NCBI GenBank assembly: GCA_012729815.1
Contig: JAAYCJ010000179.1
Span: forward strand, 1 to 42,064
Direction: 5' to 3'
DNA: 42,064 nt
From: Phycisphaerae bacterium
Lineage (GTDB): Bacteria; Planctomycetota; Phycisphaerae; JAAYCJ01
Positions 1-42,064 of this stretch are shown one piece after another. The notes beneath the pieces are model-generated. The model was not told the origin of the DNA and did not search any database. It worked only from the letters and a program-made list of their open reading frames with translations. The position numbers were made by a program, and so were the translations under genes. Positions within the stretch are counted from its first letter, which is position 1. The number at the start of each line of letters is the position of its first letter.

Positions 1-993
1 AACGGACTGGGGCGCATCGGGCGGGCGACGCTGAAGATCCTCCTCGATACGCCGGAGTTGGAGTTGGTCGCGGTCAACGACATTGTGCCGGTGGACAATC
101 TGGCGTACCTGCTGCGGTTCGACACCGTCTATGGGCGCTATGAGAAATCGGTCGAGCACGACGAGGAGAATCTGATCGTCGACGGCCACAGGATTCGGGC
201 GCTCGGCAAGAAGGACCCAGCCGAGCTGCCGTGGTCGGAGATGGAGATCGACGTGGTGTTCGAGTGTTCGGGCGTGTTCACGCGGAAGGAGGACCTGGAG
301 AAGCACCTTCAGGCGGGCGCGGGTCACGCGATTTTGTCGGCTCCGGCCAAGGGCGACGGCGTGCCGACGGTGGTGCACGGGGTCAACGCGCCGGACGGGG
401 AGCTGAAGATGATTTCGTGCGCGAGTTGCACGACCAACTGCATCACGCCGGTGGCTGAGATCATAGGCCGTCGGATCGGGGTCAAGAAGGCGATCATGAC
501 GACGGTGCACGCCTACACGTCCAGCCAGGAGATCGTCGATTCGCCGTCGAAGAAGTATCGCCGCGGGCGGGCCGGGGCGGCGAACTTCGTGCCGACCACG
601 ACGGGAGCGGCGGTCGCGACGAGCAAGGCTTTGCCGCAGTACGAGGGCAAGTTCGACGGCGTGGCGATTCGCGGGCCGGTGCCGGTCGGTTCGATCGCGG
701 ACATCGTGTTCGTGACGGAGCGGAAGACCTCGGTCGAGGAGGTTAACGGCATCTTTCGCGAGGAAGCCGAGAGCGAGCGGTACCGGGGCGTTGTCGGGAT
801 CGCCCAGGAGGATATCGTTTCGTCCGACATCATCAAGACCGAGGAGGCGTCGATCGTCGATCTGGACATGACGCGGGTGGTCGACGGCGACCTGGTCAAG
901 GTGATGAGCTGGTACGACAACGAGTGGGCCTACGCGAAGCAGATGGTCCGCGAGGCGGTTCGGATCGCCAAGGAGGTCGAAGCGGCGGTCTAG
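1..993 (+). CDS. gap: Glyceraldehyde-3-phosphate dehydrogenase, type I (5' end outside window)
   Basis: Phosphorylating GAPDH of glycolysis and gluconeogenesis: glyceraldehyde-3-phosphate + NAD(P)+ + Pi to 1,3-bisphosphoglycerate, cytosolic tetramer. The reading frame is open from base 1, where NGLGRIGRA is the nucleotide-binding glycine motif; only about the first 5 residues and the start codon are missing. The catalytic block SCASCTTNCITPV is intact, with the active-site Cys at codon 143 of the visible frame. The HAYTSSQ and WYDNEWAY segments of the family are also present. The length (330 visible codons) is normal. It ends with TAG 45 bases before the next gene, on the same strand. Identification is secure; cofactor preference was not assessed. 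Confidence 0.97.
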   Translation, partial: NGLGRIGRATLKILLDTPELELVAVNDIVPVDNLAYLLRFDTVYGRYEKSVEHDEENLIVDGHRIRALGKKDPAELPWSEMEIDVVFECSGVFTRKEDLEKHLQAGAGHAILSAPAKGDGVPTVVHGVNAPDGELKMISCASCTTNCITPVAEIIGRRIGVKKAIMTTVHAYTSSQEIVDSPSKKYRRGRAGAANFVPTTTGAAVATSKALPQYEGKFDGVAIRGPVPVGSIADIVFVTERKTSVEEVNGIFREEAESERYRGVVGIAQEDIVSSDIIKTEEASIVDLDMTRVVDGDLVKVMSWYDNEWAYAKQMVREAVRIAKEVEAAV

Positions 994-1038
994 CCGCGGG
1001 TCGCGATCGAAACCATTAGCGTGGAAAGGACGGCGCCG

Positions 1039-2406
1039 ATGTTCCTGGAGAAGGTCAAGTCGGAGGGGCTGGCCCACCTGTCGTACATGGTCGGCGACGG
1101 CGGCTTGGCTGCGGTGATCGATCCGCGGCGCGACGTCGATGTGTATCTGGAGATCGCAACCCGCGAAGGGGTCCGGATCGCCCACGTTTTCGAGACCCAC
1201 CGCAACGAGGACTACCTGATCGGCTCGCGCGAGATTCAGGATTTGACCGGGGCGGAAATTCATCACGGGGCGAACCTGGACTGGGGCTACGGCGATAAGG
1301 TGTCGGAGGGTGAGAGCTTCCGCATCGGTTCGGCGAGGATCTCGGTGCTCGAGACGCCCGGCCACACGTTCGAGAGCATCTCGTACGCGCTGGCGGATGG
1401 GAACTTCGGCGACGAGCCGATCGGCGTGTTCACCGGCGATGCCCTGTTCATCGGCGACGTGGGGCGGACGGACTTTTTCCCCAACCGGGCGAAAGAGGTC
1501 GCCGGGCTCCAGTACGAGAGCATCTTCAAGAAGATTTTGCCTCTGGGCGACGACGTTCTGTTGTATCCCGCGCACGGAGCGGGATCGGTATGCGGTTCGC
1601 ACATAGCGTCTCGCGAGTTTTCCACGCTGGGTTACGAGCGGCGTCACAGCCAGCCGCTCCAGAAGACCGACCGCGAGGCGTTCATCGACATGAAGCTCCA
1701 GGAGCACCACTACTATCCGCCGTACTTTTCGCAGATGGAGGAATGGAACCAGCAGGGTCCGGCGGTTCTGGGTCATCTGCCCGTGCCGGCGGCGTGGTCG
1801 CCGGAGGAATTCGAGCAGGCGGTCGAGGGCGGCGCGACGGCGATCGACCTGCGCAGCACGGAGGCCTACGCCGGGGCCTGTGTTCCGAGCACGATCAGCC
1901 TGCCGCTGCACATGCTCAACACGTTCGGCGGCTGGTATCTGCCGTACGGTGAGCCGATTGCGCTGGTGGTCGAGGAGGCGGCGCAGGTGGGGACGGCGGT
2001 CCGGTATCTGGTTCGCATGGGTTACGATCGGGTCGCTGGGTATCTGGCGGGCGGCCTGCACGCCTGGGCGACCAGCGGGCGCGAGTATCAGGAGGTGCCG
2101 GTCGTTCACGTCGATGAGCTGTCGCGACGGATCAAGGCGAAGGACAGGTTCACGCTGTTGGACGTTCGGAGTCGGAGCGAATACGAGCGAGGGCATCTGC
2201 CCGGCGCAGTTAACGTCTACGTCGGGCAGCTTGCCGAGAATCTGGATGAGGTGCCACGCGATCGGCCGATCACCACGTTCTGCGGAAGCGGTCAGCGGGC
2301 GATGATCGCTGCGTCAATTCTGAAGAGGAACGGTTTTGAACAGGTTGAGAATTGCCTGGGCTCGATGGCGGCCTGCCGGGCGGTCGGCTGCCCGATTGTC
2401 GAATAG
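1039..2406 (+). CDS. Metallo-beta-lactamase fold protein with two C-terminal rhodanese domains
   Basis: 455 residues. ATG 1039 is chosen because GAAAGGA (1024-1030) lies 8 bases upstream; a GTG at 1021 would start before that site. Residues 1-200 are an MBL domain like those of persulfide dioxygenases and CstB-type proteins, with PGHT (His109), TGDALFIGDVGRTD (Asp134) and PAHGAGS (His179). The usual THxHxDH motif reads THRNEDY (His54, Asn56, Asp58, Tyr59), so two classical metal ligands are replaced. The first rhodanese (about 255-340) has no catalytic Cys. The second (about 355-455) has FCGSGQR with Cys415. The family handles persulfide or sulfane sulfur in the cytosol; a role supplying or detoxifying sulfur is inferred, and the altered metal site makes the reaction uncertain. 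Confidence 0.9.
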   Translation: MFLEKVKSEGLAHLSYMVGDGGLAAVIDPRRDVDVYLEIATREGVRIAHVFETHRNEDYLIGSREIQDLTGAEIHHGANLDWGYGDKVSEGESFRIGSARISVLETPGHTFESISYALADGNFGDEPIGVFTGDALFIGDVGRTDFFPNRAKEVAGLQYESIFKKILPLGDDVLLYPAHGAGSVCGSHIASREFSTLGYERRHSQPLQKTDREAFIDMKLQEHHYYPPYFSQMEEWNQQGPAVLGHLPVPAAWSPEEFEQAVEGGATAIDLRSTEAYAGACVPSTISLPLHMLNTFGGWYLPYGEPIALVVEEAAQVGTAVRYLVRMGYDRVAGYLAGGLHAWATSGREYQEVPVVHVDELSRRIKAKDRFTLLDVRSRSEYERGHLPGAVNVYVGQLAENLDEVPRDRPITTFCGSGQRAMIAASILKRNGFEQVENCLGSMAACRAVGCPIVE

Positions 2407-2444
2407 ACGTTGATGACGGTGAACCTTTTGTGGCGGGGGGCACG

Positions 2445-3596
2445 ATGACGGAGAGTCAGGCGCAGACACAGGTCCGGCCGGAACGGGAATCAAATCGCTA
2501 TCTTCCGCCTCCGGTTCTGGCGGGCTACACGTACAGCGGCGAGGAGGCCTACGCCGCCCGCGACGCCGGACAACTGCTGGCGATCCGGGTGGAGACGAAC
2601 CGGACGTGCAACCTTCGCTGCCGCTATTGCTATGCCGAGAGCGGAGCGGAGGTCGAGGGTCTGACCTACGCGCAGATCGCCGACGTGGTCGGGCAGGCGG
2701 CGGAGTTGGACGCGCGGTCGGTGGTGGTCATCGGGGGCGGTGAACCGACGATCTGGCCGCGGTTCCGCGATCTGGTCTCGCTGATCGACGCGTTGCACAT
2801 GATCCCGATGATCTTCAGCAACACCGTGGCGATCGATCGGGAGCTGGCCGAGTTTCTCGCGGCCCATAACGCGTCGGTTATGGGCAAGCTCGACTCGCTG
2901 CGTCCGGACGTGCAGGACTTTCTGGCGGGCGAGGGCGGAGCGGCGGAGCGGATCATGGGCGGGTTGCGCCACCTGATGGAGGCGGGACTGGTAAACGGCG
3001 GGGAGTCGCACCGGCTGCGTTTGGGCGTCTCGTGCGTGACCAGCCGGGTGAACCTCGATGAGATCGAGGATATCTGGCACTTTTGCCGCGCCAACCGAGT
3101 TTTTCCGAATCTGGAGGTGCTGACGCCGACGGGCCGGGCCAAGGACCACCTGGCGGCGTACTATCTGACGGCGGAGCAGATCACCGGCTACAAGCGGCGG
3201 CTGTTGGAGGTTGACCGGCGTTTTTACGGTTACGACTGGCTGCCGTACACGCCGCTGACGGCGAGCGGGTGCCTTCAGCACCTCTACAGCCTGTACATTT
3301 CGCTGGAGGGCAACGTGCGGCCATGCGCTCCGACGAAGTTCGATCAGCATCCGGCCCTCCTGACGGGCGGGCAGTATCCGCACAACGTGCGCCGGCGTTC
3401 GCTGCGCGGGATTTACGACGATGAGCTTTTCCGGTACGTCCGCCACATCGACGTTCACCTGGAGGGCAAGTGCAGCGGCTGCGAGCACTTGCGTCAGTGC
3501 ATCGGATGTCGCGGGTACGCGTACAGCGTCGGCGTCAACGAGGGCAAGGACCCTCGCGAGGCGTTGCGATCGGAGTGCCGCCAATGCTTCAAGTAG
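2445..3596 (+). CDS. Radical SAM protein with SPASM-like C-terminal cysteine cluster
   Basis: 383 residues from ATG 2445, preceded by a G-rich run (2434-2440). The CxxxCxxC motif CNLRCRYC (Cys55, Cys59, Cys62) binds the radical-generating 4Fe-4S cluster, and GGGEPT is the SAM-contacting glycine motif. The C-terminal third is cysteine-rich: ASGCLQH, VRPCAP, GKCSGCEHLRQCIGCRGYAY and SECRQCF. This is the arrangement seen in SPASM/twitch proteins that carry auxiliary clusters and modify peptides or small molecules. The stop overlaps the next gene by 13 bases, and that gene overlaps the following one, so the three are translationally coupled. The substrate is unknown; no precursor peptide was recognised nearby, which favours a small-molecule or amino-acid substrate (inference). 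Confidence 0.88.
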   Translation: MTESQAQTQVRPERESNRYLPPPVLAGYTYSGEEAYAARDAGQLLAIRVETNRTCNLRCRYCYAESGAEVEGLTYAQIADVVGQAAELDARSVVVIGGGEPTIWPRFRDLVSLIDALHMIPMIFSNTVAIDRELAEFLAAHNASVMGKLDSLRPDVQDFLAGEGGAAERIMGGLRHLMEAGLVNGGESHRLRLGVSCVTSRVNLDEIEDIWHFCRANRVFPNLEVLTPTGRAKDHLAAYYLTAEQITGYKRRLLEVDRRFYGYDWLPYTPLTASGCLQHLYSLYISLEGNVRPCAPTKFDQHPALLTGGQYPHNVRRRSLRGIYDDELFRYVRHIDVHLEGKCSGCEHLRQCIGCRGYAYSVGVNEGKDPREALRSECRQCFK

Positions 3597-4549
3597 CCAC
3601 GGGCGAGGCCGCGATCATCGAACTGCTCAGCGGGGAGTACCTGGAGGAGCAGCTTTGCCGGCATCTGGAGCACCGGTATCTGCCGGACTACCTTTTGTAT
3701 CTGGGAGAGTGGGGCGCGGGCAACTGGCTGGAACTCGACCGGTCGCCGCAGTTTCGGGTCGCCGCCGATCTGACCGATCTGCTGCGCGAGCACGCGGCGT
3801 CGGTTGTCGAGCGTTTTCCCGCCGGGGCGAGTCTGGTGAGCATCGGGACCGGCAGCGGCGAGAAGGAGCGCCTTGTGCTTGAGGCGATGTGCGGTCGTGA
3901 CCGGCCGCGGTACGTCTGCGTCGACGTCAGCCGCCGCCTGGTTGAGACGGCGTTGCGGACGGTTGACGACCTGCCGATCGAGAAGATGGGCGTGGTGGCG
4001 TTCTTCGAGGATTTGCCCGTGCTGCGCCGATTGTGGCGGCGGCCGGTGGTGGTGGCGATGCTGGGCAACAACTTCAACAACTACGACACCGATAATCTGT
4101 TGGATACGGTGCGGGCGCAACTGGCGGCGGAGGACCTGTTTCTTTTCGACTCGCACCTGTTTGCCGGACGGACGGAGGAGATCGAGCGGGTCTATCAGAG
4201 CGAACCGAACGTGCGGTTCAACCTCGGGCCGCTGGTCCGCTGCGGCCTGGACCCGGAACACTGCCGGTTTCACCTGAAGCTCGATTGCATCCAGACGGTG
4301 GTCGGGCCGGTCCGTAGAACCCGCAAATGGCTTGAGGTGCTCGACGATTCGGTTGTGACGGCGGGCGGTCGAATGCTGCGATTGGGTGCGGGCGAGATCA
4401 TCCGGATGGGTTTTACCTGCAAGTACACGCTCGACCAGATTGAGGCGTACCTTCGCCGGCACGCGCTGGAGGTCGCGGACCGCCGGCTGAGCCGCGACGG
4501 GACGAACGTCCTCTTTTCGGTCCGCCAACGCCTGGCAGGAGCATCATGA
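3584..4549 (+). CDS. EgtD-like SAM-dependent methyltransferase (amino acid N-methyltransferase family)
   Basis: 321 residues. ATG 3584 has GGAG at 3572-3575 and overlaps the upstream stop. The SAM site IGTGSGEKE (residues 87-95) matches the EgtD-family GSGxxEKT motif, followed by the VDVS strand; LGNNFNNYD (160-168) matches the LGxxIGNF motif, keeping the equivalent of EgtD Asn166. Near the C-terminus, the strand that in histidine-specific EgtD reads about RTExSAKF is RMGFTCKY (274-281). The imidazole-binding Glu282 therefore corresponds to Gly276 and Ser284 to Thr278. Family membership is clear, but histidine is unlikely to be the substrate (inference). No ergothioneine genes (egtB, egtC, egtE) are present. 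It shares an ATGA overlap with the next gene. Confidence 0.85.
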   Translation: MLQVATGEAAIIELLSGEYLEEQLCRHLEHRYLPDYLLYLGEWGAGNWLELDRSPQFRVAADLTDLLREHAASVVERFPAGASLVSIGTGSGEKERLVLEAMCGRDRPRYVCVDVSRRLVETALRTVDDLPIEKMGVVAFFEDLPVLRRLWRRPVVVAMLGNNFNNYDTDNLLDTVRAQLAAEDLFLFDSHLFAGRTEEIERVYQSEPNVRFNLGPLVRCGLDPEHCRFHLKLDCIQTVVGPVRRTRKWLEVLDDSVVTAGGRMLRLGAGEIIRMGFTCKYTLDQIEAYLRRHALEVADRRLSRDGTNVLFSVRQRLAGAS

Positions 4550-5517
4550 TGCAGGACTCGCCGACGGCGTCTTCGACGATGAGGATTCCCTACGGGTGCG
4601 AGGCCTTCGGGCGACTGACCCACGTGATGCTTCATCGGCCGGGCGAGTCGCTGCGGCTGATCAACGAGTCGAACCGTCATCGGTGGCTTTTCGACGCGGT
4701 TCCGGACGTGGATCGCTATGGCGAGGAGCACGATCGGTATCGTCAGCTTCTGACGGACCACAAGGTGACGGTTCTGGAACTGGCGGATTACGTCAACCAC
4801 GAGCACCACCGGATCGCTGCGATGCCGAACCTCACGTTCCTGCACGACACGGCGGTGATCACGCGGCGAGGGGCGATCCTCTCGTGCATGGCGATGGACG
4901 GGCGGCGGCACGAGCACCGCGTGGTCCGCGAGGCGCTCGGCAACCTGGGGGTTCCCATCTTCATTGACTTCGACGAAACGCACGACGCGTTTGAAGGCTG
5001 TCTGCTGCTTTCGCCCAGGACGGTTCTGGTGGCGGAGACGGAGCGCCACAACGTTCGCGCCATCCGTCGCTTCATCCGGAAAGCTCTGACGGTGTTTGAA
5101 GAGGTGGTGTACGTGGACGTGCCGAAGGCCCGGCGCTACATGCACCCGGACACGATTTTCAACCGGATCACCGACCGGCTGGCGCTGGTTTACATGCCGG
5201 CGTTCGTGCGGACGGTTCTGCATCGCCGCGACCGATCCGAGCCGATCGACTTTGTCCGGTGGATGCGGGGCCGCGGCGTGGAGCTGATCCACGTGTCGGA
5301 CCTGGAGCAGCGGCGGCTGGCGTGCACGTTCGTACCATTGGAGCCGGGCGTGATGTTTCACTACGATACGGCGCTGGCCCGCGAGACGCAGATCGCGCTG
5401 GCCCGTCGCGGCGTGGAATTGATCCTGTTCCATCCGGAGGCTATACTCGCCGGAGGCGGGAGTCTGCGGTGCCACACGCTTCGCCTCCGCCGCGCGGCGT
5501 CGGGAAGCGCCGACTGA
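4546..5517 (+). CDS. Arginine deiminase / amidinotransferase-fold (GME superfamily) enzyme
   Basis: 323 residues from ATG 4546 (ATG 4549 is also possible), overlapping the methyltransferase stop. All five catalytic positions of the arginine-deiminase superfamily can be placed: Asp101 in NLTFLHD (FTRD-like), Glu150 in FEGC, His200 and Asp202 in MHPDTIF, and the nucleophile Cys309 in GGGSLRCHT. The length is short for ArcA (about 410) and closer to DDAH or compact deiminases, so the ArcA-type inserted helical domain seems absent. Members hydrolyse or transfer guanidino groups. Coupling to the radical SAM and EgtD-like genes suggests action on a guanidino amino acid made or modified by them (inference). 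No arcB or arcC is nearby, so ATP-yielding arginine fermentation is unlikely. Confidence 0.85.
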   Translation: MMQDSPTASSTMRIPYGCEAFGRLTHVMLHRPGESLRLINESNRHRWLFDAVPDVDRYGEEHDRYRQLLTDHKVTVLELADYVNHEHHRIAAMPNLTFLHDTAVITRRGAILSCMAMDGRRHEHRVVREALGNLGVPIFIDFDETHDAFEGCLLLSPRTVLVAETERHNVRAIRRFIRKALTVFEEVVYVDVPKARRYMHPDTIFNRITDRLALVYMPAFVRTVLHRRDRSEPIDFVRWMRGRGVELIHVSDLEQRRLACTFVPLEPGVMFHYDTALARETQIALARRGVELILFHPEAILAGGGSLRCHTLRLRRAASGSAD

Positions 5518-5552
5518 TTTGACTGTTCGAATACACAAGGGAAGATGCACGG

Positions 5553-8426
5553 ATGTATAGCGCAATTCTGGCTGGCTTGTTTCTGGCCGCCGCGGGATTG
5601 GGGATTTGGGGCGTTCGCCGCGGGTCTGTTGTCCGGGTCACGTTGGGCGTGGTTCTGGGCGTGGCGACGCTGGTCTTTTTCTGGTTTCTGGGTTTCTGGG
5701 GCGAGCAACTGTGGTTCGAGGCCCTGGGCTACGAGGATCGGTTCTGGAAGGTGGTTTTCACTCAGGCGGCGATGTTGCTGGTTGGGGCTGCGTTGGCGTT
5801 CGCGGTGATCTGGCTGCTGACGTGGCCGATCTCGCGGTCGCACCGGTATCCGCGGTACGTGGCGTGGGGTTTCGCAGCGTACGTCGGAGCGAATTGGGGT
5901 CTGGTGAACTGGGAGACGGTGCTGATCTACCTCAGCGCCGTGCGGACCGAGCTGGCCGATCCGATTTTCGGCAAAGACACCGGGTTCTACCTGTTTCGCC
6001 TGCCGTTCTACGATGCGTTGTATCTGCTGGTCTGGACCGTGGCCCTGGTTGGGCTGGTGGCGGCGGTGGCCGCGGCGGCGGCCGATGCGCCAATCCGCAT
6101 CACGCGCGGTCAGATCGAGTTCGGCCGGCGGATCAGCAGCGAGGGGGAGATTCTTCAGCGGTTTCGGCCGATCTATTTCAGCGCGGCTGCATTCTTGCTG
6201 GTGGTTGCGGCCGGGCGGTTCCTCGCCCGGTATCACCTGATGTATTCGAAATGGGGGGTGGCGCAGGGGCCGGGCTGGACGGACGTACACGTCCGGGTGC
6301 CGGGCTATTGGATCGTCCTGTTCGCGTGCGTGCTGCTGGCGGCTGGGCTGATCGCGGCGCCGTTGTACCGTCGGCGGATCACCGGTTTTTTCGGGCGGTT
6401 CGGGCTGCCGTCGAGCCAGGGGCATGCGGCGTTTTTGGCCTCGGCTGGCGGGGTGCTGGCCGTGCTTTGGTTCCTTGTTCTCGCAGCGGCGCCGGGTCTG
6501 GTTCAGTGGCTTCGCGTCGAGCCGAACGAGCTCACGCTCGAATCCCCCTACATCGCACACAACATCGCCTTCACCCGCGTCGGTTTCGGGCTGGACAGGA
6601 TTGAGGGCCGTGAGTTTCCGGCTGCGGAGGCGTTGACGCCGGCGATGGTCGCGGAGCACGAGCGGCTTTTCCGCAACATCCGGCTGTGGGACTGGCGGGT
6701 TTTGGACGCGGTTTACAAGCAGTTCCAGGAGATCCGACTCTACTATGAATTCGCCGACGTGGACGTGGACCGCTACGCCATCGGCGACGACTATCGGCAG
6801 GTAATGGTCTCGGCCCGCGAGATGGAACAGGCGAATCTGCCGCCGCAGAGCCAGACGTTCGTCAACCGGCGATTCAAGTACACCCACGGCTACGGCGTGA
6901 CCCTCACGACGGTCAACGAATTCACGCCGCAAGGGTTGCCGAACCTGCTGGTCAAGAACATCCCGCCGGTCAGCGCGTACCCGTCGCTCGAGGTCGACGT
7001 GCCGCAGATATACTACGGCGAGCTGACCCGCTCGTACGTGATCGCCAATTCCAGCGAGGCGGAGTTCGACTATCCCCGCGGCGACCAGAACGTCTATATC
7101 CACTACGACGGGCGAGGCGGCGTGGCGTTGGGCAACCTGTGGCGGAAGTTCCTCTACGGCTGGAAATTCGGCGGGACGCGGCTGTTCCTTTCCGGCTATC
7201 CGACGTCCGAGAGCCGGATCATGTTCCACCGCCAGATTCTCGAACGGGTCAACCTGCTGGCCCCGTTTCTGGAGTTCGACGACGATCCGTACGTGGTGCT
7301 GGCCGGCGGCAGGTTGTTCTGGATCATCGACGCCTACACCACGTCGCGGTATTTTCCGTACAGCGAACCGCTGATGTCGCGCCGCATGGGCGGGTACGCC
7401 GGGTTCGAGCGCGGCGAGAGTCTTTGGAACGACGGCGCCGAGTCGCTGGCGGCGGTCAACTACGTTCGCAACTCGGTCAAGGTGGTGGTCGACGCCTTCC
7501 ACGGTTCGGTCGATTTCTACGTGTTCGAGCCGCAGGACCCGCTGATCCGGGTCTGGGACCGCGTGTTTCCCGGCCTGCTCAAGCCGGCGGAGCAGATGCC
7601 GGAGGAACTGCTGGTTCACGTCCGCTACCCGATCGACCTGCTGCTGGCCCAGGGGCTGGTCTACGCCAAGTACCACATGACGGACCCGGCGGTGTTCTAC
7701 AACCAGGAGGACCTCTGGATCCGGACGACGGAGAAGTACTACAACCAGGTGATTCCGGTCGAGCCGTACTACATCATGTGGGAGCCGCCGGAGACGGACG
7801 ACCTGGAGTTCATCCTGATGCTGCCGTTTACGCCGAAGAACCGCCAGGTGATGATCGGGTGGCTGGCTGGGATGTGCGACGGCGAGAACTACGGACGGCT
7901 GCTGGCCTACCAGTTCCCCAAGGACAAGCGCATCCTCGGTCCTCAGCAGGTCGAGACGAAGATCGACCAGGACCCTTACCTCTCGGCCCAGTTGACGCTC
8001 TGGGATCAGCGGGGATCGACGGTGATTCGGGGCAACGTGCTGGCGATTCCGGTCGGACCGACGCTGCTGTACGTCGAGCCGATCTATCTTCAGGCCGAGA
8101 CGGCGGCGTATCCGGAGCTGCGTCTGGTGGCGGTGATGCACAACGACGATTTGAGTTACGCAGAGACGTTTGAGCAGGCCCTGCGAGGGCTGTTCGAAGA
8201 GGAGTTAACTGCTCCGGTCGGGCCGGCCACGCAGCCGCAGCGTGCGGCGCCCGCGGCGATGGACGTCCTGATCCGCCAAGCCGACCAGGCCTTTGATGAC
8301 TATCTGCGCCTGATGGGCGAGAAGAAGTTTCCGGAGGCCTCGGAGGCGCTTGGGCGGCTTGGATCGGCCCTGGAGCAATTGACCTCCGAGCGGCAGCCGT
8401 CGCCCGGGCCGCAGGAACAGGAATGA
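5553..8426 (+). CDS. UPF0182 family integral membrane protein
   Basis: 957 residues, starting at ATG 5553 with AAGGGAAG 8 bases upstream. The N-terminal third contains about seven hydrophobic segments (the first from residue 3; others up to about residue 320). A large soluble region follows, rich in aromatic residues and containing the conserved family segments around YTHGYGVTLTTVNEFTPQGLP, QIYYGELTRSYVIAN, EFDYPRGDQN and the late GSTVIRGNVLAIP. The size and order match UPF0182/COG1615 proteins, which have no established function. The C-terminal 60 residues are low in complexity and possibly helical. It lies 35 bases after the deiminase-fold gene and 24 before an aldo/keto reductase, so it may share a transcript; a functional link is not shown. 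Confidence 0.93.
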   Translation: MYSAILAGLFLAAAGLGIWGVRRGSVVRVTLGVVLGVATLVFFWFLGFWGEQLWFEALGYEDRFWKVVFTQAAMLLVGAALAFAVIWLLTWPISRSHRYPRYVAWGFAAYVGANWGLVNWETVLIYLSAVRTELADPIFGKDTGFYLFRLPFYDALYLLVWTVALVGLVAAVAAAAADAPIRITRGQIEFGRRISSEGEILQRFRPIYFSAAAFLLVVAAGRFLARYHLMYSKWGVAQGPGWTDVHVRVPGYWIVLFACVLLAAGLIAAPLYRRRITGFFGRFGLPSSQGHAAFLASAGGVLAVLWFLVLAAAPGLVQWLRVEPNELTLESPYIAHNIAFTRVGFGLDRIEGREFPAAEALTPAMVAEHERLFRNIRLWDWRVLDAVYKQFQEIRLYYEFADVDVDRYAIGDDYRQVMVSAREMEQANLPPQSQTFVNRRFKYTHGYGVTLTTVNEFTPQGLPNLLVKNIPPVSAYPSLEVDVPQIYYGELTRSYVIANSSEAEFDYPRGDQNVYIHYDGRGGVALGNLWRKFLYGWKFGGTRLFLSGYPTSESRIMFHRQILERVNLLAPFLEFDDDPYVVLAGGRLFWIIDAYTTSRYFPYSEPLMSRRMGGYAGFERGESLWNDGAESLAAVNYVRNSVKVVVDAFHGSVDFYVFEPQDPLIRVWDRVFPGLLKPAEQMPEELLVHVRYPIDLLLAQGLVYAKYHMTDPAVFYNQEDLWIRTTEKYYNQVIPVEPYYIMWEPPETDDLEFILMLPFTPKNRQVMIGWLAGMCDGENYGRLLAYQFPKDKRILGPQQVETKIDQDPYLSAQLTLWDQRGSTVIRGNVLAIPVGPTLLYVEPIYLQAETAAYPELRLVAVMHNDDLSYAETFEQALRGLFEEELTAPVGPATQPQRAAPAAMDVLIRQADQAFDDYLRLMGEKKFPEASEALGRLGSALEQLTSERQPSPGPQEQE

Positions 8427-8450
8427 CCGTGTGGACAAAGGGGGAATGCC

Positions 8451-9377
8451 ATGACCGTATCGACCATCCGCAAGCGGACGTTGGGCAAAACAGGGTTGGA
8501 TGTAACCATTCTGGGGTTCGGGGCCGCGGAGCTGGGCCACGAACAGATCGGGCGGGACGAGTGCGCGCGCGTTCTGGAGGGCGTGCTCGATATGGGGATC
8601 AACGTGATCGATACCGCGCACTGCTACGAGGACTCAGAGAGCAAGATCGGCTTGGCGCTGGGCCACCGGCGCGACGAGTTTGTCTTGGTCTCGAAGTGCG
8701 GCCACAGCCGCGGCAAGCTCGAGTCGCCGAGCTGGACGCCTCAGGCCATCCGCGAGAGCGTCGAAATGTCGCTCGATCGCCTCAACACGGACCACCTCGA
8801 CGTGCTGCTCCTGCACTCGTGTTCGGTCAAGGATCTGGGCAACGACGACCTGATCGGCGCGCTGGTCCGGGCCAAGGAGGCGGGCAAGACCCGCTTTGTC
8901 GGCTACAGCGGCGACGCCGAACCGGCTGAGCTCGCCGTGACGATGGACGTTTTCGATTGCCTGGAGACCTCGGTCAACATCGTCGATCAGCAGGTTCTGG
9001 ACCGCTACCTGCCGGCGGCGCGGGAGGCGAACCTGGGCGTGCTGGCCAAGCGGACCATCGCCAACGCGGCCTGGAAAGGGGTCGCCGGGCGAGATTCGTT
9101 CTACAGCGACTACGTGCGGCCCTACGTCGAGCGGCTGGAAACCATGAGTTTTACGCCGGAGTCGCTGGGTTTCGAGGGGTCATGGGTGGAGCTGGCGTTG
9201 CGATTCAGCGTCTACCAGGACGGCGTGCATTGTGCGATTGTGGGCGGGACGAACCTTGAACATATCCGGGAGAATACTAGAATTATCGAGAAGGGCCCGT
9301 TGCCCGAGGACGCTGAGCGGCGGCTGCGGGACCTCTGGAGACAACACGACGACGGTTCCTGGGTTGGACAGGTCTGA
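8451..9377 (+). CDS. Aldo/keto reductase
   Basis: 308 residues from ATG 8451, with AAAGGGGGA about 6 bases upstream. It is an NADPH-dependent (beta/alpha)8-barrel oxidoreductase. The catalytic tetrad is visible: Asp and Tyr in IDTAHCYEDSE, Lys in LVSKCGH, His in VLLLHS. The N-terminus (RKRTLGKTGLDVTILGFGAAELG) and the late VGGTNLEHIREN segment, which contacts the cofactor, fit the YajO/general stress 69-like branch. It sits between the UPF0182 gene and smsC, all on one strand with gaps of 24-32 bases. The physiological substrate cannot be inferred. Confidence 0.93.
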   Translation: MTVSTIRKRTLGKTGLDVTILGFGAAELGHEQIGRDECARVLEGVLDMGINVIDTAHCYEDSESKIGLALGHRRDEFVLVSKCGHSRGKLESPSWTPQAIRESVEMSLDRLNTDHLDVLLLHSCSVKDLGNDDLIGALVRAKEAGKTRFVGYSGDAEPAELAVTMDVFDCLETSVNIVDQQVLDRYLPAAREANLGVLAKRTIANAAWKGVAGRDSFYSDYVRPYVERLETMSFTPESLGFEGSWVELALRFSVYQDGVHCAIVGGTNLEHIRENTRIIEKGPLPEDAERRLRDLWRQHDDGSWVGQV

Positions 9378-9409
9378 TCCGGGACCGTCCGACCATACAG
9401 GAACACGCT

Positions 9410-10153
9410 ATGGGCATGCTGGAAATCAGGAACTTGAGCCTGTCGTTGAACGGGCACGAGATCCTATCGGAACTGAATCTGGACCTATGGGAAGGGTATG
9501 TCCACGCGGTGGTCGGGCCGAACGGGGCGGGCAAGTCGACGCTCGCGTTCACGATCATGGGCCTGGAGGGCTATCGCGGGTTTTCGGGCGAGATTGTCTT
9601 TGACGGGCGATCGCTGCACGAGCTTTCGATCGACGAGCGGGCCCGGCTTGGCATCACGCTGGGCTGGCAGGAGCCGGCGCGGTACGAGGGGCTGACGGTC
9701 GGCAAGTTCGTCCAGGTCGGATCGAAGGAGCACAATCCCGAAGTCACCGCTGAGTTGCTCGCGAAGGTCGGTCTGCCTCCCGGACGCTACATGCAGCGGG
9801 CGGTGGACAAGACGCTCAGCGGCGGCGAGCGGAAGAAGGTGGAGCTGGCGTCGCTGGTGGCGATGAAGCCGCGGCTGGTCATGCTCGACGAGCCGGACAG
9901 CGGTATCGACATCGAGAGTCTGCGGCGGATTCGCGAGGCGATCGGGCTGCTCAAGGAACAGGGCGCGACGGTGCTGCTGATCACGCACAGTCTGGAAGTC
10001 CTCAGTTGGGCCGAGCACGCGTTCCTCCTGTGCTGCGGCCGGGTCGTGGACAAGGGGAACGTCGACAAGATCGCCGGGTATTTCCGCGACAAGTGCGTCC
10101 CCTGCGACCACCGCAACCGCCCCGAACTTAATGGAGCCCTCGCCAATGGATAA
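9410..10153 (+). CDS. smsC: SufC-like ATPase of a minimal two-gene Fe-S assembly system (SmsC)
   Basis: 247 residues (ATG 9410; ATG 9416 is possible). ABC ATPase with Walker A GPNGAGKST, signature LSGGERKK, Walker B LVMLDEPDSGID and an ITH switch histidine. The DEPDSGID form and overall length are SufC-like. The C-terminus ends in a short extension, RDKCVPCDH, with a CxxC that E. coli SufC does not have. The next gene is the only SufB/D-type scaffold nearby and overlaps it by 8 bases. This two-gene layout matches the SUF-like minimal system (SMS) described for anaerobic bacteria and archaea, in which SmsC powers cluster assembly on SmsB. Metal binding by the CxxC is speculation. Confidence 0.9.
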   Translation: MGMLEIRNLSLSLNGHEILSELNLDLWEGYVHAVVGPNGAGKSTLAFTIMGLEGYRGFSGEIVFDGRSLHELSIDERARLGITLGWQEPARYEGLTVGKFVQVGSKEHNPEVTAELLAKVGLPPGRYMQRAVDKTLSGGERKKVELASLVAMKPRLVMLDEPDSGIDIESLRRIREAIGLLKEQGATVLLITHSLEVLSWAEHAFLLCCGRVVDKGNVDKIAGYFRDKCVPCDHRNRPELNGALANG

Positions 10154-11066
10154 CGCCGAACTGATCGGCCTGGCCAAGATACACGCCGCGGTCAAGGATC
10201 CGGACGTCGCCCACCTGGTCATCGGCCTCAACAAAGTCATCACCAGCAACACTGTGCCCGGCCTGGAGGTGGAGGTCGTTGAGAAGAGCGACGAGGTCCG
10301 CATCGGCGTTTACCTGAAGCCGGAGGTCCGGGTGGCCAAGCCGGTTCACATGTGCTTCGGCCTGGTGCAGGAGGCGGGCATCCAGAAGATCAACCTCGAC
10401 CTGAACATCGAGCGGGACTCAGCGGTCGATATCATCGCCCATTGCGTGTTTCCCAACGCGACCGACGTGCAGCACCTGATGGACGCGCAGATCAACATCG
10501 CGGCCAACGCCCGGTACACCTATTTCGAACGCCACATCCACTCGCCCGCGGGCGGGATCACCGTGGTGCCCAAGGCGGTCGTCGAACTGGGGTCCGGCGC
10601 GCGGTTCAAGACGGACTTCGAGCTGATCCAGGGACGCGTGGGCGTGATCGACATCGACTACACCACGACCTGCCGCGACCACAGTGTGATGGAGATGGTG
10701 GCCAAGGTCAGCGGGCGGGGCGACGACGTGATCAAGATCCGCGAGACCGGCCATCTGATCGGCGAGTACGCCCGCGGCGCGCTGCTGTCCCGGGTTGCGG
10801 TCCGCGACCGGGCGCGGGCCGACGTGTACAACCGCCTGACCGCCTCGGCGGCCCATGCCCGCGGCCACGTCGACTGCAAGGAGATCATCCTCGACGACGG
10901 CGTGGCCTCGGCCACTCCGATCGTGGAAGTCAACCACCCCAAGGCCCACGTGACCCACGAGGCGGCGCTGGGCAGCGTCGACACCAAACAGCTTGAGACC
11001 CTCATGTCACGCGGCCTGAGCGAGGACGAGGCGTCGGACCTGATCGTCGCCGGCCTGCTGACCTGA
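10146..11066 (+). CDS. smsB: SufB/SufD-like Fe-S scaffold of the minimal system (SmsB)
   Basis: 306 residues. ATG 10146 is preferred because GGAG (10133-10136) lies 9 bases upstream; an in-frame ATG at 10131 would place that site inside the gene. It is a right-handed beta-helix SufBD core protein with the characteristic ending VEVNHPKAHVTHEAALGSVDTKQLETLMSRGLSEDEA, close to the SufB ending xxAxxTHEAAIGxI. It is much shorter than E. coli SufB (about 495), as expected for SmsB. Nearby Cys residues (TTTCRDHS, GHVDCKE) are candidate cluster ligands. It overlaps smsC. No sufS, sufE, sufU or sufD is in the window, so the sulfur donor must be encoded elsewhere or be free sulfide. Confidence 0.88.
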   Translation: MDNAELIGLAKIHAAVKDPDVAHLVIGLNKVITSNTVPGLEVEVVEKSDEVRIGVYLKPEVRVAKPVHMCFGLVQEAGIQKINLDLNIERDSAVDIIAHCVFPNATDVQHLMDAQINIAANARYTYFERHIHSPAGGITVVPKAVVELGSGARFKTDFELIQGRVGVIDIDYTTTCRDHSVMEMVAKVSGRGDDVIKIRETGHLIGEYARGALLSRVAVRDRARADVYNRLTASAAHARGHVDCKEIILDDGVASATPIVEVNHPKAHVTHEAALGSVDTKQLETLMSRGLSEDEASDLIVAGLLT

Positions 11067-11087
11067 GCCGCGCGGAGCGAACCGCCG

Positions 11088-11576
11088 TCACTCGTCGCGC
11101 CGCTCGTGCGGATCGTGGTCGGCCAGGCCGAGTTTGGTCTCGACGAACCCGATCACCGCCAGGATCACCACCGCCAGCACGGTCACGCCGACCGCCAGCA
11201 CCCACTGCTCGAGGCCGACCGTGATGCCGAGTCCGGAGACCAGCAGGATCGAGGCGGCCGTGGTCAGCCCCTCGATGAACCGGCGCTCGCGGTGGAAGAT
11301 GATCGTTCCCGCGCCGAGGAAGCTGATGCCGGTGACGATGGCCTGCACGATCCGGATCGGGTCGGCCCCGATGATGTCGCCGGACGCATACTCGTGAAAC
11401 TGATTGACCAGGGCCGGGCCCAGGGCGACCAGCAGCGCGGCGGTCGCCGCCACGAACATGTGAGTGCGGACGCCGGCCGCCTTGCCCGCCCATTCGCGTT
11501 CGATTCCCACGACGCCGCCGAGTCCGGCGGCGGCGGCAACCCGTAGCAGGATCAGCAGTTGCTCTTCGGTTGACAT
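11088..11576 (-). CDS. MgtC/SapB family membrane protein
   Basis: 162 residues. ATG 11576 has a strong GGGGGAGG site upstream. The MgtC signature is intact: GVVGIEREWAGKAAGVRTHM, followed by hydrophobic helices (about residues 42-58, 75-95, 105-125 and 128-147). The ending (HDPHERRDE) is short and acidic, lacking the long ACT-like C-terminal domain of Salmonella MgtC. Members sit in the inner membrane and are tied to Mg2+ limitation and ATP-synthase control in some pathogens, but short environmental versions are uncharacterised. It converges with smsB (21 bases apart) and lies downstream of the LigD-like genes. Confidence 0.9.
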   Translation of the reverse strand: MSTEEQLLILLRVAAAAGLGGVVGIEREWAGKAAGVRTHMFVAATAALLVALGPALVNQFHEYASGDIIGADPIRIVQAIVTGISFLGAGTIIFHRERRFIEGLTTAASILLVSGLGITVGLEQWVLAVGVTVLAVVILAVIGFVETKLGLADHDPHERRDE

Positions 11577-11675
11577 GGCAGTAGCCTCCCCCCGTGTGCT
11601 TGTCGTCGTTGCGAAGCGCGTCCCAATCGATCGTTACATCCCGCCATTCCTCGGCGCTCATCTCAGCCGGTTGAT

Positions 11676-12563
11676 TCAAGGGCCGTCGCCTGTCGGCAGC
11701 GACTCGGCGTGGTTGTCGATGTCCTTCCACGGATCGCCCTGGCGGCCAAGGCGCTGGAGGACATTACTGATGTTGTACCCGTCCGGGCGAAGGTCGCTGC
11801 GGTCCACCTCCGACCACTCCAGCGGCACAGCCACTGGCGCTCCGGGCCTGGCCCGCACCGAATACGGGGCCACCGCGGTCTGGCCATAGGCGTTGCGGTT
11901 GGTGTCGATAAACACCCGATCGCCCCGTTTGGCGATCCGCTGTTCGGTCGTGAATTTCTTCTCGTCCTGCGTCGCCAGCACGCCGGCCACCTGCTGGGCG
12001 AACGCCCGCACCTGGTCGAACGTCTTGCCGCGTTTGATCGGACAGACCACATGCATGCCCTTCGACCCGGTGGCCATGGCGTAGGCCTTCAGGCCCGCCG
12101 CCTCCAGGATCTCACGCAGCCGCTTGGCCCCGGCGCGCACGTCGTCGAATCCGCCGTTTGGCGGGTCCAGATCGAAGATCAACCGGTCGGGCTTTTCGAT
12201 CTTGTCCCGGCGGGACAGCCAGATGTGAATGGCGATGCAGGCCTGATTGGCCAGGTAGGCCAGGTCGGCCGTCTTGCCGATCACCACGTGGTTGACCGTG
12301 CCGTTTTCCTTATCGACCCGCTGGGTGGCGATCCAGCCGGGAAAGTACCTCGGCGCGTTCTTGTTGAAGAAGCTCTTGCCCTCGATGCCGTCGGGAAAGC
12401 GATGCATGACGATGGGCCGGTTCGCGACATGCGGCAGCATCATCTCGGCGATCCTGCGGTAGTATTCGATAAGGTCCTTCTTGGCGTAGCCGGCCCCTGG
12501 AAAAAAGACCTTGTCCTCCTTCGAGGTCTTGATCGTCTGTCCGTCGACTTCGATGCGGCCCAT
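11676..12563 (-). CDS. LigD polymerase (LigPol) domain, stand-alone archaeo-eukaryotic primase-type enzyme
   Basis: 295 residues from ATG 12563. The whole protein is the polymerase/primase module of bacterial NHEJ LigD: the DKVFFPG start, HRFPDGI, IFDLDPP (the two catalytic Asp residues), SKGMHVV and the late metal-ligand segment FIDTNRN. No ligase or phosphoesterase domain is fused. The family extends DNA or RNA ends, with a preference for ribonucleotides, during end joining. A separate LigD phosphoesterase gene lies 63 bases upstream on the same strand, giving a split LigD. No Ku or ATP-dependent ligase gene is in the window. Confidence 0.93.
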   Translation of the reverse strand: MGRIEVDGQTIKTSKEDKVFFPGAGYAKKDLIEYYRRIAEMMLPHVANRPIVMHRFPDGIEGKSFFNKNAPRYFPGWIATQRVDKENGTVNHVVIGKTADLAYLANQACIAIHIWLSRRDKIEKPDRLIFDLDPPNGGFDDVRAGAKRLREILEAAGLKAYAMATGSKGMHVVCPIKRGKTFDQVRAFAQQVAGVLATQDEKKFTTEQRIAKRGDRVFIDTNRNAYGQTAVAPYSVRARPGAPVAVPLEWSEVDRSDLRPDGYNISNVLQRLGRQGDPWKDIDNHAESLPTGDGP

Positions 12564-12626
12564 GACTCCCCGCTTCCTTGGGTTGCTCTCTGGTGTGGTC
12601 GCTGAGGCGGTCGATCGGCTTGGCCG

Positions 12627-13244
12627 TTACTGACCCTTCTTGCCGCCCTCCTGCTCGGCGACTTGTTCAATCGTGCGGCCGCTCAGGACTGATGCGGGTT
12701 CGGTGCTCACCGGATTGCGCCGGGCGTCGGCGTGGTCGTCCTTCTTTTTGATCAACAGCCACTGGGGCTTATCGCCCTGCCTGCGTTTGGTCCTGACCAG
12801 CACGTAACAGCCCCTGAGCTTTTGGCCCTCCAGCCACACCTCGACCTGCCCGCCTTCACAGGCATCTTCCATCGGTATCTCGTTGCCCTCGTCGTCCTTG
12901 CGGAGGTTGCGGTACGGCCCGATGTCCCAGACCAGCACCGTGCCGCCGCCGTACTGCCCTTCCGGGATCACCCCCTCAAAGTCCGCGTAGTCCAGCGGGT
13001 GGTCCTCGGTCGGCACGGCCAGGCGCTTTTCCGACGGGTCGGTCGACGGCCCTTTCGGCACCGCCCACGACTTGAGCACGCCGTCGACCTCCAGGCGGAA
13101 ATCGTAGTGCAAGCGGCTGGCGTCGTGCTTCTGGACCACGAATACCGGCGGTTGGCCTTCTTTGGCCTCGCCGCCCTCCGGCTCGGCGGTCCGGGCGAAG
13201 TCGCGTTTTTCACGGTACTCCTTGAGGGGGTCTTTTTCCGGCAT
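12627..13244 (-). CDS. LigD 3'-phosphoesterase domain, stand-alone
   Basis: 205 residues from ATG 13244, with GGAGCGGAAG upstream. The phosphoesterase module of LigD is complete: FVVQKHDASRLHYDFRLE, carrying metal-binding His and Asp residues; WAVPKGPS; and DYADFEGVIPEGQYGGGTV. The enzyme removes 3'-terminal ribonucleotides and phosphates to leave a 3'-OH before ligation. The roughly 45-residue C-terminal tail after LLIKKKDDHA is low in complexity. It lies between the aldo/keto reductase (18 bases) and the polymerase gene (63 bases), probably in one transcript. Confidence 0.94.
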   Translation of the reverse strand: MPEKDPLKEYREKRDFARTAEPEGGEAKEGQPPVFVVQKHDASRLHYDFRLEVDGVLKSWAVPKGPSTDPSEKRLAVPTEDHPLDYADFEGVIPEGQYGGGTVLVWDIGPYRNLRKDDEGNEIPMEDACEGGQVEVWLEGQKLRGCYVLVRTKRRQGDKPQWLLIKKKDDHADARRNPVSTEPASVLSGRTIEQVAEQEGGKKGQ

Positions 13245-13262
13245 CTTCCGCTCCAGTTCACG

Positions 13263-14252
13263 TTACCAGTGAAACGCCGCCGGTCCGAAATCGGCTTCGT
13301 AGAACGGCGAAACCACCGCGCCCGGCTCGACCAGCCGATCCACCGTTTCGGCGTCCTCATCGGTGATATCGACATCCAGGGCCTTGAGGTTGTCCTCCAA
13401 CTGCTCAGCGGTGCGCGGCCCGATGATCGGACTGGTCACCGCTTCACGACTCATGCACCAGGCCAGGGCGAACTGCGACATGCTGCATCCTTTGGCCTGA
13501 ACCAGTTGGGCCAGTTCGTCAATCACCTCGAATGCCGCCTCGCTAACGCGGGCTGACTCCATGTCTTCATAGCGCGAGCCTTTCGGCGCTTCGTCGCGGC
13601 TGTACTTGCCGGTCAGCAGGCCGCCGGCGAGCGGACTCCAGGGGATGATCCCGATCCCGTAGGTATCGGCCATCGGGATCAATTCCCGTTCGATCCGCCG
13701 GTCCAGGATGTGATACGGCGGCTGCTCGCAGACGAAGCGGCTCAAGCCGTAGCGGTCGGAAACCCACAACGACTCGACCAGTTGCCACGCTGCGAACGTG
13801 CTGGTGCCAAGATAGCGGACCTTGCCCTGGCGCACCAGATCGTCGAGGGCCCGCAGCGTTTCGTCGATCGGGACCACCGACTGCGGCCGATGGATCTGGT
13901 AGAGGTCGATCCAATCGGTCCGCAGCCGCCGCAGGCTCGCCTCGCACTGCTCGATGATGTGCCGGCGGCTATTGCCCGACTGGTTCGGACCCGAGCCCAT
14001 CGTTCCGTGGACCTTGGTGGCCAGCACGATGCGGTCGCGCCGGCCGTTGCGCTGGAGCGCCTCGCCCACCACCTCTTCGCTGCGCCCCTTGGCGTAGACG
14101 TTGGCGGTGTCGAGGAAGTTTATCCCCGCCTCGATCGCCCGGTCGATGATCCGCCGGCTGTCCTCCGGGCCGGTCTTCCAGCCGAAGTTCATGCACCCCA
14201 GGCACAGCGGACTGACCTGCACTCCCGTTCGGCCCAACAGGCGATATTCCAT
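13263..14252 (-). CDS. Aldo/keto reductase
   Basis: 329 residues from ATG 14252, with AAAGGAA about 9 bases upstream. The tetrad is Asp and Tyr in FLDTANVYAKGRSE, Lys in VLATKVHG and His in YQIHRP. The first residues MEYRLLGRTGVQVSPLCLGCMNFG and the SPIIGPRTAEQLEDN cofactor segment place it in the potassium-channel beta-subunit-like/YajO branch of NADPH-dependent AKRs. It differs clearly from the other AKR at 8451, so this is not a local duplication. It lies upstream of the split LigD genes; no functional link is evident. Confidence 0.94.
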   Translation of the reverse strand: MEYRLLGRTGVQVSPLCLGCMNFGWKTGPEDSRRIIDRAIEAGINFLDTANVYAKGRSEEVVGEALQRNGRRDRIVLATKVHGTMGSGPNQSGNSRRHIIEQCEASLRRLRTDWIDLYQIHRPQSVVPIDETLRALDDLVRQGKVRYLGTSTFAAWQLVESLWVSDRYGLSRFVCEQPPYHILDRRIERELIPMADTYGIGIIPWSPLAGGLLTGKYSRDEAPKGSRYEDMESARVSEAAFEVIDELAQLVQAKGCSMSQFALAWCMSREAVTSPIIGPRTAEQLEDNLKALDVDITDEDAETVDRLVEPGAVVSPFYEADFGPAAFHW

Positions 14253-14354
14253 CGGTTTATTCCTTTGCTTTCAACGATCCAGCGACGGAATGGCATCGAT
14301 TGCGGCTTTGGCCCGATCCGCGTCCGTGCAGTTGAACCATGTCGTCACAATCCG

Positions 14355-14906
14355 TCAATGGAACGGCAGATAGGCGTAGCCGTCCATCTGACGGCTGATG
14401 TTGACCGTCGCGGCCGACGCGGCCACCGTCACTTCCGGCGACACCTGCTCGATCGTGTATCCATGACGGGCCAAGGCCTGCCGGCAGACGTAGACCTCCG
14501 CTCCCGCTTGCCTCAGCCGCCGGATCAATTCGAGATTGGGATTCGGTCCATCCGCGGCGTAGCGGGCGTAGGCGTCGTCGGTCAGGGCCGCCCGCACCGC
14601 CTCGCCGTGCAGCACCACCGTGACGCGAATCCGCTCGGGCGGAACGCCGGCGGCGGCGTAGAGATTGTAGAGCATTGCTGCGCGGTCCAGCCCGTCGGCC
14701 GGTCTGCCGGCGTTCCGGTCCGCCGTGATATCCAGGACCACCTTCGCCCCGCTTTGCGGCATCGCCGCCGTTCCGGCCGGATCGACGACTCGGCCGTGGT
14801 CCTTGATCAGGGGATGCTGGTGGTCCGGCTGGGACATCCTGGCCGGAATGCCGTTGAGGCCCAAGCCGATCATTCCCCCCAGCAGGAAGGTCATCACCAT
14901 TCGCAC
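14355..14906 (-). CDS. DsrE-like small protein with N-terminal signal or membrane anchor
   Basis: 183 residues from GTG 14906, with GGGGGA 6 bases upstream. Residues about 4-22 (MTFLLGGMIGLGLNGIPA) form a hydrophobic segment, so the protein is probably exported or anchored. The rest resembles DsrE/DsrF-family alpha/beta proteins: KVVLDITAD; an LYNLYAAAGVPPERIRVTVV stretch followed by LHGEAV; PNPNLELIRRLRQAGAEVYVCRQ, where the Cys occupies the usual late DsrE position; and a final VAASAA segment. Characterised relatives transfer or bind sulfur, and many extracytoplasmic homologues have no known role. No dsr or tus genes are nearby. Confidence 0.7.
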   Translation of the reverse strand: MRMVMTFLLGGMIGLGLNGIPARMSQPDHQHPLIKDHGRVVDPAGTAAMPQSGAKVVLDITADRNAGRPADGLDRAAMLYNLYAAAGVPPERIRVTVVLHGEAVRAALTDDAYARYAADGPNPNLELIRRLRQAGAEVYVCRQALARHGYTIEQVSPEVTVAASAATVNISRQMDGYAYLPFH

Positions 14907-14957
14907 GGCCGTTCCCCCTCGATCCTGCGTCGCCTGTGCCGGCGCCGTCTCAATCGG

Positions 14958-15161
14958 TCATGCCTGCAGCGCGCCCTGCGGCTCGTACCGGCGAAGCAAC
15001 CGGACGCACCGCCCCGCACCCGTGCACTCGAACCACAGAAACGTGCCCTCTTGCTGCTGGATCCGGAACGTGACCCCCATCGGCGAACCGCACTCCGGAC
15101 ACCGGTCCTCCTGAAATCCTGACTGGTATCCCTCCAGCACGTTCGTTTTCATTCGTATCAT
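14958..15161 (-). CDS. Small zinc-ribbon-like protein of unknown function
   Basis: 67 residues. ATG 15161 is supported by GGAGG at 15171-15175, 9 bases upstream. The sequence holds one CPECG knuckle and a second pair in FECTGAGRC, together a plausible four-Cys zinc site; there are no membrane segments. An Arg-rich stretch (RCVRLLRRYEP) follows the second pair and could contact nucleic acid or protein. The next gene upstream, also small, ends 61 bases away. No family was recognised; the ribosome-binding site and the paired cysteines are the main support for it being real. Confidence 0.65.
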   Translation of the reverse strand: MIRMKTNVLEGYQSGFQEDRCPECGSPMGVTFRIQQQEGTFLWFECTGAGRCVRLLRRYEPQGALQA

Positions 15162-15222
15162 TTAACTTTGCCTCCGCAGCCCAACGCCGTTGCGACCGCT
15201 GTCCGCGGCCGCCGATCCACGA

Positions 15223-15612
15223 TCAACTCAGGCCGTCCCCGATCACGGTCAGTTCCGAGATCGCCTGTCCGGCGGCGGCGGCGCGGGAAGAGGCTGACCG
15301 CCGGATCGTTTCCTCCCGCATCACCATCGACGGCTCGTGTTCCGCCATCACCTCCCGCAGCGTCTCCTTGAGGATTTCCGCCAGTTCAGCCGGCGAGTCC
15401 CACGACGGCGCCGCACCGATAACCACCTTCTTGATGAGCCTCGCGCCCGCCGCGGCCAGCGCCCGCTGGCGATCCAGTTTGGCTGCGCTTCCTCCGAGGC
15501 GCCGAAGCCACCTCTCGAACTCCCGGAGGGTTACCGGATCGGTATCGAGGGCGTACGAGAGTACATTGGACAACCGGTCGATGCTCCGTTGGACGCCATC
15601 GCTTTCCATCAT
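15223..15612 (-). CDS. Hypothetical protein, helical, 129 residues
   Basis: The frame is open up to 15777, but ATG 15612 is preferred: a perfect AGGAGGT lies 5 bases upstream (15618-15624), and the extra upstream codons look non-coding. The product begins MMESDGVQRSIDRL, is rich in Ala, Arg, Leu and Glu, has no Cys, and is predicted by eye to be mostly helical, with an amphipathic stretch LAEILKETLREVMAEHEP near residue 80. No domain was recognised. The gene follows the response-regulator gene on the same strand, 277 bases further on. That gap shows no convincing gene. Confidence 0.55.
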   Translation of the reverse strand: MMESDGVQRSIDRLSNVLSYALDTDPVTLREFERWLRRLGGSAAKLDRQRALAAAGARLIKKVVIGAAPSWDSPAELAEILKETLREVMAEHEPSMVMREETIRRSASSRAAAAGQAISELTVIGDGLS

Positions 15613-15889
15613 GTCGCACCTCCTGTGTTCCATGACTATCCGCCTCATCTCCCCCTTCGTGAAAATCGGCTGGGCGAATCCCCCCACCCGCCCAGCCTCC
15701 GGCCCTTTGCCTCTGGTTGTTCCGGCCGTCATCGACGGCGATGAGCCCAGTCTACCGCTCCCGTCCCATTCCAACAATCGGGCCGGTCCCCCTTTTCCCC
15801 TTCAGCACATCCGCCGACCCAGGCATCGGGGAAGCCCCCAGGCCGCGCGCACCGCCTCCGTCCCGGATAAACCCCTTGTGGGAATACGC

Positions 15890-16618
15890 TTACGGGCGTC
15901 CGGCGCCGCCCTGCCAAGGTCCGCTGCCGTTCACTGAGCTCGCCGCGTCGGTATGCACCCATTGAATGGCGTATTGCAGGAGCCGGTTGGCGTCCTCGAG
16001 CTTGAGCTTCTCCTTGATGTGGGCGCGGTGCGTCTCCACCGTCTTGACGCTCAGGTGGAGCTTGTCGGCGATCTGGCTGGTTCCCAGTCCCTGACCGATC
16101 AGGTGGAACACCTCCAGCTCACGGTCGGTCAACTGGTCCATCGGGTAGTTTTCCATCATCATCTGGCCGTGGATCAGTCCCGCCAGCAGCTTCTTGCCCA
16201 CGTTGTCGCTGATGTAGTACTCGCCGCGAAGCACCTTGCGGACCGCGGTCATCACGGTCTCCATCGCCTCTTCTTTCATCACGTAGCCCTTGGCCCCGGC
16301 CCGCAGGGCGCGCTCGGCCAGTACAAACTCGTCGTGCATGGAGACCACCAGCACCGGCACATCCGGGACGCGCGAACGGATGTCCTTGATCAACTCGAGC
16401 CCTTCCACGCCGCACTGGAGGCTGATGTCCACGATCGCCAGGTCCGGCCGCTCAGCGGCAATCCCCCGGATCGCGGCGATCGGTTCGTCGGCTTCGCCAC
16501 AGACCTCCAGATCGCCTTCGAGTTCCAGCAACTGGCGCAACCCCTGGCGCACCAGCGGATGATCGTCCACAATAAACAGCCTGGACTTCTTGGCCCCCGT
16601 CGAATGATCCTGATTCAT
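15890..16618 (-). CDS. NarL/FixJ-type response regulator (REC + LuxR HTH)
   Basis: 242 residues from ATG 16618, preceded by a G-rich site. The receiver domain (about 12-130) has the acidic pair in FIVDDHP, the phospho-acceptor Asp in LAIVDIS, the Thr/Ser position in VVSMHDE and the conserved Lys in GYVMKEE. The LuxR-type HTH (about 158-222) reads LTDRELEVFHLIGQGLGTSQIADKL and then SVKTVETHRAHIKEKL. A histidine-rich or Gly-rich effector domain is absent. No sensor kinase is adjacent, so it is an orphan here. An extended -10 element (16787-16795) lies about 170 bases upstream. Targets are unknown. Confidence 0.95.
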   Translation of the reverse strand: MNQDHSTGAKKSRLFIVDDHPLVRQGLRQLLELEGDLEVCGEADEPIAAIRGIAAERPDLAIVDISLQCGVEGLELIKDIRSRVPDVPVLVVSMHDEFVLAERALRAGAKGYVMKEEAMETVMTAVRKVLRGEYYISDNVGKKLLAGLIHGQMMMENYPMDQLTDRELEVFHLIGQGLGTSQIADKLHLSVKTVETHRAHIKEKLKLEDANRLLQYAIQWVHTDAASSVNGSGPWQGGAGRP

Positions 16619-16786
16619 GGCAACCCCCACTTCGTCCATCAAAGCGCAGCCGATCCATGACGCCCGGTTCGCCGGCCCTCCCGTCACAGCCGGTCAACGC
16701 CTCCACCGTCCCGTTGATCAACCCGATACGGCCGTCAATCGCAACAAGAACCGTTCCCTTCTATCCACCCCTGCGGACAATTCGTT

Positions 16787-16795
16787 ATTATACCA
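16787..16795 (-). promoter_or_regulatory. Extended -10 promoter element upstream of the response regulator
   Basis: On the minus strand the sequence reads TGGTATAAT, a perfect TATAAT with the TGn extension that can replace a -35 box; the -35 position (CTTTTC) is poor. It would give a leader of about 160 bases before ATG 16618. Confidence 0.45.
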
Positions 16796-16858
16796 CATGT
16801 CGGCTGGATGAAAAGCCTTTTCTACCGGCGTCACATCCGCGTGCGCCCCACACGCTTT

Positions 16859-17923
16859 TCAGCGGCCGGCGGACGCGGAACGCAGATACCCGTATGGATC
16901 ATCCGTCCCCGCCGCCTCCCCGAAAACCCGGATCGCCGCCGGCAGATCGCGATCTGACGCCTCGTAGACCGACTCGAACAGCTCCAGGTCCAGGTGGTAT
17001 CGCCGATGCAGCAGTACGAACGCGTTGTTGGCTGGAAGGTCGGCGAGCCCGGCGTAACGCGCCGGCTCGCTCATCTCCGGCAGCACCTGCGTTGCGAACC
17101 GCTCCGACGCCGAGGCGAACACCGCGTCGCGTCCCGCGATCTTCTCGTCGCGGCCCAGGTCCTCGCGGCTGTAGAACCCCTCCAGATCGGCGATCAAATC
17201 GCTCATGAACGCTTCAGTCCGCCCTTCGTCCGCCCGTCGCTCGTCAAACCGCTGGGCCAGTTCCGAACCCGTGCCGAACCGTTCCTCCATCAGCATCTCG
17301 GCGCCGCGGCGGCCCACGAACGTGGCCACGCTCTCGTTGTACGCCGAGTTGCCCGCGGCAAAGACCGTGTTGTGGGTAAGCTCGTGGATGACCGTCTCGG
17401 CCAGTTCGTCCTCGGCGAGTTCCAGCACCGGCGAGAACAGCGGGTCCGGATAGATGCCCGCCGTGCTGTAGGCCACCGCGCCGAACCGCCAGACGTCCAG
17501 CCCCAATCCCTCCAGGTACCGCTCGTAGGCCAGGGCGTCTTTCAAATCGAAAAACCCCACGTACTCGATGGCCCCGATCACCGGCATCGTCCAGCTCGCC
17601 GCGGTCAGCCGATCCTTCGGGGCGGCGCTGATGTTCCACACCGCCGGACCGCCCGACGTGTCGTAGAACAACCGGTAGCTCTCGCCCGCCTCCAGCCCCA
17701 ACCGTCCCGTGGCGAACTCGCGAACCTCCTGCACCCACAGCAGCTTCGCCCGCGTCGATGCGTCCAGGTCCGATCCGGCCAGCGCTTCGCTGATCGGCTC
17801 AGATCCCTCCAGCACCTCGGCCTGTCCCGCCGCCAGCAACAGCAGGTAGTCCAGCGTGGTGAACCCGCAGCCTCCCGATAACATCAACGCCGCCAGCGCG
17901 GCGACGGCAAGTAGACCTCGCAT
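16859..17923 (-). CDS. Predicted aminopeptidase lipoprotein (COG4324-like, HELTH zinc motif)
   Basis: 354 residues from ATG 17923, with a GGGGGG site upstream; an in-frame start 10 codons earlier has no such site. The signal peptide MRGLLAVAALAALMLSGGC ends in a lipobox-like SGGC, so the protein is probably an envelope lipoprotein. The metal-binding motif HELTH (in ETVIHELTHNTVF) and the downstream third-ligand segment NESVATFVGRRG identify the COG4324 predicted-aminopeptidase family. The EYVGFFD and YSTAGIYPDPLFSPVL segments fit the same family. It may trim peptides in the periplasm. A TATAGT (17962-17967, minus strand) sits about 40 bases upstream with a weak -35 and could be its promoter. 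Confidence 0.85.
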   Translation of the reverse strand: MRGLLAVAALAALMLSGGCGFTTLDYLLLLAAGQAEVLEGSEPISEALAGSDLDASTRAKLLWVQEVREFATGRLGLEAGESYRLFYDTSGGPAVWNISAAPKDRLTAASWTMPVIGAIEYVGFFDLKDALAYERYLEGLGLDVWRFGAVAYSTAGIYPDPLFSPVLELAEDELAETVIHELTHNTVFAAGNSAYNESVATFVGRRGAEMLMEERFGTGSELAQRFDERRADEGRTEAFMSDLIADLEGFYSREDLGRDEKIAGRDAVFASASERFATQVLPEMSEPARYAGLADLPANNAFVLLHRRYHLDLELFESVYEASDRDLPAAIRVFGEAAGTDDPYGYLRSASAGR

Positions 17924-18006
17924 GGCAAACCCCCCGAACGCGTTCTTCCCCACACCCGCCTACTATACTCGACCCCCGGCTCCGCGCAAAGGCCGACCCG
18001 GTTTTT

Positions 18007-19245
18007 CTAATCGATCAGATACGTGCCGTGGTCGCGGATCGCCTCGAACATCGCCTCGATGTTCTCCGGCGGCGTGTTCGCCTGCACGTTGTGCACCGGG
18101 TTGAACACGAACCCTCCGCCGGGGCCGAAGACCCGCAGCCGCTCAGCCACCTCATCGTACACCTGCTCGGGCGTCCCGAACGGCAGCGTCTTCTGCGTGT
18201 CCACACCGCCGCCCCAGAACGTCAGCCGGTCGCCGAATTCCTCCTTCAGCCGGCGCGGGTCCATTCCCGCCGCGCTGCACTGGACCGGATTGATGCAATC
18301 CAGCCCGCTGGCCGCCAGATACGCCATGAACTTCGGGATCGATCCGCACGAGTCCTTCCACGTCTTCCAACTCGTGTGCCCGTGCACCCAGCCGTTGATC
18401 GCCCGGTAGTACGGCAGATACCACCGTTCGAAGTGCTCCGGCCGGAACATCTCCGCCCGCTACGTGCCCATGTCCGTCCCGTCGATGCCAAAAATGTCGA
18501 TCCGATCGCCTACCGCCTCATGCAGTTGCTCCAGCCGCGAACGCTGCGAGTCCGCTGCGATCTCGAACAGCCGATCGACGTACGCCTCGTCCGCCGCCAT
18601 CAGCGCCAGGAAGTCCGGCAGATTGCCCACCGTCGGCGGCCCGAAGCTCCCCCAAGCCCCCAAAAACAGCGCCTTGCCCGTCGCACGCAGCCTCTCGGCC
18701 TCTGCCGCCAGGTACTCCAGACGCGCCGACGGAATCGGCTGGCGGTAGCCCTTCTCCACCTCAGACAGCGCCGGCGGCTCGAAGTCCAGATGTAGACTCA
18801 TGTCGCCCGCGGTGTCGAAGTAGTACCCGCCCTTGGGCATCCGCCCCACCACCGGCTTGGCTGGATCCCCCCCTTTATGCAGCAGCCAGTCGCCTGAGGC
18901 GTCCACCTCCACGTCGAACTGACCCGGCACCAGAACCGCCGTCCCGTCGAACAGTCGCCACGGCTTCCACCCCTCCCGCCGCAGGCCAAAGAAGATCGCC
19001 GGCGGCTCAACCGGCAGGACGTCGATCCCCAGCCGCTCGACCAGATCGGCCTCCACCTCGCCCAGCATCTGGTAGACCTCGTAGACCTTCACCGGCCGGT
19101 CGGCCATCCCCAGGTGCTTCCGCAGCCGATCCAGCGGCTGGGCCATGATCCCGCTCATGATCGACCCGCCCAAATCCACCGGCACCCGGTCCGCCTCCCG
19201 ATGCGCCACCGCCGCCAACACCCGCTCGCGAGAACTCATCGCCAT
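18007..19245 (-). pseudogene. URO-D-superfamily protein, interrupted by one in-frame amber codon
   Basis: Two open segments (19245-18460 and 18450-18007) lie in exactly the same frame and together form one complete URO-D-like protein of about 412 codons. A single TAG at 18460-18462 interrupts it after GTDMGT. Relatives usually have Gln there (D-x-GTQR), so a CAG-to-TAG change explains the break. Sequence on both sides stays family-like (SSRERVLAAVAHREADRVPVD upstream; PYYRAINGWVHGHTSW and INPVQCSAAGMDP downstream). ATG 19245 has GAAAGGG upstream and a good promoter at 19275-19303. Options are a recent nonsense mutation, a sequencing or assembly error, or readthrough. Many neighbours end in TAG, so TAG is not generally reassigned. 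Environmental URO-D proteins of this type are often methyltransferase-like; the role is unknown. Confidence 0.8.
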
Positions 19246-19274
19246 CGCAAACCCTTTCCCATGTGTTGCTTGCG

Positions 19275-19303
19275 ACTATACCGCCTCAGTCTCCGCCGCT
19301 CAA
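19275..19303 (-). promoter_or_regulatory. Promoter for the URO-D gene
   Basis: Minus strand: TTGAGC (-35, 19298-19303), 17-base spacer, TATAGT (-10, 19275-19280), about 30 bases before ATG 19245. It is divergent from the LacI promoter starting 40 bases away. Confidence 0.55.
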
Positions 19304-19343
19304 TCCTCACCGGTCCGGCAATTCGCTCCTTTTTTCCAGGGTC

Positions 19344-19372
19344 TTGACGGGGGGATCGAAAAACGGTAATAT
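19344..19372 (+). promoter_or_regulatory. Sigma70-type promoter of the lacI-pseudopilin-GH2 locus
   Basis: TTGACG (19344-19349), 17-base spacer, TAATAT (19367-19372). The predicted start is near 19379, immediately before the operator-like array, so a repressor bound there would block initiation or early elongation. The leader to GTG 19461 is about 80 bases. Confidence 0.65.
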
Positions 19373-19381
19373 CGGAAGTGA

Positions 19382-19416
19382 GTAACCGGTAACCGGGTAT
19401 CGGTTATCTGGTTACC
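19382..19416 (+). promoter_or_regulatory. Operator-like array of GGTAACC-type half-sites
   Basis: Four related half-sites are packed in 35 bases just after the promoter: GTAACC (19382), GGTAACC (19388), GGTTAT (19402) and GGTTACC (19410). GGTAACC at 19388-19394 and GGTTACC at 19410-19416 are exact inverted repeats, and CCGGTAACCGG (19386-19396) is palindromic around its central base. The position fits autoregulation by the LacI-family protein encoded next (inference). Confidence 0.5.
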
Positions 19417-19422
19417 CTAGAT

Positions 19423-19436
19423 TATAAGTACTTATA
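19423..19436 (+). repeat. 14-base perfect palindrome in the lacI leader
   Basis: TATAAGTACTTATA is self-complementary over 14 bases. It lies between the operator-like array and the LacI start in an AT-rich island unlike the surrounding DNA. It could be a second protein-binding site; as RNA it could form only a weak hairpin. Confidence 0.4.
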
Positions 19437-19460
19437 TATCATTTATGCTTGGAGCAGGCC

Positions 19461-20456
19461 GTGGCGGTAACGATTGCCGACATCGCGCGTCGAGCTGGGG
19501 TGACCAAGACGACGGTCTCCAAGGTGTTGAATCGCAGCCGTTCCACCGTTCGCATTTCCGAACCGACCCGCCAGCGGATTTTCGAGGCGGTGCGGGATCT
19601 GAACTATCGGCCGTCGTTTTCCGCCCGCTGCCTGGCCCGCGGTCGGACCTTCTCCATCGGCTTTGTCTGCGGCAACATTCACATGCCCCACTACGCGGAA
19701 CTGGCGGCTTTGGCCCTTCGCGAAGCCGAGAAACGCGGCTATCATCTGCTGATCTCCGTGACCGAGTGGAAAACCGGGGCAAACGACCTGGAGTGCCTCG
19801 ACGGCCTGCTTGGCCGCGGAGTCGATGGCACAATCTTCTTCGGCAACGCGCTCCAACCCGGCACCCGTCAATACGAACAGATGGTGGCGGAAGAATTTCC
19901 CGTGGTGCTCTGCGTGCAGGACGTGGACGGGCTTTCCAGCGTCATTTCCGACTGGCGGCCGGGGGTCGACGAGGCCGTGGCTCATCTCAAGCAGCGAGGG
20001 CACCAAACGATCTGCTTCGTGGGCCCTTCGGACCCGGACTGCCGCGGCGAGAAGACACGGGCTCTGCGTGAGGCCTGCGACCGTCATCGGATGGAAATGC
20101 ACCACAGCCGCCTGGACACCTGGGACGTCGGCGTGATGGAGCGTCATGCGGAGGAACTGGTCCGGCGATCCGATCGGCCGACCGCCGTCGTGGCCCATTC
20201 GGACCACACAGCCGGCGCGATCGCGTGGGGAATTCACCGGGCCGGACTGACCATTCCCGATAACGTGGCCCTGCTCGGCATGGACGGAACGCAGGCGGGG
20301 CGCTACTACTGGCCGCCGCTGACCACCGTCGCCCAGGACCGCGAAAACATGATCCGCGCTGCCGTCGAGATGGTCGTCAATATGATCGAAAAGAAAGAGG
20401 GGCCGGGAAGGAGAGTCTCCTTTCCGACCAGGCTCATCGTCCGAGAAAGCACGTAG
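19461..20456 (+). CDS. LacI-family transcriptional regulator
   Basis: 331 residues from GTG 19461, with GGAG 6 bases upstream; a TTG at 19449 is less likely. The N-terminal HTH and hinge helix are clear: VTIADIARRAGVTKTTVSKV, then ISEPTRQRIFEAVRDLNYRPS. A periplasmic-binding-protein-like sensor domain follows (about 60-325), with TAVVAHSDHTAGAIAWGIHR and the VALLGMDGT segment. This is the LacI/GalR arrangement that responds to a sugar or sugar phosphate. It is the first gene of a run with a pseudopilin and a GH2 enzyme, so a glycan-derived effector is likely. The operator-like array at 19382-19416 suggests autoregulation. Confidence 0.93.
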   Translation: MAVTIADIARRAGVTKTTVSKVLNRSRSTVRISEPTRQRIFEAVRDLNYRPSFSARCLARGRTFSIGFVCGNIHMPHYAELAALALREAEKRGYHLLISVTEWKTGANDLECLDGLLGRGVDGTIFFGNALQPGTRQYEQMVAEEFPVVLCVQDVDGLSSVISDWRPGVDEAVAHLKQRGHQTICFVGPSDPDCRGEKTRALREACDRHRMEMHHSRLDTWDVGVMERHAEELVRRSDRPTAVVAHSDHTAGAIAWGIHRAGLTIPDNVALLGMDGTQAGRYYWPPLTTVAQDRENMIRAAVEMVVNMIEKKEGPGRRVSFPTRLIVREST

Positions 20457-20496
20457 GCAACAACGTGAAGAACTGAGGAAGTCAGGAGCCAACGCC

Positions 20497-21261
20497 ATGA
20501 AAACGCTGCGAGGTTTCACCCTCATTGAACTGCTGGTCGTGATCGCGATCATCGCCGTCCTGGTGGCGATCCTGCTGCCGGCGCTGAGCATGGCGACGGC
20601 GAAGGCCAAGTCGGTAACCTGCCTGCACCGGTTCCACCAGCTTGCGGTCATGTTCACCTACTATCACGACGAGGGCTTCCGCGAAGGTCCTGTTGGTTTT
20701 CGGGATTGGGGAGGATGGAAGCCTACTAGCGATAATGACCCCCTTCCCTCAGATCGCTATGCCTACTTCGGCTGGTATTCTGATGCAACGAAAGACAGGT
20801 TCGGCAACGAGTGGTGGGGAATCGGCAAGTATGTCAACACACGCATGTCCAGTGACAGGACGCAGGTCTCCAGCCAGCGGGCGAGTATCTACTGTACGAA
20901 CTTCCTGGGAGGAGCGCCGCCGACCGCCCATTCAGCCGGCTATTCCGTGAACTGGCAGTTGGGGCGAGCAAGGGTCTTGCCGGCCCCGGAAGATCTGCCC
21001 GAGCCCCCCAGTCGGAGCGTCATGCTGTGGTGCGGGACGCACGATCTCTACGGCGAACCCGAGTTCGAGTACGCGTGTTTTCCTCAGAACAATAAATGGG
21101 GATGGGGCGGCTTCGAAGGCGAGGAAATGGTAGCGGGCGGCTACTTCGTCCATAACAACTCGTCGAATTTCTTCTTCTTCGACGGCCACGCAATCGCCCA
21201 AACCGCCCTCCCAACGGCTGGAGACTACTACAACGCTTTTTACTGGGGCTATCGATGGTGA
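20497..21261 (+). CDS. Pseudopilin-like protein with N-terminal methylation motif and DG-type C-terminus
   Basis: 254 residues from ATG 20497, with AGGAG upstream. The type IV prepilin/pseudopilin leader MKTLR ends before [20 protein letters not shown], with the canonical Gly-Phe cleavage site, Glu at +5 and a hydrophobic helix. The globular part ends in HNNSSNFFFFDGHA, the H-x9-DG motif of the prepilin-like families expanded in Planctomycetes and Lentisphaerae. It lies 40 bases after lacI and 73 before the GH2 start. Such proteins are repeatedly seen beside glycoside hydrolases, and a surface or secretion role in glycan use is suspected but not shown. A related gene sits at 40111. Confidence 0.9.
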   Translation: MKTLRGFTLIELLVVIAIIAVLVAILLPALSMATAKAKSVTCLHRFHQLAVMFTYYHDEGFREGPVGFRDWGGWKPTSDNDPLPSDRYAYFGWYSDATKDRFGNEWWGIGKYVNTRMSSDRTQVSSQRASIYCTNFLGGAPPTAHSAGYSVNWQLGRARVLPAPEDLPEPPSRSVMLWCGTHDLYGEPEFEYACFPQNNKWGWGGFEGEEMVAGGYFVHNNSSNFFFFDGHAIAQTALPTAGDYYNAFYWGYRW

Positions 21262-21334
21262 GTCTTCGCCGGTCGCCGTGGCAGCCGGATAGCCTCTAGT
21301 CCCTCCATACAGCAGCTTTGTGCGAGGAAATCCG

Positions 21335-24300
21335 ATGAAAACGGTGACGTGGATGGTGTCGGTTCTGTTGACCGCGGCGTTCTTCTACACCGCCCTGGCG
21401 GAGGATGCAGCGGAGTGGAAGGTCGTCTCCGAACTGAGCGCGGAGAACTTCGAAACGCTGCCCGGCTGGGTCCGTTCTTCCGACCGCGGCACGGTCGAGG
21501 CCGACGGCTCGAACCTTCGCATCGAGAGCCTTGCCGGCGAGGGCCACGAATGGGCGGGCCACGCCATCCGGTACGAACCGGGGTTTTCGATCGACGGGGC
21601 CACGGTGCGCATCGAGATCGACACCGCCGGCCTCGAGATCTACCGCGACTTCACGATTATGCTCTATCCCAAGGACGGCAATACCCATCAGGAACCGTCC
21701 GTCTGGATCCACATCAACCACGGCAACGACAACAGCGTCTGCCTCGTCAGGCGGCACCGCGAGGGCCGGAACACCACGGTCATCCCGCCACAGCCGCTGC
21801 CCTTCAAGTTCACCGGCGACTGCCGGACCACACTGACCATCACCAACGGCACCGCCGTCCTGGAGGTCTCGCGCGGGCAGGCCACAAAGGAGATCGTCCT
21901 GCTCGACCTGATCCCCAAGCAGTGGCTGATCCACCCCTTCACGGTCGAGGTCGGGACCAGCCAGCACGGCAACCCCGCCATCCCAGCCACGGTCCTGGTC
22001 CGCCGTGTCCGCATCCTGACCTCAAATCTCGATGAAGCCACAGCGGAGGAGACCGTCGGCAACGGGCCCGGCAAGAGCGGCGCGGTCACTTATATCTACC
22101 TCGACGAGGTCGCCAACCGCCGGTTCGAGGATGATAAGTCGGACGACGGCGCCGGCGGATGGACCGATCAGGGCGCCAACGACCTGCGGTTCATCCCGCG
22201 CGGCTACCAGTTCTTCCGCAACGTGCCCTTCCACATCAACGACCGGCTCGAAGTCGTCGGCAACGCGCCGCGACCCGCCTGCATCCTGTTGAGAGGCAAG
22301 CACACCCCGCTCGCACCGCTCGCCGGCGACCCCATCCAGGTCAACGCCGCCGCGCCGTTCCTTTACTTCCTCCACACAGCAGCCTGGGGCGGAAGCAACA
22401 TCCACATGGCCGACTACGTGATCCACTACGCCGACGGCGGGACAGAGACCATCCCCCTGCGCAGCGACCATGAGATCGCCGACTGGTGGGAGCCCAGGGA
22501 CGATTCCGCCCGCTTCGCCCACGTCGCATGGGTCGGCCAGAACCTCGAGAAAGGATTCGTCGGGTTCTACCTCTACGAATGGAAGAACCCTCATCCGCAA
22601 AAGCCGGTCAGCCACATCGTCTTCCGCAGCACCGACAGCGCCGCCACGCCGGTGTGCATCGCGATCACCGCCTCCGACGCGCCGATCGAAATCGGCCCGG
22701 AGCCGCGGCGGCACCGGATGGCCGGCTACACGCTCTGCGAGTACCGCCAGCGGGCCAAGACCGCGCTGAAGTGGACCGCGGGCCCGACGCGGATCGTCGT
22801 CCAGCGGCGGCTCCCCATCGCCGCCAACAGCGACGTCAAGCAGGCCCGCATCGACGTGGTCCGCTATCGTGCCGAGACGCCCGCGTCGGCGAGCTGCGAG
22901 ATTGCCGGCGTCGTCAAATCGATCCAACTGGACGCCGGCGACCTTCGCGGGCAGTTCCTGTTTACCGAACCGGCGGTCCTGGAATACCTGACCAGCCGCA
23001 AGGACGGCTTCGAGATCGCCGCGACCGTCGAGGACGCCACCGGCATCGGACAGTGGCATTACGAAGCCAATCCGCGCCATCACTTCATTCCCGACGGTGA
23101 AGACTTCGAGCACGGCTTGGCCGCGGTGACCGGAGTTTTCCAGGTCACGCCGTTTCTGCCCGAGCACGTCTATTCCGGTTACGTCGAACTCAAGCCCGCC
23201 GGCGTCGAGGCCCCGCCCGCCGAGGTCGTCGAGACCGCGCTGGCGCCGGCGGCGCAACAGCCCGAGTGGCTCGGAGGACAATTGTGCCTCAACGGCCAGT
23301 GGCAATGGCAGCCGGGCAAGGTCGGCGACGACGGAACGGCGATCCCCGCGGACGACTGGCGGCCGATCAACGTCCCGTGCGACGTCGGCGATGAAATCTT
23401 CAACGTCAACGAGGACATCATCGGCGCGTGGTTCAGGAAAAGCGTCTACTGCCCGTCAGAATGGAGCGACAAGCGCATCACGATCGAATTCCAAGCCGTC
23501 GCCGATTTCGCCACCGTCTTCTGCAACGGCGAAAAGGTGGACTACCACGAGGGAATCCTGCCCTTCAAGGTCGATCTGACCGACCGCCTTCGCTTCGGCC
23601 GGGACAACACCATCTGCCTGTTCGCCGAGAACGTCTACAAGGGCATCATCCCCCTTCCGCTCCATCAGCCGATGGCCTCGCTGGCCGCCGACGTGTCGCA
23701 CTACAAGGGGCATGCGTATCGGCTGACGATGGTGCGCGGGGCTTACGACCAGAAACCCGATGAGGTGGAAATCCTGCTCGACGGGCAGAACATCGCCCGG
23801 AAGACCGGCAGCGCCAATCAGGTCGCCGTCGAAGGCGACGGCCTCTACCACCGCCAGCTCGAATGGGACCACAGCGTCCTGTTCTTCTCGACGCCGGGCA
23901 ACGCGCCGTTCGAGCGGATCAAGGATCGGCTGGTCCTGCACTCGATCGTTCCCGGCGTGACTCGGCACTTCTCGCGCGGCGACTCGTCGCACCACTGGCG
24001 AACCCACCGGCCGCGGCAGACCGGCCCATACCGCGACGTCTTCCTTAACGTCACCGGCCGGTCGCGGATCGCCGACGTGTTCGTCAAGACCTCCGTGCGC
24101 GACATGGCGCTCGACGTCGACCTGGAACTGGCCGACCTGCCGGAATCCGGCGCGGTGTTGGCGGCGTCTGTCCGCGACGCAAGCCGGACGGTTCTGGACC
24201 TCGGCTCAACGCCGCTTGCGGCAAGCGACACGCGGATCGCGCTCCGCAAGCCCTGGAGCGACCCTGAGTTTTGGGGACCGGGCAATCCCTATCTGTACTT

Positions 24301-25687
24301 CCTCGAAGTGCAACTGACCGACGCCGACGGCCGGGCGCTCGACCGGCGGTTCACCCGTTTCGGGTTCCGCGAGTTCCGGGTCGATGGCGTCGATTTTGTC
24401 TTCAACGGCCAGAAGCCCTTCCACATTCAGGGCGAAAGCATCGCCGCGTGGGAGCTTCCGTTCCACCGCTGTCATCTCCGCTGGCACTACGCCGACCACG
24501 TTCAGCAGGCCAACGTCAACATGCTCCGCTTTCACAAGGGCGGCATGCTCTTTCCCGAGAACCTCGACCTGGCCGATGAGATGGGCATGCTCATCTGCCA
24601 GGAGAGCAACTTCAGCCTGCCCGCCGACGCGGTCGGCGACGACGGCCTTCCGAACGTTGAGCAAGCGATGAGGGCCGTCGGTTGGGTCTGCGACCAGGTC
24701 CGGAACCAGCGCAATCATCCCTCGTGCGTGATGTGGAGCACGGAGAATGAGTTCGGGTCGATCCGCGAAACCACCGACGTCGATGAGTCGGTCAAACGAA
24801 CCGCTGAAATCCAACTCCGCCTGGACGGTGCGGTCAAGGAAATCGACCCCACCCGGCCGGTCGTCAACAACGGCGGGCACACCTTCCTCTACACCGACGC
24901 CTACAAGGACGACCGCGTCGACGTGATCGACGGCCACTACGTTCAGCCGCGGTTCTTCAGCGGCTGGAAAGAGAAATACGGCAAACCGGTCACCCTCGGC
25001 GAGGTGAGCCTCGGCGGCGACTTCGGCTGGACCTACCAGGGCGAGGTCCGCAGCCTTCGGCAACAGGGCCAGGACCCGCGGCCCCACTTCTGGCGACGGC
25101 TGAACGCGGCAACCCTCTACATGGCCGGCCGGATTCAGGCCTTTCGCGCCATTGACGTGGCCGGCATCTGGCCCTTCGCCTCCACCAAACGCTACCACCC
25201 CTTCATTTCCCTCTGGGACGGCGCCGACTACAGCGGCGCGTCGCCGGAGATCGCATGGCCCGCTCAATCCGGCGAACAGATCAAGCGGAAGCACATCATC
25301 TGGGGCCGCGGCACGTACAACTTCTTCGACCCCGCTGCGCCTCGCGCGACATACCTGCGGACCTACGACGCGCTGAAGGACAACTTCGACGAGGTGCCCA
25401 AGCTCGAACCGCGGTTCAGCCCGGAGGTCATCGTCCAAATCCTCGACCCAGCCGGCAAGCCGATGGCCGATACCCCGGTCTGGCTGATCCCGACCGATCA
25501 ACCGGGCGCGCCGATCGGCGTGGTCGCCGACGCGGAGGGTAAAGCCTGGTTCTGGTGCAAGTCGGGCGCCGGAGAGTATACGGCGATGGTCCGCGCGAAC
25601 GGCAGGGAGTATCAGGCAGCCGTCACGCCCGCTCCGGTCGGCGAGTGGCTCCAGGTCAAGACCGTGGTCGTCCGAATCCCGCAATAG
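21335..25687 (+). CDS. Large secreted glycoside hydrolase family 2 protein
   Basis: 1450 residues. ATG 21335 follows GCGAGGAAA; the in-frame GTG at 21320 contains that site and is rejected. The signal peptide MKTVTWMVSVLLTAAFFYTALA is followed by a beta-sandwich-like region (about 25-225). A second beta-rich module begins YIYLDEVANRRF and runs from about 250 to 480. The GH2 core starts near 640: the jelly-roll domain with LCLNGQWQW and WFRKSVYCP, an Ig-like domain, and the TIM barrel with FRVDGVDFVFNGQKPFHIQG. Glu1139 in STENEF is the likely acid/base and Glu1223 in TLGEVS the likely nucleophile. The C-terminal part has a small beta domain. Typical GH2 enzymes have 600-1100 residues. Substrate is unknown (beta-galactosidase, mannosidase or glucuronidase-like). 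Confidence 0.9.
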   Translation: MKTVTWMVSVLLTAAFFYTALAEDAAEWKVVSELSAENFETLPGWVRSSDRGTVEADGSNLRIESLAGEGHEWAGHAIRYEPGFSIDGATVRIEIDTAGLEIYRDFTIMLYPKDGNTHQEPSVWIHINHGNDNSVCLVRRHREGRNTTVIPPQPLPFKFTGDCRTTLTITNGTAVLEVSRGQATKEIVLLDLIPKQWLIHPFTVEVGTSQHGNPAIPATVLVRRVRILTSNLDEATAEETVGNGPGKSGAVTYIYLDEVANRRFEDDKSDDGAGGWTDQGANDLRFIPRGYQFFRNVPFHINDRLEVVGNAPRPACILLRGKHTPLAPLAGDPIQVNAAAPFLYFLHTAAWGGSNIHMADYVIHYADGGTETIPLRSDHEIADWWEPRDDSARFAHVAWVGQNLEKGFVGFYLYEWKNPHPQKPVSHIVFRSTDSAATPVCIAITASDAPIEIGPEPRRHRMAGYTLCEYRQRAKTALKWTAGPTRIVVQRRLPIAANSDVKQARIDVVRYRAETPASASCEIAGVVKSIQLDAGDLRGQFLFTEPAVLEYLTSRKDGFEIAATVEDATGIGQWHYEANPRHHFIPDGEDFEHGLAAVTGVFQVTPFLPEHVYSGYVELKPAGVEAPPAEVVETALAPAAQQPEWLGGQLCLNGQWQWQPGKVGDDGTAIPADDWRPINVPCDVGDEIFNVNEDIIGAWFRKSVYCPSEWSDKRITIEFQAVADFATVFCNGEKVDYHEGILPFKVDLTDRLRFGRDNTICLFAENVYKGIIPLPLHQPMASLAADVSHYKGHAYRLTMVRGAYDQKPDEVEILLDGQNIARKTGSANQVAVEGDGLYHRQLEWDHSVLFFSTPGNAPFERIKDRLVLHSIVPGVTRHFSRGDSSHHWRTHRPRQTGPYRDVFLNVTGRSRIADVFVKTSVRDMALDVDLELADLPESGAVLAASVRDASRTVLDLGSTPLAASDTRIALRKPWSDPEFWGPGNPYLYFLEVQLTDADGRALDRRFTRFGFREFRVDGVDFVFNGQKPFHIQGESIAAWELPFHRCHLRWHYADHVQQANVNMLRFHKGGMLFPENLDLADEMGMLICQESNFSLPADAVGDDGLPNVEQAMRAVGWVCDQVRNQRNHPSCVMWSTENEFGSIRETTDVDESVKRTAEIQLRLDGAVKEIDPTRPVVNNGGHTFLYTDAYKDDRVDVIDGHYVQPRFFSGWKEKYGKPVTLGEVSLGGDFGWTYQGEVRSLRQQGQDPRPHFWRRLNAATLYMAGRIQAFRAIDVAGIWPFASTKRYHPFISLWDGADYSGASPEIAWPAQSGEQIKRKHIIWGRGTYNFFDPAAPRATYLRTYDALKDNFDEVPKLEPRFSPEVIVQILDPAGKPMADTPVWLIPTDQPGAPIGVVADAEGKAWFWCKSGAGEYTAMVRANGREYQAAVTPAPVGEWLQVKTVVVRIPQ

Positions 25688-25696
25688 CCGACGCGG

Positions 25697-26629
25697 TCAG
25701 TACCAGTCGGCCAACCGGTGAAGCCAGATCCGAATCTGCGGGCCTTCGTGGACGATCACCGCGGCCAGCACCAGCCACACGATCACCGTCGCCTGAAACG
25801 GCCGGTCCTCGACCAGCAGTTCCATCGGCCCGTCGTACTTGCCGGTCTGGATGATCACCGCGAACCGGAAAACGCCGTAGACCACGAAAGGCACCGTGTA
25901 GATCAGGTAGTTGGTGCCGAACTTGGCAGCCGTGCTCGGGTCCATCGTGTAAAGCAGGAACGTGATGACGGCCAGGGCGGCTGAGATGCTCAGCAGGTGG
26001 CCCAGAAGCTCCAGCGTGTAGTTGGCCAGCACCGGCCGACGGTCGCTGGCGAGCTGGTGGTCGTTCTTGGCCACCGCCAGTTCCGTCCGCCGTTTGCCGA
26101 ACCCCACGAACAGGCACAGCGTGAATGTGCAGACGATCAACCACGGGCTCAGCGGGACGCCGATCGCGAACACCCCGGCCAGCGCCCGCAGCACAAAGCC
26201 GATGGCGATGCACATCACGTCGATGATCAGCATGTGCTTGAACCAGAACGAATAACCGACGTTCAGCAGCAGGTACGCCGCCGCCACGACGCCCAACAGG
26301 AATTTGAACCCGAACGCCAGAAACACCCCGGCCAGCACCAGCGCCACCGCCAGCGTCCACGCGGCGTGCATCGGCACCTCGCCGCTGGCCAGCGGACGCT
26401 TGCGCTTGCGCGGGTGCAGCCGGTCCTGCTCGACGTCGTGGATGTCGTTGATGACGTACGCGAAACTCGAAATCAGGCAGAACGACCCGAAGGCGATGAG
26501 GGTCGCGACGATCTTGTCGGGCTCGAACATCAGGTTCTGCTCGGCGAAGATCAGCGCCGCGAACACGAAGACGTTCTTGCTCCAGTGCACCGGCCGCAGC
26601 AGCCGGATATACGCGAACGGTTTAGCCAT
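25697..26629 (-). CDS. UbiA-family prenyltransferase, decaprenyl-phosphate phosphoribosyltransferase-like
   Basis: 310 residues from ATG 26629, overlapping the upstream SDR gene by 8 bases. It is an integral membrane protein with about eight or nine helices. The UbiA motif reads YVINDIHDVEQDRLHPRKRK followed by RPLASG; this spacing and the HPxKxxRPLASG form are typical of 5-phosphoribosyl-1-pyrophosphate:polyprenyl-phosphate transferases (Rv3806c/DPPR synthase-like), not quinone enzymes. A second Asp-rich loop appears near residue 200 (AKNDHQLASDRRPVL, usually YxxxxL). The reaction would make a lipid-linked ribose phosphate, a precursor of arabinose-containing or related envelope glycans. Pairing with a nucleotide-sugar SDR supports an envelope-sugar role. 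It converges with the GH2 gene, 9 bases apart. Confidence 0.85.
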   Translation of the reverse strand: MAKPFAYIRLLRPVHWSKNVFVFAALIFAEQNLMFEPDKIVATLIAFGSFCLISSFAYVINDIHDVEQDRLHPRKRKRPLASGEVPMHAAWTLAVALVLAGVFLAFGFKFLLGVVAAAYLLLNVGYSFWFKHMLIIDVMCIAIGFVLRALAGVFAIGVPLSPWLIVCTFTLCLFVGFGKRRTELAVAKNDHQLASDRRPVLANYTLELLGHLLSISAALAVITFLLYTMDPSTAAKFGTNYLIYTVPFVVYGVFRFAVIIQTGKYDGPMELLVEDRPFQATVIVWLVLAAVIVHEGPQIRIWLHRLADWY

Positions 26630-27569
26630 GCCCTTCGTCCAGCTTCTGGCGGAAGTAATCGACCGTTGCCTTCAGGCCTTCTATTCTATCGGTCCGCGGA
26701 GACCAGTTCAACAGTTCCCGGGCCAGACCGATGTCCGGCCGGCGGACCTTCGGGTCGTCCTGGGGCAACGGGCGGTACGCGATGCGGCTGGTGCTTCCGG
26801 TAATGTCGATGATCTCCTCGGCCAGTTGGCGAATCGTCACCTCATCGGGGTTGCCGAGATTCACCGGATACACGTAGTCCGACTCCAAAAGCCGCACCAG
26901 GCCCTCGACCAGATCATCGACATAGCAGAAGCTGCGGGTCTGCGAACCGTCGCCGTACGGCGTGACCGGCTCGTTCCGCAAAGCCTGGGTGATGAACGAC
27001 GGCATGACCCGACCGTCGCTTAAGCGCATGTCCGGGCCGTAGGTGTTGAAAATCCGCGCCAGGTGGGTCGGCACGCCGTGCCGCCGGTGGTAGTTGACCA
27101 CCAGCGCCTCGGCGAACCGCTTGCCCTCGTCGTAGCAGCTTCGCGGACCGATCGGGTTCACGTGCCCCCAATAACTCTCCGGCTGCGGATGCACCTGAGG
27201 ATCGCCGTAGCATTCGCTGGTGCTGGCGTGGAGGAACGGGCAGCCGTTGGCCCGGGCCAGCTCCAACAGGTTGCCCACGCCCGCCGAGCAGACCCGCAAA
27301 ATCTCCAGCGACAGCGGCTCAAAGTCCACCGGGCTGGCCGGACACGCCATATCGATCACCGCGTCCAGCGGCCCCACGTCGAACGGCAACGGCTCGCAAA
27401 TATCGTGCTTGACGAACTCGATCGTGTCGTAGCGGTGCAGAAGGCTCAGGTTCCACGACGGCGCGGTCACCAGGTTGTCCACCACGATCACGTGGTGGCC
27501 GTCGCGGGCGTAACGCCGCGTCAGATGCGAACCGATAAACCCCGCTCCTCCCGCGATCAAAATCCGCAT
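26622..27569 (-). CDS. NAD-dependent SDR, UDP-glucuronate decarboxylase-like
   Basis: 315 residues from ATG 27569. The Rossmann motif GGAGFIGSHL is at the N-terminus, the catalytic Ser/Thr region is ASTSECYGDP, and the YxxxK motif is SCYDEGKR. The segment YWGHVNPIGPRSCYDEGKRF is close to UDP-xylose synthases (UXS), as are ARIFNTYGPDM and SFCYVDDLVEGL. UXS turns UDP-glucuronate into UDP-xylose via a 4-keto intermediate. The gene overlaps the DPPR-synthase-like gene, suggesting a shared role in envelope pentose or xylose metabolism. dTDP-glucose 4,6-dehydratase-type activity is a less likely alternative. Confidence 0.88.
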   Translation of the reverse strand: MRILIAGGAGFIGSHLTRRYARDGHHVIVVDNLVTAPSWNLSLLHRYDTIEFVKHDICEPLPFDVGPLDAVIDMACPASPVDFEPLSLEILRVCSAGVGNLLELARANGCPFLHASTSECYGDPQVHPQPESYWGHVNPIGPRSCYDEGKRFAEALVVNYHRRHGVPTHLARIFNTYGPDMRLSDGRVMPSFITQALRNEPVTPYGDGSQTRSFCYVDDLVEGLVRLLESDYVYPVNLGNPDEVTIRQLAEEIIDITGSTSRIAYRPLPQDDPKVRRPDIGLARELLNWSPRTDRIEGLKATVDYFRQKLDEGHG

Positions 27570-27638
27570 CGTCGGCCCCCTTCACAAAAGCGGTCCGTCT
27601 CCACACCCGAAAGCGACAGCCCACGTCAGAGCCGCCCC

Positions 27639-28232
27639 TTAAAGCTCCTTGCGCCCGGTCAAGGCATCGGCCAGCGTGGCCTTGGAGGTGAACTCCAACT
27701 GACCGCCCACCGCCACGCCCCGGGCCAGCCGCGTGATCTTCACCGGCAGCCCGGCCAGCCGCGAAGCCACGTTCAGCGCCGTGCTGTCGCCCTCCAGCGT
27801 CGGATTCGTGGCCATGATCACCTCTTTGACCTGACCCGACTCGATCCGCCGGACCAGCGCCTCGATGGTCAGGTCCGACGCCTCGACCCCTTCCAGCGGG
27901 GCCAGACGCCCCATCAGGACGTGGTACACCCCGCCGAACGAACCGATGCTCTCAAGCGTCGCCAGGTCCTTGGGCTGCTCGACCACGCACACCACCGACT
28001 GGTCGCGCCGCGGATCGCTGCAGATCCGGCACGGGTCCACGTCGGTCAGGTTGTAGCACACGCTGCAGTGCGTCAGCTTCAGTTTCAGGTCGCGAACAGC
28101 CTCAGCCAGGGCGAACACGTCGTCCCGATCCGTCCGCAACAGGTAAAAGGCGATCCGCTCGGCGCTGCGACGGCCAAGGCCGGGCAGTTTCTCCAAATGC
28201 GAAATCAGCCTGTCCAACACCTCGGAAGCCAT
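27639..28232 (-). CDS. recR: Recombination protein RecR
   Basis: 197 residues from ATG 28232. Gap-repair protein of the RecFOR pathway, helping load RecA on SSB-coated gaps. The N-terminal HhH region has LPGLGRRSAERIAFYLL; the zinc finger is CSVCYNLTDVDPCRIC; the Toprim domain carries SVVCVVEQPKDL and ATNPTLEGDSTA. The ending LTRLARGVAVGGQLEF (ITRLARG in this copy) is the usual RecR C-terminus. It lies 15 bases after ybaB, the standard ybaB-recR pair. dnaX, commonly upstream, is not here. Confidence 0.97.
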   Translation of the reverse strand: MASEVLDRLISHLEKLPGLGRRSAERIAFYLLRTDRDDVFALAEAVRDLKLKLTHCSVCYNLTDVDPCRICSDPRRDQSVVCVVEQPKDLATLESIGSFGGVYHVLMGRLAPLEGVEASDLTIEALVRRIESGQVKEVIMATNPTLEGDSTALNVASRLAGLPVKITRLARGVAVGGQLEFTSKATLADALTGRKEL

Positions 28233-28247
28233 TTGTTGCCTCTCCCT

Positions 28248-28586
28248 CTACTGCCCCAGAAGTCCCTTCAGCGGGCCCAGGGGCAGACTCTCGGTTAACT
28301 TGGCCATCTGTTCCTGCGCCACCTCCCGGGCCTGTTCGGTCGCCGAGTTCACCGCCGCCAGCACCAGGTCCTCGACCATCTCGACGTCACCGCCGGCGAC
28401 CAGTTCCGGGGCAATCTTGATCTCGACCAGGTCGCCCAATCCGTTGACCACCGCGCGGACCTGCTCGCCCCCGGCCCGTCCCTCGATCCGCTTGGCCTTG
28501 AGCTCTTCCATGGCCTGCTTATATTCTTTGCCGATCTTGCCCAGGTTGCCCAGCAGGCCCATCATATTGCCTAACGATCCGAACAT
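28248..28586 (-). CDS. ybaB: YbaB/EbfC family nucleoid-associated protein
   Basis: 112 residues. It is a small dimeric DNA-binding protein, usually paired with recR as here. The N-terminal helix (GNLGKIGKEYKQAMEELKAK) and the central beta-strand segment GEQVRAVVNGLGDLVEIKI are typical, followed by a helix, VEDLVLAAVNSATEQAREVA. Start ATG 28586 gives the usual length. The 94 bases between it and ribH show no clear promoter or terminator. Confidence 0.95.
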   Translation of the reverse strand: MFGSLGNMMGLLGNLGKIGKEYKQAMEELKAKRIEGRAGGEQVRAVVNGLGDLVEIKIAPELVAGGDVEMVEDLVLAAVNSATEQAREVAQEQMAKLTESLPLGPLKGLLGQ

Positions 28587-28680
28587 TTTGCTCTCCTGAT
28601 CTTGTCTGATTTCGGGACGCCGAGCCGATCGACGGCCGCCCCGGCACGGGAGTGGAAACCTAATTATTGGCGCGCCAGGG

Positions 28681-29154
28681 CTATTTTTCCAGCGATTCGA
28701 ACAGGTTGATCATCTCGATCGCGGTCATCGCCGCGTCGGCCCCCTTGTTGCCCGCCTTGGTTCCCGCCCGGTCGATCGCCTGCTCCAGATTGTCGGCGGT
28801 AATGACCCCGAAAACCACCGGAACCATCGTCTCGAGCCCCACCTGGGCCAGCCCGCGGGCGGTCTGCGAGGCCACGTGGTCAAAGTGTGGCGTCTGACCG
28901 CGGATGATCGCGCCCAAAGCGATCACCGCCTGGTACCGGCCCGCCGCCGCCAGGCGTTTGGCGGTCAGGGCCAGCTCGTACGAGCCCGGCACCCACGCCA
29001 CGTCGATCTGCTCCTCGCTCGCCCCGTGGCGGATCAGGACGTCCTTGGCCCCGACCAGAAGCTGCTGGGAAATGAAGCTGTTGAACCGGCTGACCAGAAC
29101 CACAAAACGATGGGCCGGCTGAACGACCAGCTTACCGGCGAATTCCTGACCCAT
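28681..29154 (-). CDS. ribH: 6,7-dimethyl-8-ribityllumazine synthase
   Basis: 157 residues. ATG 29154 is preferred because the upstream open frame to 29298 encodes nothing family-like and CTGGAG lies about 9 bases before it. It catalyses the penultimate riboflavin step, condensing the ribityl-aminouracil with dihydroxybutanone phosphate. Motifs are RFNSFISQQLL, VPGSYELALTAKRLA, ALGAIIRGQTPHFDHVA (with the active-site His) and FGVITADNLEQAIDRAG, then KAGNKGADAA. No ribA, ribB, ribE or nusB is adjacent. A TATAAG on the minus strand (29183-29188) is a weak promoter candidate. Confidence 0.96.
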   Translation of the reverse strand: MGQEFAGKLVVQPAHRFVVLVSRFNSFISQQLLVGAKDVLIRHGASEEQIDVAWVPGSYELALTAKRLAAAGRYQAVIALGAIIRGQTPHFDHVASQTARGLAQVGLETMVPVVFGVITADNLEQAIDRAGTKAGNKGADAAMTAIEMINLFESLEK

Positions 29155-29271
29155 GGGTCCACACTCCAGAAAATCACCCACACTTATACACCAACACGCC
29201 GACCAGTGTACCCGCCACCCGCGGGCGAGGCAAGGGGACAGAAAGAATGGAACGCCGTGCGGGTTTTCCTC

Positions 29272-29299
29272 TCGACAAACCGATTTCGGCGAATACACT
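29272..29299 (+). promoter_or_regulatory. Weak promoter candidate for the URO-D/GH95 pair
   Basis: TCGACA (29272-29277), 16-base spacer, TACACT (29294-29299), about 43 bases before ATG 29343. The match to consensus is 5/6 and 4/6. It is supported mainly by position in the divergent gap between ribH and the URO-D gene. Confidence 0.3.
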
Positions 29300-29342
29300 T
29301 TGGCGACGAAAGGTCCGCGAAAGCTCTTGCAGGAGAACCGAC

Positions 29343-30440
29343 ATGGCGAGCGATCGTTACCTGGCGTACATGGGACTGGCCCCGAAGCGCATCCCTCACT
29401 GGGAGCATTGGTCGTGCCCGGACGCTGAGACGTACCTGAGCGGCATCGACTACTACGAGCACCCGCGGCAGTGCCGCCAGCGGCTGGCCGAGCTGTATCC
29501 GCAACTGCAACTGGATATCCCGGAGTCGGACGAGCCGAGGCGCCGGCCGGGACTCGACCTGACCGGGCAGAGCTCGCGGAGCGACGATCAGGGCCGCCAC
29601 TACGTCCGCTGGGGCGACGCGGAAACCACGCACTGGGACTGGGGCATCAAGTTCGCCTCACCCGAGGAGGCCCTCAAGTTCTCCCCCCTGGAGCAGGGCG
29701 ATTTCACCGACATCCCCGTCGTCGAGTCGCGCGACTATCGCGATGAAGACCAGCTTCTGCGGGCCTACGGCGGCGACCCGAGCAAGCCTCCGCAACGAGG
29801 CAAGCCCGGCGCGCCCGACACGGTCGGCTTCTATAACACGCTGTTCATGTGGCCGCTGCTGACCTTCGGATGGGACATGTTCCTCCAGATCTGCCTCGAG
29901 CCGGAGTTCGACCGGATCATGGACGAGTTCGCCGAGATCAACCGGCGGGTGTTTCGCGTGTTCTCCAAGCTGCCGGTCAACTTCGTCCTCTGCCACGACG
30001 ACATCGTGACCACCCGCGGACCGGTCTGCTCGCCCGCATGGATGCACAAGCACATCTTCCCGCGCTACGAGGAGTTCTGGTCCATCGTCAAAGCCGAGGG
30101 CAAGGAAGTGCTCTTCATGGCCGATGGGAACATGGACTCCTTCGCCGACGACGTGATCGCCTGCGGGGCGCGCGGCATCATCTCCGAACCTTACACCGAC
30201 TACAAGGCCATCGCCCGGCGATACGAAGGCCGAAACCTCTTCCTGGCCGGCGAGGGCGACAACCGCGTCCTGACCCGCAACAACCCAGCCGAGATCGACG
30301 CGATGGTCCGCAGCATGGTCGAGACCAGCCGCATGACCGGCGGATACGTCATGTGCGTCGGCAACCATATCCCGTGGAACATTCCGCCCGAGGCGATCAA
30401 ACGCTACCTGGACCTCTCAGCCGAACTGGCGGTCCGATAG
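29343..30440 (+). CDS. URO-D-superfamily protein (methyltransferase-like)
   Basis: 365 residues from ATG 29343, with AGGAGA 7 bases upstream; the frame is open from 29247 but that part is not family-like. It is a TIM-barrel of the uroporphyrinogen-decarboxylase superfamily, with VLCHDDIVTTRGPVCSPAWM, the active-site region of the family, KVLFMADGN-like ADGNMD, and ISEPYTDY. True HemE N-terminal Arg/Asp motifs (RQAGR) are absent, so haem synthesis is unlikely; corrinoid-linked methyltransferases share this fold. It lies 27 bases before GH95, suggesting a role in breakdown of a modified (for example methylated) sugar (inference). It is only distantly similar to the broken URO-D gene at 18007-19245. 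Confidence 0.85.
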   Translation: MASDRYLAYMGLAPKRIPHWEHWSCPDAETYLSGIDYYEHPRQCRQRLAELYPQLQLDIPESDEPRRRPGLDLTGQSSRSDDQGRHYVRWGDAETTHWDWGIKFASPEEALKFSPLEQGDFTDIPVVESRDYRDEDQLLRAYGGDPSKPPQRGKPGAPDTVGFYNTLFMWPLLTFGWDMFLQICLEPEFDRIMDEFAEINRRVFRVFSKLPVNFVLCHDDIVTTRGPVCSPAWMHKHIFPRYEEFWSIVKAEGKEVLFMADGNMDSFADDVIACGARGIISEPYTDYKAIARRYEGRNLFLAGEGDNRVLTRNNPAEIDAMVRSMVETSRMTGGYVMCVGNHIPWNIPPEAIKRYLDLSAELAVR

Positions 30441-30467
30441 ACCAAACGCCAATGCAGGAGACGATCC

Positions 30468-32813
30468 ATGCGGACCGTCCTGACCCGACCGGCTCAGGAA
30501 TGGATCGAGGGCTGGCCCTTGGGCAACGGCATCACCGCCGCCATGCTCTGGGGCCCACCGGGCCGGACCGTCCTCTCGCTGAACCACGTGGACTTCTGGC
30601 GCGACCACGCCGGCCGCCAGATAGGTGACTACAGCCAGATCGTCCGCCAGGCCCGCGACCTGATGATGGCGGGCCAAGCCAAAGAGGCCAACGATCTCTA
30701 CGCCCAGAAGATCGACATGGCCGTCATGCCGCGCGACCACGAAACCTCCGACAGCTACACCGGATACACCAACTCGTTCCAGCCGATCGGCGACCTCGTC
30801 CTCGAACTGGACGGACAGGACGCCTGCCGCGACTACCGGCGATCGCTCGACCTGGTCTCCGGAACAGCGGCGGTCCGTTGGCGCACCGAAGGCCGGATCA
30901 CTCAGGAATGCTTCGTCCCGCTGAACGACGACGTGATCGTCGTACGGCTGACGGCGGAGCGACAGCTCTCCGGCCGGCTGCAATTCACCCGGCGGCCGCA
31001 GGACCATTACCGGTGGTCGGCGAAGGTGGAGGGTGCGTCGCTTTGTGTCCAAGGCGCATTCGATGAAGGCGTCGGATCGGGGCTGGAAGCGTCACTTCAC
31101 TGTGATGGCGGAACCGTCCGTGCCGACCATCAGGCAAACGGCCTCGTCTTTACCGACGCCACCGATCTGGTCCTGCTGATCGCCGTCGAAGCGGGCAAGG
31201 GCGATCGGGACTGGCTCGCCGCCGCCCGCGAGAAGATGCAGCGGGCACGCGGCGTTGCCGTGGCCGAGATGCGCGATCGGCACATCCGCGAGCATTCGAC
31301 CGCCTTCGGCCGCGCCTCGCTGTGCCTGGACCGTGTCAATAAAAACAAAGAAGCGAATCTGTCCGAGCTCATCGGCCGGGCCGTCGATGGGACTTTCGAA
31401 CCGCGACTGGCCGAGGCGATCTTCGACATGGGACGCTACCTGATCCTCGCCGCCAACCGCGCGGGACGCCGCCCAGCCAACCTTCAGGGAATCTGGAACG
31501 ACCAGTTCACCCCGGAGTGGGACGCCGATTGGCACTTCGACATGAACGTCGAGATGAACCACTGGCTCTGTAACCCCGCCGCCCTGCCGGAGTGCAACCT
31601 GGCCCTGTTCAACCAGATGGATCGGTTCGTGGAAACCGGACGGAGCAACGCGGCGAAGATGGCCGGCTGCGCGGGAATCCTCTTCTACGGGATCGCCGGC
31701 GGCGACTCGATGGTCTGGAGCCGCCAGGGCCCCTTCTGGTCCGGCGCCGCCGCGTGGATCGCCCAGCACTACTGGACGCACTACGAGTACACGATGGACC
31801 TCGACTTCCTCCGCGAGCGGGCCTACCCGTTCATCAGGGAAGTCGGCCTCTTTTACCGCGACTTTCTCGTGCGGATCGAGGACGGGTCCTACGTGACCGG
31901 CCTCTCGCACTCGCCCGAGAACGCCCCAGCCAACGGGTACGCCATGACCGTTCACGCCGCGATGGACACCGCCCTCGTCCGCGAGGTGATGCGGCATCTG
32001 CTCGAGGGCGGTCAGATCCTCGGCGTCGATCGCGACCTCTGGCCGCTCTGGCGGGAGTTGCACGACCGCATTCTGCCGTATGCCATCGGCGAAGGCGGCG
32101 AACTGAAGGAGTGGCCCGCCCCGCTGGCCGAGCAGCCGGCCCACCGGCATTTCTCGCACCTCTATCCGCTGTTTCCCGGCGACGAATTCACGTTCGAGCA
32201 GACGCCGGAGCTGATGGAGGCGGCCCGAAAAGCGGTGGCCCTTCGCGAAGCCCAGGGCCGCTCGCATAACTTCGGCTGGAGCTACGCCTACCTGGCCGCG
32301 ATGTACGCCCGGCTGGGCGACGCCGAACTCGCCTGCGAATCCCTGTTTTGCCTGGCCCGCAGCGTGCTGCTCGAGAACCTGCTGACCGTCGGCTGCGACC
32401 TGCACGACAACGCGTTGACCGCCGACTGGGCCTTCAACGTGCCGCGGCTGTTTCAGATCGAAGCCGGCTTGGGCGCTGCCTTCGCGGTAGCGGAAATGCT
32501 CCTCCAGAGCCACCGCGGCATCATCCGCCTGCTGCCCGCCCTGCCGACCGCCTGGCCCGAGGGCGAGGTCCGCGGCCTGCGGGCAAGAGGCGCGTTCAGC
32601 GTCGGTATCGCCTGGACCAACAGCCGCCTGACCGAAGCCCGCATCACCTCCGACAAAGGCCAACCCTGCCGCGTCCGCTGCCCCGCCGCCGACAACCCGC
32701 TGCAAGTCACCCACCAAGGCCACACCATCCCCACCACGCCACGTGACGACGTGGTCGAATTCGCCACCGAACCCGGCGAAACCTACCTCATCACGCCTCA
32801 ACACGCGACGTAG
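30468..32813 (+). CDS. Glycoside hydrolase family 95 protein (alpha-L-fucosidase/galactosidase family)
   Basis: 781 residues from ATG 30468. The N-terminal domain WIEGWPLGNGITAAMLWG and the (alpha/alpha)6-barrel segment NLQGIWNDQFTPEW identify GH95. The general-acid segment SPEN is present (Glu484). At the base-assisting position, where family members have N-x-N in TNINxQMNYW, this protein has Asp358-Met-Asn360 (DMNVEMNHW). At the FQIDGNFG segment it reads FQIEAGLG, so the usual Asp is Glu665. The enzyme is inverting; GH95 includes 1,2-alpha-L-fucosidases and some L-galactosidases. No signal peptide is visible, so it probably acts on imported oligosaccharides. The stop codon lies within a GTAGGGT repeat unit. 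Confidence 0.9.
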   Translation: MRTVLTRPAQEWIEGWPLGNGITAAMLWGPPGRTVLSLNHVDFWRDHAGRQIGDYSQIVRQARDLMMAGQAKEANDLYAQKIDMAVMPRDHETSDSYTGYTNSFQPIGDLVLELDGQDACRDYRRSLDLVSGTAAVRWRTEGRITQECFVPLNDDVIVVRLTAERQLSGRLQFTRRPQDHYRWSAKVEGASLCVQGAFDEGVGSGLEASLHCDGGTVRADHQANGLVFTDATDLVLLIAVEAGKGDRDWLAAAREKMQRARGVAVAEMRDRHIREHSTAFGRASLCLDRVNKNKEANLSELIGRAVDGTFEPRLAEAIFDMGRYLILAANRAGRRPANLQGIWNDQFTPEWDADWHFDMNVEMNHWLCNPAALPECNLALFNQMDRFVETGRSNAAKMAGCAGILFYGIAGGDSMVWSRQGPFWSGAAAWIAQHYWTHYEYTMDLDFLRERAYPFIREVGLFYRDFLVRIEDGSYVTGLSHSPENAPANGYAMTVHAAMDTALVREVMRHLLEGGQILGVDRDLWPLWRELHDRILPYAIGEGGELKEWPAPLAEQPAHRHFSHLYPLFPGDEFTFEQTPELMEAARKAVALREAQGRSHNFGWSYAYLAAMYARLGDAELACESLFCLARSVLLENLLTVGCDLHDNALTADWAFNVPRLFQIEAGLGAAFAVAEMLLQSHRGIIRLLPALPTAWPEGEVRGLRARGAFSVGIAWTNSRLTEARITSDKGQPCRVRCPAADNPLQVTHQGHTIPTTPRDDVVEFATEPGETYLITPQHAT

Positions 32814-32851
32814 GGTCAGACGTAGGGTGTGTCCTCCGGACGCACCACCCT
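32811..32851 (+). repeat. REP-like palindromic element at the 3' end of GH95
   Basis: TAGGGT occurs at 32811 (including the GH95 stop) and again at 32823. The second starts a hairpin: GGTGTGTCC (32826-32834), loop TCC, GGACGCACC (32838-32846), nine pairs with one G-U. It resembles GTAGGGTG...CACC elements scattered in many bacterial genomes. A similar one follows the CysRS-like gene. Confidence 0.55.
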
Positions 32852-32929
32852 CGTCCCAGGCGATTCAGCGTCGGGAGACCAACGGCACCGACCCGCCCAC
32901 ATTCCTCGCACATTCCCCGCGATCCTGTA

Positions 32930-33068
32930 GAGATTCCTTCTGGCGTTTCTGCCCGCGCCCCCGTAGACGCCGATTTGCATCCACCCCATTCCCATGCTAT
33001 CTTTATCCGGCGGGGACCCACCGCCCCCCCGCCCGCGCGTCGCCCCGTGCGACGTTTGACAACTGAAT
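32930..33068 (+). repeat. Interspersed intergenic repeat, copy A
   Basis: It shares with copy B (39890-40044) the block ATTCCCATGSTATCTTTATC (32988-33007 here), then, at a nearly constant distance, the hairpin CGTCGC-CCCGT-GCGACG and TTGACAACTGAAT (33056-33068). From first to last block it is 81 bases here and 79 in copy B. Sequence between the blocks diverges. Weaker similarity continues upstream (GTAGAGATTCC; ACGCC...ATTTGC). Function is unknown. Confidence 0.65.
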
Positions 33069-33133
33069 ACCGGACGCCAAACTGGGACCTCCCCTCCTCG
33101 CGCGGTCTGCAAATGCCGCGCAAACCTTACAAA

Positions 33134-33219
33134 TTGTACAAAACCCGCGCACCGACAAGGCCCGGCAATCGCAAACCCCGAATCCTGAGCGTGGAACGAT
33201 TGCACATTTTGTACAAAAC
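33134..33219 (+). repeat. Two TTGTACAAAAC palindromic motifs 75 bases apart
   Basis: TTGTACAAAAC occurs at 33134-33144 and 33209-33219. The second is inside the perfect 12-base palindrome TTTTGTACAAAA (33207-33218). Both are preceded by a similar TTRCAMA stretch, giving an imperfect direct repeat of about 20 bases in otherwise GC-rich DNA. Confidence 0.45.
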
Positions 33220-33308
33220 GTACGCCCTCTTGCCCAATCTATCTGATCCCGGGTCTTCTCCGCGTGGTCCGCGTGCTCCGTGCCGCTTGCTCCGAGAAGG
33301 GTTGTCGG

Positions 33309-34562
33309 TCAGATACTCGGACGTTGTCGCTTAACGTCCCGGGCCTGCCGAAACGCCTCCATCGCGGCTGGGAACGGAGCCAGAGCCCGCTCAAAAATCC
33401 CCAGCGAGTACGCGATCGTCACCCCGTAGTTGGTGATCGATACGCCCTGCTTGCGGCAGCGAAGGATCCGCGAGAGCATCTCGCGGCGGTTCCACATGCA
33501 CGCCCCGCAGTGGACGATCAACTTGAACGGCGTCACGTCATCGGGAAAATCATGGCCCTGCGTCGTGACGAACTCCAGCTTGCCGCCGACGTACTGCGTG
33601 AGCCAGCGAGGGATCTTCACCCGCCCGATGTCCTCGCCGATCGGATGGTGCGTGCACGCCTCGCCGATCAGCACGCGATCGCCCGGCCGCAGATCCTCGA
33701 TCGCCAGAGCTCCTCGCACGAACTCGTTCAAATCGCCCTTGAACCGGGCGAACAGGATCGAAAACGAGGTCATCGGCACCTCGGGCGGCGTATCGCCCGC
33801 CACCTTCAAAAACGCCTGCGAATCGGTAATCACCAGAGCCGGCGGCCGCTTGAGCCGCTCCAACGCGTCCCTCAGCTCGCGCTCTTTGACCACCATGCAG
33901 TACGCGTCGTTATCGAGCAGATCGCGGATCGACTGGACCTGCGGCAAGATCAGCCGCCCCTTCGGCGCCTCCAGGTCGATCGGCACCACCAGCACCGCCA
34001 GCTCGCCCGCCGGCACCAGGTCGCCTACGATCGACGGCGGATTGATAAAGTCCTCCGGAGCCGAACGGACGAGCGCCTCGCGCAGCTCAAAAATGCCCTC
34101 GCCGCGCGACGCCACCGCGGTCAGATGGCGGATCTTGCGTTCGTCGAGCTGCCGCACCACCTCCGGCCGCGGCGAGGCCAGGTCTGCCTTGTTGAATACC
34201 ACCACCACCGGCGCCTCGCGCCGGATCAGCTCGTCGACCACCGCGTCCTCGAACGGCCCCCAGTGCCCCGCCTCGACCACGACCACCCCGATGTCCGTCC
34301 GATCGAAGATCTGCCGCGTCCGCTCGACCCGCTTTTCGCCTAATGCCCCCACGTCGTCGATACCCGCGGTGTCGATGAACAGCACCGGCCCCAGCGGCAG
34401 AAGCTCCATCGGCTTTTCCACCGGGTCGGTCGTCGTGCCCGCCACGTCCGAAACGATCGAGACCATCTGCCGCGTCATCGCGTTCAGCAGCGACGACTTG
34501 CCGACGTTCCGCCGGCCGAACAGCCCGATGTGCAGTCGAAAACCCTTCGGCGTTGCCTTCAT
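33309..34562 (-). CDS. hydF: [FeFe]-hydrogenase maturation GTPase HydF
   Basis: 417 residues from ATG 34562, overlapping the aspA stop (ATGA). The GTPase domain has the P-loop GRRNVGKSS, switch GTTTDPV, DTAGIDD and NKAD. The C-terminal domain has the HydF 4Fe-4S ligands: Cys and His in CTHHPIGEDIGRVKIP and the CxxC in HCGACMWNRREML, with the CxHx(46-53)CxxC spacing. HydF is the scaffold that carries the diiron precursor made by HydE and HydG to apo-hydrogenase. Neither hydE, hydG nor a hydrogenase gene is in the window, but this gene implies they exist in the genome. Confidence 0.96.
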   Translation of the reverse strand: MKATPKGFRLHIGLFGRRNVGKSSLLNAMTRQMVSIVSDVAGTTTDPVEKPMELLPLGPVLFIDTAGIDDVGALGEKRVERTRQIFDRTDIGVVVVEAGHWGPFEDAVVDELIRREAPVVVVFNKADLASPRPEVVRQLDERKIRHLTAVASRGEGIFELREALVRSAPEDFINPPSIVGDLVPAGELAVLVVPIDLEAPKGRLILPQVQSIRDLLDNDAYCMVVKERELRDALERLKRPPALVITDSQAFLKVAGDTPPEVPMTSFSILFARFKGDLNEFVRGALAIEDLRPGDRVLIGEACTHHPIGEDIGRVKIPRWLTQYVGGKLEFVTTQGHDFPDDVTPFKLIVHCGACMWNRREMLSRILRCRKQGVSITNYGVTIAYSLGIFERALAPFPAAMEAFRQARDVKRQRPSI

Positions 34563-35974
34563 GGCTCTTCCCGTTTCCTCATCACCGATCCCAGCCGTGT
34601 CACGTGCTCCGGCGAGACCAGTTCGTCAAATTCCTGTTCGCTCAGAACCCCGCGCTCCACCGCCACCTCCCGAATCCCGCGATTCTCCCGCCGGGCGGTC
34701 TGGGCCACGCTCTGGGCCACTTCGTAGCCGATCCGCTCGACCAGCGCGGTCACCGCCGCCGTCGAATTCTCGACGCTCCGCCGGCACCGCTGCTCATCCG
34801 CGGCAATCCCCTCGACGCAAAGCCGTCGGAAAATTATAGAGGCGTTGGCCAACAAATCCAGACTGCCCAGCAGCGCCTCGGCGATCAGCGGCACGAACGC
34901 ATTGAGCTCCAGGTGCCCCATCGACGAAGCGAGGGCGATGATCTGGTCGTTGGCCATCGTCACCATCGCCGCCTGCGAGACCGCCTCCGGGATCACCGGG
35001 TTGACCTTGCCCGGCATGATCGACGAACCGGCCTGCCGCGCGGGCAGCGCGATCTCGCCGATCCCCGCGTCCGGCCCGGACGAGAGAAACCGCAAATCCG
35101 TCGCCACCTTCAGCAGGTTCGTCGCCATCGCCTTGAGAATCCCGCTGACCTCGACGAACGCATCGGTGTTCTGCGTGGCCTCAACCAGATTCTCAGCCCG
35201 GGCCAGACCCAGCCCGGTGATCTCGCGCAGGTGCTCGGTCGATCGGAAGATGAACTGCCGCGGGGCCGCCAGGCCCGTGCCGATCGCCGTGCCGCCCAGG
35301 TTCACCACCCGAAGCCGCTCCTCGCACTTGTAGATCCGCCATCGGTCCCGACCGAACGCCTCCGCGTACGCTCCCATCTCGCGGCCCAGCGTGGTCAGCA
35401 CCGCGTCCTGGTACTGCGTCCGCCCGACCTTCACCACGTGGCCTAATTCCTTCTCCTTGGCTTGGAACGCCTCGAGCAGACCGACCACCTCGCGCTCCAG
35501 GTTCCGCAGGCTCTTGATCGCCGCCACCTTCAACGCGGTCGGATACGTGTCGTTGGTCGACTGGTGAAGGTTCACGTGGTCCAGCGGCGAGATCGTCGCG
35601 TAGTCGCCCAGCGGCTTGCCGAGAATCCGCAGCGCCCGGTTCGCCACCACCTCGTTGACGTTCATGTTCGTCGACGTGCCCGCTCCGCCCTGCAGCGCGT
35701 CGACCACCACGTGCGCGTCAAGCGTTCCCTCAGCCATCTCGGCGCACGCCTGCTCGATCGCGGCCGCCCGCGCGTCGTCGATAAACCCCAACTCGCGGTT
35801 GGTCCGAACGCACGCCAGCTTCACCGCCCCGTACGCCCGCACCAGCCCCCGGTTCACCGCCCGGCCGGTCAGCGGGAAATTCTCCAGCGCCCGCACCGTG
35901 TACACGCCGTACAGCACGTCGGCCGGCACATCCACCTCGCCCAGAAGGTCTTCTTCGCGTCGGTATTGGGACAT
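34559..35974 (-). CDS. aspA: Aspartate ammonia-lyase
   Basis: 471 residues. ATG 35974 (MSQYRREEDLLGEVDVPADV) matches the family N-terminus; the frame is open to 36064, but those codons are not family-like. The superfamily signature GSSIMPGKVNPV is intact. HQSTNDTYPTALKVAA, TLDAHVVVDALQGGAGTSTN and KVGRTQYQDAV distinguish aspartase/fumarase C from other lyases; YQDAVLTTLG favours aspartase. It converts aspartate to fumarate and ammonium. Coupling to hydF repeats a neighbourhood known in other [FeFe]-hydrogenase organisms, where aspA lies among hydE, hydF and hydG; the reason is not established here. Confidence 0.93.
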   Translation of the reverse strand: MSQYRREEDLLGEVDVPADVLYGVYTVRALENFPLTGRAVNRGLVRAYGAVKLACVRTNRELGFIDDARAAAIEQACAEMAEGTLDAHVVVDALQGGAGTSTNMNVNEVVANRALRILGKPLGDYATISPLDHVNLHQSTNDTYPTALKVAAIKSLRNLEREVVGLLEAFQAKEKELGHVVKVGRTQYQDAVLTTLGREMGAYAEAFGRDRWRIYKCEERLRVVNLGGTAIGTGLAAPRQFIFRSTEHLREITGLGLARAENLVEATQNTDAFVEVSGILKAMATNLLKVATDLRFLSSGPDAGIGEIALPARQAGSSIMPGKVNPVIPEAVSQAAMVTMANDQIIALASSMGHLELNAFVPLIAEALLGSLDLLANASIIFRRLCVEGIAADEQRCRRSVENSTAAVTALVERIGYEVAQSVAQTARRENRGIREVAVERGVLSEQEFDELVSPEHVTRLGSVMRKREEP

Positions 35975-36037
35975 GCGGAGATTGTAGCCGCCGCCACCCG
36001 CGGTTATCAATGGTTCGTTGCCCCCATCCCGATGCGC

Positions 36038-36072
36038 AAAAAAGGCCCGCCGACGTGCTGGCATCGGCGGGC
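36038..36072 (-). terminator. Intrinsic terminator of the orphan transcript
   Basis: On the minus strand GCCCGCCGA (36072-36064) pairs perfectly with TCGGCGGGC (36053-36045) across a 10-base loop, followed by GCC and then six T (36043-36038). There is no T run on the other side, so it works on the minus strand only. Confidence 0.75.
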
Positions 36073-36271
36073 GCCATTTCGACTGAGGCGCAACATGGCG
36101 GCCTCAGACACCGTCAGGCAACCGTCCGCACTCAGACCCTTCATCCGTCCGCGATTCGCATCGGACTCGACAGGCTGATGCGCGCCACCCTGGCGCGCCG
36201 AAACAGTTCCGAACGGCGAATTTGTGCGTCGCGATCTCGACAACCCCGATCACGATGTGATTTCGTCAACT
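36038..36271 (-). ncRNA. Candidate structured small RNA (about 234 bases)
   Basis: Bounded by a near-consensus promoter (36278-36306) and an intrinsic terminator (36038-36072), with no convincing gene between. The RNA can form at least three further hairpins: GCGCGCCA with TGGCGCGC across three bases (36180-36198), CTGAGGC with GCCTCAG (36083-36107), and CGCATC with GATGCG just downstream of the first. A 78-codon open frame crosses the region (36243-36007) but runs through the terminator, lacks a ribosome-binding site and reads like non-coding sequence. It lies between gnat and aspA on the same strand. No known RNA family was recognised; tmRNA, RNase P RNA, SRP RNA and 6S RNA were considered without a match. 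Confidence 0.5.
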
Positions 36272-36277
36272 AAGTGT

Positions 36278-36306
36278 ATGCTACCAGAATCCGGCCGCCG
36301 TGTCAA
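36278..36306 (-). promoter_or_regulatory. Promoter of the orphan transcript
   Basis: Minus strand: TTGACA (36301-36306), 17-base spacer, TAGCAT (36278-36283). The -35 is perfect and the spacing ideal. It starts 38 bases after the end of the GNAT gene, so it creates a separate transcript that ends at 36038 or reads on into aspA-hydF. Confidence 0.65.
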
Positions 36307-36343
36307 GATGCCGCGTTCGCAGCCTCGTGGCCGAAACCGCCTT

Positions 36344-37123
36344 TCAATCGGCCCGGCGCTTGCCGCGGCAGACCGCCTCCGAGTCGATCCGCTTGGCCGC
36401 CAGATACTTTTCCACCGCCTGCCGTTTGGCTTCGTCGATGATGCGAACCATCTGGCGTTCGCACTTGTAGCTCTCGAACGAAACGCTGCCTTCGACGGCC
36501 GCCGTCACGTCCACCCCGCGCGGCACGCAGATCTCACCGACCTCGACGTACCCGGCTGACAGGTAAGTCCGGTAACCCGCCTCGTTGCCAAACGCCGTGG
36601 TCAACTCGATCGCGGCCGCTCCGAGACTCGCCGCGGCGCAATCCAACAGCCGCATGATCAGCCGGCCCAACCCTCGCCCGTGCCAACCGTCGGCGATCGC
36701 GATCCCTAGCTCCGGTACTTGGACCCCGTGACCCGCCGACTGTGCGTTGCCGCCCGCCTTCCACAAAAAGAAGTGCGCGATCGGCTCGTCCTCGCACAGC
36801 ATCAGGTACGACGCATCGACCCGATCGACCGCGTTGCGGATCGTCTGACCCAGCGCCTCGGGCAGTCGGACCGCATCGTCCCACGGATACGGGCCGAACA
36901 GCTCCCTGGACTCATCGCCGAGGTTCTGCCCGAACTTCAGCAGCAGCGGCACGTCGCCCGTCCGCAGATTCCGCAGCCGCAGCCAGTCGCGGCCGGCGAA
37001 CGTGAACGAGACGTCAACGCTCCAGGCGTCGCCGGCTTCGATCTTCAACTCCGTGATCCCGCGTCCGGCCTTGCGCCGGGCAAACTCCTCAAGCTCCTGA
37101 CGAATGCTCAAAGCCAAGTCCAT
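36344..37123 (-). CDS. GNAT-family N-acetyltransferase
   Basis: 259 residues. ATG 37123 has GGAAGGGAC upstream; an ATG six codons earlier does not. The acetyl-CoA-binding loop is GIAIADGWHGRGLGRLIMRLL (residues about 162-182), with the fourth strand/helix pair IELTTAFGNEAGYRTYLSAGYVEV after it. The first 45 residues precede the usual GNAT start and may form a small extra domain. The substrate is unknown. It is the last gene before the orphan RNA promoter. Confidence 0.85.
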   Translation of the reverse strand: MDLALSIRQELEEFARRKAGRGITELKIEAGDAWSVDVSFTFAGRDWLRLRNLRTGDVPLLLKFGQNLGDESRELFGPYPWDDAVRLPEALGQTIRNAVDRVDASYLMLCEDEPIAHFFLWKAGGNAQSAGHGVQVPELGIAIADGWHGRGLGRLIMRLLDCAAASLGAAAIELTTAFGNEAGYRTYLSAGYVEVGEICVPRGVDVTAAVEGSVSFESYKCERQMVRIIDEAKRQAVEKYLAAKRIDSEAVCRGKRRAD

Positions 37124-37303
37124 CAACCGTCCCTTCCACAAGCAACCCGATTACACCAGTGCCGACCCCAACTCCCGCCGCCGCTGCCCGGCGGCGGTCA
37201 TTGTAACACATGCCCGCTCGAAGATGTAGGTCCGTTCGCGTGGCCGTGGCCGCCGATCGGCCCTTGACAATCCAGCCGCCTCCCATAACCATACAGGTAT
37301 GAT

Positions 37304-37319
37304 CCCGCGACAACGCGGG
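37304..37319 (+). other. Small perfect hairpin in the leader of the CysRS-like gene
   Basis: CCCGCG-ACAA-CGCGGG, a 6-bp GC stem with a four-base loop, ends 31 bases before the start codon. Upstream is TTGACA (37264-37269), but no good -10 follows at 16-18 bases; TATGAT (37298-37303) is 28 bases away. It might be a leader structure or a binding site; no function is evident. Confidence 0.35.
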
Positions 37320-37350
37320 TGCGTTACTGACCGTTTTGAGGGGGTTCGCC

Positions 37351-38625
37351 GTGAATGGCCGCTCCGGTATCGCCGCTGAGTTCTGCCTGACCAACACGCT
37401 GACCCGGCGCAAGGAACGGTTCGTCCCGCGCGAGCCGGGCCGCGTCACGATGTTCACCTGCGGCCCGTCGGTCTACCGCCGCCAGCACGTGGGCAATTAC
37501 CGCACCTTTCTCTACGAAGACGTGCTGTACCGCTATCTGGAGTTCCTCGGCTACAAGGTCCACCGCCTGATCAACTTCACCGACGTCGAGGACAAAGCCA
37601 TCGAGGAGGCCCGCGAGCAGGGCCTCGAACTGGACCAGTTGACCCGCCCGGTCGTCGAGCAGTTCCTCGACACCGCCGACAAGCTGCGGATCCGCCTGCC
37701 GCGGGTCATCTCGCGCTCCTCGACCAGCGTGGACACCGCCGCCGAGATCATCCGCGCGCTGATCGATCGAGGCCACGCCTACCGCCACGAGGGCGACGTC
37801 TACTTCGATCCGCTGACGTATCCCGGTTTCGGTCGGCTCTACGGTCTGGACATGAGCCAGTGGCCCAAAGAGCGCATCCGCTTCGACCAGGACACCTATC
37901 CCGGCGATCAGTGGAACCTCGGCGACTTTATCCTCTGGCACGCCTGCGGCTCGAACGACAGTGTCTGCTGGGACACGCCGCTGGGCCGCGGCCGGCCCTC
38001 GTGGAACGTCCAGGACCCAGCCATGATCGTCAAACACCTCGGGCTTCAGATCGATATTCACGGCGGCGCGGTCGATAACCTGTTTCGCCATCACGACTAC
38101 ATCCTGGCCATCATGGAGAGCTACTCACAGCGGAAGTACGCCAACTTCTGGCTGCACGGCGAGCTGCTGCTGGTCGACGGCGAGAAGATGTCCAAGAGCG
38201 AGGGCAACGTCCTCTACGCTGAGGACTTTTTCGACCAGGGCTACTCGCCCGAGGCCGTCCGATTCCACTTCATCAACGGCCACTACCGCCAGCCCATCGA
38301 CTTCCGCCGCCAGCGACTCGACGATACGGTCGGGCGACTCGACCGGCTCACCGCCGCCACCAGACAGCTCTGCCGCGCCGCCGAGGAAGCGTCAGCGCCC
38401 GACACCCTCAACGCACCGGAGGCGGTCGAACTGCTCGCCGCTTTTGCCGCGCACATGAACGACGACCTTCACGTCGCCGACGCCGTCGACGCCCTCGAAC
38501 AAACGCTGCTTCGCCTCGCCGACAGCGAGAAACAAACCCAACTCGACCCGTCAACCTGCGCCCAGTGCACCGCCGCCCTCAACCGGATCGACAGCGTCCT
38601 TCAGGTCGGCCTGCTCTCTGCGTAG
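37351..38625 (+). CDS. Cysteinyl-tRNA synthetase-like protein lacking two zinc ligands and the C-terminal domain
   Basis: 424 residues from GTG 37351, with GAGGGGG upstream. It is a class I synthetase core closely related to CysRS: NTLTRRKERFVPREPGRV, the first zinc ligand in TCGPSVY (Cys37), HVGN in place of HIGH (46-49), NFTDVEDKAIEEA, and intact KMSKS (279-283). The zinc site that selects cysteine is broken: the WHIECS segment reads WNVQDP, so the second Cys is Asp222. The FPHHENE segment reads FRHHDYI, which keeps His247 but replaces the last Glu by Ile251. The C-terminal anticodon-binding part (about 40-70 residues, normally ending near the LEDTPxGTxWR block) is missing. It could be a paralogue with a different substrate, as MshC is for mycothiol, or a degenerate copy. 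The TAG stop lies within a repeat element. Confidence 0.85.
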   Translation: MNGRSGIAAEFCLTNTLTRRKERFVPREPGRVTMFTCGPSVYRRQHVGNYRTFLYEDVLYRYLEFLGYKVHRLINFTDVEDKAIEEAREQGLELDQLTRPVVEQFLDTADKLRIRLPRVISRSSTSVDTAAEIIRALIDRGHAYRHEGDVYFDPLTYPGFGRLYGLDMSQWPKERIRFDQDTYPGDQWNLGDFILWHACGSNDSVCWDTPLGRGRPSWNVQDPAMIVKHLGLQIDIHGGAVDNLFRHHDYILAIMESYSQRKYANFWLHGELLLVDGEKMSKSEGNVLYAEDFFDQGYSPEAVRFHFINGHYRQPIDFRRQRLDDTVGRLDRLTAATRQLCRAAEEASAPDTLNAPEAVELLAAFAAHMNDDLHVADAVDALEQTLLRLADSEKQTQLDPSTCAQCTAALNRIDSVLQVGLLSA

Positions 38626-38662
38626 GGCGGGTGGTTCTCGCCGCAGGCGAGGTTCACCCGCC
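38623..38662 (+). repeat. REP-like double hairpin overlapping the CysRS-like stop codon
   Basis: GGCGGGTG (38626-38633) pairs with CACCCGCC (38655-38662), and inside it CTCGCC (38637-38642) pairs with GGCGAG (38646-38651). The two stems are separated on each side by GTT, a symmetrical internal loop. The TAG of the upstream gene is part of its leading GTAGGG. There is no T run, so it is not a standard terminator. Confidence 0.6.
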
Positions 38663-38677
38663 ATCCCCGTACCCAGG

Positions 38678-39763
38678 TCACACGATTTCCAGCGCGTCCC
38701 GATCCGGCAGCTCCGGGAACCGCGCCGTCGGCAGCGTCTGGTACCAGTACGCCACCGAGGCGATATCGTCCTGAAGCGGCAGATACCGCCCGCCGCTGCG
38801 CCAGCCGAGGGCCTGGATCGTCACCCGCAAATCCCGCTCGAACCGGATCGGGTCCATGATGTGCCAGCGGTAGAGGCCAAACCGCGTCTGCGACGCATAC
38901 AGCCCGTCCGGCCGGATCACCTGCGGCAGACCCGCGTACGGCGTGGTGAATTCGCGATACCCGCCGTTCTCCTTGCCCAGGTCGAAGTTGTACGACCCGC
39001 AGAAGTAGTCCTCGGTGCCCGTCCCGCAGATCGTCGGAAACGCCTGGTCTCCGTCCATGTAGAACTTGATCTCCCCTTCGCCCCACCAGCCGCAGTTGTT
39101 GACGCCCCACGCCATGTACGTCCCCACGTAGTGCCCCCGGCCGCGGACCTCGTCCACGATCGTGTGCACCTGCTTGCAGGGCAGCGGATTGACCCGGCGG
39201 AACTGGGCATGGAAATACGCCGCGTCGTCCGGCACCTCCGTCAGCGCGTAGGTGACCTGGTAGTACAGCGTCAATGCCTCCGGTCCGATATTCGTCACCG
39301 TCATCCGGCAGTGCTTGCGGAACGGCATCTCCCAATAGCAGTTCAACCCGCTGCGGGGATTGACGCATACCGCCAGCGACGAGACCTGGGCGTACTGCTG
39401 CCAACCGCAGGCGAAGAAATCGCCGATCGGGCATTCGACCGAGGGCTGATCCTGACCGTCCCAATAGACCCGCAGGATGCAGAACCGCCACGACCCGCTC
39501 GGGGTCAGCCAGATGTGCTGAATCGCCCCGGACCCTTCGATCTCGGCCATCGTGAACGTCTGGCCGGCTTCAATCCGCACCGACGGCGAGACCTTCCAGC
39601 CCTGCCCCAGATCGCGGGCACAGGCGGCCCCCGTGCCCTCGACCGCCATCCCGGCCTTGCCCTTCTCGCCGGTGAAGTTCTCCGCACTGATCGAACGGGT
39701 TTTGGCCGATGAAAGCCGCGAGAGATTCCCAAGATGCAGACCCAAGCCGTTGAACGACGCCAT
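38678..39763 (-). CDS. DUF2961 / glycoside hydrolase family 172 protein
   Basis: 361 residues from ATG 39763, with AAAGGG 8 bases upstream. It matches DUF2961 throughout: the N-terminal FNGLGLHLGNLSRLSSAKTR, then SAENFTGEKGKAG, IQHIWLT, LRVYWDGQDQPSVECPIGDFF, and the double block GEGEIKFYMDGD and TICGTGTEDYF. Glu229/Glu231 and Glu251 lie where the GH172 catalytic glutamate pair is expected. Characterised members include alpha-D-fructofuranosidases/difructose-anhydride enzymes and D-arabinofuranosidases. There is no signal peptide. It has its own strong promoter (39810-39838) and sits downstream of a pseudopilin and a hydrolase. Confidence 0.92.
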   Translation of the reverse strand: MASFNGLGLHLGNLSRLSSAKTRSISAENFTGEKGKAGMAVEGTGAACARDLGQGWKVSPSVRIEAGQTFTMAEIEGSGAIQHIWLTPSGSWRFCILRVYWDGQDQPSVECPIGDFFACGWQQYAQVSSLAVCVNPRSGLNCYWEMPFRKHCRMTVTNIGPEALTLYYQVTYALTEVPDDAAYFHAQFRRVNPLPCKQVHTIVDEVRGRGHYVGTYMAWGVNNCGWWGEGEIKFYMDGDQAFPTICGTGTEDYFCGSYNFDLGKENGGYREFTTPYAGLPQVIRPDGLYASQTRFGLYRWHIMDPIRFERDLRVTIQALGWRSGGRYLPLQDDIASVAYWYQTLPTARFPELPDRDALEIV

Positions 39764-39809
39764 GGCAAATCCCTTTCATCATGACAATTCAGAAAACGCA
39801 ACCGAGGGG

Positions 39810-39838
39810 ATTATAGAAATCACGGTTACCTTGCACAA
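39810..39838 (-). promoter_or_regulatory. Promoter of the GH172 gene, with a GGTAACC motif in the spacer
   Basis: Minus strand: TTGTGC (-35, 39833-39838), 17-base spacer, perfect TATAAT (-10, 39810-39815), about 47 bases before ATG 39763. The spacer contains AAGGTAACCGTG; GGTAACC is also the core of the operator-like array before lacI at 19382-19416, which makes shared control possible. Confidence 0.65.
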
Positions 39839-39889
39839 GGCTCGGGCAAACCCCTTCCGCTGTCGCGCAGGCAGAGATTTCGACATCTC

Positions 39890-40044
39890 TCTACAGAAGT
39901 TCCCGTGGAAATCCCTGCGCCGTTCCCGCCGCCGGCCCCGAAAACGCCACATTTGCCTCGGCCAGATTCCCATGGTATCTTTATCACGCCGAGACCCCGG
40001 CGTTTCGGCTGCACGTCGCCCCGCGCGACGCTTGACAACTGAAT
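39890..40044 (+). repeat. Interspersed intergenic repeat, copy B
   Basis: It carries the same ordered blocks as copy A (32930-33068): ATTCCCATGSTATCTTTATC (39966-39985 here), the hairpin CGTCGC-CCCGC-GCGACG, and TTGACAACTGAAT (40032-40044). The stem is identical while the loop differs by one base. Upstream similarity includes TACAGAAGTTCC and AACGCC...ATTTGC. It is in the same orientation as copy A on the plus strand. Confidence 0.65.
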
Positions 40045-40110
40045 CGCTCTCGGATCACGATCCAGCAGACTGTACCATCCTGAAGGTTGGTCTCTGCCGC
40101 GATGGGATGC

Positions 40111-40782
40111 TCAGTACTGCCAGTACTTCCAGACAGTTTGGTCGTAGATGAACCACTGCTCCCAGGGAACGTTCAGGGGGTATCCCATGTAGGACGCGGC
40201 ATGGCCGTCGCAGAAGAGCAGGTTGGCCTTGCCGGCGTGCCTGGGGTTGATCTGCGACCCACTGCCGGGCCACAGCCAGGGAACCACGGTTGAGTTCTCA
40301 AGGGTGTACGGTTGATTGTCCGCCAGAAGAACCGTCCTGGTATGGTCCGGAAGCAAATCCAGCCGGGCGAGTATGGGAGACCAAGCGGATTCGATGTTGT
40401 TGATGTACGCGTTCATACCGTAGTCGAACGCCAGGGATCGCGTTTCGCTGGGGCAGTGAAAGACGGGAAGATTCTCCGGACCTACTCCGCCAAAGTAGAG
40501 CCTTGGCAGGATGATCCGCCACATCCGGTTGGTCTCACCGGGCGTCCAGTCGTAGCAGTAGGGCAGCCAGCCGTTGTACTCGTTGGCGTAGGTCTGGAAG
40601 GCCAAACCCAACTGCCGCTGGTTGCTCGCGCAGGACGCCGTCTTGGCCGTCTCCCGCGCCTGGCTGAGGGCGGGCAGAAGAATGGAGACCAGCACCGCGA
40701 TGATCGCGACCACCACCAGAAGCTCGATGAGGGTGAAGCCCGATAGCATTCCACGGGCGGCTACGGCGTTTGCTTTTCTCAT
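40111..40782 (-). CDS. Pseudopilin-like protein with N-terminal methylation motif
   Basis: 223 residues. ATG 40782 is chosen for the AGGTG about 5 bases upstream. The leader [15 protein letters not shown] precedes [20 protein letters not shown], the class III cleavage site and hydrophobic helix. The globular part has [27 protein letters not shown] and a late [15 protein letters not shown] (the H-x9-DG motif), as in the pseudopilin at 20497. Both proteins share these features but differ widely between them. It starts 15 bases after the stop of the upstream hydrolase gene, so the two are cotranscribed. Confidence 0.9.
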
Positions 40783-40796
40783 ACCACACCTCGTTA

Positions 40797-42064
40797 CTAT
40801 TCTATCACGACCTCGTAAGTCAAACAACCCCCGTTCGGCTGGGCGGTATCCACCGTCAGCTCAAAGCCGCCATCCGTTTTGCGGACCGGCACCTCGTTTT
40901 GGCGCTGACCGCCCATCGTAATGGCCCACGCCCGGACCATCTTGGCCGGGTCCAGGCGCAGCGTCACGTCCGCTGCGCCGCGGCGGAGCAGATGCGGCAG
41001 CGTGCCCCACTCCTCGGTGATCGTCCGCTCCTCGTCGAAGAACCGGGCGGCGGAGTTGGAACTGTCGGTCAGGTGGCACACCAGCAGGCGGCCGGCCTGG
41101 GCGATAGGCTTGGCCTCGTCCATGGCGCTGACGGCCACCACGCTGAACTCGCCGCGGTTCTTGACGGAGACCAGTTTGCCGTCCAGCGCCTTGCCCTCTT
41201 CCAGGGCGAAGCACTCGCTCCGGTCCGTTACGATCGTCATCTGGCCTTCGTTGGGGTCCAGGGCGATTTCGGAGGTATCGGAGGCGATCCAGTGCGAATC
41301 GCCTTGGCCTTCCTGCCGCAGCGCGGCCACCGCCTCATCGGTCAAACGCCGATACGGCACAGCCGGCGGCAAAGGCGAGGACTCGGCCACACCGAAGGCG
41401 CAGCGGATCGAATCCGGGACGGCGGCTTGGGGATTCTGGAAATCCCACTGGCCGATCCGGTGCCGCAGGCCCAGGTTCGAGTAGGCCTCCAGGGCATCAC
41501 CGGCACTGGCCACCTCAAACACGTCCTGGGAGTTCAGGGCCAGCGGGACGGCCTGTCGGGCCGGCTGGACGTCGCCGCGGCGGAACAGGAGGATGCCGAT
41601 GCGTTCGGAGACCATGTTGATCGGGTCCTGCGTCAACTCCATCCAGACGGTCGGGCCCACCTGTTGGGTGTTGCCGGCTGTGTGGGCGTAGGCGAAGCGA
41701 TAGAGGCCGTTCCAGTCCTGCAGCGCCCCGTAGGCCCCCATCGTCAGGCCGGATTGGGCCCGGTAGCGGTGCGGAAACGGCATGTTGAATTCGGTCACGG
41801 TAAACGGCCGGCCGAACACGCGGGAATTGAACATGATGCGGGCCATCGACGCGTTCACCGTCAGGTTGTTGAGGTGACTGCTCCTGACCGGCAGGCTCTC
41901 GTGACGATGGATTGGGGCCGGAACCGCCCAATAGCTGTGGTTGTCGACGTAGTCCAGGTGCGGCCGAACGAACCTCGTCAGGGCGTTATTCTCAAAGTTA
42001 ACGTCGTTCAGCAGCGCGTCGCAGCCGAGCGACCGGATGAAGTCGCGGCACTCCTGGTAGGCCT
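40797..42064 (-). CDS. TIM-barrel glycoside hydrolase-like protein (N-terminal part outside window)
   Basis: The frame is open from the right edge (42064) to the TAG at 40797, 422 codons; the start lies beyond the window. A GTG at 41858 is not the true start, since the same frame continues upstream with coherent sequence ([31 protein letters not shown]). [14 protein letters not shown] places a Glu at the end of a barrel strand, as in clan A glycosidases, and DNHSYW fits a preceding catalytic-barrel strand. The last 150 residues are beta-rich ([20 protein letters not shown]), probably an accessory domain. The family cannot be fixed from this fragment. The next gene is a pseudopilin 15 bases away. 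Confidence 0.75.

Follow-up and report, generated by a model that had tools for sequence, protein, structure and literature searches.

A three-gene radical SAM, EgtD-fold and deiminase-fold operon shared by Planctomycetota and Methanosarcina that probably converts an arginine-like amino acid into a small molecule

The closest described relatives of the three enzymes analysed here are the SPASM-type radical SAM enzymes (PqqE, the mycofactocin maturase, SkfB and NirJ/AhbD), the methyltransferase EgtD, whose fold is shared by enzymes that methylate free amino acids, and the arginine deiminase (ADI) ArcA. In a 42,064-nucleotide stretch of DNA from a Phycisphaerae bacterium (contig JAAYCJ010000179.1; hereafter 'the window'), relatives of all three are encoded by adjoining genes (hereafter 'the trio'; Table 1). 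All three enzymes fall within known superfamilies, and it is their combination which appears to be undescribed: a literature search, with most subscription journals outside its coverage, returned no description of it. The trio is probably biosynthetic, with an arginine-like amino acid as starting material and a small molecule as product, and we lean towards considering it a self-contained operon, devoid of a precursor peptide, that is dedicated to converting arginine or an arginine-like amino acid into such a compound.

Table 1. Positions of the three genes and of their overlaps in the window
Feature	Position	Strand	Remarks
SPASM-type radical SAM gene	2445..3596	+	383 aa; ATG at 2445, stop ends 3596
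EgtD-fold SAM-dependent methyltransferase gene	3584..4549	+	321 aa
Short arginine-deiminase-fold gene	4546..5517	+	323 aa
Radical SAM/methyltransferase gene overlap, 13 bases	3584..3596	+	sequence
Methyltransferase/deiminase gene overlap, 4 bases, ATGA	4546..4549	+	sequence

The reading frames lie exactly where the first-pass annotation of the window had placed them, with both overlaps and with the catalytic motifs intact: the radical SAM enzyme carries CNLRCRYC (CX3CX2C) and a C-terminal cysteine cluster, the methyltransferase carries GTGSGEKE, and Asp101, Glu150, His200, Asp202 and Cys309 of the deiminase-fold enzyme align with the catalytic residues of ADI. The ATGA overlap of the methyltransferase and deiminase genes recurs in loci L061, L063 and L173, and is replaced by short gaps in several Methanosarcina copies. 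A profile search of the planctomycete genome identified a single PF10017 gene and a single PF02274 gene, both of which are located inside the window.

When 84,980 species genomes were scanned with the radical SAM alignment, the complete trio emerged, in unchanged order, from two MAGs of Methanosarcina (L061, L062) and one of Planctomycetota (L063). Sequence identity to these orthologues is 62–65% for the radical SAM enzyme, about 35–43% for the methyltransferase and about 50–65% for the deiminase, and the trio of L062 is broken by frameshifts, which are possibly assembly errors. When the archaeal family of the Methanosarcina MAGs was searched with the deiminase alignment, the deiminase was found in 29 of 111 genomes; the methyltransferase adjoins it in all 29 and the radical SAM gene completes the trio in 28, the copy in the remaining genome being situated at a contig end. 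The M. acetivorans control genome was positive for both PF10017 and PF02274. Two loci of this family (L187, L188) contain decayed copies with internal deletions, frameshifts and truncations, two of the three genes being damaged in each. An in-frame TAG in three of the Methanosarcina deiminase matches raised the possibility of pyrrolysine, which was dismissed since, in the two copies read, the TAG is located just before the ATG.

Among 294 genomes of the archaeal phylum, all strong matches (>390 bits) fell in genomes known from the family search, and among 392 Planctomycetota genomes, a set that appears to include the window's own genome, only that of L063 yielded a strong deiminase match. No trio was detected in the 395 genomes searched from the phylum to which a Deltaproteobacteria MAG belongs, nor in the viral contigs searched. 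The phylum searched gene by gene, and plasmids searched with the methyltransferase and the deiminase, gave only remote relatives of these two proteins, and a scan of genome contigs with methyltransferase patterns, which were derived from a single sequence and were too strict, gave no close ones. The concern raised in the first-pass annotation that homologues of the three genes might never occur together in other genomes is contradicted by the 29 Methanosarcina-family genomes and the second planctomycete and, because the trio is conserved in two domains of life, chance adjacency is ruled out. The synteny across several phyla that had been named as support for a pathway extends here to two phyla, namely Planctomycetota and the phylum to which the archaeon Methanosarcina belongs, and not to several.

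The trees of the radical SAM enzyme and of the deiminase are concordant: in both, the two planctomycetes are separated from every Methanosarcina sequence, and long stems lead to the trio clades. With a number of long branches and with rooting at the midpoint only, the trees would fit a transfer in either direction. A recent transfer into the window was considered and rejected, as there is no GC anomaly and the GC content of the trio is that of its neighbours.

The radical SAM enzyme matches PF04055 with 61.3 bits and the SPASM profile PF13186 with 21.2 bits, that is, just below the cut-off of 21.5, and no NCBIfam equivalog scores above its cut-off. The CX3CX2C motif (residues 55–62 from the ATG) is followed by eight C-terminal cysteines (C276-X12-G-X4-C294, C343-X2-C346-X5-C352-X2-C355 and C378-X2-C381), and these cysteines are invariant or nearly so in 21 orthologues. 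This pattern fits a SPASM enzyme with two predicted auxiliary [4Fe-4S] clusters. The protein shares with the described SPASM enzymes both the CX3CX2C core and the C-terminal two-cluster cysteine pattern, but differs from them by a trio-specific insert, PCAPTK(F/L)D(E/Q)HPAL...YP(H/Y)N, and by the absence of a linked precursor peptide. Peptides are the usual substrates of SPASM radical SAM enzymes, and among characterised proteins the sactipeptide maturase SkfB is the nearest in sequence, so that the trio might instead modify a peptide or protein encoded elsewhere, either as a RiPP system or by post-translational modification. We regard this as rather improbable: (i) in agreement with the first-pass annotation, no short open reading frame in the flanks is common to the planctomycete and Methanosarcina loci, (ii) Pfam shows no leader-binding domain, (iii) the deiminase keeps the residues that bind a free α-carboxylate, and (iv) the substrates of EgtD-fold enzymes are, as a family, free amino acids.

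Other relatives of the radical SAM enzyme are found in different company. Planctomycete homologues with 33–38% identity were rejected as trio members because they belong to ketosynthase/AMP-ligase clusters and the other two genes are absent; in L047 (8405–9802) and L049–L053, such relatives are clustered with ketosynthase, AMP-binding and B12-binding radical SAM genes, and the L047 copy has an apparent C-terminal acyl carrier domain. A relative with 42% identity from Omnitrophota (L064) was likewise discarded, being without methyltransferase and deiminase. On plasmids of Sinorhizobium and Azospirillum (L055, NZ_CP029453.1 16080–30988; L056, NC_016623.1 276120–290995), a distant relative precedes an arginase-family (agmatinase) gene, and in L055 an ATP-grasp gene carrying an L-amino acid ligase C-terminal domain follows as well. 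These pairs resemble the trio in that a radical SAM relative (27–29% identity) is encoded beside another type of guanidino hydrolase, but they lack an EgtD-like or ADI-like gene, have another C-terminal region and are placed on a very long tree branch; they possibly represent another radical SAM/guanidino pathway. By analogy, the pairing with an arginase-family gene may be taken as a weak hint of arginine chemistry for the radical SAM enzyme, while the ketosynthase and AMP-ligase clusters of the nearer relatives would point elsewhere.

The methyltransferase matches PF10017 (Methyltransf_33) with 74.7 bits, and the best PDB match of its structural model, which is of moderate confidence (pLDDT 71, from a three-row alignment), is EgtD (4uy5; TM 0.74). 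Of the EgtD residues that bind the α-amino acid moiety, Tyr39, Asn166 and Tyr206, the first is nearly invariant and the equivalents of the other two (N166 and Y204) are invariant. However, these likenesses in fold and residues are accompanied by clear differences: the GSTIGN motif of EgtD reads GN(T/N)F(C/N/S)N, the partner enzymes are a radical SAM enzyme and a deiminase, and the imidazole-binding residues Met252 and Glu282 are replaced by Lys248 and Gly276, placements which were made at about 19–25% identity to EgtD and which are invariant in every orthologue covering the site. Other aligned PF10017 proteins mostly have Glu at the position of Glu282 and Met or Ile at that of Met252. PDB entry 4pip is, by its title, the EgtD double mutant M252V/E282A with tryptophan, from which we conclude that positions 252 and 282 set the side-chain specificity, and histidine is therefore, on sequence grounds, unlikely to be the substrate. 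The protein is thus probably a member of a separate EgtD-fold clade that putatively α-N-methylates an amino acid other than histidine, and its side-chain pocket, with the invariant lysine, would at the methylation step be slightly more compatible with a neutral or acidic side chain than with a guanidinium group.

The methyltransferase is not the ordinary EgtD, with ergothioneine genes elsewhere, which the first-pass annotation had named as the finding that would overturn its reading: the protein scores 53 bits against TIGR03438 (egtD), for which the cut-off is 290.9, Glu282 and Met252 are lost, and a genome-wide search for EgtB (TIGR03440) yielded three partial matches, the best with 110 bits, and none above the 360-bit cut-off. 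The orthologue of the M. acetivorans type scores 60.4 bits against TIGR03438. In the E. coli control genome, a PF10017 match above the cut-off was registered.

The deiminase-fold enzyme matches PF02274 (ADI) with 82 bits. ArcA is its best sequence match, and arginine deiminases are the best PDB folds for its model, again of moderate confidence (pLDDT 66, three-row alignment). It keeps the five catalytic residues (D101, E150, H200, D202 and C309) together with the substrate residues N95, R120, R167 and R308, which we take to correspond to ADI Asn160, Arg185, Arg243 and Arg401 (numbering and roles from the P. aeruginosa structures). In spite of sharing catalytic and arginine-binding residues with ArcA, the protein scores only 99.3 bits against TIGR01078 (cut-off 489.1), for which full-length ADIs of the phylum reach about 357 bits, and, with 323 compared with about 406 residues, is about 80 residues shorter. 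The five-helix insert located in ADI between the N-terminal segment and the MPN..D motif is missing, and alignments to ArcA profiles and solved ADIs skip residues of about 75–150. Two further changes are specific to the trio: His100 (LHD) stands where relatives have Arg (RD) before the catalytic Asp, and EGC replaces the EGGD of ADI. The protein is thus not a member of ArcA but is predicted to work like an ADI-fold enzyme, and His100 and EGC could reflect altered chemistry, including that of a transferase. Eight other loci in Planctomycetota (L198–L205) encode short ADI-fold proteins with EGGG and HC motifs that score about 98–125 bits against the trio deiminase; they were rejected as trio members because no radical SAM or methyltransferase gene is located within 1.5 kb.

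That the motifs LHD and EGC differ from those of all deiminases aligned, and that amidinotransferases have the same fold (SxtG is among the fold matches), would also suit a pathway starting from an amino acid other than arginine, in which the deiminase-fold enzyme is an amidinotransferase or acts on another amidine or a ureido compound supplied by the radical SAM enzyme. However, the MHxDT motif, which is specific to ADI, together with R308-C309 and R120/R167, puts the protein closer to ADI than to amidinotransferases, and we judge such a start to be unlikely, about as much so as the modification of a peptide or protein.

The surroundings of the trio were compared with those of 20 Methanosarcina-family loci and of L061–L063, and apart from a general ABC ATPase match only the trio itself is common to both domains. 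In the window, GAPDH and metallo-β-lactamase/rhodanese genes are located upstream, and UPF0182, an aldo/keto reductase and a SufC/SufD-like pair downstream. None of these suggests an ergothioneine or arginine deiminase pathway, and the earlier observation that neither egtB nor arcBC is nearby proved correct, the neighbours all being of other families. The SufC-like ATPase and SufD-like protein (9410–11066), which score below equivalog cut-offs, adjoin the aldo/keto reductase gene, and a stand-alone LigD primase-polymerase domain protein is encoded on the minus strand at 11676–12563. One might still suppose, each of the families being common, that unconnected enzymes happen to be neighbours here: an ADI of arginine catabolism, a radical SAM enzyme and a methyltransferase of the ergothioneine type. 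This is very improbable, since the three genes consistently occur together and in one order in two domains, the scores are far under the ArcA and EgtD cut-offs, Glu282 and Met252 are lost, and neither an EgtB above its cut-off in the genome nor arcB or arcC beside the trio was found.

Returning to a small-molecule pathway from an arginine-like amino acid, the following scheme may be envisaged. In the first step, the radical SAM enzyme would alter the carbon skeleton of arginine, or of a derivative of it. The guanidino group would then be attacked by the deiminase-fold enzyme via a covalent Cys309–amidino intermediate, whereupon either ammonia would be released and a ureido (citrulline-type) side chain left, or the amidino group passed to an acceptor. 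Finally, the methyltransferase would methylate the α-amine, perhaps to the betaine. This exact order is put forward tentatively and is perhaps not the one followed; we propose it because (i) the invariant pocket lysine of the methyltransferase suits a neutral ureido or an acidic group better than a guanidinium, (ii) the deiminase keeps a residue binding the free α-amine, and (iii) a dedicated enzyme making plain citrulline would be redundant. The product would most likely be a modified arginine-type amino acid, probably α-N-methylated; the product class proposed in the first-pass annotation, a methylated, C–C- or C–S-modified guanidino amino acid, is likewise tentative. As to the full picture, an undescribed anaerobic pathway that is widespread among Methanosarcina, occurs also in rare Planctomycetota and leads to a new α-N-methylated, radical-modified arginine- or citrulline-type metabolite that serves as osmolyte, cofactor or protectant, we give it an even chance.

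If our reading is right, the trio adds a new member to the ADI-like enzymes and a new specificity to the EgtD-like ones, and constitutes a compact pathway that has been passed between Archaea and Planctomycetota. The best-studied genus of methane-making archaea would then carry a small-molecule pathway for which we found no description. The entire route apparently requires three genes, and its product could be sought directly in M. acetivorans, M. mazei and M. barkeri, all of which can be worked with in the laboratory.

Follow-up and report, generated by a model that had tools for sequence, protein, structure and literature searches.

The window, by which we mean the whole 42,064-nucleotide stretch of Phycisphaerae DNA analysed, contains on its forward strand (37351..38625) a gene for a 424-residue paralog of cysteinyl-tRNA synthetase (CysRS). 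The protein belongs to a previously unrecognised family, named here the WNQD family, whose roughly 110 relatives in bacteria and archaea form one clade. Judging from the sequences, we consider it likely, with a probability of roughly 0.58, that the WNQD enzymes are tRNA-independent aminoacyl-adenylate ligases resembling the mycothiol ligase MshC, which would act outside general translation and have a metal-type pocket of Cys, Asp and His (C/D/H). A clean cross-domain enzyme family is hidden behind the label ‘cysteine--tRNA ligase’. The papers searched on CysRS paralogs gave only MshC and CysRS* and no description of the WNQD family; since the family is set apart from CysRS* by published description and gene context, identity with CysRS* is the likeliest way in which it could turn out to be known already.

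The window gene is an intact open reading frame of 424 codons, from a GTG at 37351 to a stop codon ending at 38625. A Shine–Dalgarno-like GAGGGGG is read about 7 nt 5' of the GTG (37337..37343, forward strand), and a perfect 6-bp inverted repeat with a 4-nt loop (CCCGCG-acaa-CGCGGG, 37303..37318), also 5' of the gene, is a possible operator or regulatory site. The GC3 of the gene (0.87) is similar to that of its neighbours. The protein matches the Pfam domain tRNA-synt_1e (PF01406, E=1.7e-76) and scores 318.6 bits against the NCBIfam cysS model TIGR00435, slightly below the cut-off of 340. The gene is solitary and flanked by genes of the opposite strand: a divergent upstream neighbour with a weak GNAT match (36344..37141) and a convergent downstream DUF2961 gene (38678..39763), neither with an evident functional tie to it. 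Elsewhere on the reverse strand of the window, the genes for the [FeFe]-hydrogenase maturase HydF and an aspartate ammonia-lyase-like protein overlap (33309-34562 and 34559-36064) and are probably a single operon, and two adjacent ORFs at 11676-13244 resemble, by eye, separate LigD polymerase-like and 3'-phosphoesterase-like proteins of the end-joining type.

The gene is a paralog, since the host genome (97% complete) encodes a separate canonical CysRS on contig C1 (501 residues, with WHIECT, HHENE and KMSKS). The second, canonical cysS that the original prediction had proposed to look for is therefore present, and the window gene is not the only cysS of the genome. Concerning the relatives, a scan with one genome per species gave 80 loci with 42-53% identity to the window protein, except for two Bacillota CysRSs (L081, L082). 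The bacterial hosts are Desulfobacterota, Spirochaetota, Nitrospirota, a Myxococcota MAG and the window genome (Planctomycetota); the archaeal hosts are Methanoperedens, ANME-1, ANME-2, Methanomicrobiales, Thermoplasmata, Bathyarchaeum and Hadarchaeum. In two trees the family is monophyletic with 100/100 support and a long branch, and the window copy pairs with a Desulfobacteraceae copy; the nearest clade in both consists of CysRS-like proteins of Methanoperedens without an anticodon domain (L147, L148). Between close family pairs, dN/dS is 0.04-0.29. The family genes are under strong purifying selection, and decay or a frameshift is rejected on this ground and by the open frame.

Both class I signature motifs are found in the window protein by alignment: HVGN, corresponding to HIGH (residues 46-49, 37486..37497), and KMSKS (residues 279-283, 38185..38199), all motifs being on the forward strand. 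The zinc ligands of E. coli CysRS are Cys28, Cys209, His234 and Glu238. Cys28 is kept as Cys37 (codon 37459..37461), which is invariant among the aligned members. The canonical WHIECS is replaced by WNVQDP (residues 218-223, 38002..38019), with D222 in place of Cys209, and the canonical PHHENE by RHHDYI (residues 246-251, 38086..38103), in which H247 preserves His234 and I251 replaces Glu238. All of these motifs lie where the original prediction had read them. The replaced motif is invariant in all 79 relatives fetched first, far above chance expectation. The 79 aligned members have in common C37, N49, R51, E56, W218, N219, Q221, D222, D242, R246, H247, H248, D249 and Y250, the exceptions on the N-terminal side being single sequences, at least one of them truncated. 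When 107 distinct family sequences were compared with 86 canonical CysRSs, five positions had cleanly switched residue (N219 for H, Q221 for E, D222 for C, R246 for P and D249 for E), with conservation of 99-100% in the family vs 86-100% in the canonical set, and G185 was new in the family. The window copy deviates at four near-invariant family positions (G238, A240, L272 and F307), so it may be somewhat atypical.

Based on a survey of the ligand positions, the window protein has Cys/Asp/His/Ile, against the Cys/Cys/His/Glu of CysRS. All 121 WNQD-family sequences surveyed (duplicates counted) have Cys/Asp/His followed by N, T, S, V or I, and 85 canonical CysRS sequences have Cys/Cys/His/Glu; by this comparison of residues, the D222/I251-type state is family-wide and not the lesion of one gene. 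Other combinations also occur. The Methanoperedens sister clade has Cys/Cys/His/V as aligned. The MshC of M. smegmatis, for which our query was identical to the PDB chain across all 412 residues, has WHVECS and HHEYS, so the Glu ligand is missing; MshC is nevertheless a cysteine-using enzyme. Cys/Asp/His/Glu is found in two otherwise canonical, full-length archaeal CysRSs (L127, L205), in which WHIED and HHEAE are present and Asp replaces the Cys209 ligand. In the Thermoplasmata genome of L127 (5.2 Mb), no other canonical CysRS was found, and no SepRS match exceeded the cut-off. The sets C/C/H/E (CysRS), C/C/H/x (MshC and the Methanoperedens sister clade), C/D/H/E (some archaeal CysRSs) and C/D/H/x (WNQD family) are a natural series, which suits tests of how, in the absence of editing, a metal site governs which amino acid is chosen.

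The zinc-based amino-acid selection of CysRS is summarised in PMC7373986, where ThrRS illustrates that three protein ligands plus the substrate are a workable metal design. The description of the window protein as lacking the zinc site was overstated: two ligands are strictly kept, the third is swapped for a potential ligand and MshC does without the fourth, so a lost site is not implied. D222 itself is a possible metal ligand, and given the loss of Glu in MshC and the Cys-to-Asp change in L127, a C/D/H metal site and the use of cysteine are both possible for the family. For the same reasons, to deduce from the ligand changes that another amino acid is activated was too strong. In our judgement, which is not a measurement, the WNQD enzyme probably still binds a metal, and the odds that cysteine is its substrate are slightly below even. 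Alternatively, a different amino acid could be activated outside translation, with D222, N219, R246 and Y250 forming a metal-free side-chain pocket and an undescribed conjugate as the product. The switched residues are indeed invariant, and the fourth ligand position varies freely (N, T, S, V or I), as expected without a metal; however, C37 and H247 are present in every surveyed family sequence, which is hard to explain without a metal site, and MshC uses cysteine without the same Glu. We find this alternative rather doubtful; it overlaps with the MshC-like ligase except in the chemistry of the pocket, and the confidence placed in the two is not exclusive.

Differences are also seen in the length of the proteins. 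After KMSK, the family has a median of 144 residues and canonical CysRS 203, i.e. the family is about 59-60 residues shorter; the C-terminal anticodon-binding domain is missing, and the predicted model stops after the helical bundle. The early stop noticed originally thus does remove the anticodon domain, but about 60 residues are lost, not about 40. The AlphaFold2 model of the window protein has a pLDDT of 92.2 and a pTM of 0.92, and Foldseek places CysRS structures (8qhp, 1li5) first and MshC (8hfn, 3c8z) at E ~1e-29. A family-specific loop (residues 167-192, DMSQWPKERIRFDQDTYPGDQWNLGD, 37849..37926, forward strand) appears to occupy the region of the CysRS ‘lasso’ and of the acceptor side of MshC; in CysRS, this ‘partially disordered lasso’ insertion is assigned to tRNA binding (PMC10810186). 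D167, W171, P172, D181, T182, G185, W188, N189 and G191 are each present in at least 95% of the family and are variable or absent in canonical CysRS, and W171, P172, D181, T182, W188, N189 and G191 are invariants gained only in the family. Taken together, the highly conserved new loop and the missing anticodon domain suggest that the enzyme has a specific acceptor other than tRNA, as MshC does. The loss of two canonical ligands and one domain could also be read as the mark of a catalytically dead or regulatory CysRS remnant, which we regard as very improbable, because neither the two signature motifs nor the residues on the adenylate side vary, and purifying selection is strong.

Concerning the distribution, the family gene is found in 1 of 392 genomes of the window's phylum, where the other matches have canonical-level scores (the best, L085, was checked and is canonical). 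The samples of Spirochaetota, the Methanoperedens phylum, Desulfobacterota and Nitrospirota have it in 13 of 247, 8 of 247, 6 of 247 and 9 of 148 genomes, respectively; all five samples include their centre genomes, themselves carriers. In two surveys of the hosts, 27 of 35 and 25 of 31 genomes have a CysRS over the NCBIfam cut-off. The archaeal hosts without CysRS have a SepRS over the cut-off, except for one, whose SepRS is partial and lies at the edge of a contig; five bacterial MAG hosts (G402, G420, G423, G604 and G645) have no second CysRS, probably as incomplete assemblies. Since the gene is rare and patchy and its hosts can almost always obtain Cys-tRNA by another route, the family looks accessory and horizontally spread. 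No relative was found on viral contigs, and none was recognised among 624 tblastn matches in plasmid records, all below 60% identity; the 40 of these listed (30-36% identity) resemble canonical cysS. In SepRS archaea without a true CysRS (e.g. the hosts of L059 and L061), the WNQD gene would pass for a CysRS, and such mistaken calls would mislead reconstructions of Cys-tRNA synthesis in these archaea.

Further CysRS-like genes were encountered in these genomes. Two Desulfobacterota loci (L144:1414-3744 and L145:1373-3706) encode fusions of cysteine synthase (CysK) with CysRS, of about 776 residues and with intact WHIECA and HHENE. These fusions co-occur with the canonical CysRS and the WNQD paralog, so that some genomes have three CysRS-like genes. 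In another locus (L151:143-4126) the CysK–CysRS fusion gene is split by an inserted opposite-strand ORF resembling an IS110-type transposase, and L150 (G394:C277) encodes a 792-residue CysRS-containing protein with the degenerate ligand positions T/A/H/L.

Neighbour clustering of 115 loci revealed no universal or conserved partner and no conserved biosynthetic gene; most neighbourhoods differ, and a conserved operon is rejected. The only recurrent theme is exporters. Of the 113 family loci, among which some were fetched twice, 30 have an exporter gene at most two genes away, as do both loci of the sister clade. NodJ-like ABC-2 genes are convergent to the family gene in archaea; ABC genes are co-directional with it in one Desulfobacteraceae locus and five spirochaetes; MATE genes are directly 5' of it in Nitrospirota and delta loci, this group being mostly limited to one Nitrospirota/delta clade. 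DrrA/DrrB-like ABC genes are in an operon with the sister protein of Methanoperedens (L147). Allowing for kinship, these adjacencies perhaps amount to about six independent events and could partly be due to chance, so they can be taken only as a hint that the product is exported. Efflux pumps might also accompany a resistance gene, i.e. an inhibitor-resistant or back-up CysRS. The patchy horizontal spread, and the MATE and DrrB/NodJ-like ABC exporters adjoining in about a quarter of the loci, would fit such a role; against it, the loss of the anticodon domain and two ligands makes a functional CysRS unlikely, the family occurs in archaea without any canonical CysRS, and the plasmid matches included no recognised relative. 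We regard a resistance function as very improbable.

For the MshC-like ligase, the following mechanism can be proposed. HVGN and KMSKS would bind ATP, and an α-amino acid, its backbone read by T77, W218 and D242 (all kept), would be activated as the aminoacyl-adenylate. In the pocket, where C37 and H247 are kept, D222 stands for Cys209 and the Glu ligand is dropped, a C/D/H metal, most likely still bound, would offer an open coordination place to the substrate side chain, so that cysteine, or another small side chain carrying S, O or N, could be selected. As in MshC, the aminoacyl group would then pass to a small acceptor instead of elongator tRNA-Cys, and the new invariant loop 167-192, which replaces the tRNA-side loop of CysRS, may form the acceptor site. 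In a minority of hosts a NodJ/DrrB-type ABC or MATE exporter adjoins the gene, a hint that the product may be exported. The original prediction of a role outside translation thus pointed in the right direction, and its analogy with MshC is reasonable, but the chemical step central to it is not secured. A more far-reaching proposal, that the family is a new class of tRNA-independent aminoacyl ligases, derived from an archaeal-type CysRS and making an exported or redox-active amino-acid conjugate, is tentative, and we give it somewhat less than an even chance. If true, the conjugate would be common to ANME/methanogenic archaea, sulfate reducers, spirochaetes and Nitrospirota, and the family would join MshC as a case of the CysRS fold recruited to cell chemistry. 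An MshC-like ligase would point towards a small molecule, not yet described, in ANME archaea, sulfate reducers and spirochaetes.

Compared with known systems, the WNQD family shares with canonical CysRS (TIGR00435/PF01406) the fold, the HIGH and KMSKS motifs, the helical part of the DALR domain, the Cys28 and His234 ligands, TDVEDK and the equivalents of W205 and D229. It differs in having D for C209, N/T/S/V/I for E238, N for H206, Q for E208, R for P233, D for E236 and Y for N237, in the missing anticodon domain and in the rebuilt loop 167-192. CysRS* (Mukai et al. 2017), as described in PMC7609411 and PMC9437257, likewise has no anticodon domain, and its CP domain is mutated; in Desulfobacterales it charges a SelC*-type tRNA-Cys with Cys and is genetically coupled to selC*/selB*. 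As in the WNQD hosts, it is a second, anticodon-domain-less CysRS-like protein beside canonical cysS. By analogy, the WNQD protein could be an alternative CysRS whose product is still Cys-tRNA, made with a particular tRNA or under a particular condition; the C/D/H/E set of L127, the only canonical CysRS found in its genome, indicates that a presumed cysteine enzyme tolerates Asp. Against this, the loop on the tRNA side has been rebuilt, and the window contains no tRNA gene; ordinary unrelated tRNAs were the only ones seen, in 3 of 60 scanned loci, and no SelB-type GTPase motif was found in 115 loci. A tRNA-Sec family scan matched all 241 Desulfobacterota-class genomes and thereby does not distinguish selC*. 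We therefore consider an alternative CysRS unlikely, and CysRS* itself, compared by its published description, is rejected by gene context, as no selC*/selB* coupling is seen near the family genes.

The Methanoperedens sister protein, found in only two genomes (L147:2443-5388 and L148:289-1554), shares with the family CGPSVY, IGN(F/Y)RTF, EDVL, GG(V/I)DN, the missing anticodon domain and an adjoining ABC-2 exporter, but it keeps WHIECS and has HHE(T/S)V, i.e. a C/C/H ligand set. In the phylogeny with CysRS and MshC (TIGR03447; PDB 3c8z, 8hfm) that had been suggested at the outset, the family is a distinct clade (100/100), and the single MshC sequence, whose branch is very long (3.93), is placed among canonical CysRS and away from the family. 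Membership in MshC is rejected by score, the window protein reaching 188.5 bits against a cut-off of 485.1, and by mshA, for which the best matches in the window genome reach 135.7 bits against 462.5 and none of 11 hosts exceeds the cut-off. MshC retains the Cys ligand (WHVECS) and differs in its acceptor-side loops, but both are CysRS paralogs of about 412-424 residues without an anticodon domain, both have lost the Glu ligand, and both have a Tyr after the motif (HHEY in MshC, HHDY in the WNQD family).
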